DNA from: Phycisphaerales bacterium
Lineage (GTDB): Bacteria > Planctomycetota > Phycisphaerae > UBA1845
Length of the DNA: 60,340 nt
Assembly (NCBI GenBank): GCA_013140575.1
Contig: JABFSN010000179.1
Span: forward strand, 1 to 60,340
Direction of reading: 5' to 3'
Part shown: positions 1-60,340 of the stretch, in pieces
Layout: every line of letters starts with the position of its first letter
How positions within the stretch are numbered: position 1 is the first letter of the stretch
Notes under the pieces: model-generated
What the model saw: the letters and a program-made list of their open reading frames with translations, nothing else
The model's database searches: none
Told to the model about the DNA's origin: nothing
Translations under genes and position numbers: made by a program

Positions 1-2282
1 GTGCCACCGGCCACCGTGCCCAGCGTCAGGTTGCTGCTGGCGGTGAAGGTAAACGACCCGGCGGCCGCGGCGGTAATGCCGGCGAACGTCGCCGGACCGT
101 CGGTCACCGTGACGTTGACCGTCTCGAAGCCCGGAATGTTCAGGGGCGCATCACCGATAATGAAACGGAAGGTCGTGGCCGAGCCGGTGTTCAGTTTTGC
201 TCCACGATTGACCACGCTGAGCGCGAAAGTGTCGGCCGAACCGTTGTTGCCGGTCGCCGTGTAGTTCACGTTATTGAATGTCTGGTTCTTGCCCGTGGTC
301 ATGTCGCCGCGGAAGCTTAGCGGCGACCATGTGCCCGACGGCGCGAACCGGACGTTGGATAACATCAGCGTGTCGTCGTAAAGGGGGTCGTTGGCGTCCG
401 AGCTTCCGTCGCAGATGAGCCGTTCCAGCCCGGTCACGCCGGTCAAGTCGATGCCTGCCTCGGTGGTGTCGTTCACGCCGTCGTTGTCGTCGGGCACGTT
501 GACGATCAGTGTCTCGATGCTGGTGAACGGCAGCGGGAACGCCGTGTCTTCGAACAGCTCGATCTGGACCGCGTCTTTGCCGCCGCCGCCGTCGATGGAT
601 TCCGATTCGCCGGACGCGTCCTTCATGGTCAATTGGTTGCCGAACACGAACACGTCGTCGCCCGACCCGCCCTGTACCGCCGCCACATCCTGATCGGCGG
701 CGTAAAACGGCACGTAGGGCCGGGCGGCCGACCCGTCCCCTGCCCCAAGCTGAAACGACGCGGACATTTCCGAAGCGTCGACCATGACCACGCTGTTGGG
801 AATGAGTGCGATCTCCAACGGGATCGCAAACGGGATTTCGCTCGAAAAGTTGAGCCGCGTCAGGCTGGTCGCTTCGGGGTTGTCGGTCAGGTTGTTCGGA
901 GTTCCGTCCAATTGCACGTGGCGGATCGCCCCGATCGAATTCTGCTTGTACGAATCGCCGCTGACCACGTCGATCCACTCCAAACCGTTGTTCACGCCGG
1001 CCGGCGTCAGGAACGCGAACGTGCCGACGGTCAGGTCAATACGCGCCGTCAACGAATCGGCACCGCCCGCGGTGACCGTTTCGTCTTCGAATTGGATCGA
1101 CAGATCGACGGCCGGATCCTGAACCCCGTTGGCCGTCACGTTCAGCAGCGAGGTGACGCCGACGACGGCCACGTCGTCCGCACTGGCGAACAGGGCGACC
1201 GATTCAACGTCCGTACAGTCGAGCAGGTCGAGCGTGACGAGCGTTGCGGGCGAATGGGTTCCGGGCGTTGCGGGCATGTTTCCGATGTTGCCCAGCACGA
1301 GGCCTTCGATATTTCGCAGCGACGGAGCCACCGTTTCTCCACCGACAAATGTGGCGGTCAATGTGTCCGTGCCGGCGAGCCCATCGGCGGAGTCGCCCGT
1401 TTGAAGCGAGGCGGTGAAGGGCCCGGGAACAGGGTCGAACAGGAGCGGCGCCAGGATCAAATCGTCGCACGGCGTGGCCGTCAGATCATCGACACCAAGC
1501 GTGAACTCGATCGCGTCGACGCTACAGACGGCGCCCAGATCGGTTTCGGTGCACGTTTGGCATTCGATGTCACACGGCGGCACGCCGGCAACGCATCCAC
1601 TTCGTAGACACGTCTCCTGACCGTCACAGTGCAGCCCGTTGTCGCAATCGTTGTCGTTTGTGCACGCGTTCGCCCCGCACACACGCCCGAACGCGGCCTG
1701 AAAGGAGCCCCAGTCGGGCAGGTCCGCGTCGCCGTCGTCGTCGAAATCGAACATCAGGCATTCGGAGGAGGATCCGATCACAAGGCAATTCTGAATCGAC
1801 GCGAAATCCGAAAGGTCGACGAGGCCATCCAGATTGAAGTCGGCCAGGCAGGCAAACACGCATCCGCCATCACAGTTTGACTGATTTCCCTGGTAATCTC
1901 CTTCCACCGCGAAACAGTCCCCCGGATCGGTCACGTCGATGCAGTAGAACCCCCGGAAGCAACACGCCCCGAATACCGCACAGCCGTTGCCGTCGACCGG
2001 CAGGCCGGTCGGCGTATCGGGGCAAAGGTCGTCGCAACCGATCACGCCGTCGTGGTCCTCGTCCCCGTCGCAACTTCGCCCGGCGCCCAGCGGGCGACCG
2101 TCGATCGCCAGGCATGTGCCGCTCAGCACGTCATCGAAGCAGACCTTCTCCCTCTCGAAGCAGCACGCCCCTTCCTCGTCGTTGGCGGCCGATTCACAAT
2201 CACCCGCGGGCGCGGGGCTGCTACCGAGAACCTCCGGATTCGTCACCAATAGCGCGATCAGAATCGTCATGAAATGGGACAT
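1..2282 (-). CDS. Secreted dockerin-like / beta-strand-repeat (S-layer-like) giant protein, 3' end off window
   Basis: Continuous reading frame of about 760 codons with no stop before the left edge, so the C-terminus is missing. The N-terminus (MSHFMTILIALLV...) looks like a signal peptide. A Cys-rich part follows, with a thrombospondin-3-like Ca site (DEDHDGVIGCDDLCPDTP), then two EF-hand-like loops (DFNLDGLVDLSDF and DFDDDGDADLPDW) as in dockerin type I, then a second Cys cluster. The rest is Ser/Thr/Asp-rich beta-strand sequence (for example FETVNVTVTDGPATFAGIT) like RsaA-type S-layer or adhesin repeats. It is probably a surface or extracellular protein; the exact function is unknown. Start: ATG at 2282 has AGG six bases upstream; in-frame ATGs at 2303 and 2270 are alternatives. 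A C-terminal sorting signal, if any, lies outside the window. Confidence 0.8.
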   Translation of the reverse strand, partial: MSHFMTILIALLVTNPEVLGSSPAPAGDCESAANDEEGACCFEREKVCFDDVLSGTCLAIDGRPLGAGRSCDGDEDHDGVIGCDDLCPDTPTGLPVDGNGCAVFGACCFRGFYCIDVTDPGDCFAVEGDYQGNQSNCDGGCVFACLADFNLDGLVDLSDFASIQNCLVIGSSSECLMFDFDDDGDADLPDWGSFQAAFGRVCGANACTNDNDCDNGLHCDGQETCLRSGCVAGVPPCDIECQTCTETDLGAVCSVDAIEFTLGVDDLTATPCDDLILAPLLFDPVPGPFTASLQTGDSADGLAGTDTLTATFVGGETVAPSLRNIEGLVLGNIGNMPATPGTHSPATLVTLDLLDCTDVESVALFASADDVAVVGVTSLLNVTANGVQDPAVDLSIQFEDETVTAGGADSLTARIDLTVGTFAFLTPAGVNNGLEWIDVVSGDSYKQNSIGAIRHVQLDGTPNNLTDNPEATSLTRLNFSSEIPFAIPLEIALIPNSVVMVDASEMSASFQLGAGDGSAARPYVPFYAADQDVAAVQGGSGDDVFVFGNQLTMKDASGESESIDGGGGKDAVQIELFEDTAFPLPFTSIETLIVNVPDDNDGVNDTTEAGIDLTGVTGLERLICDGSSDANDPLYDDTLMLSNVRFAPSGTWSPLSFRGDMTTGKNQTFNNVNYTATGNNGSADTFALSVVNRGAKLNTGSATTFRFIIGDAPLNIPGFETVNVTVTDGPATFAGITAAAAGSFTFTASSNLTLGTVAGG

Positions 2283-2427
2283 GGCATGCCTCGCATTAAT
2301 CATTGAGCGTTCAAACAGGTGCAACCTCGACGAAAAGCAGTGCTTACCGGCATTCTAGCGGAATGGACGCATCGATAACAGGCTTGTCGGGTGGGGATGG
2401 CCCACCTTTTGTAATTCCGCGCCGGGC

Positions 2428-2455
2428 GGGTAGGTGGGCGGTGCCCACCCTACCC
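2428..2455. repeat. Palindromic GTGGGC hairpin between fusA and the secreted protein
   Basis: GGGTAGGTGGGC pairs with GCCCACCCTACCC with a one-base bulge and a 3-nt loop. It lies 43 bases past the stop of fusA and could stop or stabilise that transcript, but there is no T-tract. A shorter related word (GGATGGCCCACC) sits just to the left. It resembles the other intergenic palindromes of this window. Confidence 0.6.
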
Positions 2456-2497
2456 GGCTTGTGCTCGGCCGGATCCGGCGGAGGATGACTAAGCGGG

Positions 2498-4591
2498 TCA
2501 CTTGCCCGATTCGGCGGCCTGTTTGCGGCAGGTTTCGATGACTTCTTCCTGAATGACCGCGGGGGTGCGGCGGTAGGCTTCGAACGCCATGGTGAAGGTG
2601 GCCTGTCCCTGGGTCATGGACCGCAGCTCGGTCGCGTAGCCGAACATGTTGGCCAGTGGAACCTCGCCGGTGATGACGCAGTTGGGCGGCTTGATCTCCA
2701 CGTCGAGGATGTTGCCGCGACGCGAGGCCAGATCGCCGGTGACATTTCCCTGGCACGAGACGGGACACTCAACCTCGACCTTCATGATGGGCTCGAGCAG
2801 GATGGGCTTGGAATCGAGAAACGCCTGGCGGAACGCGGCCCGGGCGCACAGTTGAAAAGCCAGGTCGGACGAATCGACCGCGTGCGAGGAGCCGTCCTCG
2901 AGCACCATTTTCACCTTGACGATCTCGAAACCGGCCAGCGGACCTTTGGTGCGGGCCATCTGAAAGCCCTTGTCCACCGAGGGAATGTATTCCGTGGGCA
3001 CGCGGCCGCCGGTGACCTCGTTCTCGAATTCGTAGTCCGTCTCGCTGTTCAACGGCATGGGGACCAGCCGGCCGGAGATGTGGGCGAATTGCCCGGATCC
3101 GCCGGTCTGCTTCTTGTGGCGATAATCGTAGGGTGTTTCGATGGTGGGGGCTTCGCGGTAGGTCACCCGCGGGCGGCCCACTTCGATGGAACATTTGTAT
3201 TCGCGGCGCAGACGCTCGACGTAGACGTCGAGGTGCAACTCGCCCATGCCGCTGATGATGGTCTCTTCGGTGGACTCGTCGAAACGCACGTGGAACGTCG
3301 GGTCTTCGCGCATGAAACGGTTCAGACCCTTGGACAGCTTGTCGCGGTCGCCGGAATTGCCCGGCTTGACGGCCAATGAAATCACCGGGTCCATGACGTG
3401 CAACGCTTCGAGCGCCAGCGAGGTGTCCGCGCCGCAGATGGTGTCGCCGCTGTTACACTCGATGCCCATGACGCCGATGATGTCGCCCGCACTGGCCTCG
3501 CGCACGTCCTCGCGGTGCTCGGCGTGCATGCGCAGGATGCGCATGATCCGCTGCTTCCTGCCGGTGCGGGAATTCACATAGGTCTGTCCCTTGGTCATCG
3601 TCCCGCGGTACAGGCGGGCGTAGGTGACCTGTCCGAACGGCTCATCCACCAGTTTGAACGCCATGGCCACCAGCGATCCGTCGGGATCGGCGGTGATGGC
3701 TGTTTCGGCGCCGTCGTTGTACTGGTCGGACGCGTAGGCTACGCGGTCCAGCGGACTCGGCAGGTAATAGGTCACCGCGTCCATCAGCGGCTGCACGCCC
3801 TGCTTCTTGAACGCGCTGCCGAAAATCACCGGTGTGATATCGCGGTTTATCGTCGCCGCGCGAACGGCCTTGCGGATCATTTCCGGGCCGATTTCGCGTT
3901 CTTCGAGCATGGCTTCCATCAGCTCGTCGTCGTACAAACTAATCGCGTCCAACATGCCAGCGCGAGCCCGGTCGGCTTCGGCGCGATCCGCGTCGGCGAT
4001 CTCTGACACCATCAGCTGGTCGCCGCTTTCGCCGGCGAACTTGATCCGCTTCATTTCCACGAGGTCGATGACGCCGTCGTACAATTCCCCCGTGCCCACG
4101 GGAATCTGCAACGGAACGGCCACGTGCCCCAGCTTGGTCTCCATTTCCTGAAGCACGCGGGCGGGGTCGGCGCCGGTGCGGTCCAACTTGTTGATGAACG
4201 CGATGCGCGGGACGCGGTAGCGTTTCATTTGCCGGTCCACGGTCAGCGATTGCGACTGCACGCCGCCGACGGCGCACAGCACCAGTACGGCGCCGTCGAG
4301 CACGCGGAGCGAACGCTCGACCTCGATCGTAAAATCAACGTGGCCCGGCGTGTCGATGATGTTGATGTCGTGATCGCGCCAGGCGATGCGCGTGGCCGCG
4401 GATTGGATGGTGATGCCGCGCTCGCGTTCGAGCTCCATGAAGTCCATGGTGGCGCCGCCTTCCTTGCCCTTGACGTCGCCCATGCGATGGATGCGTCCGG
4501 CGTAGAACAGGATACGCTCGGTCAACGTGGTCTTGCCCGAGTCAATGTGGGCGATGATGCCGATGTTGCGGATGTTGGCCAGTTTTTCCAT
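2498..4591 (-). CDS. fusA: Translation elongation factor G (spdEFG1 / mitochondrial EFG1-like)
   Basis: A 697-residue translational GTPase that moves tRNA and mRNA through the ribosome. GTPase motifs: AHIDSGKT (14-21), RGIT (58-61), DTPGH (80-84), NKLD (134-137). Domains II-V follow at normal length. The Ser in the P-loop (most bacterial EF-G have Ala there), GGVQSQSLTVDRQMKRY and ERGITIQSAAT resemble mitochondrial EFG1 and the bacterial spdEFG1 class found in spirochaetes, planctomycetes and deltaproteobacteria. In that class EFG1 does translocation and a paralogue does recycling. The gene stands alone, not in a str operon with rpsL, rpsG or tuf. Subclass is by recognition, without a tree. 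Confidence 0.95.
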   Translation of the reverse strand: MEKLANIRNIGIIAHIDSGKTTLTERILFYAGRIHRMGDVKGKEGGATMDFMELERERGITIQSAATRIAWRDHDINIIDTPGHVDFTIEVERSLRVLDGAVLVLCAVGGVQSQSLTVDRQMKRYRVPRIAFINKLDRTGADPARVLQEMETKLGHVAVPLQIPVGTGELYDGVIDLVEMKRIKFAGESGDQLMVSEIADADRAEADRARAGMLDAISLYDDELMEAMLEEREIGPEMIRKAVRAATINRDITPVIFGSAFKKQGVQPLMDAVTYYLPSPLDRVAYASDQYNDGAETAITADPDGSLVAMAFKLVDEPFGQVTYARLYRGTMTKGQTYVNSRTGRKQRIMRILRMHAEHREDVREASAGDIIGVMGIECNSGDTICGADTSLALEALHVMDPVISLAVKPGNSGDRDKLSKGLNRFMREDPTFHVRFDESTEETIISGMGELHLDVYVERLRREYKCSIEVGRPRVTYREAPTIETPYDYRHKKQTGGSGQFAHISGRLVPMPLNSETDYEFENEVTGGRVPTEYIPSVDKGFQMARTKGPLAGFEIVKVKMVLEDGSSHAVDSSDLAFQLCARAAFRQAFLDSKPILLEPIMKVEVECPVSCQGNVTGDLASRRGNILDVEIKPPNCVITGEVPLANMFGYATELRSMTQGQATFTMAFEAYRRTPAVIQEEVIETCRKQAAESGK

Positions 4592-5089
4592 TGTTCGAAC
4601 CCGATCCGTTCCCGACGCGATTTCCGTTACCCGGCGGTCCGTCGAACCCGCGAATCGTCGCGACCATGCCGTGTCCGCGATCGCGACGGCCCCCCCGGCG
4701 ATTCCACCGTATTCGCGGGGACGGTCTCGTCAGCCGCGCCCAAGATTGGCTGGGGCGATCACCCGTCGCGAACGGAACACGCCTTGCCTCGCTGATCGAA
4801 TGCGGTGATTGCCGGAACCGTCGGCCGCGTCAGCCGAGACCCCGAACCGACCCCAGGACGGTGACACCCACTCCGAACCCGGAATCCTAGCTGATGCCCA
4901 ACGGTTTGTCCATACGCCCACCATGGACCGTAATACCCGATCCGGGGTGATCCGCCGTCCGGTTCGATCGGCACGCCGGCCGGGGCATTCCGGCGCACCG
5001 TCACCCGTGGTAGTTCCCTTATTCGGACCGCGGCGGTTCAGAACTGCAATTAACCGTATTGCAATGTTGTGGGAACGAAATCCTGATCG
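4592..5089. other. Gene-free stretch between fusA and the TPR gene
   Basis: About 500 bases upstream of fusA and downstream of the TPR gene. I see no supported coding frame, tRNA or strong promoter. It must hold the fusA leader and promoter, but no clear -10/-35 pair was recognised. Confidence 0.5.
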
Positions 5090-8000
5090 TCAGCCGCCGA
5101 TGCGGGCCTCGACCGCGGCCCGCTCGGTCTCGCCCAGTACGTGATGCCGGGAATCGACGACCAGCGCCTGTTTTAGGTATCCGCGGGCGCCGTCGGCGTC
5201 ACCCAGCTTTTCACGGACGTCGGCCAGGTGGATCAGCGACTGGGCCTGCGTCGCCGGCTTCCTGGCCGATTCCGCCAGATCGCCGGCCAGCAACAGATCG
5301 TTCTCCGCGTCGGTCAAACGATCCATTCGGGTCAGGATGACGCCGCGCGTGTCCCGCAGGTGGGGATCGTCGGGGTTCTGCTTGACGCCTTGGTCGGCCA
5401 GCTTAATGGCGCCCGGTAGGTCGCTTCGGTTATTGGCCAGTATCCACGCCAGGTCGTTCAGGGCCTGGGCATGATTCGGGCTTAGTTCCAGCACGCGACG
5501 GTACGCAGATTCGGTCCGTTCGACGTCGTCCAACGAGTAGGACACCTGGGCCACGCCGAGATGTGCTTCCACGGACGACGGTTTGGCGACGGCTGCCTCC
5601 TCGAACAGTCGCAGCGCTCCACGCCGATGGACCTGCTCGGGCGCGGCGGCGAGGAGCGTCGCGCCCAGCAGAATCGACCCGGTGTCGTCCGCATGAGCGC
5701 TCTGCCGCGCCGCCAGTAACGGGACGATCTCGGCGAAGCGCTGCCGACCGGCCAGGCATCGCACGCGGTTCTGAAACCCGCCCCGGTGGCCCGGCGACAG
5801 TTGCTCGACTTGGGCCAGACAAGCGTCGAACTTCGGATCATCCCCCTTCTCGCAGTACATCTCCGCGAGCGCCAGGAACGCCGCCTCGCTGGAGCGCCCC
5901 ATGTCGCTCCCCGTGAACTGTTCCAACGACGAAATCCCCTCGTCCAGCGAACCGCGCAGGCGCAGCAACGCGGCACGCTTGACTTGCGCCGTCGCACTCT
6001 CCGGCGATCGAGCCACGGCTTTCTCGATCATTTCCATCGCGCGATCGAGATCGTTGGCGGCGACGGCCGCGTCGGTCAGTATGATGTAGGCGGCCGCCCG
6101 TTCCGGATCCTTGACCAGAACCGCCTCCGCGATTTCCGCCGCCCGATCCATATTGCCGCGAGCCCGCTCCAACTCCGCCTGGGCCATCAGCAGGTCGGGG
6201 TTTTCCGGGTTGCCGGCCAGCGAACGCGTGACAATGGCGCCGGCCGCATCCAGCTCGCCGCGCGCGCTTTTCAACTGCACCAGCGCCAAATGGGCCTGCA
6301 CCGCGCGAACGTCACGTTCCACGATACGTTCCAGCAGCGCCTCGGCCTCCTTCATCGATTCAGCGGTGCCGTCGCGGAGCAGTATCCGGGCCCGGTCGGC
6401 CAACAGTTCGGCATCGTCGGGAGATTGCTGCTGGAGCCTATCCAGTATCGCCCCACCGCGCTCACGGTTGGCCGTGTCCTCCGATGACAGCAGCAGTTTC
6501 ATCAGCAGCCGTTCCATCGCCTCGCGGCCCGGTTCGATTTCCAGGCCTTTCGTCCAGACGGCCAACGCCTCGTCGATGCGCTTCTGCGCGACGTAGAACC
6601 GCCCCAGAATCTCGTATCCGGCGCCGGCCGACTCCGGCAACGTCGTCAACCGGCGATAATCCTCCTCCGCACCGGGCGCGTCGTCCCGGGCCAGGCGGAA
6701 CTGCCCGCGCAGAACGTAGGCGCCGAAATCGCCGCGATCGGTCACCAGTTTGTCGATGACGGCGGACGCTTCGTCGCCCCGCTGGTCGGCAAGCAGAATC
6801 TGGGCGCGAATCGCGCTGGCGGACAACGAATGGGGCTCGATGCGAATCGCTTCGTCGAGCAATCGCAACGCTTCGCCGACGTCCTTCTGCTCGGCGAAGA
6901 TCAACCGCGCCAGCATGATCCGCGACTCCGCGTCATTGGGGTCCGACGCCGTCAGATTCTGCAATTCACGAATCGCCGTCTCAAATTCGCCGGCCCGCAC
7001 CGCAATGTCCGCACGATGGTCGCCCAGACCGGGCAGATTCTCGGGTAACCGATCCATCACTTCCTTGGCCTCGGCCACCCGGTTCTGCTTCTCCAACAGG
7101 CGCAACAGGCGATCGGTCACGTCGATGGCGTCAAATCTCACGGACAACAACCGTCGATAGGCCGCCTCGGCGCGGGCGTTGTCACCCAGAAGTTCGTAGG
7201 TTCGGCCCATGATCAGCGCGGGACGTGTCCACGTCGGATCGGCATCAATGCAGAACTGCAACAACGCCATGATTTCCTTCTCGCGATTTCGCCAGTCGCC
7301 CGACGACAGCCAGACCCGCGCCTGATGGATGCGCCATTGCAAACCCGCGCGCGATCCTTCCGTTCGCTTCAGCTCATCCACCAACCGTTGGGCCGCCTCG
7401 GGCGATTCGTGGATTTCCGGCAATTCCAACAACGCCACGCGCGACGCCGTGTCCTGGGCGTCCGATTCCGCGACCTGGCGATAAACCGCAATGGCTTTCT
7501 CCCGTTCGCCGCGCCGCAGGTGCAGCCTTGCCGTCGCCATGTTGATTTCGCGAATTTGCCGCGGCTCCAAAAGTGAAACCAACGCTTGTCCCAGCGTCTC
7601 CATCGCCGCGTCCAACTGCTCCGCCCGGACCTGATGATCGGCGCACATGACCCACGCCCGGGCCGCGTCCGGATGCGCCGCCGTCGCCGAACGCGCCGCC
7701 GCGATGGCGTCGTCCATTCGCCCCTGACGGCGATACATTTGCGACAACTGCAACGCCGGCTCCAGCGTATCGGTGCACGTCTCGATCGCTTCGCGGTACG
7801 CCCCGATCGCGTCGTCGATCCGGCCCTGGTTCTCCGCCAGTGACGCCGCCAGCATTCGCGGGGCGGCCGATTTCGGATACGCCGCGCGCAACGTCTCCAG
7901 TTCCCGCGCCAGCCATTCCAGCGAGGACGGCTCCGGTTTCTCCTCGATGGCCCGCAGAAGCGTCGCCTCCACCCGAATCAGATTCGCCTCCAGATCGTCA

Positions 8001-9439
8001 CGGCTCAGCATGCGCGCGTATTGAACGGACTGGTCCCAGTGCCCAAGCTTCAGGTGCTGCTTGGCCAGTTGCATGGCGGCTTCGGTGCTCTCCGGCCGAA
8101 TCTGCACGCACGATTCCAGCGCCGCGATTCCACGGCGCGTCTGGCCGGTGGCGATGTAGGACTGGGCCAGCAGGCGCCACCCGGGATAGCTCTTGGGGTT
8201 ACGGGTCACCAGCGGCTCAAGCAGTTCGACCACGTCGTACGGGCGATTCTGCGCGAACGCCAGCCGCGCCGAGAACAGCGTCAACCGTTCATCCGTTGTG
8301 GTGCTGCCCTCGCGGACCCCGGTGACCAGCTCGCGATAGTCGCCCAGCACCGCGGCCGCTTCGTCCAATCGTTGGGCCGACAACAACAACTCAATTGCAC
8401 TCTCCAGATACGCCGATCGATATCCGCCGGAAAGCGCCGTCAGTCCCTCCTGGGCGATTTCGGCCATCTTGACCGGGTCTCCGTCCTGACGGGCCCACGC
8501 CGCCTTTAGCAGCAATCGGTCCAGCAGGTATTTGTCCGGATCGAGATCGTCTTCGATGAGGGCTTCGTCATTGATCGCGGCGACCGCGGCCAGCCCGGTC
8601 TCCCCCCTGGTCAGGTCGCCGAGAATGACCCACGCTTGCGCCAACGCCAACAGGAGCTCGGGGTCGGTCGTTCCCAATTGTTCGGCGCGCAGGAAATCCG
8701 CCCGCGCTGCGTCCACGTCCGGCGCCTTGCGGTGCGAAAGATGATCCCCGTGGAATTGCCCTCGCTGAATGACGGCTCGCGGCGACTCCGGGTTGCGCTC
8801 GACGCACGTGTTCAGCCATGCGGACCCCGCCTCCACGCCCTCCGGCGACGCGTCCATCGCCAGCGTCGCGGACGCCAGCAATCCGTACGCTTCGACCGTC
8901 TCCGGGTGTTTCTCCACGAATGGCCCCAGGAGGCCCTTCGCGTCGGACGGCTTCTCCTCCACCAGGAACGCCCGCCCCAGGTTGACCGTCGCGCGAACAT
9001 CGCCCGGATTGACGCTCAATCGCGTCTGGCAGATCTGAATCACCTCGCGGGCGTTTCGGCCCAACAAATACAGCCGCGACAACCGATCGATCAGCGCTTC
9101 GTCATCGGCACGATGCCGCAGCAGCCGCCGGTACGAACCGATGGCCTTGGACACGCGATCCGCCGTTCGCGGACGAACCCGCAACTCGGCCCCGGCATAT
9201 TTCTCGAGGATTTCAATGTCGTCTGGATATTGATCGAGATAGCGGCGCAGAAGGCGCGCCGCATTGGCGAAGTCGTTCTGCGCCAGCGCCGCCCGCCCCT
9301 CCTCCAACGCACTCTGCGCGGTGACCCGCTTACGCACGTAGTATCCGCCGATGCCGGCCACGCCCAGGACCAGCACGACCACCACCAGAATCACCAACGC
9401 CTTGAAATTGACCCGCGCCCGTCGAGCGTGCCTGGCCAT
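5090..9439 (-). CDS. Large membrane-anchored tetratricopeptide-repeat protein
   Basis: 1449 residues from the ATG at 9439, chosen because AAGGG lies 8 bases upstream and because it puts a basic MARHARRARVNFK stretch before one hydrophobic helix (VILVVVVLVLGVAGIGGYYV). A longer frame from 9577 adds 46 low-complexity residues. The rest is almost all helical TPR repeats (about 30 or more units; motifs such as A..LA.....P......A..L), predicted to face the periplasm. TPR proteins of this size act as protein-interaction scaffolds, for example in outer-membrane or exopolysaccharide export. Nothing in the sequence fixes the partner. It is divergent from crcB and not in an obvious operon. Confidence 0.85.
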   Translation of the reverse strand: MARHARRARVNFKALVILVVVVLVLGVAGIGGYYVRKRVTAQSALEEGRAALAQNDFANAARLLRRYLDQYPDDIEILEKYAGAELRVRPRTADRVSKAIGSYRRLLRHRADDEALIDRLSRLYLLGRNAREVIQICQTRLSVNPGDVRATVNLGRAFLVEEKPSDAKGLLGPFVEKHPETVEAYGLLASATLAMDASPEGVEAGSAWLNTCVERNPESPRAVIQRGQFHGDHLSHRKAPDVDAARADFLRAEQLGTTDPELLLALAQAWVILGDLTRGETGLAAVAAINDEALIEDDLDPDKYLLDRLLLKAAWARQDGDPVKMAEIAQEGLTALSGGYRSAYLESAIELLLSAQRLDEAAAVLGDYRELVTGVREGSTTTDERLTLFSARLAFAQNRPYDVVELLEPLVTRNPKSYPGWRLLAQSYIATGQTRRGIAALESCVQIRPESTEAAMQLAKQHLKLGHWDQSVQYARMLSRDDLEANLIRVEATLLRAIEEKPEPSSLEWLARELETLRAAYPKSAAPRMLAASLAENQGRIDDAIGAYREAIETCTDTLEPALQLSQMYRRQGRMDDAIAAARSATAAHPDAARAWVMCADHQVRAEQLDAAMETLGQALVSLLEPRQIREINMATARLHLRRGEREKAIAVYRQVAESDAQDTASRVALLELPEIHESPEAAQRLVDELKRTEGSRAGLQWRIHQARVWLSSGDWRNREKEIMALLQFCIDADPTWTRPALIMGRTYELLGDNARAEAAYRRLLSVRFDAIDVTDRLLRLLEKQNRVAEAKEVMDRLPENLPGLGDHRADIAVRAGEFETAIRELQNLTASDPNDAESRIMLARLIFAEQKDVGEALRLLDEAIRIEPHSLSASAIRAQILLADQRGDEASAVIDKLVTDRGDFGAYVLRGQFRLARDDAPGAEEDYRRLTTLPESAGAGYEILGRFYVAQKRIDEALAVWTKGLEIEPGREAMERLLMKLLLSSEDTANRERGGAILDRLQQQSPDDAELLADRARILLRDGTAESMKEAEALLERIVERDVRAVQAHLALVQLKSARGELDAAGAIVTRSLAGNPENPDLLMAQAELERARGNMDRAAEIAEAVLVKDPERAAAYIILTDAAVAANDLDRAMEMIEKAVARSPESATAQVKRAALLRLRGSLDEGISSLEQFTGSDMGRSSEAAFLALAEMYCEKGDDPKFDACLAQVEQLSPGHRGGFQNRVRCLAGRQRFAEIVPLLAARQSAHADDTGSILLGATLLAAAPEQVHRRGALRLFEEAAVAKPSSVEAHLGVAQVSYSLDDVERTESAYRRVLELSPNHAQALNDLAWILANNRSDLPGAIKLADQGVKQNPDDPHLRDTRGVILTRMDRLTDAENDLLLAGDLAESARKPATQAQSLIHLADVREKLGDADGARGYLKQALVVDSRHHVLGETERAAVEARIGG

Positions 9440-9757
9440 CGCCGCACCCTTCAGTTGTTCCACCCGTTCACCCGGCGTCACCTGCGTCCGCTGCCGCGCG
9501 CAACCCCATCCTGCCCGCCCACGGACGGACTTTCCGGATACTACCTGATCGGTCCGTTTCGCCCTCCGCCGCGACAATCTACTCCTTATCGGAACCGCCC
9601 GAAAGCGCCTTGTCCCGCCGGAACAAACCGCATCCGCACGACGTGTCCGCGTAAACCGGGCGGCTGACCTTGCCCGGTCGCCCCGGTCGGTCGTACCATC
9701 GTTCCCCGCCGCCGAACCGCGATCATCCGCGGTTCACGGCTGCGCGGATGTCATCTG
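9440..9757. other. Divergent intergenic region TPR gene / crcB
   Basis: 318 bases between two divergent genes, so it should hold two promoters. A fluoride (crcB-motif) riboswitch was looked for on the plus strand and not found. No convincing sigma-70 hexamer pair was recognised. Confidence 0.5.
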
Positions 9758-10141
9758 GTGCAGAAGCTCTTCTTGATTTTCATCGGCTCCGGGCTTGGCG
9801 GTCTCGCGCGCTACCTGGTCGGCGGGTGGGTCCAGAAATCGACCGATGCCTTGTTCCCCATCGGAACGCTGGTCGTCAACTTCTCGGGCTGCCTGTTCGC
9901 AGGTTTCCTGGCGGCGATCATGACCGAACGCGTGCTGATCCGCGAGGAATACCGGGCGGCCGTTCTCATTGGCGTTTTGGGCGGATACACAACTTTCTCG
10001 ACCTTTGGACTCGAGACGTTCGCCCTGCTCAACGACGGTCAATTCGGCCGCGCCGCCCTCAATGTCGCGATGACCGTGCTCTTCGGCGTTGCGGCCGTCT
10101 GGTTGGGCTACCGCGTTGCACAATCCTGGTGGGGGGCGTGA
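9758..10141 (+). CDS. crcB: Fluoride channel CrcB/Fluc
   Basis: 127 residues, four predicted membrane helices, the usual size of a Fluc subunit that works as an antiparallel dimer and lets fluoride leave the cell. Family motifs: GSGLGGLARY near the N-terminus, GTLVVNFSGCLFAG (conserved Asn in TM2) and GGYTTFSTFGLE (the TM3 break with the Phe box). The start is GTG at 9758. The stop lies 4 bases before the DUF190 gene, so the two are surely co-transcribed. Confidence 0.95.
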   Translation: MQKLFLIFIGSGLGGLARYLVGGWVQKSTDALFPIGTLVVNFSGCLFAGFLAAIMTERVLIREEYRAAVLIGVLGGYTTFSTFGLETFALLNDGQFGRAALNVAMTVLFGVAAVWLGYRVAQSWWGA

Positions 10142-10145
10142 AAAC

Positions 10146-10490
10146 ATGAAAATCCCCGAGCAGGGCGTCCTGCTTCGCGTATTTATCGGCGAAAGCGACA
10201 AGTGGCACGGAGCCCCGCTTTATGAGGCCGTCGTGCGCAAGGCACGCGAATTGCACCTGGCCGGGGCGACTGTGCTCCGCGGTCCGATGGGGTTCGGCGC
10301 CCACAGCCGGCTGCACACGGCCAAGATTCTGCGTCTTTCTGAAGATCTGCCCGTAGTCATCGAAATCGTCGACCGCCGCGAAAAAATCGACGAACTACTT
10401 CCCTATATCGACGCCATGGTTCAGGAAGGCTTGGTGACGCTGGAAAACGTAACCGTCATCAAATACCGCGCTGGCGACGACAAGCCCTGA
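10146..10490 (+). CDS. DUF190 (COG1993) PII-like protein, CrcB partner
   Basis: 114 residues with the DUF190 signature (GVLLRVFIGESDKWHG, ATVLRGPMGFG, LPVVIEIVD). The fold is GlnB/PII-like, so it is probably a small trimeric cytoplasmic regulator. The ATG at 10146 comes 4 bases after the crcB stop. DUF190 genes often sit beside crcB, so a role in gating or sensing for fluoride export is a fair inference; the ligand is unknown. It converges with the MOSC gene 18 bases away. Confidence 0.9.
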   Translation: MKIPEQGVLLRVFIGESDKWHGAPLYEAVVRKARELHLAGATVLRGPMGFGAHSRLHTAKILRLSEDLPVVIEIVDRREKIDELLPYIDAMVQEGLVTLENVTVIKYRAGDDKP

Positions 10491-10508
10491 CCTCGGCCGG
10501 CCCCGAAT

Positions 10509-10982
10509 TCAACCGTTACCTCCGGCGGGCGGGTTCGATGCGATCGCCGCAATCGGGTCGCCGACGCGAATGGTGCCGCCGGTCACCACCTCGGCGTGGA
10601 CCCCGCCACGCATGTCCGGCTTGAGCGCGTCCTTCAATCCCGGGCAGGCCTCATCCATCTCTCCGCACGGCTTGGTCTCGCCCCAGACATGGACTTCAAT
10701 TTCGCCCAGGCGCAGTCGCCGGCCGATGGTCGTCGCCAGGTCGACGCCCTCGACCAGCACATTGGCCCGCCGCGCATGCCACGGCAATGTCCGCCCCAGA
10801 TCGCGCAACGTGTCCGCCCAGCGCTCGGCCGACAGCAACGTGATGCCGCGTTTGCCCTTGGCACGCGGGTCGTGCTCCAGACCCAGGCCGGCGATCACCC
10901 GATGCGACTCGTGCTCCACGATCGGTTCATGATCTCCGGGCCTGCTGGCGATCCCTCGAATAATACCGCTCTGTGCTTTCAT
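10509..10982 (-). CDS. MOSC-domain protein
   Basis: 157 residues, a stand-alone MOSC domain (Moco sulfurase C-terminal). Seen: KRGITLLSAERW, RRANVLVEGVDL, and the conserved Cys region GETKPCGEMDEACPGL followed by GGVHAEVVTGGTIRVGD. MOSC proteins bind or transfer sulfur at a conserved Cys and are linked to molybdenum-cofactor enzymes and N-hydroxylated compound reduction. No Moco gene lies nearby, so the substrate is open. Confidence 0.85.
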   Translation of the reverse strand: MKAQSGIIRGIASRPGDHEPIVEHESHRVIAGLGLEHDPRAKGKRGITLLSAERWADTLRDLGRTLPWHARRANVLVEGVDLATTIGRRLRLGEIEVHVWGETKPCGEMDEACPGLKDALKPDMRGGVHAEVVTGGTIRVGDPIAAIASNPPAGGNG

Positions 10983-11002
10983 TCCCTTGCTCCCACTTTT
11001 GG

Positions 11003-11725
11003 CTACGGTACCACCGGCCCGATCAATAGATCATAGGCAACGACCATGATGGCTGCATCCGCGATCAAATGGCTGGCCCACGTCGCGTAGATGCTCCCCG
11101 TACGATGATACTGCGCCGCCCATATGCAACCGCCCACGAAGACGCCGAGGTTGCATAGCACAATCAGCCCCGCCCCCGAAAAATATGCGGCAAGGACCAC
11201 GATGTGGTGCAACGTGAACCCCGCGGCCGAAACAACGACCGCCCACGGCCAGTCCATCTCCCGCTTCAGTCCGGCGAACACGAACCAACGCCAATAATAC
11301 TCTTCCATTCCCGAATTCGCGACGCAGATAAACGCGGCGAACAGAAAAAAGTGGTCCAACATGCCATAGGCGCCGACTCTTGCTCTCAATCCGGTGGCGT
11401 CAAGCCGACCGGCGATCGCGCTATGGTAGAACAACAGTATGGCGCCGCCGATCACCAGCCCCGTACACACTCCCGACACAATCGCATTTGCCGACGGGCG
11501 CAAGAACCTCATTCGCCGCCGTTCAATTGCGAACACCCAGACCACCGGCAGGGCGTTGATCACCAGCTTCGATCCGAAATAGACGGCCCGACGGACCGAT
11601 GTGTCCGGCAAAAGGACGGCATACAGTAATGCCGCGGCCGCGTGACCCACGATCGCGACCGCCAGCACCGCACGAAACCCATTCCGGCGAGGAATTCGCG
11701 GCATCGTGGTAGTTTCGGCCGTCAT
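11003..11725 (-). CDS. CPBP-family intramembrane metalloprotease
   Basis: About 240 residues with several membrane helices. The three motifs of the CPBP (CaaX protease / bacteriocin-processing) family are present: EEYYWRW (EExxxR), FTLHH, and ASHLIADA (HxxxD). The frame continues upstream into the M32 gene; the ATG at 11725 (MTAETTTMPRIPRRNG) is taken because it lies after that gene's stop at 11761. The ATG at 11704 is also possible. Neither has a clear ribosome site, so translation may be coupled to the upstream gene. Substrate unknown. Confidence 0.85.
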   Translation of the reverse strand: MTAETTTMPRIPRRNGFRAVLAVAIVGHAAAALLYAVLLPDTSVRRAVYFGSKLVINALPVVWVFAIERRRMRFLRPSANAIVSGVCTGLVIGGAILLFYHSAIAGRLDATGLRARVGAYGMLDHFFLFAAFICVANSGMEEYYWRWFVFAGLKREMDWPWAVVVSAAGFTLHHIVVLAAYFSGAGLIVLCNLGVFVGGCIWAAQYHRTGSIYATWASHLIADAAIMVVAYDLLIGPVVP

Positions 11726-11760
11726 GGGTGTTGGCGGGTCCGTCCAAACGCTCGGGTGGG

Positions 11761-13254
11761 CTACAAACCGTAGATGGCCTCGTATTTGTTCCGCACGTAT
11801 TTCAGAAACGGCTCGGACGACAACGATTGGCCCGTCACCCGGCGCACCAGCTCGTCCGCGCGATAACGCTGCCCGTGGCAATGGACGTTCTCGCGCAGCC
11901 ATTCGCGCAGGGTTGCGAACTCTCCGCGCCGAATGCGCTCGTCCATGTCCGGCATCGCGCTGCGCGCGGCCGCGAAAAATTGCGCCGCATTCAGTTTGCC
12001 GAGCGAATACGTCGGGAAATACCCGAATGTGCCTGTGGACCAGTGTATGTCCTGCAAACACCCATCCTTATCCGTTTCCGGGCGAATCCCCAGCAGCGAC
12101 TCGAATTTGGCGTTCCATGCCTCCGGTATGTCGTCAACGTCCAGCGATCCCTCGATCATCGCCGACTCCAACTCAAATCGCAGTATAATGTGCAGACTGT
12201 ACGTGACTTCGTCGGCCTCCACGCGTATGAACGACGGCCGCACCGCGTTCGCCGCGGCCACGAACGCGTTTAGCGGCACGCTCTTGAGCGCCTCCGGAAA
12301 CGTCTGTTGACACTGCGGATAGAAATGCTCCCAGAAGACGTGGCTCTTGCCGATCATGCACTCCCACATCAGCGACTGCGATTCGTGGATGCCCAACGAC
12401 ACCGCCAGCCCCCGCGGCGTAAACGAATGTTCCGGATCCAGACCCTGCTCGTATAACCCGTGACCGGCCTCGTGCAGCACGCCGAAAATGCCCGAACTGA
12501 AACTGCGCTCGTTGAATCGCGTCGTCAGGCGGACATCTCCCGGCGAGGTCCCGGAACAAAACGGATGGACCGAAATATCCAGCCGACCGCTCTTAAAATC
12601 GAATCCAATGGTCTCCGCCAGCATTCTCGCGAATCGCGACTGCGCCTCGGCCGGATAGTGCCGCTCCAGTATCGACGGGTCCGGTTGAACTCTTGCCTCG
12701 CCCAACCGCCGGGTCAGTTCGATCAGCGGCCGACGCAATCCGTCGAACACGCCCGCTATCCGCGAGCGCGTCGCTCCCGGCTCGTATTCGTCCAACAGGG
12801 CATCATAGCGATGTTCCACGAAACCGATTCGATCGGCAACTTCCCGCTTCAGTTCCAGCAGTTCCGTCAGATGGGGCGCGAATAGGGAAAATTGCGACGC
12901 TTCCCGCGCCGATTTCCACGCCTCCCGAGCCCCGGCCGCCACCCGGGCGATTCGCCCCACCAGTTCCGCCGGAACGCGCGTCGCCCGTTCATAATTCCGC
13001 CGCGTCTCGCGCACATTGGTCGCAGCCGCTTCGTCTTGAATGTTTCCGTCCAGTTGCGCCAGCAGTTCCCCCACTTCTTGCGACGTGCGCCGCTCATGCG
13101 CCAATTGCGCCACCAACGCCAGTTGTTCCGCCCGCGCGCTCAGCCCATTGCGCGGCATGTACGTCTCTTGATCCCATTCCAGCATGGCCTCAACCGCGCT
13201 CAGTTGACCAATCTCACGAATCCTGGTCCTCAATTGCTCGTAGACGCCCGACAT
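11761..13254 (-). CDS. M32 family metallocarboxypeptidase
   Basis: 497 residues, the normal length of thermostable carboxypeptidase 1 (M32), which trims C-terminal residues from peptides. Zinc motif HEAGH at about 261-265, with family blocks DISVHPFCSG, HESQSLMWE, DEVTYSLHIILRFELE and STGTFGYFPTYSLG. The start at 13254 (MSGVYEQLRTR) matches the family; AAAGGG lies about 10 bases upstream, and an earlier ATG at 13281 is a weaker choice. The CPBP protease gene follows 35 bases after the stop, probably in the same transcript. Confidence 0.95.
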   Translation of the reverse strand: MSGVYEQLRTRIREIGQLSAVEAMLEWDQETYMPRNGLSARAEQLALVAQLAHERRTSQEVGELLAQLDGNIQDEAAATNVRETRRNYERATRVPAELVGRIARVAAGAREAWKSAREASQFSLFAPHLTELLELKREVADRIGFVEHRYDALLDEYEPGATRSRIAGVFDGLRRPLIELTRRLGEARVQPDPSILERHYPAEAQSRFARMLAETIGFDFKSGRLDISVHPFCSGTSPGDVRLTTRFNERSFSSGIFGVLHEAGHGLYEQGLDPEHSFTPRGLAVSLGIHESQSLMWECMIGKSHVFWEHFYPQCQQTFPEALKSVPLNAFVAAANAVRPSFIRVEADEVTYSLHIILRFELESAMIEGSLDVDDIPEAWNAKFESLLGIRPETDKDGCLQDIHWSTGTFGYFPTYSLGKLNAAQFFAAARSAMPDMDERIRRGEFATLREWLRENVHCHGQRYRADELVRRVTGQSLSSEPFLKYVRNKYEAIYGL

Positions 13255-13377
13255 GTGCTCGATACCCTTTCTGCCACCCATCGTCCGACCGACCGACGGG
13301 TCGAAAGGGTACGCCCACCGCGTCCCCGCCGCAAGATCGGACTCATCTACACGCAGGCGTCAATGACCTGCGCGTCC

Positions 13378-13408
13378 AAAAAAAGGGCCCGCGCCGCGAG
13401 CCCTTTTT
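13378..13408 (-). terminator. Rho-independent terminator
   Basis: On the minus strand AAAAAGGGC pairs with GCCCTTTTT across an 11-nt GC-rich loop, and the T-run continues to seven Ts. It lies about 50 bases beyond the stop of the 13460-15787 gene, and the A-run on the other arm makes it look usable from both sides. Confidence 0.85.
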
Positions 13409-13459
13409 GACGCTTTTACGGTGGCGTCAGGCGTTGATGGTGTTCGAAAGAAGCCCTAA

Positions 13460-15787
13460 CTAGCCCCCATCAGGCAACGCCGCGTGATCAACCAGGCTTC
13501 GCTCCGAATTCTCGACCGTTCGCGTCTCGCGTTCCGCGAACGCGGCCTCAAATCTCGCCAGCGCCGCCTTGGTATCGTTTTCCAGACCGCCATCGGCCAG
13601 TTCAACGGCCTTGCGTTCCAGCCTCACCGCCTCCTCGACGTCACCCGACTGAAACTCCGCCAGCGCCAAGGTGTCCAGAAATCCCGCGTTCCTGAAATTC
13701 GTCCCTTCGTTCGACCGCTCGGAAAACCTCCGGGCGACATCCGTGTACGCCCCCTCGTATCGGTCCTCGGTCAGCAGGGCCCACGCGAAATTGTTCAACG
13801 CCGTCGGATCGTCGCGCATCGCTGTAAGCAGTTGATCGGCGCACCCTTCCGCGGCCGAATGGTCCCGGATGCCCAGCGCCAATGCGTCGAACTTGGCCTG
13901 CAACAGCTCGGCCTCTGCCGGCCGTTCCTGCAACGCCTTCTCCGTCTGCACCAGCACTTCGTCCCATTGCGCATTGTGCATCGCCCGCTGAATCGCGCCC
14001 GATTGCCGTTGCCGCGACTGCTCCCGATCGACCATCTGCGTCACAATTCCGCCTACGTCCGGCATGCCCGTCACCTGCGCTTCAAGTCGCAACGTCCGGT
14101 CCGAATGCGTCATCACCATCGACACCAGCGTGTCAGACATGGCCTCGATGAACGGGGCCGCCTCATTCGCGTCGGCCTCGGACATCAACGGCCGCATCAT
14201 CCGCCCCACCCGTCCGGCATGTACCAAAAACGCCTTGCTGGTGTCCGGACCGATGCGTTCGATGGCGCGCGTAAATGCGGGATCGCGGTCGATCGACCGC
14301 CCGCCGCGTTTGGACGCCAGAGCGCCGCGCATCGCCGATTCGGTCAGCGCGACGATCAGCACCTGCTCGTCCGTCGCCAGATAGACGGTCGGACCGTCGG
14401 ACATGGGAAATGACTGAACGCGAACGCCGTCGAGCTCCGTCGATCGCCCCTCGACGCTTGAGGCCCCGGCCGCGATCGAGGCAATCCCCAGCATCTGCCG
14501 CCACAACGCCTCCGATTTAGCCACGTCATGCACGTGCAGGACGGCGGCGACATCCGGCATCCCCGATCCACCGGGTTTCGTGTCGTCCGCCGGCGTCGTC
14601 GCGAAAACGGCCACCCCGATGATGTTGGCGAACAACTCCCGGCCGATATCCAGCACCGAAATCACCGCCGCCCCGTCGCCCTGCTCCGCCGGCGCCGCGC
14701 TGTAACGCGACGCGGCCTCGTTCAGCCCGGCCATCAACACCGCGGCCGCGTCGGCCGGCACGTAGCGCAGCGTCTCCCGGCTCACCGCCGGCGTACGCAT
14801 GAAATTGAACACCAGGTTGCGATGCCCCTCCGCAAGCTGCAACGCCAGCTCGAGGGACAACCCGTCATCGCCGACGCCGATGTTCCCCATCACGCATTGC
14901 AGGCTCTTGAAATCGAACAACGCCCGGGCCAAGGCGATTTCGCGATTCCCCGCGGCCTGTCCGGCCAGCATCGGGTCCAGCATGGGCATGATCGGCGCCG
15001 CGTTCACAAAAAACGAAATCAGCGAGTCCTCCCGCTCGAACGTCGTCCGCACAAACGTGCCACTCGTGGCCAGCGATTCGCCGCCCTTGCCCTCCAGCCG
15101 TTTCAAGACATCCGCGATCAACGCCTTCTGGGGACTGATCACCACCAGCCGCGACGTCAACGTGACGAACGCCTGGCCCTCGACCTGATAGGTTGCAAAA
15201 CCGCCGATCGGCTCCACCGGAACGCCGCCGATCGGCAATCCCGTCTCGATGAACCCGCGCACCAGTTCCATGTCGCCCGGGTCGAACACCGCCACTCCCG
15301 CCGGCGCGCCGCCGGCCAGATCGAATCCGGTAATCGCGACGGCTGCACCGCCGACGCCCAGCAGTCCCTTTACCAACCGCGGACTGACCGCCACCCGCCG
15401 TTCGCCGCCGTCCGGAGCCGCGTCGTCGTCGGCCAGCAGCCCCAACGCGTCCAGCAACTTCATCATCCGTTCACCCGGCGCGTTCAATTCGGCATAAACC
15501 AACGTGTTCGGCGGCATCAGCGTCGCCAGGTCGGCGCTCGCTACTGCCTCCCGGATGGCGGCCAGCCGTTTGCCGGCTTCGTCGCGGACACTCCGCTCGA
15601 CCTCCCCGGACGAGACCACCTTCGCGTACAACTCGGCCGCACCTGCCGCGTCGCCCCGCTCTCGTTCCAGGTAATAGGCCTTGTAGAACCCGTCTTCACC
15701 GGTCCCCGCCCGTGCCGCCGTCTCGCCCGCCGGGAACACCCCGGACCACGCCACCAACAACCCGACCATCGCCTTTTGTCCCAACAT
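13460..15787 (-). CDS. Secreted protein of unknown function (DUF3352-like) with C-terminal helical repeats
   Basis: 775 residues. The start at 15787 is supported by a strong GGAGGA site 6 bases upstream and gives a signal peptide (MLGQKAMVGLLVAWSGVFPAGETAARA). The middle (LMPPNTLVYAELNAPGERMMKLLDALG, RYVPADAAAVLMAGLNEA) resembles DUF3352-type periplasmic proteins. The last 170 residues look like TPR-type helices (AMHNAQWDEVLVQTEKALQE). I do not recognise a catalytic motif. It is divergent from the LolA-like gene. The protein at 28314-30329 has the same kind of opening, so they may be distant relatives. Confidence 0.8.
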   Translation of the reverse strand: MLGQKAMVGLLVAWSGVFPAGETAARAGTGEDGFYKAYYLERERGDAAGAAELYAKVVSSGEVERSVRDEAGKRLAAIREAVASADLATLMPPNTLVYAELNAPGERMMKLLDALGLLADDDAAPDGGERRVAVSPRLVKGLLGVGGAAVAITGFDLAGGAPAGVAVFDPGDMELVRGFIETGLPIGGVPVEPIGGFATYQVEGQAFVTLTSRLVVISPQKALIADVLKRLEGKGGESLATSGTFVRTTFEREDSLISFFVNAAPIMPMLDPMLAGQAAGNREIALARALFDFKSLQCVMGNIGVGDDGLSLELALQLAEGHRNLVFNFMRTPAVSRETLRYVPADAAAVLMAGLNEAASRYSAAPAEQGDGAAVISVLDIGRELFANIIGVAVFATTPADDTKPGGSGMPDVAAVLHVHDVAKSEALWRQMLGIASIAAGASSVEGRSTELDGVRVQSFPMSDGPTVYLATDEQVLIVALTESAMRGALASKRGGRSIDRDPAFTRAIERIGPDTSKAFLVHAGRVGRMMRPLMSEADANEAAPFIEAMSDTLVSMVMTHSDRTLRLEAQVTGMPDVGGIVTQMVDREQSRQRQSGAIQRAMHNAQWDEVLVQTEKALQERPAEAELLQAKFDALALGIRDHSAAEGCADQLLTAMRDDPTALNNFAWALLTEDRYEGAYTDVARRFSERSNEGTNFRNAGFLDTLALAEFQSGDVEEAVRLERKAVELADGGLENDTKAALARFEAAFAERETRTVENSERSLVDHAALPDGG

Positions 15788-16085
15788 GACGAATCCTCCG
15801 TTCACGCTATTTGGGTTTCCCGTTCGATTCCGAGGGCGCACCCCCTGCGCGGGCATGCGTCCTACTTGTTCATTCGTGCGCTACTGCCGACTATTCGCCG
15901 CCGCCCGTCTTCGGCGCGGGCTATGTTCAGACACCGAATCCCCTGCTATGGACAGCCGGATTCCCTTGTGTGAAACTGTCGTGGCAACCGCAACAGGACT
16001 GGGGGGCGTTCCCCAGATTTGTTAGACTACGGCGTCTGCCGGTCGTTTGGGCGACCGGCCAAGTTGTTTTCACGGAGAATTCCAC
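15788..16085. other. Divergent intergenic region
   Basis: 298 bases between two divergent genes for secreted proteins. No repeat, RNA or clear promoter pair was recognised. Confidence 0.45.
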
Positions 16086-16892
16086 ATGAATCCCCTGCGT
16101 ACGTTCATCTTGTCCTTTCTGATTCTGCCCTTCGCATCGGTGGCATTCGGCCAGCACGAAAAGCCCGCGGACAAGCCTGCCGACGAGCCCAAGAAGGAGC
16201 CCGCGGTAAAGGAGCCGGTCAAGGATCCCAAGGCCGTCGACATCCTGAAGGCGGCCGACGAGGCGACCAAGAAAATCGAGTCCGTCCGTTACAAGGCGTC
16301 GTTCGCCCGCGTCGGCGGGACAGCGCCGTCGCGACCGGCGACCGAGGCCACCATCGTGGCCAGTGGAGAATCAGACTCCGCCGGATTCAAATTCCGTATC
16401 ACCGCCAAGTTGCCGGCGGCGGAAGGTGGCACGGCCACCGAATTCACCGTCGGAAGCGACGGCGACACCTTCTACCTCGTTGATCCGCAGAAGAAAATCG
16501 TCTACGAGGATATCGACTCGGCCGTCATGGGCCGCACCGGACAGCAGATTTCGAGAGGCATCGCCATGGCCGAGTTTACCCACCCCACTCCGTTTACCGA
16601 CGAAATCAACGGTAGCGGCGCGGAACTGCAGGCATCGGAATCGGTCGGGGGCGTGGAGTGTGACGTCGTTCACGTTACCTACGCCAACGTTCCCCAGGAC
16701 GCGGTTTGGTATTTCGGGAAAAAGGACCACCTGCCGCGACGCGTCGTCCGAAACTCACCGACGGCCGATGGTTCGCAGAGCAAGACCGACCAAATCGTCA
16801 CGGACTTGACCGTCGATCCGAAATTCACCGACGACCCGTTCAAACTGGTCGTGCCGGAGGGATTTACGAAGTCCGACGACTTCGCGCCCTAG
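16086..16892 (+). CDS. Secreted LolA-like / DUF2092-like protein
   Basis: 268 residues. GGAGAA lies 7 bases before the ATG at 16086. Signal peptide MNPLRTFILSFLILPFASVAFG, then a Lys/Pro/Asp/Glu-rich linker (about 25-50), then a beta-rich domain starting KAADEATKKIESVRYKASF. This resembles the LolA/LolB half-barrel as used in DUF2092 proteins, which bind lipids or lipoproteins in the periplasm. That assignment is from the pattern only. The TAG stop is the edge of a 178-bp repeat element, so the last codon may have been set by that insertion. Confidence 0.75.
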   Translation: MNPLRTFILSFLILPFASVAFGQHEKPADKPADEPKKEPAVKEPVKDPKAVDILKAADEATKKIESVRYKASFARVGGTAPSRPATEATIVASGESDSAGFKFRITAKLPAAEGGTATEFTVGSDGDTFYLVDPQKKIVYEDIDSAVMGRTGQQISRGIAMAEFTHPTPFTDEINGSGAELQASESVGGVECDVVHVTYANVPQDAVWYFGKKDHLPRRVVRNSPTADGSQSKTDQIVTDLTVDPKFTDDPFKLVVPEGFTKSDDFAP

Positions 16893-17066
16893 TGTTGTAA
16901 CGCAGATTAAGTTTCGGGTCGGGTGGCACGGACAACGGTACTCCGTTGTCCGTGTGAAACCCGCCAGCGCGTTGAAATCGCAGTCGAGGCCGGAAGTCGG
17001 AGATCACGGGCAAGCGAGTACGCTTGCCCGTGCCACCCCGAAAAATTAGGTGTGACGGAACACTAG
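16889..17066. mobile_element. 178-bp MITE-like element, copy 1
   Basis: CTAG at both ends. The outer arms are imperfect inverted repeats of roughly 37 bases (CTAGTGTT... and, on the other strand, CTAGTGTTCCGTCAC...; both end in GGGTGGCACGG). Inside are two perfect hairpins: GGACAACGG-TACT-CCGTTGTCC and CACGGGCAAGCG-AGTA-CGCTTGCCCGTG. The second copy at 55583-55760 has the same length and differs at 4 positions. No coding capacity. The left CTAG contains the stop codon of the upstream gene. Confidence 0.85.
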
Positions 17067-17405
17067 CAATCACCTCGCGACAGGGGCCGTCAACGCGGTG
17101 TCCGTGACCCCGCTTCCTGCCAGGGAGCGGGGTCATGCTCTCGTGTGGGTCAGCTGGTCCGACGCGCCTCGTATTTGCGTGGGACTGGCGCAACAGATCA
17201 GACGATTACAATGTCGCGATCACCCATCAAGCGGTGGTTTCGGTGGTAGGGCGGGTTTCACCCGCCGTTTGCCCGGCGGAACGGTGCCATGCGGCGGCGG
17301 GTGAATCCCGCCCTACGGTACGTTCGTAGGCCGATATCGCGTTTCGCAACATTGCCAATGGCTGACCAGTTACGGACTGGCGAGCGTATCCGCCTGCCGG
17401 TGTTT
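17067..17405. repeat. Intergenic stretch with GGCGGGT palindrome
   Basis: No gene. At about 17255-17322 a 21-base arm (GTAGGGCGGGTTTCACCCGCC) is repeated inverted with one mismatch (GGCGGGTGAATCCCGCCCTAC), with each arm itself palindromic. A shortened form (GGCGGGTGAAACCCGCCCTAC) reappears at about 55559-55579 next to copy 2 of the 178-bp element. Confidence 0.7.
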
Positions 17406-18059
17406 TCAGCCCCGCGTGCGTTCGCTGGGCTTCAACGAGACCGCCGGTCCACCGGGGCGACTCGTTCCGACAACTGGTGCCCCGTCCAGGATGCCGCTAA
17501 CCGGCACGCAAACCAGGATCCAGATCAGCACCGGTACGATCAACGACACCGTCGGGGACGCCACCGACATGTTGTACAGTTCTTCAAAAAACGAACTCGT
17601 CGCGGGCACGACCGAAATGATCGGGGGCGTGCCGGTCATCGAATACAGAATCGTCACGCCCGTCTCAACCGCGATGAACAGGCTGATCCCGAGGATGCCC
17701 CACACGGCCTTCTTCCATCGCCGCCGCCACGGAATCGGCGTCGCGAGGACCAGCGCCAGCAACTCGGCCGTCGGCACGTAGCCCGTCCGACGCGTATGAA
17801 ACGACACGGACCGGCGCTTGATGGTGCCGTCGCCCGTCGCCGTGCTGATCACCACGCGCGAGTCGCGCGTGCCCGACGGATCATCCAGTGCTTCGAATCG
17901 GGCCTTGCTGTTCCAGCCCACGGACTCGAACACCACGTTGCACACGCCGCGATAGGCGCCGGCGTAGCCCGCTCCCACCCCCGGCCAGGGATAGATCAGC
18001 AGCAAATAGCACGCGCCCCCCAGCAAGAAAAACCGGCCGGCCTGACTAGCGCGTTTCAT
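17406..18059 (-). CDS. Exosortase H-associated membrane protein
   Basis: 217 residues from the ATG at 18059, which overlaps the end of xrtH by 14 bases and has GGGGA just upstream; the longer frame from 18146 lies inside xrtH. One N-terminal helix (FFLLGGACYLLLIYPWPGVG), a soluble beta-type part (about 40-110), then two or three helices (WGILGISLFIAVETGVTILY, VSLIVPVLIWILVCV). The layout and its tight coupling to xrtH fit the partner protein often found after exosortase H. Its biochemical role is unknown. It probably sits beside the sortase in the inner membrane. Confidence 0.75.
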   Translation of the reverse strand: MKRASQAGRFFLLGGACYLLLIYPWPGVGAGYAGAYRGVCNVVFESVGWNSKARFEALDDPSGTRDSRVVISTATGDGTIKRRSVSFHTRRTGYVPTAELLALVLATPIPWRRRWKKAVWGILGISLFIAVETGVTILYSMTGTPPIISVVPATSSFFEELYNMSVASPTVSLIVPVLIWILVCVPVSGILDGAPVVGTSRPGGPAVSLKPSERTRG

Positions 18060-18654
18060 CGGTCCCCGCGGTCGTTCGCCGCGCTCCGCGCACCCACACG
18101 AACCAGAAGCACAACGGCAGGAAGATGAAGATCGGCTGCCACACATCCACGTGCATCATGTCGAACCACTTCCGCAGATGAACCCCCGTGTAATACAAAC
18201 TGACGATCCGCACCACGTTCAACAGCAGCAGCGCCGCGATGCCCGCGAGCAACACCGGAAGCCGGCGCACCCGCCCCGCCGCCACCGGCGACGCCAGAAC
18301 GATGAACACAAAGAACGCCGACGCCTGAATCGCGTCGCACCCCTTCTTGATGGCCAGCGAAAACCGCGAGGTGTGAATCGTCGTCCCGTCGGCCGTCGCA
18401 TCATCGCCCACCATCCGCATGATGGCCGCCGAGGCGCGGGCGTTCAGATTCAAATACGACTCAAAAACACCGGTATGGGACAAGTACAAATAGAAGAACG
18501 CGTTGAACGCGATGGTCATGCCGGCCAGCCACAGCACGAATCCCACGACCGCCCGCTTGCCGGACGGCGAAGCGCCGGGCGTCGGCGACATGCCCGCGGG
18601 GCCGTCTTTGCGGCCGACCGCATCGCCAGAGTCTCGCGTGTTCGATCTACCCAT
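18046..18654 (-). CDS. xrtH: Exosortase H (XrtH), IPTL-CTERM sorting transpeptidase
   Basis: 202 residues, several membrane helices. It has the exosortase triad: Cys106 in KKGCDAIQ, Arg149 in LNVVRIVSLYY, and His168 in MMHVDVWQP. The short size and the 'KxGCDAIQ' box are typical of exosortase H, whose known target is the IPTLxxWG-CTERM tail. Such a tail ends the protein encoded just upstream (19094-21937), which supports the assignment. AAGGC lies close before the ATG at 18654; ATG at 18591 is an alternative. Expected role: cut the C-terminal anchor and move the protein to the surface. Confidence 0.9.
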   Translation of the reverse strand: MGRSNTRDSGDAVGRKDGPAGMSPTPGASPSGKRAVVGFVLWLAGMTIAFNAFFYLYLSHTGVFESYLNLNARASAAIMRMVGDDATADGTTIHTSRFSLAIKKGCDAIQASAFFVFIVLASPVAAGRVRRLPVLLAGIAALLLLNVVRIVSLYYTGVHLRKWFDMMHVDVWQPIFIFLPLCFWFVWVRGARRTTAGTDETR

Positions 18655-19093
18655 GTTTGCCTTGCAATCCCGGTCGCCGGCAACGCGTCGAAATCACTGG
18701 TCCGGCACACCCTGGTATTCGCGTCGGACGCCCGGATCACAACCCGCCACGCGCGCGGCGGGCGGCAGAGAACCGATGGCGGAAGGCGGAGCGCACGGCC
18801 GCCGGTTCGCTTCTTGGCCGCGGACTTGCGTCCGGGGTTCAGACATCGATGCCGCGGATCGAAAACTCCAGCGCGTCAGGGCGCCAAGCCCCGACGCCGG
18901 GACGAACGCGATTCTATCGGCCGTGAACCCCGCCGGCCACGTCGCCCGGAATATAAAGGGGCCGGTACGATACTTGTCATATCGTCCCGGCCCCGTCCTT
19001 ATCGCACTGTCATCCGCGGCCGCGACAAACTTCGCGGCCGCAGCGTGGGCTAGCCGCCCATGTTGTCACGGGCGACCGCCCGTGACGATCGTG
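18655..19093. other. Gap with three hairpins after the IPTL-CTERM gene
   Basis: No gene. Going down the minus strand after the stop: a hairpin TCACGGGC-ggtcg-GCCCGTGA at about 19066-19084; then GCGGCCGCGA-AGTTTG-TCGCGGCCGC at about 19017-19043; then the terminator described separately. The final 300 bases lead into xrtH, with no promoter that I can name. Confidence 0.55.
18958..18994 (-). terminator. Rho-independent terminator of the IPTL-CTERM gene
   Basis: Minus strand: GGGGCCGGGACGATA, 7-nt loop, TATCGTACCGGCCCC, then TTTATATT. A 15-base stem with one mismatch and a T-rich tail, 100 bases past the stop. It separates the abundant substrate gene from xrtH. Confidence 0.8.
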
Positions 19094-21937
19094 CTAGGCC
19101 GTCGCGGACCGCAGACGCCGTCCGAACAGCACGCTGCCCAGCGCCAAGCCGCCCAAGGTCATGATAATCAGACCCCACTGGGTGACCGTCGGCACCGGCG
19201 GAACGCCGCAAACGATCTGGTTGCAGTCTTGATCCTGCGCCCATGCCTGCGTCGGCCCGTCACAGTCCGCTTGGAACACGTCGTTCGCGCACGTGCCGTC
19301 GCCTTCGCAGCACGCCCCCCGCGGCGCTTCGCACGGCGGGGAGATGTTCGCGCACAGCGTACCTTCCGACCAGCGCTGCCCCACGCAGCTGGCCTGGAAC
19401 ACGTTGTTCACGCACGCGCCCGTCGCGTCGTTGCAGCACGCCCCGCGCGGCGGCTCGCACGGCGGGATCAGATCGACGCAATTCGTGGTCAATTCCCACC
19501 GCTCGTTCGGACCGTCGCAATCGGCTTCGAACACGTCATCGACGCAATCGCCGGTCTGGTTATTGCAGCAGGCGCCGTTCTGGATGACGCAGTTCACGTC
19601 CGAACAGTAGGTTTCCGGATGCCACGAGAACAACGGATCCGGCGGTCCCGAACCCGGGAACTGTACCGACCACGCGGTCAGCGGACCGGTGTCCGGCGTG
19701 GCGTAGTCGCAAATCTTGATCGTCCAGTTGCCCAGCGCGGGCATTCCGTCGAATGCGCTCAACGGGCTGGGGGGCGTGTAGTTCGGAGGCGACGAGGCGT
19801 TTGCTACGCACAGCGTCTCCACCGGTCCGCCAGCGCCCTCGTCGTCGAGGATGAGCCCAGCGTAATTAGCCGTGGAGCAGCCAAACGTGCTCGCAGGCAC
19901 TCCGGGCTGGTCAATCACCATGACCGTCGTCGCGTTGTGCTCGACCGACACCTTCACGTCGCCGACCCATGAGTGCGTCAACGACAAGCCGACGTTCACG
20001 TCGGTGACGTTGAATGCCGCGCCCGTCACGTTGATGGTGTGGGTGGCACAGCTCGCATCCCCGCCTCCGTCGGGCACCGGAATGTTCAACCCTGATGCTC
20101 CGCGGACGTCGGGCGGCGGCAGGCCGCAATCCTGCTGCGCCACGTTGTCCGTGCAGATGCCTGTGTTGCCGTCGCAGCACGCGTCCGTCGCCGTGCAGGT
20201 CAGCGTGGCGTTGTAAATCCGCCCGCAGGGCGTGCCGGTGAACAACTGCGGCCCGACGAAACCGACATAGGTGCCCGGGGCCAGCAATTGCGTGACCACC
20301 GCGGTTTCGCAATCAAGCGCGGCGTCGCTGAAGACCGCTCCCACCGGGCAGCCCAGCGGGAACACCAGTGCGTTCACCGGGAACTGGGCCGTCACCGTCC
20401 ATGTGACAATCGTCGGCTGGGTCAGCGTAAACTGATACCAGTCCAGATCACGTGACGGACCGTCCGCCCGCGACGTACCGCAACGCGTCTGACCGCACGC
20501 GATCGGCTGGTAGGCGTTCGGCGTGACGTTGCAACCGCCGTTGACCGTATCGGTCGGCAAACCGCACGTCGGTTCGCCCTCCGGTATCGAACCCCCCAAA
20601 CACGACAGCTCGCACGGCGGCGGTTCGGGGCAATCGCCATTGGCCTCCACCTCGGCACAGGTCAACCCGGGGTATTCGGTCTCGCCCGCGAAGCAGCCGC
20701 CCGGCAGGTTGTCGTCAAAACAGGTTCCCGTCGCATCTTCGCAACACGCCGACAGGATGGGATCCGGGCAATCGCCGTTGGCTTCCACCTCGGCGCAGGT
20801 CAGGGCCGGATACTCGGTCTCGCCCGCGAAGCAGCCGCCCGGCGGGTTGTTGTCGAAGCACGTTCCCGACGCATCGTCGCAGCACGCGGACTGCACCGGC
20901 GGCGCTGCGCACATGGCCAGCGATTCGGTGGTCAGAGCCAGTGTCGCGCCGGCCGTCGGCGGTCCGCCCAGCCAGTGCGTTACCTCCACCCAGTACATCG
21001 TGCTGGGCGTCGTGTCGAAGCAGACGCACGACTCGCCCACGGTCGTGCCGAAGCACGAGGAACCGGGATCCGACCCGGCGCCGAACGATCCGGCGTTGCA
21101 ATCGTCGTTCGAATCGAGCAGCGTCCCGCCGCACGAATCGTAGATGTTGATAAGCGAATCGAACGTTGAACCGCAAGTTTCGATGGCCTCGATGGCATCG
21201 TCGGCCGTAAACTTGAACCACCCGCCGTGGTCAACCACCGAATTGAAACTGTCCGGCGCCACCACTTGGGCGTTGGCGCACGTCGAACCCGCGGCTACGC
21301 CGCAAGGCGCACCATTCATGACGTCCAACTGAAAGCCGCCGTTGGCCAGCGCCGCGTTGAAGTCGCGCACGTTGATGCGGTAGGGAACACCCATCGTCGA
21401 GCAAAACGTCGCGGTCGACAAGAAACCATTAAAGCCCGCGCAGCCGTCGTCATTTCCCGTCACACACGTGAGCGACGCCGGGGGACACGCGCCGGTGTAG
21501 ACCCCGATTTTTGTGTCTTCGTGATTTGCGTCGCTGAACGCGTTGCACGTCGTTAGCGTGAGCATGTTTCCGTTACCCACCAGCGTGTACCACACGCCGT
21601 CGCCCGTGGTGCTACCGGACGTGCCGCAGCCGGACACCAGCCCCGCCTCCGGGGTCGCCTCGACGGTCGTGCCCATTGTGCTGCTGGGAATCGCGACCGC
21701 CTCCGGCGCCGCACAATCATCGTTCGCCGGCGGAGCGGCCGGATCGTTCGCCGGGTTCACGTTGCTCCACGTCGGTGTTGATTCCGACGCATGCCGGTTT
21801 TGCGATGCCTGTTGGATCGCGTTGATGTCCTTCTTGGTCAGCCCCTTCTGGGACAGTTCTCGTGTCTGGGCCAACGCGAGGGTGGTACAACCGACCACCG
21901 CAACGACGCCGGCCAATGTTCCAATACTCTTCCTCAT
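19094..21937 (-). CDS. Secreted Cys-rich protein with P-domain and IPTL-CTERM sorting signal
   Basis: 947 residues. Strong GGAGGG site before the ATG. Signal peptide (MRKSIGTLAGVVAVVGCTTLALA). Two globular parts with repeated 'S..CCDDASGTCFDNNPPGG' Cys modules (about 350-435), a P/Homo B-like domain (about 655-780: INVTGAAFNVTDVNVGLSL ... GNWTIKICDYA), then four more Cys modules (ACCNDATGACVNNVF). The tail is VPTVTQWGLIIMTLGGLALG plus GRRLR: a PTVTQWG box, a hydrophobic helix and a basic end, i.e. an IPTL-CTERM signal with Val for the first Ile. It is thus a likely substrate of the XrtH encoded downstream. Function on the surface is unknown. Confidence 0.9.
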   Translation of the reverse strand: MRKSIGTLAGVVAVVGCTTLALAQTRELSQKGLTKKDINAIQQASQNRHASESTPTWSNVNPANDPAAPPANDDCAAPEAVAIPSSTMGTTVEATPEAGLVSGCGTSGSTTGDGVWYTLVGNGNMLTLTTCNAFSDANHEDTKIGVYTGACPPASLTCVTGNDDGCAGFNGFLSTATFCSTMGVPYRINVRDFNAALANGGFQLDVMNGAPCGVAAGSTCANAQVVAPDSFNSVVDHGGWFKFTADDAIEAIETCGSTFDSLINIYDSCGGTLLDSNDDCNAGSFGAGSDPGSSCFGTTVGESCVCFDTTPSTMYWVEVTHWLGGPPTAGATLALTTESLAMCAAPPVQSACCDDASGTCFDNNPPGGCFAGETEYPALTCAEVEANGDCPDPILSACCEDATGTCFDDNLPGGCFAGETEYPGLTCAEVEANGDCPEPPPCELSCLGGSIPEGEPTCGLPTDTVNGGCNVTPNAYQPIACGQTRCGTSRADGPSRDLDWYQFTLTQPTIVTWTVTAQFPVNALVFPLGCPVGAVFSDAALDCETAVVTQLLAPGTYVGFVGPQLFTGTPCGRIYNATLTCTATDACCDGNTGICTDNVAQQDCGLPPPDVRGASGLNIPVPDGGGDASCATHTINVTGAAFNVTDVNVGLSLTHSWVGDVKVSVEHNATTVMVIDQPGVPASTFGCSTANYAGLILDDEGAGGPVETLCVANASSPPNYTPPSPLSAFDGMPALGNWTIKICDYATPDTGPLTAWSVQFPGSGPPDPLFSWHPETYCSDVNCVIQNGACCNNQTGDCVDDVFEADCDGPNERWELTTNCVDLIPPCEPPRGACCNDATGACVNNVFQASCVGQRWSEGTLCANISPPCEAPRGACCEGDGTCANDVFQADCDGPTQAWAQDQDCNQIVCGVPPVPTVTQWGLIIMTLGGLALGSVLFGRRLRSATA

Positions 21938-22061
21938 GTGGGGAACCCTCCTGTTCCTATGCCTGCCAACCTCTTACTTTTCCCTTATCCTTCGAGCCGC
22001 CGAACACGGCGGCTTATCGCACGGACCGGCTCGCACACCGGCCAACCATCGACGTCCGTGA

Positions 22062-22448
22062 TTAGTCGTCTTGCGGCGGCGCCCGCGGATGCCCCGGCGC
22101 CACTCGAACTGCCGATCGCGCCCGGCTGAATTGCGGCCAACTCACGACGCCGCATTCGGGCTGCACGCGGCGAATCACGCACTCAACCGCGTCCCGCAAT
22201 CCCAAATCACGAAGAAACGAAGAAAGCGATGCGTTGACGTACGCCAGCGCATACCCGGCCAGCAGGGCGCCAGCCATCACCGCGATCATGTTCAATGAAG
22301 AATGGGCGGTGTCCGGCGCTGCAATGGCCAACACCGCGCGAAACATCTCAATGACCAGCGCCGTGACGCCGACGGTCAGCGAAAAGCACATTGCCGCAAC
22401 CTCGGCGCGATGGCCGCGGTGCGACGGTTTGGCTCGCCGGTCGCCCAT
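22062..22448 (-). CDS. Small two-helix membrane protein
   Basis: 128 residues from the ATG at 22448 (AGG 5-6 bases upstream). Two hydrophobic segments: AAMCFSLTVGVTALVIEMFRAVLAIA and MIAVMAGALLAGYALAYVN. No family recognised. The frame also opens at a GTG at 22613, close behind a good promoter, but the added 55 residues are Arg-rich and look non-coding. It ends 125 bases before the IPTL-CTERM gene on the same strand, so the two might share a message. Confidence 0.5.
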   Translation of the reverse strand: MGDRRAKPSHRGHRAEVAAMCFSLTVGVTALVIEMFRAVLAIAAPDTAHSSLNMIAVMAGALLAGYALAYVNASLSSFLRDLGLRDAVECVIRRVQPECGVVSWPQFSRARSAVRVAPGHPRAPPQDD

Positions 22449-22912
22449 TCGCCTGCCTGCAAACGATAGGAAGCTGAAGAAACGGACCGCCGTGGATTTG
22501 GGGCCGGCAGCGCGGGAACACCGCTGCCCCCTCCGGTGGCGAAATGATCCGCTCCCCCTCTCACCAACCGATCGCGACCGCGGAATCGCCCTCCACCGCG
22601 CGCCGCGAATCACCGATCAACAAGTCGAATATACGGACCTTGGCTTGGAATTCAAGAAAAAAACGAATTGCCAAAAAAAATGTTTCACCAGCCTCGCCCG
22701 ACGCCCACAGCTGGTAACCGTCGAACCACGTTTTCCCGAGCCCATCCCACGACCATGCGCATCAAACCGCCGCCGTCAGACTCCGCCTTCCACGTAGACT
22801 GCGAATGCTCCCACCCGCGTTCTCTCGGCGCTCTCCGCGCCTGCGCGGTGAATCTTTCAGACCTGCGCTTCGTTGTCGCAAATCATTGTCACGAAACGAC
22901 TTGGGCGCTATT
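22449..22912. other. Gap between small membrane protein and GspG-domain gene
   Basis: Apart from the promoter at 22628-22655 and an A-rich tract at about 22656-22681, I see nothing with support here. Confidence 0.45.
22628..22655 (-). promoter_or_regulatory. Sigma-70-like promoter
   Basis: Minus strand TTGAAT (22650-22655), 16-base spacer, TATATT (22628-22633), in an AT-rich island unlike the GC-rich surroundings. It points to the 22062-22448 gene and leaves a leader of about 170 bases. Confidence 0.5.
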
Positions 22913-23338
22913 TCATCGAATGTTCCAGTTCAAATAGTCGTCACCGGTCCCCTCCGCCCCGTCCGGGCCGAAGCTGACGATATCGTACTTGCCCTCATGT
23001 GTCTTCCCCGGAAAGGAATACTTGAATTCGTGACCCCAGGTGTCCAACAGGTCGGCCTCATCCAGCAGATACGGCCCCTGCCAAGCGGCCGGGTCGGACA
23101 ACCCCTTCGGCTTTTCCACCAGCCCCCGCAAGCCCTGTTCCGTCGTGGGATAGCTGCCGATGGCGAAAAGAAATTCCTCCAACGCCCGGGTCACCCGGCC
23201 GTCGCGATGGATCTTCTCGCGCATGGCCTGCTCCTCCGGCGAGTACTTCAGGGCGTCCTCCGTCTGGGTTTCCTCCTTGCACGCCCCGACGAACAAGGCG
23301 AAACCGCATACCATCACTCCCACGATACCGCGCTTCAT
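22913..23338 (-). CDS. Lipoprotein with a GspG (type II secretion pseudopilin) C-terminal domain
   Basis: 141 residues. GGAG lies 8 bases before the ATG at 23338. Signal peptide ending in a lipobox-like FVGAC-K, not a type IV pilin leader. The remainder carries the GspG core: GRVTRALEEFLFAIGSYPTTEQGLRGLVEKP, GPYLLD, DTWGHEFKYSFPG, YDIVSFGPDGAEGTGDD. The conserved Asp/Gly Ca-site region is intact. So the globular head of a major pseudopilin appears to be tethered by a lipid and not by a pilin helix. No other secretion gene lies nearby. Confidence 0.8.
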   Translation of the reverse strand: MKRGIVGVMVCGFALFVGACKEETQTEDALKYSPEEQAMREKIHRDGRVTRALEEFLFAIGSYPTTEQGLRGLVEKPKGLSDPAAWQGPYLLDEADLLDTWGHEFKYSFPGKTHEGKYDIVSFGPDGAEGTGDDYLNWNIR

Positions 23339-23603
23339 GGATGATCTCCGATTTGGAACCAACGCGATTCCCATCTGGTGCGCCCGTCGTAATAGGTACG
23401 CTCGGTGCGACGCACGGGTTCTCGCCTTTTCACCGGTCGCCAAGGCAACTGCCTAGACCGTCGAACTGCCATCGGGCACCCCCGGTCACCGCCGCGCCCG
23501 TGGCATGGTATACCACGTACCAGAAGTTCCCGCCAGCAGGCAGCCGTCGTGTTCGGCCGAGTGACGGGTGGCGATTCGCCGATTCCCGGTCGCCGCGTGC
23601 GAT

Positions 23604-26369
23604 TTAACCCGGGCTCCGCGCTTCCTGCGCCAGCTTCTGTAAACGTCTCAATTCCATCAGGGCCTCGATGGGCGAGGTGCAATCCAGATCGATCGCCCGC
23701 ACGCCGTCGATCAGCGCATTCGAAGCATGGTTCCCCCCATCAAACAACGACAACTGTGGGCCCGGCGGTGCCGATCCCGGGCTCTTCCGCCGATCGACTG
23801 ATCGACCGTGCATCTGGTTTTCTAATTCGCCGAGAACCTGGGCGGCGCGTTTCACGACGGCGTCCGGCACGCCGGCCATTTTGGCGACGTGCAGGCCGTA
23901 GCTGCGGTCGCAGGCGCCGGGGACAATGCGGTGCAGGAAGATGATGCGGTCGGCGTCGATGGCGGCGTCGGGCCATTCGCGGACGGATACGTTGTGATTG
24001 GCGACGGTCGGAAAATGCTCGGCCAACGCGGTCAGCTCGTGATAATGGGTGGCGACCAGCGAACGGGCGCGGGTCGTGGCGGCGAGGTATTCGGTGATGG
24101 CCCGGCACAGCGACAGGCCGTCGTAGGTGCTGGTGCCCCGGCCGATCTCGTCGAGAACGACCAGCGAGCGCGGCGTCGCGTGGTTCAGGATGACGGCGGC
24201 CTCGGTCATCTCCACCATAAACGTGCTCTTGTTCTGGGTGATGTCGTCGGATGCCCCCACGCGGGCGAACAGGCGGTCGATGACACCCAGTGACATTTCC
24301 GCTGCCGGCACGTAGGAACCCGTCTGGGCCAGCAGCGATAGCAAGGCCACCTGGCGCATGAACGTGCTTTTGCCGGACATGTTAGGCCCGGTGATGATCC
24401 AGACGCGCTGGTGGTCGTTGAGGTCGACATCGTTGGGCACGAAGCGGTCGGACAGCGTCTGATCCAGCACCGGGTGCCGCCCCTCGACGATCCGCAGGGA
24501 CGTGCCGTCGTTGACTTCCGGCCGGACGTAGCGGCGTTCGACGGCCAATTCCGCGAAACCGGCCACGCAGTCGAGCCGGCCCAACGCGTCGGCGACGCGC
24601 TGCAGCGTCGGCACGTGACGGGCGGTTTCGAGCCGCAGGTCGTCGAAAAGACGGGTTTCCATCGCGACGGCCTGCTCTTCGGCGTTCAGCACCTTGTGTT
24701 CATAGGTCTTTAATTCGTCGGTGATGTATCGTTCGGCGTTGGTGACGGTCTGTTTGCGGACATAATGGCTGGGCACGCGGTCGCGATGGGTATGCGTAAC
24801 TTCGATATAGAAGCCGAACACGCGGTTATAGGCGATCTTTAACGAGGGAATGCCCGTCTCTTCAATCTGGCGTTTCTGATAGTCCGCCAGCCACGCCCGT
24901 CCGTCGCGGCGGATGGACCGCAATTCGTCCAGTTCGGCGTGGTATCCATCGGCGATCACGCCGCCTTCGCGGACCACGGGCGGCGCGTCCGCCCGCAGTG
25001 CCCGTTGCAATAACCCGGCTAATTCGTCCAGACCGGCCAATTCTTCTCGCCATTGCCGCAACGCAGGCGGGCCGAGCGGTTCCAATACGGATCGGATGTC
25101 GGGCAGCGCCCCCAGCGTGCGGCCCAATCCGACCAGATCGCGTGGATTAGCCCGCCCCAGCGCCACCCGGGCGGCGATGCGTTCCACGTCGTTACAGGAT
25201 TTCAGCCGTTCGCGCAACCCCCGCCGGGCGCGGTCGTCCTCGACCAGGGCGGCCACCGCGTCCTGCCGCGCGACGATGGCGCTTACGTCGACCAGCGGAT
25301 TCGCCAGCCAGTCGGCCAGCCGTCGCGCGCCCATGACCTGCACCGTGCGGTCGATGGCGTGCAGCAGCGAACCTTCCCGTTGACCGCCGCGCACGGTGCG
25401 TTCGATTTCCAGCGCCCGCCAGGTGTTGCGATCGATCCGCAGGGTGTCCGACGGGCGGTGCGGCTCGAGTCGGCGCAGGTGCGACAACGCCGTCTTCTGC
25501 GTTTCGGCCAGGTAATGAACGATGGCGCCGGCCGCCCGAACCGACGCATCCACCCGCTCGAAGCCGAACCCTTCCATCGTACGCACGCCGAATTGGCCGT
25601 GCAGAACGCGGACCGCGTGATGCTCGGTGAATTCGAGCGCTGCCCGGTGCGTGACCACGGTCGCGCACAGGCCGACCAATTCTTTCGCGATGACCGCGAT
25701 CGGCGAATCAGGTTCGTCGTCGATCAGCACCTCCGCCGGCCGCAGTCGGACCAGTTCGTCCAGCACCCCGTCGGCGAGTTCGTTAAACGCGCGAAATCGG
25801 CCCGACGCCAGTTCGACGACGGCCAATCCGATGCCGTTTCGCCCGGCCACCATCGCGGCCAGCAAATTGTCCCGGCGATCGTCCAGCAAGGCGTCATCGG
25901 TCAACGTGCCGGCCGTCACGATGCGGACGATTTCGCGTTTGACCACGCCCTTGGCCAGTTTGGGGTCCTCGACCTGCTCGCAAATGGCCACCTTGATGCC
26001 CGCGGCGACCAGTTTGCGGAGATAGGATTCCAATGCGTGATAGGGAATGCCGGCCAGCGGAACGGGGTCCTTGTCCTTGGAACGCGTGGTCAACGCGATG
26101 CCCAGGACGCGCGACGCGGTTTTCGCGTCGTCAAAAAAAGTTTCGTAAAAATCCCCCATGCGGAAGAACAGCAACGCGTCGGGCGCCAGCCGTTTTTGGT
26201 CGTGGTATTGCCGCATGGCCGGCGTGAGCGCATCGGGCCGCGACGGCGACGTGCGGTTGGACGGACTGGATTCGACGCGTTTGATCACGGTCGGCGGCCC
26301 CCGCGGTGGACGATGAATCGACGCAGTCCAATGTAGCCCGGCGACCGGGATTGACAACTGCGTTGCCAT
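23604..26369 (-). CDS. mutS: DNA mismatch repair protein MutS
   Basis: About 921 residues. Mismatch-binding motif FFRMGDFYETFF, connector and lever domains, then ATPase with Walker A TGPNMSGKSTFMRQ, and Walker B LVVLDEIGRGTSTYDG, and the C-terminal clamp. Family homology starts at about LTPAMRQYHDQKRLAPDALL, so 45 or more residues before that are extra. I take the ATG at 26369; the frame opens at 26423 but those first residues (MGFQPLLSREGCSCHGR) are the translation of an intergenic repeat; GTG at 26288 is another fair start. It lies just downstream of folK on the same strand. Confidence 0.95.
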   Translation of the reverse strand: MATQLSIPVAGLHWTASIHRPPRGPPTVIKRVESSPSNRTSPSRPDALTPAMRQYHDQKRLAPDALLFFRMGDFYETFFDDAKTASRVLGIALTTRSKDKDPVPLAGIPYHALESYLRKLVAAGIKVAICEQVEDPKLAKGVVKREIVRIVTAGTLTDDALLDDRRDNLLAAMVAGRNGIGLAVVELASGRFRAFNELADGVLDELVRLRPAEVLIDDEPDSPIAVIAKELVGLCATVVTHRAALEFTEHHAVRVLHGQFGVRTMEGFGFERVDASVRAAGAIVHYLAETQKTALSHLRRLEPHRPSDTLRIDRNTWRALEIERTVRGGQREGSLLHAIDRTVQVMGARRLADWLANPLVDVSAIVARQDAVAALVEDDRARRGLRERLKSCNDVERIAARVALGRANPRDLVGLGRTLGALPDIRSVLEPLGPPALRQWREELAGLDELAGLLQRALRADAPPVVREGGVIADGYHAELDELRSIRRDGRAWLADYQKRQIEETGIPSLKIAYNRVFGFYIEVTHTHRDRVPSHYVRKQTVTNAERYITDELKTYEHKVLNAEEQAVAMETRLFDDLRLETARHVPTLQRVADALGRLDCVAGFAELAVERRYVRPEVNDGTSLRIVEGRHPVLDQTLSDRFVPNDVDLNDHQRVWIITGPNMSGKSTFMRQVALLSLLAQTGSYVPAAEMSLGVIDRLFARVGASDDITQNKSTFMVEMTEAAVILNHATPRSLVVLDEIGRGTSTYDGLSLCRAITEYLAATTRARSLVATHYHELTALAEHFPTVANHNVSVREWPDAAIDADRIIFLHRIVPGACDRSYGLHVAKMAGVPDAVVKRAAQVLGELENQMHGRSVDRRKSPGSAPPGPQLSLFDGGNHASNALIDGVRAIDLDCTSPIEALMELRRLQKLAQEARSPG

Positions 26370-26435
26370 CGCGCGACCGTGGCACGAACATCCTTCCCGT
26401 GACAGCAGTGGCTGGAAGCCCACGCCACAATCGCT
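26362..26435. repeat. Degenerate intergenic palindrome upstream of mutS
   Basis: GTGGGCTTCCAGCCAC (minus strand) and the GTGGCACG...CCCGTGAC word match the repeats found at 39490-39565, but with more mismatches. It overlaps the region where an over-long mutS frame would start. Confidence 0.6.
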
Positions 26436-26443
26436 ACGGGTCG

Positions 26444-26980
26444 TTAGCCGGGCGACGTGGCATGATTGACGAGGTGCCAGCCCGCATCCATGACCCGTTT
26501 CAGATGCCCCGCACTGGGCAGGCCCGCCAACAGGTTGTCAATCGACTGATTCGTCACGGGGTGGCGAACGGCGGGATCGATGTCATGCAGCGGCCGCAGG
26601 ACGAACAGCCGGTGGTGCATGCGCGGATGCGGCAGGATGGGGTCGGACGCTCGGCGAACGAGCGACCCGTACAGCAACAGGTCGATATCGACCGGCCGCG
26701 GGCCGCCCGGGATCGTCCGTCGTCGGCCGAGCCCGTGTTCGATTTCATGCGCCCGCGACAACAGCGCGTCGGGCGGCAACGTCGTTTCGATGCGCAGCAC
26801 CGCGTTCAGGAAATCACGTTGGCCGGCGGCCGCCTCCGCCGCCGGCGTTTCGTAAACCGGCGACGAGTGGGTCACGGTGACGCCGGGCGATTGCGCCAGT
26901 TGTTCCGCGGCCGCGGCCAACATCCCCGGCCGGTCGCCCTCGTTCGAACCCAGCGCCAGGTACCCCACGATCGACTGCAC
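26444..26980 (-). CDS. folK: 2-amino-4-hydroxy-6-hydroxymethyldihydropteridine diphosphokinase
   Basis: 178 residues. HPPK transfers pyrophosphate from ATP to the pterin in folate synthesis. Seen: GYLALGSNEGDRPGML, PVYETPA, FLNAVLRIETTL, the substrate-binding GRRRTIPGGPRPVDIDLLLYG and LPHPRMHHRLFVLRPL. The start is GTG, 3 bases after the dapL stop, so the two are translated from one message. Confidence 0.97.
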   Translation of the reverse strand: MQSIVGYLALGSNEGDRPGMLAAAAEQLAQSPGVTVTHSSPVYETPAAEAAAGQRDFLNAVLRIETTLPPDALLSRAHEIEHGLGRRRTIPGGPRPVDIDLLLYGSLVRRASDPILPHPRMHHRLFVLRPLHDIDPAVRHPVTNQSIDNLLAGLPSAGHLKRVMDAGWHLVNHATSPG

Positions 26981-26983
26981 GAT

Positions 26984-28150
26984 TCACCACGCCATCCGGC
27001 GCAAGCGGTCCATGGCCTCGCGCGTTCGATCGGCGTTCACGGTCAGTGCCAGCCGGAAATAGCCCTCGCCGCATCGGCCGAATCCCGCGCCGGGGATGAT
27101 GACCACACCGGTTTCGTCCAGCACCTTCGCACAGAAATCCATGGAGGCGTAACCGTCGGGGCAACGCGCCCAGATATAGAACCCCGCCGGCGGCCGGGTG
27201 ACGCAAATGTTCATTCCCGCCAGCGCGTCCACGACGATGTCGCGACGTTCGCGGTAGATTTTTTTCATGGCCTGCACCGCAGGGTGATCGGAATGTTGCA
27301 GTGCCTCGACGCCCGCGGCCTGTATGGCCCCGAACTGCCCGGAATCGAGATTGTTTTTCAACGCGGCCAGCGAGCGGACGACCCGTGCGTCGCCGACCGC
27401 GAAACCGATGCGCCAGCCGGTCATGTTGAAAGACTTGGAAAGTGAATGGAACTCGACCGCGTAATCCATCGCCCCGTCCACCTGCAGGATGCTGGGCGGG
27501 GCGGATTCGAAATAGACGTCGGCGTAGGCCGCGTCGTGGGCGATCAATACGTCCTGTTCCCGGCCGAACCGGACGGCGCGCTGCAGGTCGGCAAGCGTGG
27601 CCGTCGCCCCGGTCGGGTTGTTCGGATAGTTCAGGAACATCAACGCCGCCGATTTGGCGACGGCCGGCGGAATCGCATCCCAATCGGGCAGCCAGCCGCG
27701 GTCGGGGGATAGCGGCAGGCGATGAATTTCGGCGCCGGCAAATACGGCCGACGCGGTGTATACCGGATACCCCGGTTCCGGAACGATGACCGTTTCGCCG
27801 GGATTCACCACCGCCAGCGGCAGATGGCCGATGCCCTCCTTGGTGCCGATGACCATGGTCACCTGTGTGTCGGGGTCGATCGTCACGCCGAACCGCCGGC
27901 GCATGTAGTCCGCGCACGCCTTGCGGAATGCGGCCGTTCCCGCGCCCGGGGGATAGCGATGATTGGCCGGCTGGCGTGCAGCCGCTTGCAATCGTTCGAC
28001 GATGAAATCGGGCGTGGGCTGATCGGGGTCGCCGATACCGAAACTGATGACGTCCTTCCCGGCCGCGACCGCCGCCTGCGTTCTGCGGTCCATTTCAACG
28101 AACAGATAGGGAGGCAGTTGATCGAGCCGTTGGGCGCGGCAATGGGGCAC
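26984..28150 (-). CDS. dapL: LL-diaminopimelate aminotransferase / class I-II aminotransferase
   Basis: 388 residues. PLP-dependent fold I enzyme with FLNYPNNPTGA, HDAAYADVYF and the PLP lysine in SLSKSFNMTGWRIGFAVG. The N-terminal RLDQLPPYLFVEMDRR and FGIGDPDQPTPDFIVERL match DapL, which makes LL-diaminopimelate directly from tetrahydrodipicolinate for lysine and peptidoglycan. Other aminotransferases of the same subfamily cannot be excluded. GTG start with GGAG 9 bases upstream. Confidence 0.85.
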   Translation of the reverse strand: MPHCRAQRLDQLPPYLFVEMDRRTQAAVAAGKDVISFGIGDPDQPTPDFIVERLQAAARQPANHRYPPGAGTAAFRKACADYMRRRFGVTIDPDTQVTMVIGTKEGIGHLPLAVVNPGETVIVPEPGYPVYTASAVFAGAEIHRLPLSPDRGWLPDWDAIPPAVAKSAALMFLNYPNNPTGATATLADLQRAVRFGREQDVLIAHDAAYADVYFESAPPSILQVDGAMDYAVEFHSLSKSFNMTGWRIGFAVGDARVVRSLAALKNNLDSGQFGAIQAAGVEALQHSDHPAVQAMKKIYRERRDIVVDALAGMNICVTRPPAGFYIWARCPDGYASMDFCAKVLDETGVVIIPGAGFGRCGEGYFRLALTVNADRTREAMDRLRRMAW

Positions 28151-28313
28151 GGTGCGTCACTCCCATTCGGGATGGAAATCGACACGGACGGCGCGAGACG
28201 CCGATCGGCGAACGCGGTGCATGGTAGGAATGCAGCCGCCACGGGTCAATCGGGCCGTGGCCGGATCACGCAATCGTAAATGGTTTTGGGAGGCGCAGCC
28301 GACCCCCGCCAAT

Positions 28314-30329
28314 TCAGCTCGCGTTGGGGTCGTCGGTGAAGCGCAGCGTCAGATGCGCCGTAAACCGATCCGGCGAGGTTTCGGTCGCGCGGATGCTGCC
28401 GAAATCGATGCGCCGGAACAACGCCTGCAACTGGCGCAGGGCGGTGGTCGGATCGATGCCCGCCACGGCGGGTTGCGGCGCCGGAATCGTCACGTCCACG
28501 ACGGCGTCGCCGCGTTCCACGCGGAATACCCAGGAACCGCCGTCGGGGAATCGACCGACCATGCGGCGCAGGTCGCGCGACGCCGCGTCCAACCCCAGAA
28601 GCTGCCCGTTTACGCCGACGATGGTATCGCCGGGCGTTAACTGGCCGGCGGCTCGGCCGCCGTCGTACACGCGGGCAACGTGTACGGTGCCGGGGCGCGG
28701 ACCGGGTTGCGTCCCGATGCCCAACGTGAACGGGCGATCGGCCGACGCGGACACACGGCGAAACGGCGACGCGTCGTCATCCATCAGCCAGCGCATCGGG
28801 CCTCGATCGGTCTGCCGGAGCCACGTGCCGACGATCTGGGCGGCCAGCGCCGGCTGGGCCACTCCCATCAGAAACGGTTCCGTATCCTGCACGCGAAGGG
28901 TCGACGCCATTCCCGGCAGCGCTTCCAGCGTGGGGGCCAGACCGAATCGCGCGTCGATAATGTTGCGAACGTGATCGGCGCTGAAGGCGATTACCAATGA
29001 TTCGCCGACGGCCGCGAACGCCGGGCGGACCGCGGAGAGCAGGTGGTGACGGTCGGCGTCACCGCCCGCATTCGGAAACGCGACCTCGAACAGCGTCGTT
29101 CCCAGGTAATCGCTGCGCGACAATTGCAGGCGCCGTCCCGACCGGTCGCGTTCGCGGATGTCCTGCCAATTCACGACCAACTGCACCGTGTCGGCCATGC
29201 GCGACGCACACTGCGGCGCGTCCTGCGCTTTCAGGATGACCGCCAGTTGGGGCAGTTCCGATCCCGTGCCGAGGTCCTGGTCCCACACCACCATGGCCCC
29301 CGGTCCCAGTCTGGACAACACCCGTTCGTCGAATTCATCGACGTTCAACATGGTCTTGAAGAACTGTACATACGCGGGCGCGTCGGCGCCGACGTGGCGA
29401 TCGAGCAACGCGCGAAACAGGGAGGAAACGTCGATTGGGGTGCACCACGCCGCAACCGTGGTCAACGGCAGTTCCTTCAAATCACCGACCGACAGCGTCG
29501 CCGACGGACGGTCGACGGCCGCACGGGCGCCCGTTCCGCTGAACGCGAAATGAATGTAATCGTCGCGCAGGTAGACGCCGGCGGCCATGCTCGACAGTAC
29601 CGAGGACAAAAACGTGGGCGGCGATGCCGCGTCAGGCGTTGCGGCCGGTCGAACGTAGACGGTGATGTCCCGTCCTGGCGGCAACGCCCGAATCTGTTCG
29701 TCGAAACCCGCGTCCGCGGACAGCGCCGGGGGGCCATCGCCCAGCATCCGTTTGACGGTTCCTCGATACAGCGAGGCGGGATCGCGGCGCTGGCTGATAA
29801 CCAAACAGGCGCCATCGGTGGCGGCCGACAGGTTCGTCCGCGTGCGGAAGACCGCGACGTTGCCCCGGGCGTCGAGCGAGTCGGCATCGTCGGGGCGGAA
29901 CACATCGTTCAACAGACGGTCGTCGGGCCGGTGGCGAATGACAATCATGGCCTCGCCAAGGCGGTCCCACGACGGCGCGACCAACGCGATCTGGTGTTTC
30001 AACAGTTCCCGCGCCTGGTCGCCGGATTGCAAGCCCAGCGCGTCCAGCAGAATGCGTCGCCAGTCGTTTCCCGGAAGGTCCGGATTCTGCACCGGGCCGA
30101 CGACCATCTCAATGAGCATCAACGCGTTACGCGAGCGCGACGATCCATCGGGCGATTCCAGGGGGTTGATCTCGAGGAACAGCCCGGCCGACGCCGGAAC
30201 GATGTCCGCCAGCGATTCCGGTTGTGTCACGGCGGGCGATTGATGCGCGCCGGCGGCGACCGCCAGGGACAACAAAACCACTACAGCTCGACTGGGAGCG
30301 ATATCGCGGGTGATCCCTGCGGAACGCAT
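28314..30329 (-). CDS. Secreted protein with C-terminal PDZ domain (DUF3352-like N-part)
   Basis: 671 residues with an N-terminal hydrophobic signal (SRAVVVLLSLAVAAGAHQ). The bulk begins SLADIVPASAGLFLEINPLE and is a repeated alpha/beta layout like that of the 13460-15787 protein. Near residues 530-615 a PDZ-type stretch is visible (PGTVHVARVYDGGRAAGQL, PGDTIVGVNGQLLGLD). No protease triad was found. The start is 13 bases after the anti-sigma stop, so it is the third gene of the sigma operon and may be a direct output or a signal partner of it. Confidence 0.8.
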   Translation of the reverse strand: MRSAGITRDIAPSRAVVVLLSLAVAAGAHQSPAVTQPESLADIVPASAGLFLEINPLESPDGSSRSRNALMLIEMVVGPVQNPDLPGNDWRRILLDALGLQSGDQARELLKHQIALVAPSWDRLGEAMIVIRHRPDDRLLNDVFRPDDADSLDARGNVAVFRTRTNLSAATDGACLVISQRRDPASLYRGTVKRMLGDGPPALSADAGFDEQIRALPPGRDITVYVRPAATPDAASPPTFLSSVLSSMAAGVYLRDDYIHFAFSGTGARAAVDRPSATLSVGDLKELPLTTVAAWCTPIDVSSLFRALLDRHVGADAPAYVQFFKTMLNVDEFDERVLSRLGPGAMVVWDQDLGTGSELPQLAVILKAQDAPQCASRMADTVQLVVNWQDIRERDRSGRRLQLSRSDYLGTTLFEVAFPNAGGDADRHHLLSAVRPAFAAVGESLVIAFSADHVRNIIDARFGLAPTLEALPGMASTLRVQDTEPFLMGVAQPALAAQIVGTWLRQTDRGPMRWLMDDDASPFRRVSASADRPFTLGIGTQPGPRPGTVHVARVYDGGRAAGQLTPGDTIVGVNGQLLGLDAASRDLRRMVGRFPDGGSWVFRVERGDAVVDVTIPAPQPAVAGIDPTTALRQLQALFRRIDFGSIRATETSPDRFTAHLTLRFTDDPNAS

Positions 30330-30341
30330 GACCGTGCGACC

Positions 30342-30956
30342 TTACAAATCTTCCACGGCGCCGTTGGAGGGCGGCGCCGGGGCCAGCTCATCGAATGAAT
30401 CGGGAAGGATGTTGTACGGTTCCGGTTTGGTGGATTCGTCTATGCCCAACCGATCGATGACCTGCATGATGGTCATCTGGCCGAAATCGATCAACTGGCG
30501 GGCGTTGCGCGCCCGGTCGTTCCACGTGGTCTCGACCTGCGTGCGGATGGAATCGGCCGCCCGATGCAGTTCCGCGGGCGGCGTCCGATTGGTCTGTTTG
30601 TTGCCCAGCACCAGGCGCGGCGGGCGTTGAAACCAGACCACCGACGCGATGACCACCGCGGCGGCCGCGGCCAATCCACCTGCAATCATCCGGTGGCGGC
30701 GATATCGCTGCCATACGCTAACCGGGCGTCGCGACGATTCCACGCAGGCCAGCAGCCGGGACGTGAAATCGGCCCCCAACGCCGGTTCGATATCGGAATC
30801 GCCGGCCACCACGTGACCGGCCACTTCCATCAACGCCAGTTCATGTCGGCAGTCGGAACAGCGCAGTCGGTGGGCGCCCAATTCGGTGGCCAATGCCGGT
30901 GACAATTCACCGTCGAGATACGCGTCGAATAGATGTCGAGCCTGCGAGCAGTCCAT
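30342..30956 (-). CDS. Anti-sigma factor with zinc-finger (zf-HC2/ZAS) domain
   Basis: 204 residues. The N-terminus has the anti-sigma zinc motif (His29-Cys33-Cys36 in HRLRCSDC, plus Cys3), then a linker, then one membrane helix (MIAGGLAAAAAVVIASVVWF, about 89-108) and a periplasmic tail of about 95 residues. It should hold the ECF sigma factor encoded 78 bases upstream at the membrane until a signal arrives. Confidence 0.9.
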   Translation of the reverse strand: MDCSQARHLFDAYLDGELSPALATELGAHRLRCSDCRHELALMEVAGHVVAGDSDIEPALGADFTSRLLACVESSRRPVSVWQRYRRHRMIAGGLAAAAAVVIASVVWFQRPPRLVLGNKQTNRTPPAELHRAADSIRTQVETTWNDRARNARQLIDFGQMTIMQVIDRLGIDESTKPEPYNILPDSFDELAPAPPSNGAVEDL

Positions 30957-31034
30957 CGCATGTTCATCGGCCGCGAAGGCGCGGCGACCGGCGTGTCAAG
31001 TCCCCATCGATTCGCTACGGCACGCCGTAGTCTG

Positions 31035-31658
31035 TTACCCGGCCAAGCCGGCCAGGATGCGTAGTTTCGTCGTTTCGCTCGTGACGGCCGGCTGCAACAG
31101 TTCACGCAGCCGCTGTCGGGCGCGATGCAAATGGCTTTTAACGGTGGCCACCGGAAGTTCGAGCACCAGGGCGATATCCTGACAACTGTGATCGTGCCGA
31201 TAAAACAGAACCACCGTGGCCCGTTGCTGGGGGCTAAGCCGATCGACGGCCCGCCACACGATGGACCGCAGATGCGCGGCCTCGTCGCTTTCCGCGGTCC
31301 GCCGGTCAATTCCGTCGCTACCGTCGGGGACGGTCGCGAAGTCGAATTCACCGGTCAACGACTGTTTTCGTCGCAGGGCATTCAAACACAGCCGATAGCC
31401 GATGGTGAACAGCCATGTGCTGAAGCGGTATTCCGTCGAAAAGGAATCCAACGACGCGAACGCCCGCAGAAACGCATCCTGCACGACCTCCTCGGCGTCG
31501 TGATGGTTGCGCACCATGCGACTGACGAATGCGTGCAACCGATTTTTGTGCCCGTCGATCAGCTCGCGCAACGCACGCTGGTCGCCGCGGCGCGCGCGGG
31601 CGATCAACTGACGCTCGTGGCGTCGTTCGTCGTTACAAGATGCCTGCGCTTCGGGCAC
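31035..31658 (-). CDS. ECF sigma-70 factor
   Basis: 207 residues. Region 2 is AFVSRMVRNHHDAEEVVQDAFLRAFASLDSF (DAEEVVQD is the core-binding part) with YRFSTWLFTIGYRLCLNALRR. Region 4 is LSPQQRATVVLFYRHDHSCQDIALVLELPVATVKSHLHRARQRLRELL. Start is GTG at 31658 with GGAGGG 6-8 bases upstream. First gene of the sigma / anti-sigma / PDZ run, so autoregulation is likely. Confidence 0.95.
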   Translation of the reverse strand: MPEAQASCNDERRHERQLIARARRGDQRALRELIDGHKNRLHAFVSRMVRNHHDAEEVVQDAFLRAFASLDSFSTEYRFSTWLFTIGYRLCLNALRRKQSLTGEFDFATVPDGSDGIDRRTAESDEAAHLRSIVWRAVDRLSPQQRATVVLFYRHDHSCQDIALVLELPVATVKSHLHRARQRLRELLQPAVTSETTKLRILAGLAG

Positions 31659-31678
31659 GGACTCGCCCTCCTGCCTGA

Positions 31679-31684
31679 ATTATA
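31679..31684 (-). promoter_or_regulatory. Possible -10 box of the sigma operon
   Basis: A perfect TATAAT on the minus strand, 21 bases before the GTG of the sigma gene. No TTGACA-like -35 lies 16-18 bases upstream (CAACGC there), so recognition by another sigma or chance is possible. Confidence 0.35.
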
Positions 31685-31795
31685 CCCATCGGCCGCCGCG
31701 TGCGTTGCTTTCCAGTCGCGTCCGAATAGACTTTTGTGGCGGCGCTGGAGCGTATATATCCGAATATCGTGTAACCAATTGACTGTCAAGATGTT

Positions 31796-32266
31796 ATGGC
31801 CAAAAAGCATGATGCCGTGTCGCCATCCGTTCAAAATCGTAAGGCAGCGTTTAAATTCGAGCTGCTGGAAAAACTGGAATGCGGAATAATCCTCGTCGGA
31901 ACTGAAGTTAAGAGCCTGCGCGACGGCCAAGGGTCGCTGGATGAGGCGTTTGCGAGAATCCAAGATGATGAAGTATGGCTGCATGGTTTCCATATTCCAC
32001 CGTACAGCCACGGAAATGTCCAGAATCACGAACCCACGCGACCGCGGAAGTTGCTGCTTCACAAACGGGAGATTGCGAAGCTTCACACCAAACTAACGCT
32101 GCGCGGATTGACGCTGGTGCCGACGGCGGTCTATTTCAACGACCGTGGAATCGCCAAGGTGCGGTTGGCGTTGGCGAAGGGCAAACGGCGGCAGGACAAG
32201 CGCCAAGATATGAAACGGCAGCAGGACCAGCGGGATATGGATCGGGCGATGCGACGACGGCGGTGA
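31796..32266 (+). CDS. smpB: SsrA-binding protein SmpB
   Basis: 156 residues. Partner of tmRNA in ribosome rescue. Seen: NRKAAFKFELLEKLECGIILVGTEVKSLRDGQGSL split over the first beta strands, HIPPYSHGN, HEPTRPRKLLLHKREI, GLTLVPTAVYFNDRGIAKVRLALAKGKRRQDKR and the basic C-terminal tail. No tmRNA gene was seen in the window. It is divergent from the sigma gene. Confidence 0.97.
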   Translation: MAKKHDAVSPSVQNRKAAFKFELLEKLECGIILVGTEVKSLRDGQGSLDEAFARIQDDEVWLHGFHIPPYSHGNVQNHEPTRPRKLLLHKREIAKLHTKLTLRGLTLVPTAVYFNDRGIAKVRLALAKGKRRQDKRQDMKRQQDQRDMDRAMRRRR

Positions 32267-32330
32267 TCGGCCGAGACGACCGTGCGTTCGAAACGGGTTC
32301 ATCAAGTATCGCACTTGACTGGGTGATGGA

Positions 32331-33713
32331 ATGACGTTGATCCGATCGGTTTCGGGTGTTCGGGGAATCGTTCGCGCCGACGATCCGTCGGGCGTGACCA
32401 TGAACGCCGACGTGGCATCGCGAATGGCCCGCGCGTTCGTGACGTGGCTGGTGCGCGAGAAACGCGGGGGCGATTCCGTCCTAGTGGTCGGTGGGCGCGA
32501 CGGCCGGCCGGGCGGTGACGCGCTGCTGGGCGCATTCGCCGATGGGGCCCGCGCCTGCGGGGCCGACGTCGTCGATCTGGGAGTGGTGACCACTCCGGGT
32601 ACGGGTTTGATGGTGCGGCGGTTTTCCGCGGCCGGCGGGGTGGTCGTCACGGCGAGCCATAACCCCGTGCAATGGAATGGGATGAAATTGCTGAGCGGTG
32701 ACGGTCGGGCGCTGTCGGGCAAGCAGGCCTACGAAGTGTATGCGATTTGCGACAACGGCGGTTTTTCGGCGGTCGCACGCGTCCAACCGAAGGCCGCGCC
32801 GCGGGCGAACCCGGCCGAAGAACACGTTTCGGCCGTTCTGAAAACGGTGGATGCGGAACGAATCGCGTCGCGACGGTTTCGGGTGGTTTTGGACAGCGTG
32901 AACGGGGCGGGCGGCCGTGTGGGCCGAATGCTGTTGGAACGGCTGGGCTGCGCCGTCGTACACATCAACGCGGAACATGGACAACCGTTTGCGCACACGC
33001 CCGAACCGGTGGAGGCCAATCTACGGGACCTGTGCGACCTGGTTCGTCGCGAGGGCGCGGACGTGGGGTTCGCGCAGGACCCCGATGCCGATCGGCTGGC
33101 GATTGTGGACGAGTCGGGGCGCTTCATCGGCGAGGAATACACGCTGGTGTTGGGGGCCAAACGCATTCTGCAAACGACGCCGGGCGGGGTGGCCGTCAAT
33201 TTGTCGACGTCGCGGATGATTGACGACGTGGTCGCGGGTATGGGAGGAGCGTGCCGCGTACATCGATCCGCGGTGGGCGAGGCCAACGTGGTGGACGTGA
33301 TGCAGGCGCAGGGATGCGTGGCCGGCGGGGAGGGAAACGGCGGGTTGATCGACCCGCGCGTGGGGTTGATCCGGGACAGCGTTTCGGCGATGGCGGTGGT
33401 GCTGGACCTGCTGGCAGCGAGCGGCGAGCGGGTATCGGAAGCCGTGGCGACGATTCCGCGATACGCCACGGTGAAGGACAAGATCACGTGCGATCCGGAG
33501 CGGATCGCGGACGCGCTGGCGAAGTTGCGGCGCGGGTTCGCGAATCAGCGGATCGACGATCGCGACGGAGTGCGGATCGACTGGCCCGATGAAAAGAAAT
33601 GGGTGCACGTCCGCGGTTCAAACACCGAGCCGATCATGCGCTTGATCGCCGAGGCAAGGGACGCGGCGGACGCGAAGGGGCTGCTGCAACGCATTCGGGC
33701 GATGATTGATTGA
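32331..33713 (+). CDS. Phosphoglucosamine / phosphomannomutase family enzyme
   Basis: 460 residues of the alpha-D-phosphohexomutase family. Phospho-Ser loop TASHNPVQWNG, Mg loop DPDADRLAIVD, sugar loop GEGNGG, and phosphate-binding RGSNTEPIMRLIAEA. It moves a phosphate between C6 and C1 of a hexose or hexosamine for cell-envelope precursors. The length and sequence are nearest the GlmM/ManB group of archaeal type, so the exact sugar is uncertain. ATG at 32331. Confidence 0.9.
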   Translation: MTLIRSVSGVRGIVRADDPSGVTMNADVASRMARAFVTWLVREKRGGDSVLVVGGRDGRPGGDALLGAFADGARACGADVVDLGVVTTPGTGLMVRRFSAAGGVVVTASHNPVQWNGMKLLSGDGRALSGKQAYEVYAICDNGGFSAVARVQPKAAPRANPAEEHVSAVLKTVDAERIASRRFRVVLDSVNGAGGRVGRMLLERLGCAVVHINAEHGQPFAHTPEPVEANLRDLCDLVRREGADVGFAQDPDADRLAIVDESGRFIGEEYTLVLGAKRILQTTPGGVAVNLSTSRMIDDVVAGMGGACRVHRSAVGEANVVDVMQAQGCVAGGEGNGGLIDPRVGLIRDSVSAMAVVLDLLAASGERVSEAVATIPRYATVKDKITCDPERIADALAKLRRGFANQRIDDRDGVRIDWPDEKKWVHVRGSNTEPIMRLIAEARDAADAKGLLQRIRAMID

Positions 33714-34163
33714 GTTGGTGGTCGTTGGGTTTCGTATCTGGTTTTCGGCGCGCGGTACGCAGGGCCATGGGTGGATCTGCCGCCCCTGCCGGGGCTTCGC
33801 ATCGATTTCGTTCGCCGGTTTCCCACGGCTTCCGCCGTGGGCTGACCACGAACGCCCCTGCCGGGGCGGGTTTTCAGGCGCGGCCACACCCACGGGTTGC
33901 GCGATGCTGCGCATCGCTCCACCCGTGGCTACAGTCCGCCGCACCACCGGGGCGAAAGCGCATGCAGGCAACGATCCGTGGTCAGACCGAAACGGTAAGG
34001 CCTCGCGGCCGACGACTGGACAATCTCGACGCTTTGCGGCGATAAAGAGCGTGTGTCGGGCGGTGACGCGGCCTACTGATGCCGGCGACCCGCGCGGCAG
34101 ATATCGACAATCAGAAAACAGACCGGGGCGAAGTTGGGCGATGATGACGGAAGGAGTCGGGGT
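33714..34163. repeat. Gap filled by a cluster of palindromic repeats
   Basis: No gene. Four hairpins in 150 bases: GCCCCTGCCGGGGC (33782-33795), CCCACGGCTTCCGCCGTGGG (33822-33841), CGCCCCTGCCGGGGCG (33853-33868), and a nested one with outer arms CCACGGGT / ACCCGTGG around GCGATG / GCATCGC (about 33890-33928). A GCCCC hairpin of the same kind recurs at 35727 and 35794. Confidence 0.7.
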
Positions 34164-34655
34164 ATGAATCGTTGGTGCATGGCGGCGCTGTCGGTGGTGG
34201 GCGTGGCGATGACCGGGTGTCCGATGGGCGGGGATGGCGGCGGGGTGACGGAAACGGCATTCAACGCGACGTTGAATGGGGCCAACGAGGTGCCCCCGGT
34301 CACGACGACGGCCAACGGCACGGTCGAGTTTTTGGTCAACGAGGACGGCACGGAGATGGTGTACGAACTGACCGTGGTCGGGGCCGTCGACGTCACGCAG
34401 GCGCACATTCACATGGGGGCCGCGGGAACGGCGGGAGCGGTGGTCGCGTTCCTGTTCGAATCGCCGGGTGAGCCGGTGACGGTGGACACGTTGAGCGCGC
34501 AGGGTGTGCTGACCGACGAGGACCTGGTCGGACAGTTGGAAGGCCGCACGTTGGCCGACCTGATCGAGGCAATGGCTGCGGGAAACACGTACGCCAACGT
34601 TCACACGACGGCGAATGAAGGCGGCGAAATCCGGGGGCAGATCGGGGCGGAATAG
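34164..34655 (+). CDS. CHRD-domain lipoprotein
   Basis: 163 residues. AAGGAG lies 8 bases before the ATG at 34164. Lipobox VAMTGC gives a mature lipoprotein beginning CPMGGDGGG. One CHRD domain: FNATLNGANEVPPV, TANGTVEFLVNEDGTEMVYELTV, AHIHMGAAGTAG, and the final YANVHTTANEGGEIRGQI. CHRD is a beta domain first seen in chordin and common in secreted bacterial proteins; its role is poorly known. It stands alone. Confidence 0.9.
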   Translation: MNRWCMAALSVVGVAMTGCPMGGDGGGVTETAFNATLNGANEVPPVTTTANGTVEFLVNEDGTEMVYELTVVGAVDVTQAHIHMGAAGTAGAVVAFLFESPGEPVTVDTLSAQGVLTDEDLVGQLEGRTLADLIEAMAAGNTYANVHTTANEGGEIRGQIGAE

Positions 34656-34788
34656 GCGGGAAGGGAGCGCGATCGCGAAGCAATCGGGGCGGGGATTTGG
34701 CGCGGTCGGGGCGATGCCCAAAGCGCCGTGACCGGCGTGATGCCGTTGAATATTCCGTGCGATCGAGTGACACTGGTCGATCGGATCA

Positions 34789-34873
34789 GTGCCCCACCCC
34801 AGGATGGGGTGGGGCACGCACGCGGCGACACCGGACCATCGGATCAGTCCCCCACCCCAGGAAGGGGTGGGGC
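34789..34873. repeat. Two CCCCACCCC palindromes
   Basis: GTGCCCCACCCC-AGGAT-GGGGTGGGGCAC (34789-34817) and a near copy at about 34849-34873 (CCCCCACCCC-AGGAA-GGGGTGGGGCG), each preceded by the word ATCGGATCAGT. A tandem duplication of a 60-base unit. Confidence 0.75.
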
Positions 34874-34890
34874 GCCCAAGCGGATGGGTT

Positions 34891-34939
34891 CGCGGGAAGG
34901 GATTCCCGCGAGGATGGGTGCGAGAAGGGATTCTCGCAC
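34891..34939. repeat. Paired GGGA-loop hairpins, copy 1
   Basis: CGCGGGAA-GGGA-TTCCCGCG (34891-34910) then GTGCGAGAA-GGGA-TTCTCGCAC (34918-34939). The same pair occurs twice at 37471-37578. A BIME-like layout, ending 13 bases before the SMUG1-like gene. Confidence 0.85.
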
Positions 34940-34951
34940 CAGCGAATCCAC

Positions 34952-35668
34952 TTGACGGAATTGGCGACGATCGGTCGGTGGTTGGCACGGGAGGTGGACC
35001 GGCTGCAGTTCGGTCGGCCGGTGACGCACGTCTATGACCCGTTGGTGTACGCGCGGGCAGCCCACGAACAATACGTCGAGCGGTACGGTCGTGGCACACG
35101 TGAAATCGTCCTGTTGGGGATGAACCCCGGGCCGTGGGGGATGGCGCAGACGGGCGTTCCGTTCGGCGAAGTGGGGACGGTGCGCGACTGGTTGGGCATG
35201 ACCGCGCCGATCGGGCGTCCCGCGAGCGAACATCCCAAGCGGCCGGTGATGGGCTACGAATGCCGGCGGAGTGAAGTCAGCGGGGCGCGGTTGTGGGGTT
35301 GGGCGCGGGCCATGTACGGAACACCGACGCGGTTTTTCGAGCGGTTTTTCGTCGCCAATTATTGTCCGCTGTGTTTCATGGAAGCATCGGGCCGGAATCG
35401 AACGCCGAACCAACTGCCGGTAAACGAACGATCACCGTTGTTGGCGTTGTGCGACGAGGCGCTGCGGCGGACGGTGGCCGTGCTGCGGCCAAGGCTCGTC
35501 GTCGGGGTGGGCGCATTTGCGGAGTCGCGGGCCCGGGCGGCGCTGGGCGGGGTCGACGTTGCGATCGTGGGCATGTTGCACCCCAGCCCGGCGAGTCCGG
35601 CCGCGAATCGGGATTGGGCGGGTCAGGCGATGAAGCAGTTGCGGGTCGCGGGGATCGACGTACCCTAG
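34952..35668 (+). CDS. SMUG1-like uracil-DNA glycosylase
   Basis: About 238 residues of the SMUG1 family, which removes uracil and oxidised pyrimidines from DNA. Seen: ILLGMNPGPWGMAQTGVPFGE-type active-site block (here IVLLGMNPGPWGMAQTG), GYECRRSEVSGARLWGWA, NYCPLCFM, and the minor-groove block HPSPASPAANRDW. The open frame reaches back to 34697 but that part only translates palindromic repeats, so I place the start at TTG 34952 (TTG 34961 also possible). No ribosome site precedes it. The TAG stop is the edge of a diverged repeat element. Confidence 0.85.
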   Translation: MTELATIGRWLAREVDRLQFGRPVTHVYDPLVYARAAHEQYVERYGRGTREIVLLGMNPGPWGMAQTGVPFGEVGTVRDWLGMTAPIGRPASEHPKRPVMGYECRRSEVSGARLWGWARAMYGTPTRFFERFFVANYCPLCFMEASGRNRTPNQLPVNERSPLLALCDEALRRTVAVLRPRLVVGVGAFAESRARAALGGVDVAIVGMLHPSPASPAANRDWAGQAMKQLRVAGIDVP

Positions 35669-35840
35669 TGGTCTGTCACGTTTTCGATTTCGGGTGACCG
35701 GACGCGACGTAGCCTGCGGGTCTGTCGCCCCTCCGGGGCTTTTTCGTGGGGGATGGCGAGTCCGGGGGCTGACGCCCCCGGCTATTGACTATCGCCCCTT
35801 CGGGGCTGCCCGAAAAGCGAAGTGTGACAGTCTCGTGAAT
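35665..35840. mobile_element. Diverged relative of the 178-bp MITE-like element
   Basis: Left edge CTAGTGGTCTGTCACGTTTT; right edge on the other strand CACGAGACTGTCACACTTCG; both arms then reach TTTCGGG. The CTAGTG-TCYGTCAC word matches the ends of the two 178-bp copies. The inner part differs: hairpins GCCCC-TCC-GGGGC (followed by five Ts), CCGGGGGC-TGA-CGCCCCCGG and GCCCC-TTC-GGGGC. The left CTAG holds the stop codon of the SMUG1-like gene. Confidence 0.6.
35727..35744 (+). terminator. Short hairpin plus T-tract after the SMUG1-like gene
   Basis: GCCCC, 3-nt loop, GGGGC, TTTTT, about 60 bases beyond the stop. The stem is only 5 bp, so strength is uncertain; it lies inside the repeat element. 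Confidence 0.5.
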
Positions 35841-35862
35841 GGTCCGGCCAACTTTGCCGGGG

Positions 35863-35891
35863 TTGATCGCCGATACCAATTTTGCTATAAT
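35863..35891 (+). promoter_or_regulatory. Strong sigma-70 promoter of the toxin-antitoxin pair
   Basis: TTGATC (35863-35868), 17-base spacer, TATAAT (35886-35891). The expected start of the RNA is near 35898, giving a leader of under 25 bases. It begins about 25 bases right of the diverged MITE-like element. Confidence 0.8.
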
Positions 35892-35905
35892 GAAACGGAT
35901 CGCTG

Positions 35906-36295
35906 GTGCCCCCGACGGCGGTGAGTTTTTATCAGGACGAACGCGGTGACGCGCCCGTGGTTGTGTGGCTTGAGAAGCTGCGTCGCGGGGATCCCGTCGC
36001 GTACGCGAACTGCGTGGCCGCCATTCATCGGCTGGCGACCGCGGGGCATGAGCTTCGGCGGCCGACCGCGGACTATTTGAGGGACAAGATTTACGAACTG
36101 CGTGCCCGACGAGGACGGGTGAACTACCGAATATTGTATTTCCATCACGGCCGGAATGCGACGGTACTGGCCCATGCGTTGACCCAGGAAGACAAGGTCC
36201 CGGACGCCGACATCGAACGGGCCGTTCAGCGACGGAAGCAATATGAAGGCAACCCGAAAAAACACACTTACCAGGAAACGCCCGGACGGGCGTAA
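35906..36295 (+). CDS. higB: HigB-like toxin (Gp49-like / RelE superfamily)
   Basis: 129 residues. Family blocks: VSFYQDERGDAPVVVWLEKL, a helix pair with ATAGHELRRPTADYLRDKIYELRAR, and RVNYRILYFHHGRNATVLAHALTQ. These toxins are usually ribosome-dependent mRNA nucleases. Start is GTG 35906; GTG 35921 would begin nearer to the family start and leave a longer leader. The antitoxin start lies inside its 3' end, overlapping by 53 bases. Confidence 0.85.
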   Translation: MPPTAVSFYQDERGDAPVVVWLEKLRRGDPVAYANCVAAIHRLATAGHELRRPTADYLRDKIYELRARRGRVNYRILYFHHGRNATVLAHALTQEDKVPDADIERAVQRRKQYEGNPKKHTYQETPGRA

Positions 36296-36587
36296 AACCG
36301 CCGACGCGTTGCGGATCATCGACCGCATTACCGGCCGCAGTTCGAAGGTGCGTGCGATGATCGCCGATGCAACCATCCACGCGCAAGTGGCCGAGATGCT
36401 GCACGAGGCCCGCACCGAGTCCGGGTTGACGCAACGGGAGTTGGCCGCGCTGGTCGGCACGAAGCAGCCGGTGATCGCGCGTCTGGAAAACGCCGACTAC
36501 AACGGCCATTCATTGTCGATGCTGAACCGCATCGCGGCCGCGCTGGGGCGGCGTGTGCGAATCTCGTTCGCGGCGGCGAATCGCTGA
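36243..36587 (+). CDS. higA: HigA-like XRE-family antitoxin
   Basis: 114 residues. Basic N-terminal third, then a helix-turn-helix of the XRE/Cro type: VAEMLHEARTESGLTQRELAAL, GTKQPVIARLENADYNGHSLSMLNRIAAALGRR. Toxin-first order and overlap are typical of HigBA. It should neutralise the toxin and repress the promoter at 35863. Confidence 0.88.
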   Translation: MKATRKNTLTRKRPDGRKTADALRIIDRITGRSSKVRAMIADATIHAQVAEMLHEARTESGLTQRELAALVGTKQPVIARLENADYNGHSLSMLNRIAAALGRRVRISFAAANR

Positions 36588-36633
36588 TCGTTCCGGCGAA
36601 TCGACGTGGGCCATGCGCGCGCGTGGACTGGGT

Positions 36634-37374
36634 TCATCGGCGGAAACGATGGGATATGACCAGATTCAGCGTGGCGCGGATGGTTTTGGCGACGGGCATG
36701 CGGCTGGCGCCGGCTTTTGCGGAGTAGGAAAGGTGAAGGGGAACCTCCGCGAACGTGGCGCCCGCGGCGGCAAGGCTTAGCAACACGTCGGCGGTGCATT
36801 CGAAACCGGGGCGGGCGCAGAACCGGTCGCCGCCGAGTGCCATCGCCCGGCACAACGTGGAAACGCGGCACAGGCGGTAGCCGCAGGTGTAGTCGCGGAC
36901 GCCGCGGACGGGCAGCAGGAGGCGAAACAGAAGCCCCGCGCCGCCGGCCGTCAGCCGGCGGAACGGGCTGACGCCGTCTACGCGGGCGCCTTCTCGGAAA
37001 CGGGAGGCGATGACCACGTCGCAATTGGTGCGGTTCATCACGTCGAGCATGTCGGGCAGCAGTTCCGGCGGGTGGGTGTTGTCGGCGTCCATGGTGACGA
37101 TCAGATCGTCGGGGTGGGCGCGGTTGGCGACCGCAAACAACGCATCGCGCAGGGTCGGGCCCAAACCGAGGTTGCGCGGGTGGGTGGTGATGTCAGCCGG
37201 TTGGGATTTGGCGAATTCGGCCAGGATTCGCGGGGTGTCGTCGGTGCTGCCGTCGTCAACGATGACGTAGCGATGGGGCTGGTTCATGTCGCCCATCACG
37301 CTTGACCAGCGATCGAGCAACGCGCCGATGCGCGGGCCTTCGTTGTAGGCGGGCAAGGCGATCCAGACGGTCAT
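36634..37374 (-). CDS. Family 2 glycosyltransferase (dolichyl/polyprenyl-phosphate mannosyltransferase-like)
   Basis: 246 residues. Start at ATG 37374 (MTVWIALPAYNEGPRIG); the longer open frame just translates hairpin repeats. GT-A motifs: VIVDDGSTDDTPRIL, LGLGPTLRDAL, VTMDADNTHPPELL (DxD), ASRFREGARV, GYRLCRV. Such enzymes move a sugar from GDP- or UDP-sugar to a lipid carrier or glycan. It lies downstream of wecB and pgpA on the same strand, fitting envelope glycan synthesis. Confidence 0.88.
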   Translation of the reverse strand: MTVWIALPAYNEGPRIGALLDRWSSVMGDMNQPHRYVIVDDGSTDDTPRILAEFAKSQPADITTHPRNLGLGPTLRDALFAVANRAHPDDLIVTMDADNTHPPELLPDMLDVMNRTNCDVVIASRFREGARVDGVSPFRRLTAGGAGLLFRLLLPVRGVRDYTCGYRLCRVSTLCRAMALGGDRFCARPGFECTADVLLSLAAAGATFAEVPLHLSYSAKAGASRMPVAKTIRATLNLVISHRFRR

Positions 37375-37470
37375 GGGTTGAATTGGATATGGATCGGTCG
37401 TGATGGGCAAGTGGCGGTGTAGTCGTGACGTGGATTGGCGGGGGCGTGGCACATGACTGACGGGCAAATA

Positions 37471-37578
37471 CGCGGGAAGGGATTCCCGCGAAGAGTGGGT
37501 GCGAGAAGGGATTCTCGCACCAGCGGATGCGCGGGAAGGGATTCCCGCGGGTGTGGGTGCGAGAAGGGATTCTCGCAC
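37471..37578. repeat. Paired GGGA-loop hairpins, copies 2 and 3 in tandem
   Basis: CGCGGGAA-GGGA-TTCCCGCG and GTGCGAGAA-GGGA-TTCTCGCAC at 37471-37490 / 37499-37520 and again at 37530-37549 / 37557-37578. Identical in sequence to the pair at 34891-34939. They sit between wecB and the GT2 gene, within a run of same-strand genes, so they may end up in the mRNA. Confidence 0.9.
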
Positions 37579-37599
37579 CAGCGGGCGGCACGAAGATGG

Positions 37600-38748
37600 T
37601 CATGGCTGGCGCGGGAACCGTTGTTGGAGTTGCCGCTCGAGAATGTCGGCGATGCGTTGGGAGGCGTGGCCGTCGCCGTAGGGTTGGGAGGTTGCGGTCA
37701 TGGCGGCGAGCGCGGTTTTGTCGTGAAGCAGGGTCAGGACGTGGTCAAAAATGTCGTGCTGGTCGTCACCGACGAGGGCGACGTTGCCGGCCGCGATGGC
37801 TTCCGGGCGCTCGGTCCGGCGGCGCATGACCAGGGTGGGTTTGCCGAGGTAGGCGGCTTCCTCCTGAATTCCGCCGGAATCGGTCAGGATGAGCGCGGCC
37901 CGTTTCATCAGGACGACGAATTGATCGTAGGGCAGCGGGTCGAGCAGATGACAGCGGTCGGCAGATCGCAGCATGGGCATCACCGATTCGCGGACGCGGG
38001 GGCTTAAATGGACCGGGAAGACGACGTTCAAATCAGGGAGGGCCTCCAAAATTTCGTAGATCGCAGCGGCGATGCCGGTCATGAAGGGGAGGTTTTCGCG
38101 GCGGTGGGTGGTGACGGCCATTACCGTGCCGTGGCATCGATGGAGCGCGGCGGCGAGGGGGCCGTCCGGAACGGGACGGGCGCGTTCGGCGATGATGCGG
38201 AGGGCGTCGATGCCGGAATTGCCGGTGACCCAGATTCGATCGGGCGGAATGTTCTCGCGGAGAAGGTTGTCGCGGGCGGCGTCGGTGGCGGCGAAATGCC
38301 AGTCGGTTAGGACGGACACGAGGCGGCGGTTCATTTCCTCGGGAAACGGTTGATAGAGGTTGTCGGTGCGCAGTCCTGCCTCCAGATGGGCGACGGGGAT
38401 CTGTTCGTAGAACGCGGCCAACGCGCCGACGAAGCAACTGGTGGTGTCGCCCTGCACGATGACGCAATCGGGACGGTCGTCGCGGAGCACGCGGGCGATG
38501 GGTTCGCACAGTGCGGCGGTCAGTGCGGGGAGCGTTTGGCCGGGGCGCATGATGTTGATATCGTGGGTGACGGGGATGTCAAAAAGGCTGACGACCTGAT
38601 CGAGCATTTCGCGGTGTTGGGCGGTAAGAAGGGTGATGACGTGAAATGCATCTCGTGACTGGAGGTGGGAGATGACGGGGGCGAGTTTGATCGCTTCCGG
38701 ACGGGTGCCGAAGACGAAACAGGTTTTCCAGGGGCGCGGCATCGGCAT
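37600..38748 (-). CDS. wecB: UDP-N-acetylglucosamine 2-epimerase (non-hydrolysing)
   Basis: 382 residues. It makes UDP-ManNAc for envelope polysaccharide. Seen: FGTRPEAIKLAPVI, TAQHREMLDQ, QGDTTSCFVGALAAFY, VAHLEAGLRT, PFPEEMNRRL, VTTHRREN, TDSGGIQEEAAYLGKP. Start at ATG 38748, whose A is shared with the stop codon of pgpA (TAATG), so translation is coupled. The open frame extends to 39660 only through pgpA and repeats. Confidence 0.95.
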   Translation of the reverse strand: MPMPRPWKTCFVFGTRPEAIKLAPVISHLQSRDAFHVITLLTAQHREMLDQVVSLFDIPVTHDINIMRPGQTLPALTAALCEPIARVLRDDRPDCVIVQGDTTSCFVGALAAFYEQIPVAHLEAGLRTDNLYQPFPEEMNRRLVSVLTDWHFAATDAARDNLLRENIPPDRIWVTGNSGIDALRIIAERARPVPDGPLAAALHRCHGTVMAVTTHRRENLPFMTGIAAAIYEILEALPDLNVVFPVHLSPRVRESVMPMLRSADRCHLLDPLPYDQFVVLMKRAALILTDSGGIQEEAAYLGKPTLVMRRRTERPEAIAAGNVALVGDDQHDIFDHVLTLLHDKTALAAMTATSQPYGDGHASQRIADILERQLQQRFPRQP

Positions 38749-39254
38749 TATTCCAGGCCCAGCAAGGGGCGGGTAACGGACCAGTTGGTCGCAGCGACCA
38801 TGATGAGCAAGGTGTACAATCCGGCGATCACGTCGTCGCCGACAACGCCGAGTCCACCGGGGACGCGGCGTTCGATCCAGCGCGCGGGGGGAACCTTGAC
38901 GATGTCGATGGCGCGTTCGATCAGGAATGCAACGGTGATGGTTTGCCAGATGAAGGGCATGACCGCGGCGGCGATGAACCACCCGACGAGTTCGTCGAGG
39001 ACGAGCTTGCGGGAGTCTTTTTCGCGCAACATGCGGTCGCCGACGTCGTGCAGCCAGACGGCGAAGGCGGTGTAGGCGATGACCACGATCCAATAGGTCA
39101 TCGGCGGCAAGTAGTTTCGCATCAGCCAGGACAGGGGGATACCCGCGACGGCGACGGCGACGGTTCCGGAGGCGGGCAGGTGCCCCAATGGGCCGATGGA
39201 GCCAATGGTCAGAAGCCAACGCGAACGTGCTACTACATTTGGGGAGTCGTTCAT
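38748..39254 (-). CDS. pgpA: Phosphatidylglycerophosphatase A
   Basis: 168 residues, three or four membrane helices. It removes the phosphate from phosphatidylglycerol-phosphate. Motifs: IGPLGHLPASGTV (family GxGxxPxAPGT), LDELVGWFIAA (DE metal site), ERAIDIVKVPPARWIERRVPGGLGVVGDDVIAGLY. Overlaps the wecB start. Confidence 0.93.
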   Translation of the reverse strand: MNDSPNVVARSRWLLTIGSIGPLGHLPASGTVAVAVAGIPLSWLMRNYLPPMTYWIVVIAYTAFAVWLHDVGDRMLREKDSRKLVLDELVGWFIAAAVMPFIWQTITVAFLIERAIDIVKVPPARWIERRVPGGLGVVGDDVIAGLYTLLIMVAATNWSVTRPLLGLE

Positions 39255-39593
39255 AAGTCACGCGTCGCGGTGATCCCGATCGGCCGTTCGCCCCAATGAT
39301 GCTGCATCCGTGCGAACATGGCCACGCAAGCGTGGCCATGCCACCCGCGGTGCCTGCGAACATGGCCACGCGAGCGTGGCCATGCCACCCGCCCCGATAC
39401 GCGACGCGGCGATGTCCGCCGGTAACTATAGGTGTAGGGAACACCGGACGCCAAGACGGGTGGGGATCAGGCCGATAGAATAGCCAATCGTGGCACGGGC
39501 ATCCTGCCCGTGACGGCATGGCCGGGACGGCCATGCCACAAGACATGGGCTGGAAGCCCATGCTACAGGTGCCGATCGATAGAATAGGCCGCG
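39255..39593. repeat. Gap pgpA/metH packed with five palindromes
   Basis: No gene, and no cobalamin riboswitch was seen before metH. Hairpins: ATGGCCACGC-AA-GCGTGGCCAT (39318-39339), CATGGCCACGCGAGCGTGGCCATG (39361-39384), CACGGGCATCCTGCCCGTG (39494-39512), GGCATGGCCGGGACGGCCATGCC (39516-39538), CATGGGCTGGAAGCCCATG (39544-39562). The last three form a block whose degenerate copy is upstream of mutS. Confidence 0.8.
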
Positions 39594-42500
39594 ATGAAAT
39601 CGAGGTTTTTGGACATTCTGGCGGAGCGGGTGCTGGTTTTCGACGGGGCCGCCGGCACAAGCGTCCACGCCTACGACCTGTCGCTGGCGGACTACGACGG
39701 GCACGAAAACTGCGTGGACATCGTGGTCAAGACCCGTCCGGACGTGGTGGCGGAGATTCACCGGTCGTTTCTGGAAGTGGGCAGCGACGTGGTGATGACG
39801 AACACGTTCGGGGCCAACAAGCTGGTGCTGGGCGAGTTTGGGATTTCGGAATTGACCACGCCGCTGAATCGCCAGGCGGCCGAGATCGCGCGGACGGAAT
39901 GTGCGCGGTTAACGACGAAGGACAAGCCGCGGTTCGTGATCGGATCGATGGGACCGGGGACGCGGTTGCCCTCGTTGCGGCAGACGACGTGGGACACGCT
40001 GGTAGACAGCTACACGGCGCAGGCGCGGGGGCTGATCGCGGGCGGCGTCGACGGTCTTTTGGTGGAGACGTGTCAGGACATTCTGCAAGCGAAGGCGGCG
40101 ATCGTGGCGTGCATGGACGCCATGGCGGCGGCGAAGGTCGAATTGCCGATTCTGTGCACGGTCACGATCGAAACAACGGGCACGATGCTGGTGGGGACGG
40201 AAATGGCCGCGGCGATCGTGGCGCTGGAGGCGTACGACGCGGTGCGGGTGTTGGGAATCAACTGCGCGACGGGTCCGCAGGAGATGAGCGAACACGTCAG
40301 GCAACTGGCGTCGTCGAGCGACCGGCTGTTGCTGGTGCAGCCCAATGCGGGACTGCCGCAACTGGTGGACGGCAAGCCGCATTACGCGCTGACGCCAGAT
40401 GAATTCACGCGCTGGCTGGTCGAGTTCGTGGAGGCCGACGGGGTGAACGCGGTGGGCGGCTGTTGCGGCACGAGTCCGGCGCACCTGCGGAAGCTGGTGG
40501 AGGCCATCGGCACGCGGGCGCCGCGGCCACGAAAGTTGCGGCGCGAGCCGAGCGTGAGCAGTCTATACCAGGCGGTGCCGGTGCGCCAGGACAACAGTTT
40601 TCTGATCATCGGGGAGCGAAGCAACACCAACGGGTCGCGGAAGTTCAAGCGTCTGCTGCTGGACGGGGACATCGACAATCTGGTGGCCATGGGGCGGGAG
40701 CAGGTGTCGCAGGGTGCGCACGTCCTGGACGTGTGCGTGGATTACGTGGGGCGCGACGGCGTGGCCGACATGGCCAACGTGGTCAGCCGCTATGCGCAGG
40801 ACGTGACCGTGCCGTTGATGCTGGACAGCACGGAGGCGCCGGTGATCGAGGCCGGTCTGAAGCTGGCCGGCGGGCGGTGCATCGTTAATTCCATCAACCT
40901 GGAAGAGGGCGAATCGAAGTTGGAGCGACTGTGCCCGATCATCCGGCGGTACGGGGCGGCGGTCGTGGCGTTGACGATCGACGAGCATCCCGAAGAGGCC
41001 ATGGCCAAGACGAAGGATCGCAAGCTGTCCATCGCCCGGCGATTGTTTGACCTGTGCGTGAATAAGTACGGGCTGCGGCCGCACGATCTGTTATTCGATT
41101 GCCTGACGTTTCCGATCACGACGGGGAGCGAGGCCGACCGCCGGCTGGGATTGGAAACGCTGGACGGCATCGCCGCGATCACCGAGGCACTGCCCGAATG
41201 TCACACGGTGCTTGGCGTTTCAAACGTCAGTTTCGGGTTGGCGCCGGCCGCGCGGGCGGTGCTGAATTCCGTTTTTCTGCACGAGGCCACTCGGCGGGGT
41301 CTGACGGCGGCGATCGTTCACGCGGGGGCGATATTGCCGCGGAACAAGATCAGCGACGAGCGATGGAACGCGGCGTTGGACCTGGTCTACGACCGGCGTT
41401 CGGACGGGTTTGATCCGCTGGCGCGGTATCTCGGCTTGTTCGACGAGAATGAAGAGATCGCGGTCAAGAAGGACATCACCAAACTGCCGGTCGAGGATCG
41501 GCTGAAACAGCGCATCATCAACGGCGACCGCAACGGGCTGGACGCGGACCTGACGGCCGCGCTGGGGACGTACAAGCCGTTGGACATCGTTAACGAAATC
41601 CTGCTGGACGGGATGAAGACGGTGGGCGATCTGTTCGGGGCCGGGCAGATGCAGTTGCCGTTCGTGTTGCAATCGGCCGAGACGATGAAGGCGGCGGTCG
41701 GGTTTTTGGAGCCGCTGATGGACCGCGTGGAGGGCGACACGCGCGGTTCGATCGTGTTGGCCACGGTGCGCGGCGACGTACACGACATCGGCAAGAACCT
41801 GGTGGACATTGTTCTGACCAACAACGGGTACAAGGTCTACAACCTGGGCATCAAGCAGCCGATCAGCCACATCATCGACGTCTGGCAGGAGAAAAAGGCC
41901 GATTTGATCGGATTGAGCGGGCTGCTGGTCAAGTCCACGGTGGTGATGCGCGAGAATCTGGCCGTGTTGAATGAACGCGGCCTGGATTTGCCGGTGATTC
42001 TGGGCGGGGCTGCGCTGACGCGGAAATACGTCGAGGACGATCTGCGGCAGGAATACAAGGGGCCGCTGTATTATGCGCGTGACGCGTTCGAGGGATTGAA
42101 TATCGTCAAGCGGGTGGCGTCGGGGGATCGAAGCGTGCCGCCGCCGGTCAGTCGAACGGCGAAAGAGACGCCCAAACGACGGGTGACGGATACGACGCCG
42201 CACGTGGGGCAATCGGGCATCGCCCGCGACGTGTCCGTGCCGACGCCGCCGTTCTGGGGAAGCCGTGTGGTCGAACGGATCGATCTGCGCGCGGTGCTGG
42301 CCTACATAAACGAAAACATGTTGTTCAACGTGCAATGGCAGTACAGAAAGGCCACGCGTAATCGCGACGAGTATCAGAAATATGTGGACGCGGAGGTCCG
42401 GCCGATCTACCGCAAGTTGGTGGATCGCTGCATCGCGGAGGATATTCTGCGGCCGCAGGCGGTGTATGGCTATTGGCCGTGCCAGTCGGAGGGCGACGTG

Positions 42501-43034
42501 CTGATCGTGTTCGATCCGAACGATCGGGAACGGGAAGTCGTGCGGTTCGAGTTTCCGCGTCAGGGCAAGTCGCCGTTCTGGTGTTTGAGCGATTTTTTTC
42601 GACCGATGACGGGCGGCGAGATGGACGTAGTCGCGATCATGATCGTGACCGTCGGGCAGCGGGTCAGCGAAATCGAGCGCCGGTGGTTCGCGGAGGACAA
42701 ATACGTCGACTATCTGCACCTGCACGGGCTGGGCGTGGAATCGGCCGAAGCGCTGGCGGAATACCTGCACAAGCAGGTTCGCGTCGAGTGGGGAATTGCA
42801 GAGGACGATGCCCGTGACAAACAACGCATTTTCCAACAGCGCTACCGCGGATCGCGCTACAGTTTCGGCTATCCGGCCTGTCCGCGGCTGGAGGACCAGG
42901 TCAAAATCTGGCCGTTGTTGGACCCGGAACGAATCGGCGTGACGCTGTCGGAAGAGTTCCAGCTTGATCCGGAGCAGTCGACGACGGCGTTGATTTCGCA
43001 TCACCCGGAGGCGAAATACTTCAACGTGCGATGA
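39594..43034 (+). CDS. metH: Cobalamin-dependent methionine synthase
   Basis: 1146 residues, all modules present. Homocysteine domain (1 to about 320) with zinc cysteines Cys224 (GINCATG) and Cys290-Cys291 (GGCCGTS). Pterin domain (about 335-600: IGERSNTNGSRKF, DVCVDYVGRD). Cap and B12 domain with DVHDIGKNLVDIV; His730 is the lower cobalt ligand. Reactivation domain (about 880-1146) with RYSFGYPACPRLEDQ for AdoMet. It methylates homocysteine using methyl-tetrahydrofolate. It converges with the gamma-lyase gene, 18 bases apart. Start ATG 39594. Confidence 0.97.
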   Translation: MKSRFLDILAERVLVFDGAAGTSVHAYDLSLADYDGHENCVDIVVKTRPDVVAEIHRSFLEVGSDVVMTNTFGANKLVLGEFGISELTTPLNRQAAEIARTECARLTTKDKPRFVIGSMGPGTRLPSLRQTTWDTLVDSYTAQARGLIAGGVDGLLVETCQDILQAKAAIVACMDAMAAAKVELPILCTVTIETTGTMLVGTEMAAAIVALEAYDAVRVLGINCATGPQEMSEHVRQLASSSDRLLLVQPNAGLPQLVDGKPHYALTPDEFTRWLVEFVEADGVNAVGGCCGTSPAHLRKLVEAIGTRAPRPRKLRREPSVSSLYQAVPVRQDNSFLIIGERSNTNGSRKFKRLLLDGDIDNLVAMGREQVSQGAHVLDVCVDYVGRDGVADMANVVSRYAQDVTVPLMLDSTEAPVIEAGLKLAGGRCIVNSINLEEGESKLERLCPIIRRYGAAVVALTIDEHPEEAMAKTKDRKLSIARRLFDLCVNKYGLRPHDLLFDCLTFPITTGSEADRRLGLETLDGIAAITEALPECHTVLGVSNVSFGLAPAARAVLNSVFLHEATRRGLTAAIVHAGAILPRNKISDERWNAALDLVYDRRSDGFDPLARYLGLFDENEEIAVKKDITKLPVEDRLKQRIINGDRNGLDADLTAALGTYKPLDIVNEILLDGMKTVGDLFGAGQMQLPFVLQSAETMKAAVGFLEPLMDRVEGDTRGSIVLATVRGDVHDIGKNLVDIVLTNNGYKVYNLGIKQPISHIIDVWQEKKADLIGLSGLLVKSTVVMRENLAVLNERGLDLPVILGGAALTRKYVEDDLRQEYKGPLYYARDAFEGLNIVKRVASGDRSVPPPVSRTAKETPKRRVTDTTPHVGQSGIARDVSVPTPPFWGSRVVERIDLRAVLAYINENMLFNVQWQYRKATRNRDEYQKYVDAEVRPIYRKLVDRCIAEDILRPQAVYGYWPCQSEGDVLIVFDPNDREREVVRFEFPRQGKSPFWCLSDFFRPMTGGEMDVVAIMIVTVGQRVSEIERRWFAEDKYVDYLHLHGLGVESAEALAEYLHKQVRVEWGIAEDDARDKQRIFQQRYRGSRYSFGYPACPRLEDQVKIWPLLDPERIGVTLSEEFQLDPEQSTTALISHHPEAKYFNVR

Positions 43035-43052
43035 AAAGCTCGTGGCGATCCG

Positions 43053-44351
43053 CTATGCCTGCACCAACGCCGCATCAAGATCGGCCACGATATCGTGCCA
43101 GTCTTCCAATCCCAGGCTCATGCGGATTCCGCCGGGCGACAGGCCGCGGCGACGCTTCTCTTCCGCGGGCATCGCCGCGTGCGTCATGCTGTACGGCGCC
43201 TCGATCAACGTCTTGATCTGCCCCAGCGAGACGGCCAGCGTCAATGTGTAGGCGTTCCCGGCTGCCCAGTCGATGAACCGCACCGCGGGCCGACCCAGCC
43301 CCTCCGCGTCGCACAACTCGAAATAAACCATCGACCCGGGGGCGAAGTGTCCGCGGTAGTCGGTCATCTGCCGTCTGGCCAGTTCGTGTTGCGGAAACGA
43401 CGGCAGTCCGGGATAGCAGACCCGCGCCACTTTGGGGTGCGACTCCAGAAACGTCGCCACGTGCATGGCCGTCTTCTGATGATTAATCATCCGCGTCGCA
43501 AGCGTGGGCAGACCGTTGACCAGCACCGGCCACGCGCACTTGGGCGACAGAGAGCCGCCGAAATCCTTGCGATACAGAATCCACTCGCGGTGAAGACTTC
43601 TTGGTCCGATTAAGGCACCGCCCACGTCGGTTCCAAACCCACCGATGCCCTTGGTCAATGACTGGCAGACCACATCGGCGCCCCATTCCAATGGGCGCTG
43701 GCAGAAAGGCGTCGCGAATGTATTGTCCACCACGATCCAGACGCGCGCGTCTGCGTCGCGGTCGGCATTCACGGCATTGATGACGCCGCGCACGGCCGCA
43801 ATGTCAATTAGTTTCAAATCCGGATTGACGGGCGTTTCAAGATAGACGACGCGCGTGCGCGGCGTAATGGCGGTCCGCAGGGCGTCCATGTCCGACATAT
43901 CCACCAGTGAATGTTGGATGCCATAGCGGGGCAGCCACGTCGTCACCAGTGAATACGTGCACCCGTACAGAACCGCGTGCGCGACGATGTGCTCCCCCTG
44001 GTGGGCAAGCGTGCACAACGCGGCGCTGATCGCGGACATGCCCGTCGCGAAACACACGGCCACTTCCCCGCATTCCGCGTACGCCAGATTGTCTTCCAAC
44101 ATGCCCCGCGTCGGCTCGTCCAGGCGGTCGTAGATGTAGATGGGCGAATGCGTCCGGGGATCGTTGTCGTCCGCCACGTATTCCGAGAACGCCTGCGCTC
44201 CGCGCTCCGCCGACTCCAGCCGAAAAGTCGCGCTGGCCGTCATCGGCGGCACGACGTGGTGGTTATAGTCCCATCGACCGGTATGACCGACGCCGTGAAT
44301 CAGCCGCGTACGCATTCTCGGCTCATCGGATGACTGCCTCTTTAGAATCAT
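43053..44351 (-). CDS. Methionine gamma-lyase-like PLP enzyme (Cys/Met metabolism family)
   Basis: 432 residues. PLP lysine Lys234 in CQSLTKGIGGFG. Residues that mark methionine gamma-lyase are in place: Tyr74-x-Arg76 (YDR), Tyr129 and Cys131 in VLYGCTYSL (Cys116 of the Pseudomonas putida enzyme; cystathionine enzymes have Gly there), and Lys262-Asp263 in YRKDFGGSLSP (Lys240-Asp241). Expected reaction: methionine to 2-oxobutyrate, methanethiol and ammonia. Cystathionine or homocysteine activity cannot be ruled out. GGAG precedes the ATG; the upstream fused oxidoreductase gene ends 15 bases away, so one operon is likely. Confidence 0.85.
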   Translation of the reverse strand: MILKRQSSDEPRMRTRLIHGVGHTGRWDYNHHVVPPMTASATFRLESAERGAQAFSEYVADDNDPRTHSPIYIYDRLDEPTRGMLEDNLAYAECGEVAVCFATGMSAISAALCTLAHQGEHIVAHAVLYGCTYSLVTTWLPRYGIQHSLVDMSDMDALRTAITPRTRVVYLETPVNPDLKLIDIAAVRGVINAVNADRDADARVWIVVDNTFATPFCQRPLEWGADVVCQSLTKGIGGFGTDVGGALIGPRSLHREWILYRKDFGGSLSPKCAWPVLVNGLPTLATRMINHQKTAMHVATFLESHPKVARVCYPGLPSFPQHELARRQMTDYRGHFAPGSMVYFELCDAEGLGRPAVRFIDWAAGNAYTLTLAVSLGQIKTLIEAPYSMTHAAMPAEEKRRRGLSPGGIRMSLGLEDWHDIVADLDAALVQA

Positions 44352-44366
44352 CTTGCTCTCCCGCCG

Positions 44367-47300
44367 TCACAGTGCCATCAGTTCAGGCGTCGCCTGGTGC
44401 GATTCGCAGCCGCTCGATGTTTCCGCGCGGCCCGTTGACCGCGACGGGCACGCGGCACGGTGGCTCAGGTAGCGCCCCAGCGAACGCACGCACTGGTCCG
44501 CCGAGCGAAACACGGGAATGCCTTTCGCCCGCACCGTGCGCGCCAGCGCCTCGTACGGTCCGCCGCAGTCCACGACAAACACCATCGACTTCGTCGACTC
44601 TTGAAACACCTGCGCCAGACGATGGACGATGGACCCGGGCTCTTGAATCTCCAGTGCCGTCGTCAACAGCATCGGTGTCATCGGTACGCATGCAACGATC
44701 ACCGCGTCCAACTCGTCCGCCCCCACCATCACCCGCAGACAGTCTTCATACGCCGCGTCACCGGCCATCGGTGTCAAATCCAGCGGATTCCGGGCATCGA
44801 CCAGTCGCGACAGACCATGACGCTGCAATGCCTCTTCAATCCGCGCACGCGTATCGGCGGTCAACGCGGGCATCTCCACCTCATAGCGCGCCCCCTTCAC
44901 CGTGTCCGCCATGCCGACGGCCTCGTAGCCCGCATTGCTCATTGCGCCGATCCGTTTGCCGCCGACCTTCTTGCCATGCAATGACGTCGCCAGCTCCAGC
45001 AATTGCTCGAATTCCTTGAACGTGTCCGTCACAATCGCGCCCGCGGCCGCGACCGCCGCCTGACATATGTCGTAGTCCCCCGCGACGGAGGCGGTGTGCC
45101 CCCTCGCCGCCGACCGCCCCGCCGGGGTCCGCCCGGCCTTATAGAAGACGACGGTCTTGCCGAACGCGATGGCGTGCTCGACCGCCGCCAGAAACGCCAG
45201 TCCGTCAAGACGATTGAATCCCTCGACGTAGACGCCGATGCAGTCGATGTCGTCGCGCCGCCCGACTACATAGACCAGGTCCGACACAGTCACGTCGGCC
45301 TGGTTGCCGATGGAAATGGCCAGCGTCGGATCCAGGAATTCCAGATTGCTCATCCGCGTGATCAGAAACGCACCGCTCTGCGAGACGATCGCGCAGCGCC
45401 GCGGCGCCGCCTCCCTCCGTGCATCGAGCTTCGACGGTGGAATGAAAAACGTGTCGTAGCGGCCCGGCCTGGAACGCAGCCCCATACAGTTGCCACCCAG
45501 AAAAACCGGCGTCTCCGGATGCCGCCGCCGCGCCGCCTCGATGGCCTGATGGATCGCCTCCTGACTTCCCTCAGTTCCTTCCTTTTCTCCCAGCCCGCCG
45601 GGAATCAGAATCACCGACCGGCACTGCCCCGCCCGATCCGCGCCCGGCAAAACCTCTTCCACCAATGCCGGCACGCGCTCCGCCCCCGTCGCCGCCACCA
45701 GCAGATCGACCCGTTCCGGCAACGCCGATACGCTCGGTACGCAACGCACGCCGTCGATCACATCTTCACCCGGCTTGACCACGTACAACCGTTCCGCCGG
45801 GAACCCGCACGCCTGGATGTTATTCAGGATGATCCGACCGAAATTCTCCCGTTTGCCCGACACCCCCACCACCGCGATCGATTCCGGCTCGAGCATCCGC
45901 GCAACCGATTCCAGCGGCCGCGATCGCGCCGCCGCGATCGGTTCACCCAACCGACCGCGACCGTCCAGCGGCACCATCTTCCTCCCACGAAACGCGAACG
46001 GGTTGACCTCCAGTTCATCCAGACACGCCCCCCCGGCCGACGCCGCGCAGCATCGACGCGCCAAGGCGATGAACGCATTGAAACAACGCATCAACTCCGC
46101 GTCTCCGACGATGCGCTCGTGACCCCTCGCCGTCCCCGCCAGCATCGAATAGGCCGCCGTCTCCTCGAACAGCTTGAAAAACCGCTCTGGCGAGGTGTCC
46201 ATCGCCGCCGCCTTCGCCACCGCCACCCCCGCCCGCATCGCCGTGGCCAGATATTCCGTGTCCACGCCGCCCAGACCGGCCGCGATCACCGGCCCGAACT
46301 CCCGCGTCTGACGGATGCCCACGAACAGCTCGCTGCCCAGCCCGTGTCCCGCCTCCTCCACAAACTCGACCACCAGCACCCCCGCGACCGCCTGCGCCAG
46401 TGCTTTCGCATCGTCCGTCATTCGCTCGACGGCCCGGCGCACGGCGACCACGTCCTTGGAAACGAATGCAACGCCACCCGCTTCCGTCTTGTGCACCACA
46501 TCCGGCGACACCAGCTTCAACACCACCCGCTCACCGGCCATGCGTGCCAGCTCCGCGGGTTCGATGAATGTCCCATCCGGTAGGAAAACATGCCGCGCCG
46601 GGCTGATGGCCCCCGCCAGCTCCACGATGCGATACACTTCGTGCTCGAAAAGTTGGACACGTCCTTGCCGCCGCGTCTCGTTCAGAAGCCCGTCGATTTC
46701 CCGGCCCGCCTCGTCCGACAGGGCGCACGACGGCGCCCGCGGCACAAAAGGGTGGTCGTCTCCCCCGGCGGCCGAAAACCGGTCGTTCGGGATCGTCTCC
46801 ACCCACTTCCGCAAGTACCGGCTCGTTTGCCCGCCGCGCAGCCCTTCGCGAAACACCTCGGCCGCAAACCGCCCCATGCGCAACGCACGCCGGTTGATCT
46901 CCACGACGCGCTCGCCCTTGGCCGCGAACATGGCGTGAATCAGCTTTTCGAATGACGCGACGGGTAGATTCAGAAACAGCGTCGCCGCCCCCAGCACCAC
47001 CACGTTTTCCGCTTTCGACGATCCCGCCAGCCGCGCCAACCGCTGTGCGTCGATCAACACGTGATCGCCCAACTGCCCGATCCGATCCAGCACGTTGTCG
47101 ATCGGCGGATAGTCGCGGATGTTCGCGAATGGGGTCACGCCCGCGACCACAACGCTGCGATCGCCCAGGTAGTTCGTGTAGCGCAACGCCTCCAGCGGCT
47201 CGACGGACACGAGCAGGTCCGCCTGCCCTTCGGGAATCAAGTCGCTGTGGATCGCATGGTCCGCGAACCGGAGATGGGCTTGCACCGCCCCGCCGCGCTG

Positions 47301-47426
47301 GCTCATCCCATGCACTTCCGACTGCTTGACGTGGTAACCCTGCTCCAGCGCCACCCGCGAAATCGCCGCTGCAATGGTCAGAATGCCCTGTCCGCCGACT
47401 CCGGCCAACAGCACGTTGCATTCCAT
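44367..47426 (-). CDS. iorB: Fusion: 2-oxoacid (indolepyruvate-type) oxidoreductase beta subunit + ADP-forming acyl-CoA synthetase
   Basis: 1019 residues in three parts. 1-215 is an IorB/gamma-type subunit (LLAGVGGQGILT, SEVHGMSQRGGAVQAHLRF). About 235-495 is an ATP-grasp (ACD beta) domain with His312 in VHKTEAGGV and LDELEVNPF. About 508-1000 is the CoA-binding plus ligase (ACD alpha) part with VVGVSGKRENFGR, VSQSGAF and the phospho-His777 in RGHTASVAGD. So the acyl-CoA made by the oxidoreductase can be turned into acid plus ATP by the same chain. The beta part precedes the alpha part, the reverse of the common bacterial fusions. Good GGGAGG site; starts 3 bases after the iorA stop. Confidence 0.92.
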   Translation of the reverse strand: MECNVLLAGVGGQGILTIAAAISRVALEQGYHVKQSEVHGMSQRGGAVQAHLRFADHAIHSDLIPEGQADLLVSVEPLEALRYTNYLGDRSVVVAGVTPFANIRDYPPIDNVLDRIGQLGDHVLIDAQRLARLAGSSKAENVVVLGAATLFLNLPVASFEKLIHAMFAAKGERVVEINRRALRMGRFAAEVFREGLRGGQTSRYLRKWVETIPNDRFSAAGGDDHPFVPRAPSCALSDEAGREIDGLLNETRRQGRVQLFEHEVYRIVELAGAISPARHVFLPDGTFIEPAELARMAGERVVLKLVSPDVVHKTEAGGVAFVSKDVVAVRRAVERMTDDAKALAQAVAGVLVVEFVEEAGHGLGSELFVGIRQTREFGPVIAAGLGGVDTEYLATAMRAGVAVAKAAAMDTSPERFFKLFEETAAYSMLAGTARGHERIVGDAELMRCFNAFIALARRCCAASAGGACLDELEVNPFAFRGRKMVPLDGRGRLGEPIAAARSRPLESVARMLEPESIAVVGVSGKRENFGRIILNNIQACGFPAERLYVVKPGEDVIDGVRCVPSVSALPERVDLLVAATGAERVPALVEEVLPGADRAGQCRSVILIPGGLGEKEGTEGSQEAIHQAIEAARRRHPETPVFLGGNCMGLRSRPGRYDTFFIPPSKLDARREAAPRRCAIVSQSGAFLITRMSNLEFLDPTLAISIGNQADVTVSDLVYVVGRRDDIDCIGVYVEGFNRLDGLAFLAAVEHAIAFGKTVVFYKAGRTPAGRSAARGHTASVAGDYDICQAAVAAAGAIVTDTFKEFEQLLELATSLHGKKVGGKRIGAMSNAGYEAVGMADTVKGARYEVEMPALTADTRARIEEALQRHGLSRLVDARNPLDLTPMAGDAAYEDCLRVMVGADELDAVIVACVPMTPMLLTTALEIQEPGSIVHRLAQVFQESTKSMVFVVDCGGPYEALARTVRAKGIPVFRSADQCVRSLGRYLSHRAACPSRSTGRAETSSGCESHQATPELMAL

Positions 47427-47429
47427 AAT

Positions 47430-49082
47430 TCATCCTCCCGCCGCGATGACCGCCGTCTCCCCCTTCGTGCCTCCCTGTCCCCGTCCCTCCGTCCCTTCGT
47501 CCCTCTGTCCCTTCCTCTTCGCATGAATGCACGCCCGCTGCGTCACCACCACCGACAAACCTCGATGGCCGATCTCCCGTCGGATCAGCTCCACGTTTCG
47601 CGGATGCGCCGTCGGAACCGGGTCCAACTCCACCAGATGTTCCGGCCGAACCCCCAACCCGCGGATGATGCGGATCAAATCCGGCCCGGTTGCGAACACC
47701 TCCTGCCCGCCGGTCATGGCCACCAGTGCGTTGTCCAGGATCACCACGGTCATGTTCAAATCGTCGTGTACGGCGCCGATCAACCCCGTCATCCCCGAAT
47801 GGACAAACGTCGAATCGCCGATCGTCGCCACCACCGGATGCGCCCCCGCCTTCGCCGCCCCGATGGCCATGCTGATCGACGCCCCCATGTCCACGCACGA
47901 GTCGATGGCGTTGTACGGCGGCAACGCCGCCAGCGAATAACAGCCGATGTCGCTGAAAAAATACGGCTGTCCAGCGCCCGCCCCCTGCGCCGCCTCCACC
48001 ACCGCCCCATACGTGTCGCAATGCGGGCATCCCTGACACAACTGCGGCGGCCGCCCCGGAATGTCCATCACCACCGGGGTCGGACACGCGACGCGCCCTT
48101 CCAGCACCGCCCGGATGATGTCCGTCGTCAATTCACCCTGCCCCGGCAGCGTGCCGTCCAGTTTTCCACGGATCGACTTGCCCGGCACGCCCATCAGTCC
48201 GACCAGTTGCCGCTCAACCAGCGGATAACCCTCCTCGATGACCAGCACGTCGGTGCAGTGATCCACCAGCCGCCGAACCATCCCGGCCGGCACGGGATAG
48301 ACGCCCAGTTTCAAAACCGAATAGCCGTCAGCCCCGGCCGACGCCTCGCGGAAGTAGTTATTCGCCAAACCCGTTACGATGACCCCTTTCGGACCGCGCA
48401 ACGTCAGCCGGTTGAATCCTGACAATGTTGCGTAGTCCTGCATCGGCGGCTGCATTTCCAACAACCGCCCGTAACGCTTCCGCGCATTAACCGGCAGCAG
48501 CGTCCATTCCCGCCAGTCCGTCACCCGCCCGCGCGGCAGCGGCTCGACAGCCGGACGGGTCGTGATGTCCGCACGGCTGTGCGCCAACCGCGTCACCAAC
48601 CGTAACATCACCGGCAGTCCGAAACGCTCCGATGCCTGGAACGCTTCGCGGGTCATGTCGTACGCCTCCTGTTGATCGCCCGGCTCGAACACCGGAATCT
48701 GCGCGAACTGCCCGTAGAAACGGCTGTCCTGCTCGTTCTGCGACGAGTGCATCCCCGGATCGTCCGCCACGGCCAGCACCAGCCCCCCGTTCGCTCCCGT
48801 CAGCGACGAGCTCATGAACGGATCGGCGGCCACGTTCAGCCCCACGTGTTTCATCGAAACAAGCGCCCGCTTCCCGACGAACGACATGCCCATGGCCTCC
48901 TCGTAGGCCACCTTCTCGTTCGCCGACCAGCGCGCGACCAGCGTCCGGCCGCGCCCCGCGTGACGTTGCACGAACTCGAAAATCTCCGTCGCCGGCGTCC
49001 CCGGATACGAAAACGCCCCGCCGATCCCGGAATGGATCGCCCCCAATGCGACCGCCTCGTCACCCATCAATAATTCAATCAT
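47430..49082 (-). CDS. iorA: 2-oxoacid (indolepyruvate-type) oxidoreductase alpha subunit lacking ferredoxin domain
   Basis: 550 residues. N-terminal pyrimidine domain (LLMGDEAVALGAIHSGIGGAFSYPGTP, SANEKVAYEEAMGMSF, KHVGLNVAADPFM), middle domain, then the TPP domain with CQGCPHCDTYGAV, FFSDIGCYSL, and GDSTFVHSGMTGL...DNALVAMTGGQ. IorA proteins usually end in a 2[4Fe-4S] ferredoxin module; here the chain stops after VVVTQRACIHAKRKGQ with a low-complexity Gly/Glu/Arg/Thr tail. Electrons must therefore leave by another route. Co-translated with the fused beta subunit. The true 2-oxoacid is not fixed by sequence. Confidence 0.92.
   Translation of the reverse strand: MIELLMGDEAVALGAIHSGIGGAFSYPGTPATEIFEFVQRHAGRGRTLVARWSANEKVAYEEAMGMSFVGKRALVSMKHVGLNVAADPFMSSSLTGANGGLVLAVADDPGMHSSQNEQDSRFYGQFAQIPVFEPGDQQEAYDMTREAFQASERFGLPVMLRLVTRLAHSRADITTRPAVEPLPRGRVTDWREWTLLPVNARKRYGRLLEMQPPMQDYATLSGFNRLTLRGPKGVIVTGLANNYFREASAGADGYSVLKLGVYPVPAGMVRRLVDHCTDVLVIEEGYPLVERQLVGLMGVPGKSIRGKLDGTLPGQGELTTDIIRAVLEGRVACPTPVVMDIPGRPPQLCQGCPHCDTYGAVVEAAQGAGAGQPYFFSDIGCYSLAALPPYNAIDSCVDMGASISMAIGAAKAGAHPVVATIGDSTFVHSGMTGLIGAVHDDLNMTVVILDNALVAMTGGQEVFATGPDLIRIIRGLGVRPEHLVELDPVPTAHPRNVELIRREIGHRGLSVVVTQRACIHAKRKGQRDEGTEGRGQGGTKGETAVIAAGG
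47440..47520. repeat. Purine-rich simple repeat inside the 3' end of iorA
   Basis: On the minus strand a loose run of GGGACRRA words (GGGACAGAGGGACGAAGGGA and so on) codes for the Gly/Glu/Thr tail. The base make-up differs from the rest of the gene. A weaker patch of the same kind (coding EKEGTEG) is inside the fused beta gene near 45570-45600. Confidence 0.6.
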
Positions 49083-49354
49083 AGCTGATCACCGTCCGCA
49101 TGGACCCCAACCGCTGGCTTCCTGATACCTTCCCCGACGCACCTACGGACAGTGCCTAGCACGTCCCGTGCCAATTCAGTTCGATTACGCGGCCCGATCA
49201 CCAGAATCGCGATCCAGCTCCCCCGGGGCTTCAGACTCCATGAAAACAGGTGAAACCGGGAACAGCGGCAGAATCGAAACTGTGGCCGTAGCGAATGGGC
49301 CGTTTCCCTCTCGCCCGCGTCGCTCGCCCGTACGCCGTTCCGCGCGTCGGATTG

Positions 49355-50653
49355 CTAAAACGAAAACCGGGCCCGTACTCCCGCGACGATCCCCGATTCG
49401 ATCGCGCCGTCGGTGCCCGGGTTGTCGAGGTACTGAACGTCCATCGTCACGACCAAGTACTTGGCGACCTGTACGGCATAGAACAGCTCGTAGATCAGCT
49501 CCTTGTCGGCGGACGACCGGACTCGGCGGCGATAGTCGTTCGATGTCCGCGGCATGGCCATCCCGAACCCCAGCACGTCGTCATTTCGACCGGGGACAAT
49601 TCCCTGGTAGGTGAATCCGGCCGACGCGAAACGCCCCATCGCGTTGGTTTCCGGCGTGCGATAACCCAAACGTGCGAAGACCCCCAACCCCTGTCCGTCC
49701 GCACTCGATTCGCGATACACCATCTGGTCCATACTTGCGTACGCACCGTAATCGTCGCCGTCCAGCGAACGGTCGTTCCGCGTTACGTTCGCCCGGGGCC
49801 GCGGATCGAAAACGACGCCGACGCGGTAGTTCCCCTCGCACGGTCCCGGTTTCGACGGAATCGTCACGTGAACCGTTTGCTCCGCGTACGCGAACCAGCG
49901 GTTTTCGTCGTGAAACGCCGTTGAAAACCCCGGCTTGTACAAAACCGACTGCGCGTCGCCGACGCCCACGGTCAACGCGTACCATTCCGCCGGACGAAAC
50001 GCCACCGACGCCCCCAGTCCGATGTTCAATGGAACCAGCGGGTTGTTGTCCAGCGCCTGGCTCATGAACTGTTTGTCTTCACTATTGGCGAACGCATTAC
50101 GATCGACGATCGTCTGGTAATCGAGGAACCCGACGGTCAACGCGATCCGCCGTTCCCAGAAATGCTGCCGGTACCACAGTTGGGCCACGTGCAGCCCCAG
50201 GTCGCCGTCCGCATCGTCGTTGACCTCAAGCCGCGACCCCGTCCGCGCGTTGATTCCCGCCCCCCAATTGGATTGCACGTGCAACAACACGTCGGCGTCG
50301 TTGATAATCTCCAGCTTGTCCAGATCGAACGTCAGAAACGCATCCATCGACGCCGAATTCCGACCCGACCCGCTCGCATCCGCACCGTCGTTCACCACCG
50401 CCTGATATTGATCGTTAACAAACAGGTGGAACGCGACGCCGCGTTCTTCCAACGCGTCGCGGATTTCGGACATCCCCGCGGCAGCACGACCATCGGGCGC
50501 CGCGGCGGATGGAACCGGTGGCCACGCCGACGCGATGCCGCCCGGCATGGGGTCAATTTGCCCGCCGCCGCACACGCGGCCGGCATCGGCGAACAAGACC
50601 ACCAGCGCCGCCGCGACCAGGCGGACCGGGACTTTCCGACTGCACGTACACAC
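49355..50653 (-). CDS. OprB-like carbohydrate porin
   Basis: About 432 residues from GTG 50653, which has AGG 6 bases upstream and gives a signal peptide (KVPVRLVAAALVVLFADAG). Then a beta-barrel with OprB-family features: FLTFDLDKLEIINDADVLLHVQSNWG, LGLHVAQLWYRQHFWERRIALTVGFLDYQTIVDRNAFAN, FMSQALDNNPLVPLNIGLGA, and a C-terminal Phe (VRARFSF). Longer frames to 50767 or 50869 put up to 72 residues in front of the signal and seem wrong. Outer-membrane sugar uptake is the family role; substrate unknown. Divergent from the hybrid kinase. Confidence 0.85.
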   Translation of the reverse strand: MCTCSRKVPVRLVAAALVVLFADAGRVCGGGQIDPMPGGIASAWPPVPSAAAPDGRAAAGMSEIRDALEERGVAFHLFVNDQYQAVVNDGADASGSGRNSASMDAFLTFDLDKLEIINDADVLLHVQSNWGAGINARTGSRLEVNDDADGDLGLHVAQLWYRQHFWERRIALTVGFLDYQTIVDRNAFANSEDKQFMSQALDNNPLVPLNIGLGASVAFRPAEWYALTVGVGDAQSVLYKPGFSTAFHDENRWFAYAEQTVHVTIPSKPGPCEGNYRVGVVFDPRPRANVTRNDRSLDGDDYGAYASMDQMVYRESSADGQGLGVFARLGYRTPETNAMGRFASAGFTYQGIVPGRNDDVLGFGMAMPRTSNDYRRRVRSSADKELIYELFYAVQVAKYLVVTMDVQYLDNPGTDGAIESGIVAGVRARFSF

Positions 50654-50895
50654 CCTTGACCTGCTACACGTGCCGTACCAAACAAATAACTCCGTTTCGG
50701 AGTCAATCCGTGCCACCCGTTCGGTCGTTGGCTCCGGTGCCGGCTGCCAACCACTGTTTGTTTTCATGGATTCATCGCAATGATTATAAGACTTGGACAC
50801 GATGCGCTTCGCCGATCGAGAACACTTCCTGTACAATCCCAACCCGGTCCGGTATTGCCTCCATTCCATTCATGACCGGGGCCGAGGTGCGTCCC

Positions 50896-55272
<4,377 letters not shown>

Positions 55273-55582
55273 TCCGCGGCACCGACATCAGCACCTCTGC
55301 CGGATGGCCCGCCGCTCCTGGGTGGCCCGCCGCTTCAGCGGTGTACGTGATTGGCGTGCAAAACCCGCGATCAGAGCCGCGGGCGCGAGCCCACGGTCTT
55401 CTCCCGCTGCGGCGCTCATCGCCGTCCGAACACCGGGCTCGCGCCCGTAGCTCTGAATGGCGATGCGGTACGCTAATCACGTACTCAGCGGTGAGGGAGT
55501 CGATTCGATTCGCGCGTGCGATGGTTGCAGCCGCATTCACGCGTCGCACGCCGTCGCGGCGGGTGAAACCCGCCCTACCCGA
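55273..55582. repeat. Gap after the kinase with GGCGGGT palindrome
   Basis: No gene. Near 55559-55579 the word GGCGGGTGAAACCCGCCCTAC matches one arm of the palindrome at 17255-17322. Two imperfect GGCCCGCCGC words lie at 55305-55335. Nothing else recognised. Confidence 0.5.
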
Positions 55583-55760
55583 CTAGTGTTGTGACGCAGA
55601 TTAAGTTTCGGGTCGGGTGGCACGGACAACGGTACTCCGTTGTCCGTGTGAAACCCGCCAGCGCGTTTAGATCGCAGTCGAGGCCGAAAGTCGGAGATCA
55701 CGGGCAAGCGAGTACGCTTGCCCGTGCCACCCCGAAAAATTAGGTGTGACGGAACACTAG
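55583..55760. mobile_element. 178-bp MITE-like element, copy 2
   Basis: Same length and ends (CTAG...CTAG) as the copy at 16889-17066, with 4 substitutions. The right CTAG, read on the minus strand, contains the TAG stop of the GNAT gene. Confidence 0.85.
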
Positions 55761-56272
55761 GCGATGCTGAAAAGCAGTTCTTCGACACCGTCGTCACCAA
55801 CGACGCTCGCCGAGCCGTTGACGTTGCACCTGGTGAATCCGCATTTCTCGAGCACCCGGATCGACGCCGCGTTTTGCTTCGCGACGAATGCCTGCAACGG
55901 TCGCGTCCTGTCGTGACCCAGAAAATCCGCGAGCGCCGCGGTGGCAATCCCCCTGCCCCAGAATTCCCGGCCGATCCAGTAGCCGATCAATCGCCGGTCG
56001 TCGCGTTCGTAGCTCCCGATGTTCCCGGCCACCCGACCGCCGAACAGAATCGCGTTGATGATCACAGTTGCGTCGATTCGAATGCGCGCCCAATGGGCCA
56101 TGAACGCGTCTCGCTCCCGTGCCGGAAACGCGGCCATGCGGTTGGCTTCGGGGTCCATCTGCTGGGCGAACAACGTGGGGAGATCAGCGTCCACGACATC
56201 GCGCAGAATGACACGGTCGGTCACCGTGTCCGCGGTTCGACGCGTCACGAGGAAACCCCGTCGGACGTGCAT
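55757..56272 (-). CDS. GNAT-family N-acetyltransferase (RimJ/RimL-like)
   Basis: 171 residues. VILRDVVDADLPTLFAQQMDPEAN at the front, acetyl-CoA loop IGYWIGREFWGRGIATAALADFL, and AFVAKQNAASIRVLEKCGFTR. It acetylates an amine, either a protein N-terminus or a small molecule; target not known. The stop codon lies in the edge of the 178-bp element. It follows the HU-like gene by 40 bases on the same strand. Confidence 0.92.
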   Translation of the reverse strand: MHVRRGFLVTRRTADTVTDRVILRDVVDADLPTLFAQQMDPEANRMAAFPARERDAFMAHWARIRIDATVIINAILFGGRVAGNIGSYERDDRRLIGYWIGREFWGRGIATAALADFLGHDRTRPLQAFVAKQNAASIRVLEKCGFTRCNVNGSASVVGDDGVEELLFSIA

Positions 56273-56312
56273 CGGTTATTCAAACATCGTGCGACTGGAA
56301 ACAAAGGACTGG

Positions 56313-56672
56313 TTACCCGTCCGCCATGCGCCGCGCGCCGGCGGTGCGCTCGACGGGAAGTCCGGTGACGTGATCGACCACGTCGGATTTCTCGAGCAGC
56401 CGTTGTTTCAACAGCCGCCCGATTTTGAATTTCACCGTGCGTTTCGGCGGAACGGGTACGGGGTCCAGCGTCTTGGGATTCTGCGCGACCCGGGCTTTGC
56501 GGACCCGGCTCTCGAACACGCCGAAGTCGCGGAACTCAAGCCGTTTGCCGTCCGAAAGCTCTTCAACGATCAGGTCCAGAAACGACTGCACGATATTCTT
56601 GACCAGAACCCGCTTCGTCCCGGTCGATTCCGCGATGCTGTCGATCAACTCTTTCTTGGTGACGGTCGGCAT
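56313..56672 (-). CDS. HU/IHF-family DNA-binding protein
   Basis: 119 residues. Start ATG 56672 gives MPTVTKKELIDSIAESTG, a classic HU start. Core: VQSFLDLIVEELSDGKRLEFRDFGVFESRVRKARVAQNPKT, then VPPKRTVKFKIGRLLKQRL. It has an extra tail of about 25 residues after the usual HU end (VVDHVTGLPVERTAGARR). It bends and packs DNA. An upstream frame to 56732 is not needed. Confidence 0.95.
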   Translation of the reverse strand: MPTVTKKELIDSIAESTGTKRVLVKNIVQSFLDLIVEELSDGKRLEFRDFGVFESRVRKARVAQNPKTLDPVPVPPKRTVKFKIGRLLKQRLLEKSDVVDHVTGLPVERTAGARRMADG

Positions 56673-56923
56673 TCGAGAGTATCCCCGCCCGACGGGTGCG
56701 CACCGGCGATCCGCCGATAAGCCCCAAACCAAGCCGAATTCGCCACCTATTGCCCGCGAAGCGACCGCCTCGATCGGCTTATCCGTGGGGCGAAATCAAC
56801 AGGCCGATGCACGCCCGTTTCGAGCGTAAGTCATCGTACTACAACGGTTTCAGTCAATCAAGCGGCCATGTACGAATCAAATTCGGGGCACGTCCGCGCG
56901 GTTTCCGCGGGTCGTTCGACCAC

Positions 56924-57238
56924 TTACTTGACCACGAACCCCGTGCGACGCGACGTAAAGCGTCGATGAAATGTCTGGTCCTGATTCTGGCTCCGCCCCT
57001 GTCGATCCTCGAACACTTCCGAGTAGTAAACCGATTCCCGAACCTCAACCCCCGCCGGCGCCGAAGGCCACGAACTCCGCGGCCCGATGTCCGCCGCGAA
57101 CGTCGTCCCGGGTACGCGGTCGAATAACAGCGCCGAGTTCGGGCCGGCCGAGCGCGGGTACGCCCATTGATTGGTCGCACAACCCGTCAACACCATGACG
57201 CCGCCGATCGCGGCGCACCAAATAATCACACGACGCAT
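56924..57238 (-). CDS. Small lipoprotein of unknown function
   Basis: 104 residues. The ATG at 57238 follows a very strong GGGGAGGGGAAG site. Signal MRRVIIWCAAIGGVMVLTGC with a clear lipobox (LTGC). The mature part is short and polar (QWAYPRSAGPNSALLFDR...) and ends FTSRRTGFVVK. No family recognised. A TACAAT -10-like word lies about 35 bases before the start, without a good -35. Confidence 0.7.
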   Translation of the reverse strand: MRRVIIWCAAIGGVMVLTGCATNQWAYPRSAGPNSALLFDRVPGTTFAADIGPRSSWPSAPAGVEVRESVYYSEVFEDRQGRSQNQDQTFHRRFTSRRTGFVVK

Positions 57239-57545
57239 CTTCCCCTCCCCCGTGAAATGCACGTCGAATCATTGTATCACGTCGCGCGCCGGTCGACGGG
57301 AAAACTTCGGGGTAGCGGATAGGCCCGCGATTCAACGGCGTTTCGATCCACAATCGAATGACGCGGCGCCCGTGATCGACTGCGTGGGTCGTTCAGGCTG
57401 CAACGCGATGATGCCGTGATGCCACGCCATTATTGAGCCGGCGGTCCATTATCGGTCGCGCCGATTTGCCGCGCGCAAACGCCTGCTTTAACATGACCGA
57501 TCGCGGGTATCGGCACTGTTCGAAATTGGTATCGCGGAGTTCGAA
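57239..57545. other. Divergent intergenic region lipoprotein / pepA
   Basis: 307 bases. Besides the weak TACAAT on the minus strand (near 57270) nothing is recognised. Confidence 0.4.
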
Positions 57546-58997
57546 ATGACGCTCAACGTGGTTATCGGAGCGGCCACAAGCGCCGCAGGGGAAACTTGCT
57601 TTCTGCCGTCGTGGTCCGGGCGGTTGGGCGCCCGGATCGCCCGGTCGTTCGCGATTCCGGGTGATATCGCGGTGCCCGCAAACGTCGGCGACCGCCTGCG
57701 TGTGGCGCGATCCGTTGGGCGATCGACACGAACGGCTGTGGTCGTGTCGATGGGCCCGGTCGAAACGTGCACGGCCGAGATTCTGCGTCGCGTCGGCGGA
57801 GCGATTGCCGCTGAAATCCGTGCCATCAAGTGTCAGCAGGCGGTCATCGACATGGCCGAAATCGTGGGCGCCAAGGTCGACAACGGCGTCCGGGCGTTTT
57901 GCGAAGGCCTGGTGCTCGGCTCGTTTCGATTCGACCGCCACAAGACGACCGCCGAAAAGGAACTCCCCTGCAGGATCGTCCTGGCGTTCGCCGACGGCGG
58001 TCGGCAATGGCGCACCGACGTCTCTCGCGGAATCGCGACAGCCGACGGGGTCAACGAGGCCCGCCGCATCGCCCACGAACCGGCCAACGTCATCAACCCC
58101 ATCACGCTGGCGGCCGAAACCCGGCGGCTGGCGCGTCGCGACGGTCTGAAATGCCGCGTCCTCGATCACGAGGCCATGAAACGACTAAACATGGGCGGTC
58201 TGCTGGCCGTCGGAAACAGCAGTCAGACGCCGCCGCGGCTCATCGTTCTCGCACACGGCGACGTCCGGCGGCAACGCCCGGTGATCCTGATCGGCAAGGC
58301 CGTCACCTTCGACACCGGCGGCTATTCCATCAAGGACAAGCAGGGCATCGTCGGTCAGAAATACGACAAGTGCGGCGGGACGGCCGTCATGGGCGTGCTG
58401 AGCGCCGCTGCCGCGTTGCGATTCAAGGTGCCGGTCGTTGGCATCATCGCCGCGGCCGAAAACATGATCGCGGCCAGCGCCTACCGGCCCAACGACATCA
58501 TCCGCACCATGGCCGGCAAGACCGTGGAGATCATCAGCACCGACGCAGAAGGGCGCATGGTTCTGGCCGACGCACTCACCTACGCCCAAAAACACTACAA
58601 ACCCCGCGCCATGATTAACCTGGCCACGCTGACCGGGGGCATCGTCGTGGCGCTCGGCCGCACGCGGGCGGGCTTGTTCGCCAACAATACCGAATTGTCC
58701 GACCGTCTGTACGCAAGCGGCCAACGCACGTTTGAACGTCTGTGGCCCATGCCGCTCGACGACGACTATTTCGAACTGCTGCGCAGCGACGATGCGGACA
58801 TGCGGAATTCGGCCGGCCGCGACGCCCATCCCATTCTCGGCGGTGTCTTCCTCAAACAATTCGTCGATCCGCAAACGCCCTGGGCCCACTTGGACATCGC
58901 GGGCGTGTCGGCCGTCGATAAACCGGGCCCCTATTGCCCCGCGGGCGGCACCGGCTTCGGCGTACGCCTGCTTTGTGACTATCTGGAGTCGCTCTAA
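57546..58997 (+). CDS. pepA: Leucyl aminopeptidase (M17 / PepA family)
   Basis: 483 residues. Two-zinc aminopeptidase. Metal and catalytic residues are kept: GKAVTFDTGG (Lys, Asp), YDKCGG (Asp), and STDAEGRM (Asp, Glu, Arg), though the family signature is normally NTDAEGRL and FDSGG. N-terminal non-catalytic domain intact. GGAG 8 bases before ATG 57546. It releases N-terminal residues from peptides in the cytoplasm. rmuC begins 2 bases after its stop. Confidence 0.95.
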   Translation: MTLNVVIGAATSAAGETCFLPSWSGRLGARIARSFAIPGDIAVPANVGDRLRVARSVGRSTRTAVVVSMGPVETCTAEILRRVGGAIAAEIRAIKCQQAVIDMAEIVGAKVDNGVRAFCEGLVLGSFRFDRHKTTAEKELPCRIVLAFADGGRQWRTDVSRGIATADGVNEARRIAHEPANVINPITLAAETRRLARRDGLKCRVLDHEAMKRLNMGGLLAVGNSSQTPPRLIVLAHGDVRRQRPVILIGKAVTFDTGGYSIKDKQGIVGQKYDKCGGTAVMGVLSAAAALRFKVPVVGIIAAAENMIAASAYRPNDIIRTMAGKTVEIISTDAEGRMVLADALTYAQKHYKPRAMINLATLTGGIVVALGRTRAGLFANNTELSDRLYASGQRTFERLWPMPLDDDYFELLRSDDADMRNSAGRDAHPILGGVFLKQFVDPQTPWAHLDIAGVSAVDKPGPYCPAGGTGFGVRLLCDYLESL

Positions 58998-58999
58998 CC

Positions 59000-60220
59000 G
59001 TGGACGCGATCTCGCTCTTAATCGGATTCGTCGTCGGCGCAGGCACGGTCCTCATCGTTCTGTGGATTCGCCGCGGCCGCGATCGCATGGTGGCCGAGTC
59101 CGTTGTGGACGCAGTGCAATCGCGACGCGCGGCGGAAATGGAACAGTGGAAGGCCATATTTGGCGATCTATCGCGCGACGCATTGTCCCGCAATGCCGAG
59201 GACTTCCTCAACCTGGCTGGCACTCGACTGGAAAAGCAGACGGCGGAGGGCGCCGGAACCCTGGAATCCAAGAAGCAACTCATCGACGCTTCGCTGACCG
59301 CGATATCGTCTGCCATCAACACCCGCCTCGCCGAACTTCAGCAAATGACGCAGACCTCGGAAAAAGACCGCCGGGAGAGCGTCGGGGCCATCAAGTCGGA
59401 ACTGGCCCGTGCCACGGAATCGACGGCGCGGCTGAACCAGACCACCAATCAGCTTCGCGAGGCGTTGGCCAGTCCGCAGCGCCGCGGGCAATGGGGCGAG
59501 CGCATGGCCGAGGACGTGCTGCACCTGATCGGATTGGAAAAAGGCGTTAATTATCACAAGCAGACGACCGTGGAGGGCGGGAGGCGACCGGACTACACGT
59601 TTCTGCTTCCCGGCGGACTGGTTCTCCACATGGACGTGAAGTTTCCCTTGGACAACTACGTGCGGGCGATTGAATCGCCCGACCCGGCGCAATCGACAAC
59701 GCATCGCACCGCGTTTTTGCGCGACGTGCGCAAGCAGATCAAGGACGTCGCATCACGCGAGTACATCAACCCCGACGCCGGCACGGTGGACTGTGCGCTG
59801 GTGTTTATTCCCAACGAACAGATTTATGGCTTTATCCACGAACACGACAGCGCGCTGTTCGACGACGCCCTCGTACAGCGGGTGATCCTGTGTTCCCCGT
59901 TGACGCTCTACGCCGTCCTGGCCGTCGTCCGGCAGGCGGTTTCGAATTTCAACCTGCAACGGGCGTCGCACGAGATTCTCTCCCTGCTCGCCGACTTCCG
60001 AAAGGAATGGAAACTCTACGGCGAAGTCGTCGACAAAATGGGCAAGGCGCTAAACCAGGCCGTCAATAGTTTCGAATCGCTCTCCAACACCCGCACTCGC
60101 GCTCTGGACCGCAAGCTCGACCGCATCGACGATCTGCAGCGCAAGGTCGGCCAGGAATCGGCAGGCGCCGCCTCCTCCGCCATCGTCGCGCCCGAGCCGG
60201 GCGGCGATTCCAGCGCCTAA
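59000..60220 (+). CDS. rmuC: DNA recombination protein RmuC
   Basis: 406 residues. One N-terminal membrane helix (ISLLIGFVVGAGTVLIVLWI), a coiled-coil (about 30-160), then the nuclease-like RmuC domain: RRGQWGERMAEDVLHLIGLEKGVNYHKQ, PDYTFLLPGGLVLHMDVKFPLDNY, VFIPNEQIYGFIHEHD, VILCSPLTLYAVLAVVRQA. RmuC limits some DNA inversions and rearrangements. GTG start 2 bases after pepA. Confidence 0.95.
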   Translation: MDAISLLIGFVVGAGTVLIVLWIRRGRDRMVAESVVDAVQSRRAAEMEQWKAIFGDLSRDALSRNAEDFLNLAGTRLEKQTAEGAGTLESKKQLIDASLTAISSAINTRLAELQQMTQTSEKDRRESVGAIKSELARATESTARLNQTTNQLREALASPQRRGQWGERMAEDVLHLIGLEKGVNYHKQTTVEGGRRPDYTFLLPGGLVLHMDVKFPLDNYVRAIESPDPAQSTTHRTAFLRDVRKQIKDVASREYINPDAGTVDCALVFIPNEQIYGFIHEHDSALFDDALVQRVILCSPLTLYAVLAVVRQAVSNFNLQRASHEILSLLADFRKEWKLYGEVVDKMGKALNQAVNSFESLSNTRTRALDRKLDRIDDLQRKVGQESAGAASSAIVAPEPGGDSSA

Positions 60221-60247
60221 ATAACTCCCCACAATAGGGAAACTGGT

Positions 60248-60340
60248 CTATGCCGCCTTGGAACGCAGATACGCATGGCGTTCGACTTCAAATGGTCTGC
60301 GGTGTTCGAGCCACTCGAACACCGTGTTCAACAGATCCTC
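60248..60340 (-). CDS. C-terminal end of an unidentified gene (partial)
   Basis: Minus-strand frame open from the right edge to a TAG at 60248-60250, coding about 30 residues ending FEVERHAYLRSKAA. The codon use looks coding, but the piece is too short to name. It converges with rmuC. Confidence 0.4.
   Translation of the reverse strand, partial: EDLLNTVFEWLEHRRPFEVERHAYLRSKAA

What the first reader, a model, noticed from the sequence alone, without database searches (positions are those of the whole stretch)
43053..49082. A compact operon that could burn methionine to ATP in three proteins
Seen: three same-strand genes with gaps of 3 and 15 bases: oxidoreductase alpha subunit, beta subunit fused to an ADP-forming acyl-CoA synthetase, and a gamma-lyase with methionine gamma-lyase marker residues. 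Known: anaerobic protists such as Entamoeba make 2-oxobutyrate with methionine gamma-lyase, oxidise it to propionyl-CoA with a 2-oxoacid:ferredoxin oxidoreductase and gain ATP with an ADP-forming synthetase. Inferred: this operon joins these steps in one bacterial unit (methionine to propionate + ATP + methanethiol + reduced carrier).
Basis: partly seen in the sequence, partly recalled or inferred. Interest (0 to 1): 0.8.

Follow-up and report, generated by a model that had tools for sequence, protein, structure and literature searches.

The report
Bacterial amino-acid-to-ATP gene trio
A planctomycete carries, side by side, genes for a keto-acid-oxidising enzyme fused to an ATP-making enzyme and for an enzyme that cuts sulphur amino acids; together they probably turn a sulphur amino acid such as methionine into a small acid, reducing power and ATP, but which amino acid they really use is unproven.

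Summary
In detail: three minus-strand genes (iorA-like; iorB fused to an ADP-forming acyl-CoA synthetase, ACD; gamma-lyase) with gaps of 3 and 15 bases. The same tight order occurs in a second genome of the family. The core is a two-gene unit, iorA plus iorB:ACD, found as full-length fusion in 31 genomes of the class. Its IorA clade lacks the C-terminal ferredoxin domain (34 of 34 relatives) but keeps four cysteines that I read as the inner Fe-S site. The lyase is an add-on from a divergent methionine-gamma-lyase-like clade in several phyla; YGC and KD markers are nearly invariant, but it scores below NCBI's MGL cut-off. Unexpectedly, within the class this lyase lies within 7.5 kb of a 2-oxoacid:ferredoxin oxidoreductase in 12 of 35 genomes (0.43 expected by random placement), beside three oxidoreductase types; a different MGL-like gene follows the fusion in a third genome. 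This supports a gamma-lyase feeding 2-oxobutyrate into ferredoxin-linked oxidation and ATP formation. Against the three-protein reading: tested IOR-clade enzymes prefer aromatic 2-oxoacids, an external electron acceptor is needed, and fusion and lyase usually occur apart. New variant of a known kind; substrates untested.

The parts
47430..49082 (-). iorA-like 2-oxoacid:acceptor oxidoreductase alpha subunit (550 aa) without the C-terminal 2[4Fe-4S] ferredoxin domain
   Evidence: POR_N, TPP_enzyme_C, TIGR03336 492.5 bits (cut-off 650.9 not met), match ends at 540/595; no four-Cys ferredoxin motif in 34 of 34 relatives
48027..48038 (-). codons of Cys349 and Cys352 (CxxC), proposed ligands of the inner [4Fe-4S] cluster; the others are Cys381 (47940-47942) and Cys518 (47529-47531)
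   Evidence: all four Cys in 32 of 32 fusion-clade and 6 of 6 canonical IorA sequences; the ligand role is inferred from recalled OFOR structures
44367..47426 (-). iorB:ACD fusion (1019 aa): IOR beta (POR domain) joined to an ADP-forming acyl-CoA synthetase
46857..47426 (-). IorB domain, residues 1-190
   Evidence: POR 107 bits; NF005324 243.6 bits (cut-off 222 met)
45957..46673 (-). ATP-grasp domain of the synthetase, residues 252-490, with His312 (46491-46493)
   Evidence: 92.8 bits; His312 in 41 of 41 aligned relatives; aligns with the HK(T/S)D motif of solved ADP-forming ligases
44994..45881 (-). CoA-binding domain (residues 516-650) and succinyl-CoA-ligase-like domain (676-811) with the candidate phosphohistidine His777 (45096-45098)
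   Evidence: His777 in 39 of 39 relatives that cover it; aligns with the SHTGS/SHTGA motif of solved ligases
43053..44351 (-). Cys/Met-metabolism PLP gamma-lyase of a divergent methionine-gamma-lyase-like clade (432 aa)
43959..43961 (-). codon of Cys131 in YGC (equivalent to P. putida MGL Cys116)
   Evidence: Cys in 69 of 71 distinct relatives, Ser in 2
43563..43568 (-). codons of Lys262-Asp263 (KD, equivalent to Lys240-Asp241); PLP lysine Lys234 at 43650-43652
   Evidence: KD in 71 of 71 relatives; phmmer aligns KD with KD of two solved MGLs

Best explanation
The operon is an amino-acid-catabolic extension of a conserved two-gene energy unit. Core unit (shown by domains and conservation): an IOR-type 2-oxoacid oxidoreductase, whose alpha subunit keeps the thiamine diphosphate domains and four conserved cysteines (read as the inner Fe-S site) but lacks the ferredoxin domain, and a beta subunit fused to an ADP-forming acyl-CoA synthetase. 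It should convert 2-oxoacid + CoA to acyl-CoA + CO2 + reduced external ferredoxin, and acyl-CoA + ADP + Pi to acid + ATP, possibly handing acyl-CoA across the fusion (inferred). The third gene, a PLP gamma-lyase of a methionine-gamma-lyase-like clade, splits a sulphur amino acid (methionine likeliest; homocysteine or cystathionine possible) to 2-oxobutyrate, ammonia and a thiol (inferred from residues). 2-Oxobutyrate is then oxidised by this or another ferredoxin-dependent oxidoreductase of the cell to propionyl-CoA and on to propionate + ATP, or via methylmalonyl-CoA mutase, for which this genome has a gene.
For: Gene order and gaps and its recurrence in G047. Full-length fusion in 31 genomes of the class, three of them with one in-frame stop in the match; synthetase His312 in 41/41 and His777 in 39/39 aligned relatives. 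YGC in 69/71 and KD in 71/71 lyase relatives, the published methioninase filter (PMC11568061 section 5). Lyase clade beside three types of 2-oxoacid:ferredoxin oxidoreductase: IOR:ACD (window, L043), PFOR plus VOR-like (L195-L198), POR with or without malic enzyme (L200, L203, L204, L207); within 7.5 kb in 12 of 35 genomes and 6 of 22 genera, 0.43 genomes expected, against 2 of 35 for MetH and 4 of 62 for cystathionine-lyase-type genes. A different MGL-like gene follows the same fusion in G041 (L049; best solved relatives are MGLs). Malic enzyme, another maker of a short 2-oxoacid, stands directly upstream of iorA in L047 and further upstream in L053. Own genome: NiFe hydrogenase and methylmalonyl-CoA mutase matches.
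Against: Lyase below the TIGR01328 cut-off and on a long branch. Of 45 named relatives whose titles do not name Planctomycetota or Phycisphaerae, none had an oxidoreductase marker nearby. Fusion and lyase are mostly apart: 21 of 31 full-length-fusion genomes had no hit of the lyase clade, and 8 of the 10 that have it carry it on another contig. Tested IOR-clade enzymes prefer aromatic 2-oxoacids. The MGL-like gene of G041 lacks both YGC and KD. The 7.5 kb threshold was set after seeing the data (10 of 35 at 5 kb), and the cystathionine-lyase control is itself above random expectation in one group of related genomes.
Confidence: 0.55

Rival explanations
1. Arylpyruvate unit with a neighbour. 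The core oxidises phenyl-, hydroxyphenyl- or indolepyruvate to aryl-acetates with ATP, as in archaeal and clostridial aromatic amino acid fermentation; the lyase is merely co-regulated as another amino acid degrading enzyme and its 2-oxobutyrate goes to one of the other oxidoreductases of the cell.
For: Best families are IOR alpha and beta. Three active enzymes of the aromatic (PPFOR/IOR) clade preferred aromatic 2-oxoacids (PMC13290082 section 35); in Peptostreptococcales many IOR and VOR genes lie near either phosphotransacylase plus kinase or an ADP-forming ligase (PMC13285125, passages). The genome has three other POR_N loci.
Against: No aromatic aminotransferase or aryl-CoA gene was recognised beside the fusion in the loci read (most neighbours were not identified); the recognised metabolic neighbours make short aliphatic 2-oxoacids (malic enzyme in L047 and L053, gamma-lyases in the window, L043, L049). 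The clade is far from canonical IorA of its own relatives (33-35% identity) and lacks the ferredoxin domain.
Confidence: 0.3
2. Parallel methionine routes. Methionine is transaminated elsewhere to 4-methylthio-2-oxobutyrate, which the IOR:ACD unit turns into 3-methylthiopropionate + ATP, while the lyase drains surplus methionine to methanethiol.
For: Clostridium sporogenes VOR takes ketomethylthiobutyrate (PMC13290082) and Pyrococcus ACS2, which also takes aromatic acids, takes 3-methylthiopropionate (PMC3942289, passages).
Against: No aminotransferase recognised in the operon or in the short flanks of L043; needs two separate fates for one substrate.
Confidence: 0.1
3. The lyase is a sulphur-assimilation enzyme (a sulfhydrylase, cystathionine synthase or lyase type) that landed beside the fusion by chance; the convergent methionine synthase gene hints at a methionine-biosynthesis neighbourhood.
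For: metH ends 18 bases from the lyase stop; lyase identity to two solved cystathionine gamma-lyases (37%) is not far below that to two MGLs (40-41%).
Against: MGL models take the first four places of 52 matching models; YGC and KD nearly invariant over several phyla; enrichment beside three oxidoreductase types; the genome has a separate cystathionine-lyase-type gene; in the other 34 lyase genomes the best metH hit is on another contig, or more than 100 kb away in G052 and G087.
Confidence: 0.1

Closest known systems
Methionine fermentation of anaerobic protists (Entamoeba: methionine gamma-lyase, 2-oxoacid:ferredoxin oxidoreductase, ADP-forming acyl-CoA synthetase; recalled)
   Same: The same three kinds of enzyme, in the same logical order
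   Different: Here in one gene run, with the synthetase fused to the oxidoreductase beta subunit, an IOR-type rather than a PFOR-type oxidoreductase, and a divergent lyase clade; substrates unproven
Archaeal and clostridial IOR plus ADP-forming ligase (Pyrococcus IOR/ACS2; Peptostreptococcales IOR clusters; PMC3942289 and PMC13285125, passages)
   Same: IorA/IorB working with or lying near an NDP-forming acyl-CoA ligase
   Different: Ligase fused to IorB; IorA without ferredoxin domain; gamma-lyase or malic enzyme nearby and no aminotransferase recognised
Pseudomonas putida mdeA-mdeB methionine degradation operon (recalled; not found)
   Same: MGL gene beside a gene for a 2-oxobutyrate-oxidising enzyme
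   Different: There (recalled) a dehydrogenase-complex-type enzyme; here a ferredoxin-type oxidoreductase and an ADP-forming synthetase
NDP-forming acyl-CoA synthetases with solved structure (9y43, 8wzu, 4xyl)
   Same: ATP-grasp, CoA-binding and ligase domains, both histidines
   Different: Extra N-terminal IorB domain; domain order with ATP-grasp first, as in 9y43

Membership tests
Methionine gamma-lyase (EC 4.4.1.11, TIGR01328) | Active-site YGC and KD plus PLP lysine | tested here: met
   filter from PMC11568061
Methionine gamma-lyase (EC 4.4.1.11, TIGR01328) | Score over the curated equivalog cut-off | tested here: not met
   328.7 vs 549.7 bits; still the best of 52 models. Filed as MGL-like only
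Methionine gamma-lyase (EC 4.4.1.11, TIGR01328) | Releases methanethiol and 2-oxobutyrate from methionine | not testable with these tools
   needs an enzyme assay
Indolepyruvate:ferredoxin oxidoreductase (TIGR03336 / IOR beta) | POR_N + TPP domains with four cysteines shared with canonical IorA | tested here: met
Indolepyruvate:ferredoxin oxidoreductase (TIGR03336 / IOR beta) | C-terminal 2[4Fe-4S] ferredoxin domain of IorA and curated IorA cut-off | tested here: not met
   absent in the window and 34 of 34 fusion-clade relatives, present in 6 of 6 canonical IorA; 492.5 vs 650.9 bits. Filed as IOR-like variant
Indolepyruvate:ferredoxin oxidoreductase (TIGR03336 / IOR beta) | Beta subunit over the curated cut-off | tested here: met
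   NF005324 243.6 vs 222 bits
Indolepyruvate:ferredoxin oxidoreductase (TIGR03336 / IOR beta) | Arylpyruvate substrate | not testable with these tools
   needs an assay
ADP-forming acyl-CoA synthetase (ACD) | ATP-grasp, CoA-binding and ligase domains with both catalytic histidines | tested here: met
ADP-forming acyl-CoA synthetase (ACD) | Curated acetate--CoA ligase cut-off (TIGR02717) | tested here: not met
   208.3 vs 567.15 bits: not that acetate-specific equivalog; acyl specificity open
Entamoeba-type methionine-to-propionate ATP pathway | Gamma-lyase, ferredoxin-linked 2-oxobutyrate oxidation, ADP-forming ATP step | tested here: inconclusive
   all three enzyme types present by domain; 2-oxobutyrate specificity untested

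The most novel reading that the evidence does not exclude
A bacterial operon carries the whole methionine-to-propionate energy path: a new methionine gamma-lyase clade feeds 2-oxobutyrate to an IOR-derived oxidoreductase that has shifted to short aliphatic 2-oxoacids, does without a built-in ferredoxin and hands propionyl-CoA directly to a fused ATP-forming synthetase; the same oxidoreductase-synthetase core serves as an exchangeable module for pyruvate from malic enzyme in sister genomes.
Probability: 0.3. Interest if true: 0.75.

Novelty: new variant of a known kind. Interest (0 to 1): 0.58.

Why it matters
If true, it gives a compact, testable route by which little-studied planctomycetes could gain ATP from sulphur amino acids without oxygen, releasing methanethiol or sulphide; it would show a 2-oxoacid oxidoreductase physically tied to its ATP-forming partner, and it points to an overlooked gamma-lyase clade that has the YGC and KD residues but falls below the NCBI cut-off of TIGR01328, the model named in a published methioninase screen. 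The term 'planctomycet' does not occur in that paper's main text (PMC11568061).

Tried and rejected
A recurrent neighbour of the lyase clade in other phyla: nothing specific; only shadow reading frames, large common families (kinases) and one block shared by seven loci (L073, L079, L080, L082-L084, L115). An early reading that the lyase had no link to oxidoreductases except in the window and L043 was dropped: that call used only the window's own proteins as probes and missed the other oxidoreductase types found later. The cystathionine-lyase-type gene as a neutral control is imperfect, because it too can make 2-oxobutyrate and in four genomes lies near a 2-oxoacid oxidoreductase; MetH was added. 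Before the count of 62 I left out four rows: one second piece of a split gene and three that are the lyase clade itself; for MetH I took one piece per genome. Co-occurrence of fusion and lyase over the class (14 genomes with both; 46 and 35 of 397 with each) was not used as support: it is confounded by kinship, and inside the window's own family only 8 of 22 lyase genomes have a fusion or synthetase hit. Promoter and terminator scan: nothing above chance. Structure prediction was not run: I saw no way to measure substrate pockets with the outputs offered. Literature; judged from the listings, and from the passages or sections of the papers opened (PMC13285125, PMC11568061, PMC13290082, PMC3942289, PMC9986279; the last gave only a reference), none describes an iorB:ACD fusion or an MGL-oxidoreductase operon. 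The library lacks most subscription papers.
Full report
Observation. The three minus-strand genes are there as described: iorA-like 47430-49082, iorB:ACD 44367-47426, lyase 43053-44351, with gaps of 3 and 15 bases. The B12-dependent methionine synthase gene metH (39594-43034, plus strand) converges on the lyase with 18 bases between the stops. An OprB-type porin gene lies upstream on the same strand, 272 bases away (49355-50869).

Host. 

The core unit. P0002 matches over its full length (E = 0, residues about 1-3 to 990 or beyond) in 31 genomes of the class, three of them (G012, G322, G400) with one in-frame stop in the match. In the class sample 46 of 397 genomes have some match at E <= 1e-50, some of them synthetase alone, split genes or genes cut by contig ends. 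In a phylum sample 12 of 392 match at E <= 1e-100, of which three including the window's are full-length; in the two others (L238, L239) no lyase was seen in the stretch held, which for L239 is only about 500 bases beyond the fusion. I looked at 48 fetched loci with fusion or synthetase genes. Among the 31 full-length-fusion genomes the next gene is a gamma-lyase in three: the window, L043 (73% identical lyase) and L049 (a different gamma-lyase, 35% identical to the window's, 70 bases after the fusion, without YGC or KD, TIGR01328 473.8 bits, best solved relatives MGLs). No other downstream gene recurred that I recognised. The unit is preceded on the same strand by malic enzyme in L047 (33 bases), by malic enzyme and a POR set in L053, and by another oxidoreductase set in L044.

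Anatomy. IorA ends where canonical IorA goes on into a ferredoxin domain: none of 34 fusion-clade sequences shows the four-Cys motif, while all 6 canonical paralogues of the same families (33-35% identical) do. After dropping two sequences under 500 aa, Cys349, Cys352, Cys381 and Cys518 are present in 32 of 32 fusion-clade and 6 of 6 canonical sequences. I read them as the inner [4Fe-4S] site (structural role recalled), so an external ferredoxin should take the electrons. In the synthetase, His312 is present in 41 of 41 and His777 in 39 of 39 covering rows, aligned with the catalytic motifs of solved ADP-forming ligases (that these are the catalytic histidines is recalled).

The lyase. The four best NCBIfam models are methionine gamma-lyases (328.7 bits for TIGR01328), but all under their cut-offs (549.7 for TIGR01328); the best solved relatives are MGLs. 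A scan of named genomes gave 57 loci titled Planctomycetota, Acidobacteriota, KSB1, Melainabacteria and others, mostly at 57-73% identity (that scan requires exact short peptides, so it is a lower bound). Over 71 distinct relatives with at least 380 aligned residues (81 before removing identical copies; shorter or stop-containing rows dropped) the Cys of YGC is kept in 69 (Ser in 2) and KD in 71; MAFFT places KD one column off in the two solved MGLs, whereas phmmer aligns it. YGC plus KD is the filter used by PMC11568061 for methioninases (section 5 read in full). In a tree of 15 rows (three requested rows, L063, L065 and L069, were absent because identical copies stood under other ids) the clade is separated by a branch of 1.65 from MGLs and cystathionine lyases; the window's lyase is 40-41% identical to two MGLs and 37% to two cystathionine gamma-lyases.

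The unexpected link. In the class, 35 of 397 genomes have the lyase clade at E <= 1e-100. Reading 32 further neighbourhoods showed: in four genomes of one genus (G046, G048, G049, G050; G047 with the window's order is placed in the same genus), PFOR (TIGR02176, 1808 bits in L195), a dihydroorotate-dehydrogenase-like gene, the lyase, then VorB-like alpha, beta and gamma genes, with a convergent NiFe hydrogenase gene beyond (L195-L198); in another family, POR genes upstream of the lyase in L200, L203, L204, L207, with malic enzyme and a HypB-like gene further upstream in the last three; PFOR and the dehydrogenase-like gene upstream in L208; malic enzyme and a HypB-like gene in L205. In one search, 16 of 92 rows had any marker; rows include duplicates (L062 = L043, and other named contigs recur under G handles), one row (L118) had no detectable lyase, and L081 and L107 carry single non-oxidoreductase hits. 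With all POR_N places of these 35 genomes (121), an oxidoreductase lies within 7.5 kb of the lyase in 12 of 35 genomes and 6 of 22 genera; random placement predicts 0.43 genomes and 0.30 genera. The threshold was set after seeing the data; at 5 kb it is 10 of 35. By, 11 of the 12 are on the lyase's strand. Controls on the same genomes: MetH 2 of 35 (one is the window itself), cystathionine-lyase-type genes 4 of 62, the latter in related genomes of one family. Of 45 named loci whose titles do not name Planctomycetota or Phycisphaerae, none had an oxidoreductase marker, with the limits that the probes were planctomycete proteins and several contigs are short or hold only part of the lyase.

Mechanism. 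Shown: gene order, domains, catalytic residues, recurrence and enrichment. Inferred: gamma-elimination to 2-oxobutyrate, its oxidation by a ferredoxin-dependent enzyme, ATP formation by the synthetase. Open: whether this IOR-type enzyme itself takes 2-oxobutyrate. The family prior says aromatic: in PMC13290082 (section 35 read in full) the three active enzymes assigned to the aromatic clade and named by two locus tags preferred aromatic substrates. The recognised neighbours here (malic enzyme, two kinds of gamma-lyase) say short aliphatic. The genome has three other POR_N loci, a NiFe hydrogenase match and a methylmalonyl-CoA mutase match, so other fates for 2-oxobutyrate and propionyl-CoA exist.

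Verdict. A real, recurrent gene run built from known enzyme kinds in a new arrangement: the ligase fused to IorB, an IorA clade without ferredoxin domain, and a divergent MGL-like lyase that repeatedly joins 2-oxoacid oxidoreductases.

Noticed in passing
L232-L235, L237: Canonical IorA genes (with ferredoxin domain) of the same families have hydantoinase/oxoprolinase A and/or B genes close by in five of six loci read (not in L236, a short contig; Pfam-checked only in L237, elsewhere by the start of the sequence): an IOR plus HyuAB grouping whose role is unclear.
   Followed up: partly
L195-L198: PFOR, dihydroorotate-dehydrogenase-like gene, lyase and VOR-like genes form one run; beyond it, convergent, lies a NiFe hydrogenase gene whose best NCBIfam model (in L196) is a sulfhydrogenase alpha subunit, below its cut-off.
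   Followed up: partly
L203, L205, L207, L208 upstream of the lyase: A small gene similar to a DUF4405 protein (weakly like hydrogenase cytochrome b) stands directly before the lyase.
   Followed up: no
L044:252-2513: A POR (gamma-type) domain fused to Fer4_20 and pyridine-nucleotide reductase domains, suggesting an NAD(P)-linked 2-oxoacid oxidoreductase next to the iorA-iorB:ACD unit.
   Followed up: no
L056, L057, L058, L060, L156: The synthetase part was matched alone, without the IorB part nearby, in several relatives.
   Followed up: no
window 50509-55272 (+): Hybrid sensor kinase with regulator-propeller, PAS, HisKA, receiver and Hpt domains, on the opposite strand next to the OprB-type porin gene.
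   Followed up: no
L049:5042-6304 (-), genome G041: MGL-like gamma-lyase with YGP instead of YGC and without KD, directly after the same kind of fusion.
   Followed up: partly
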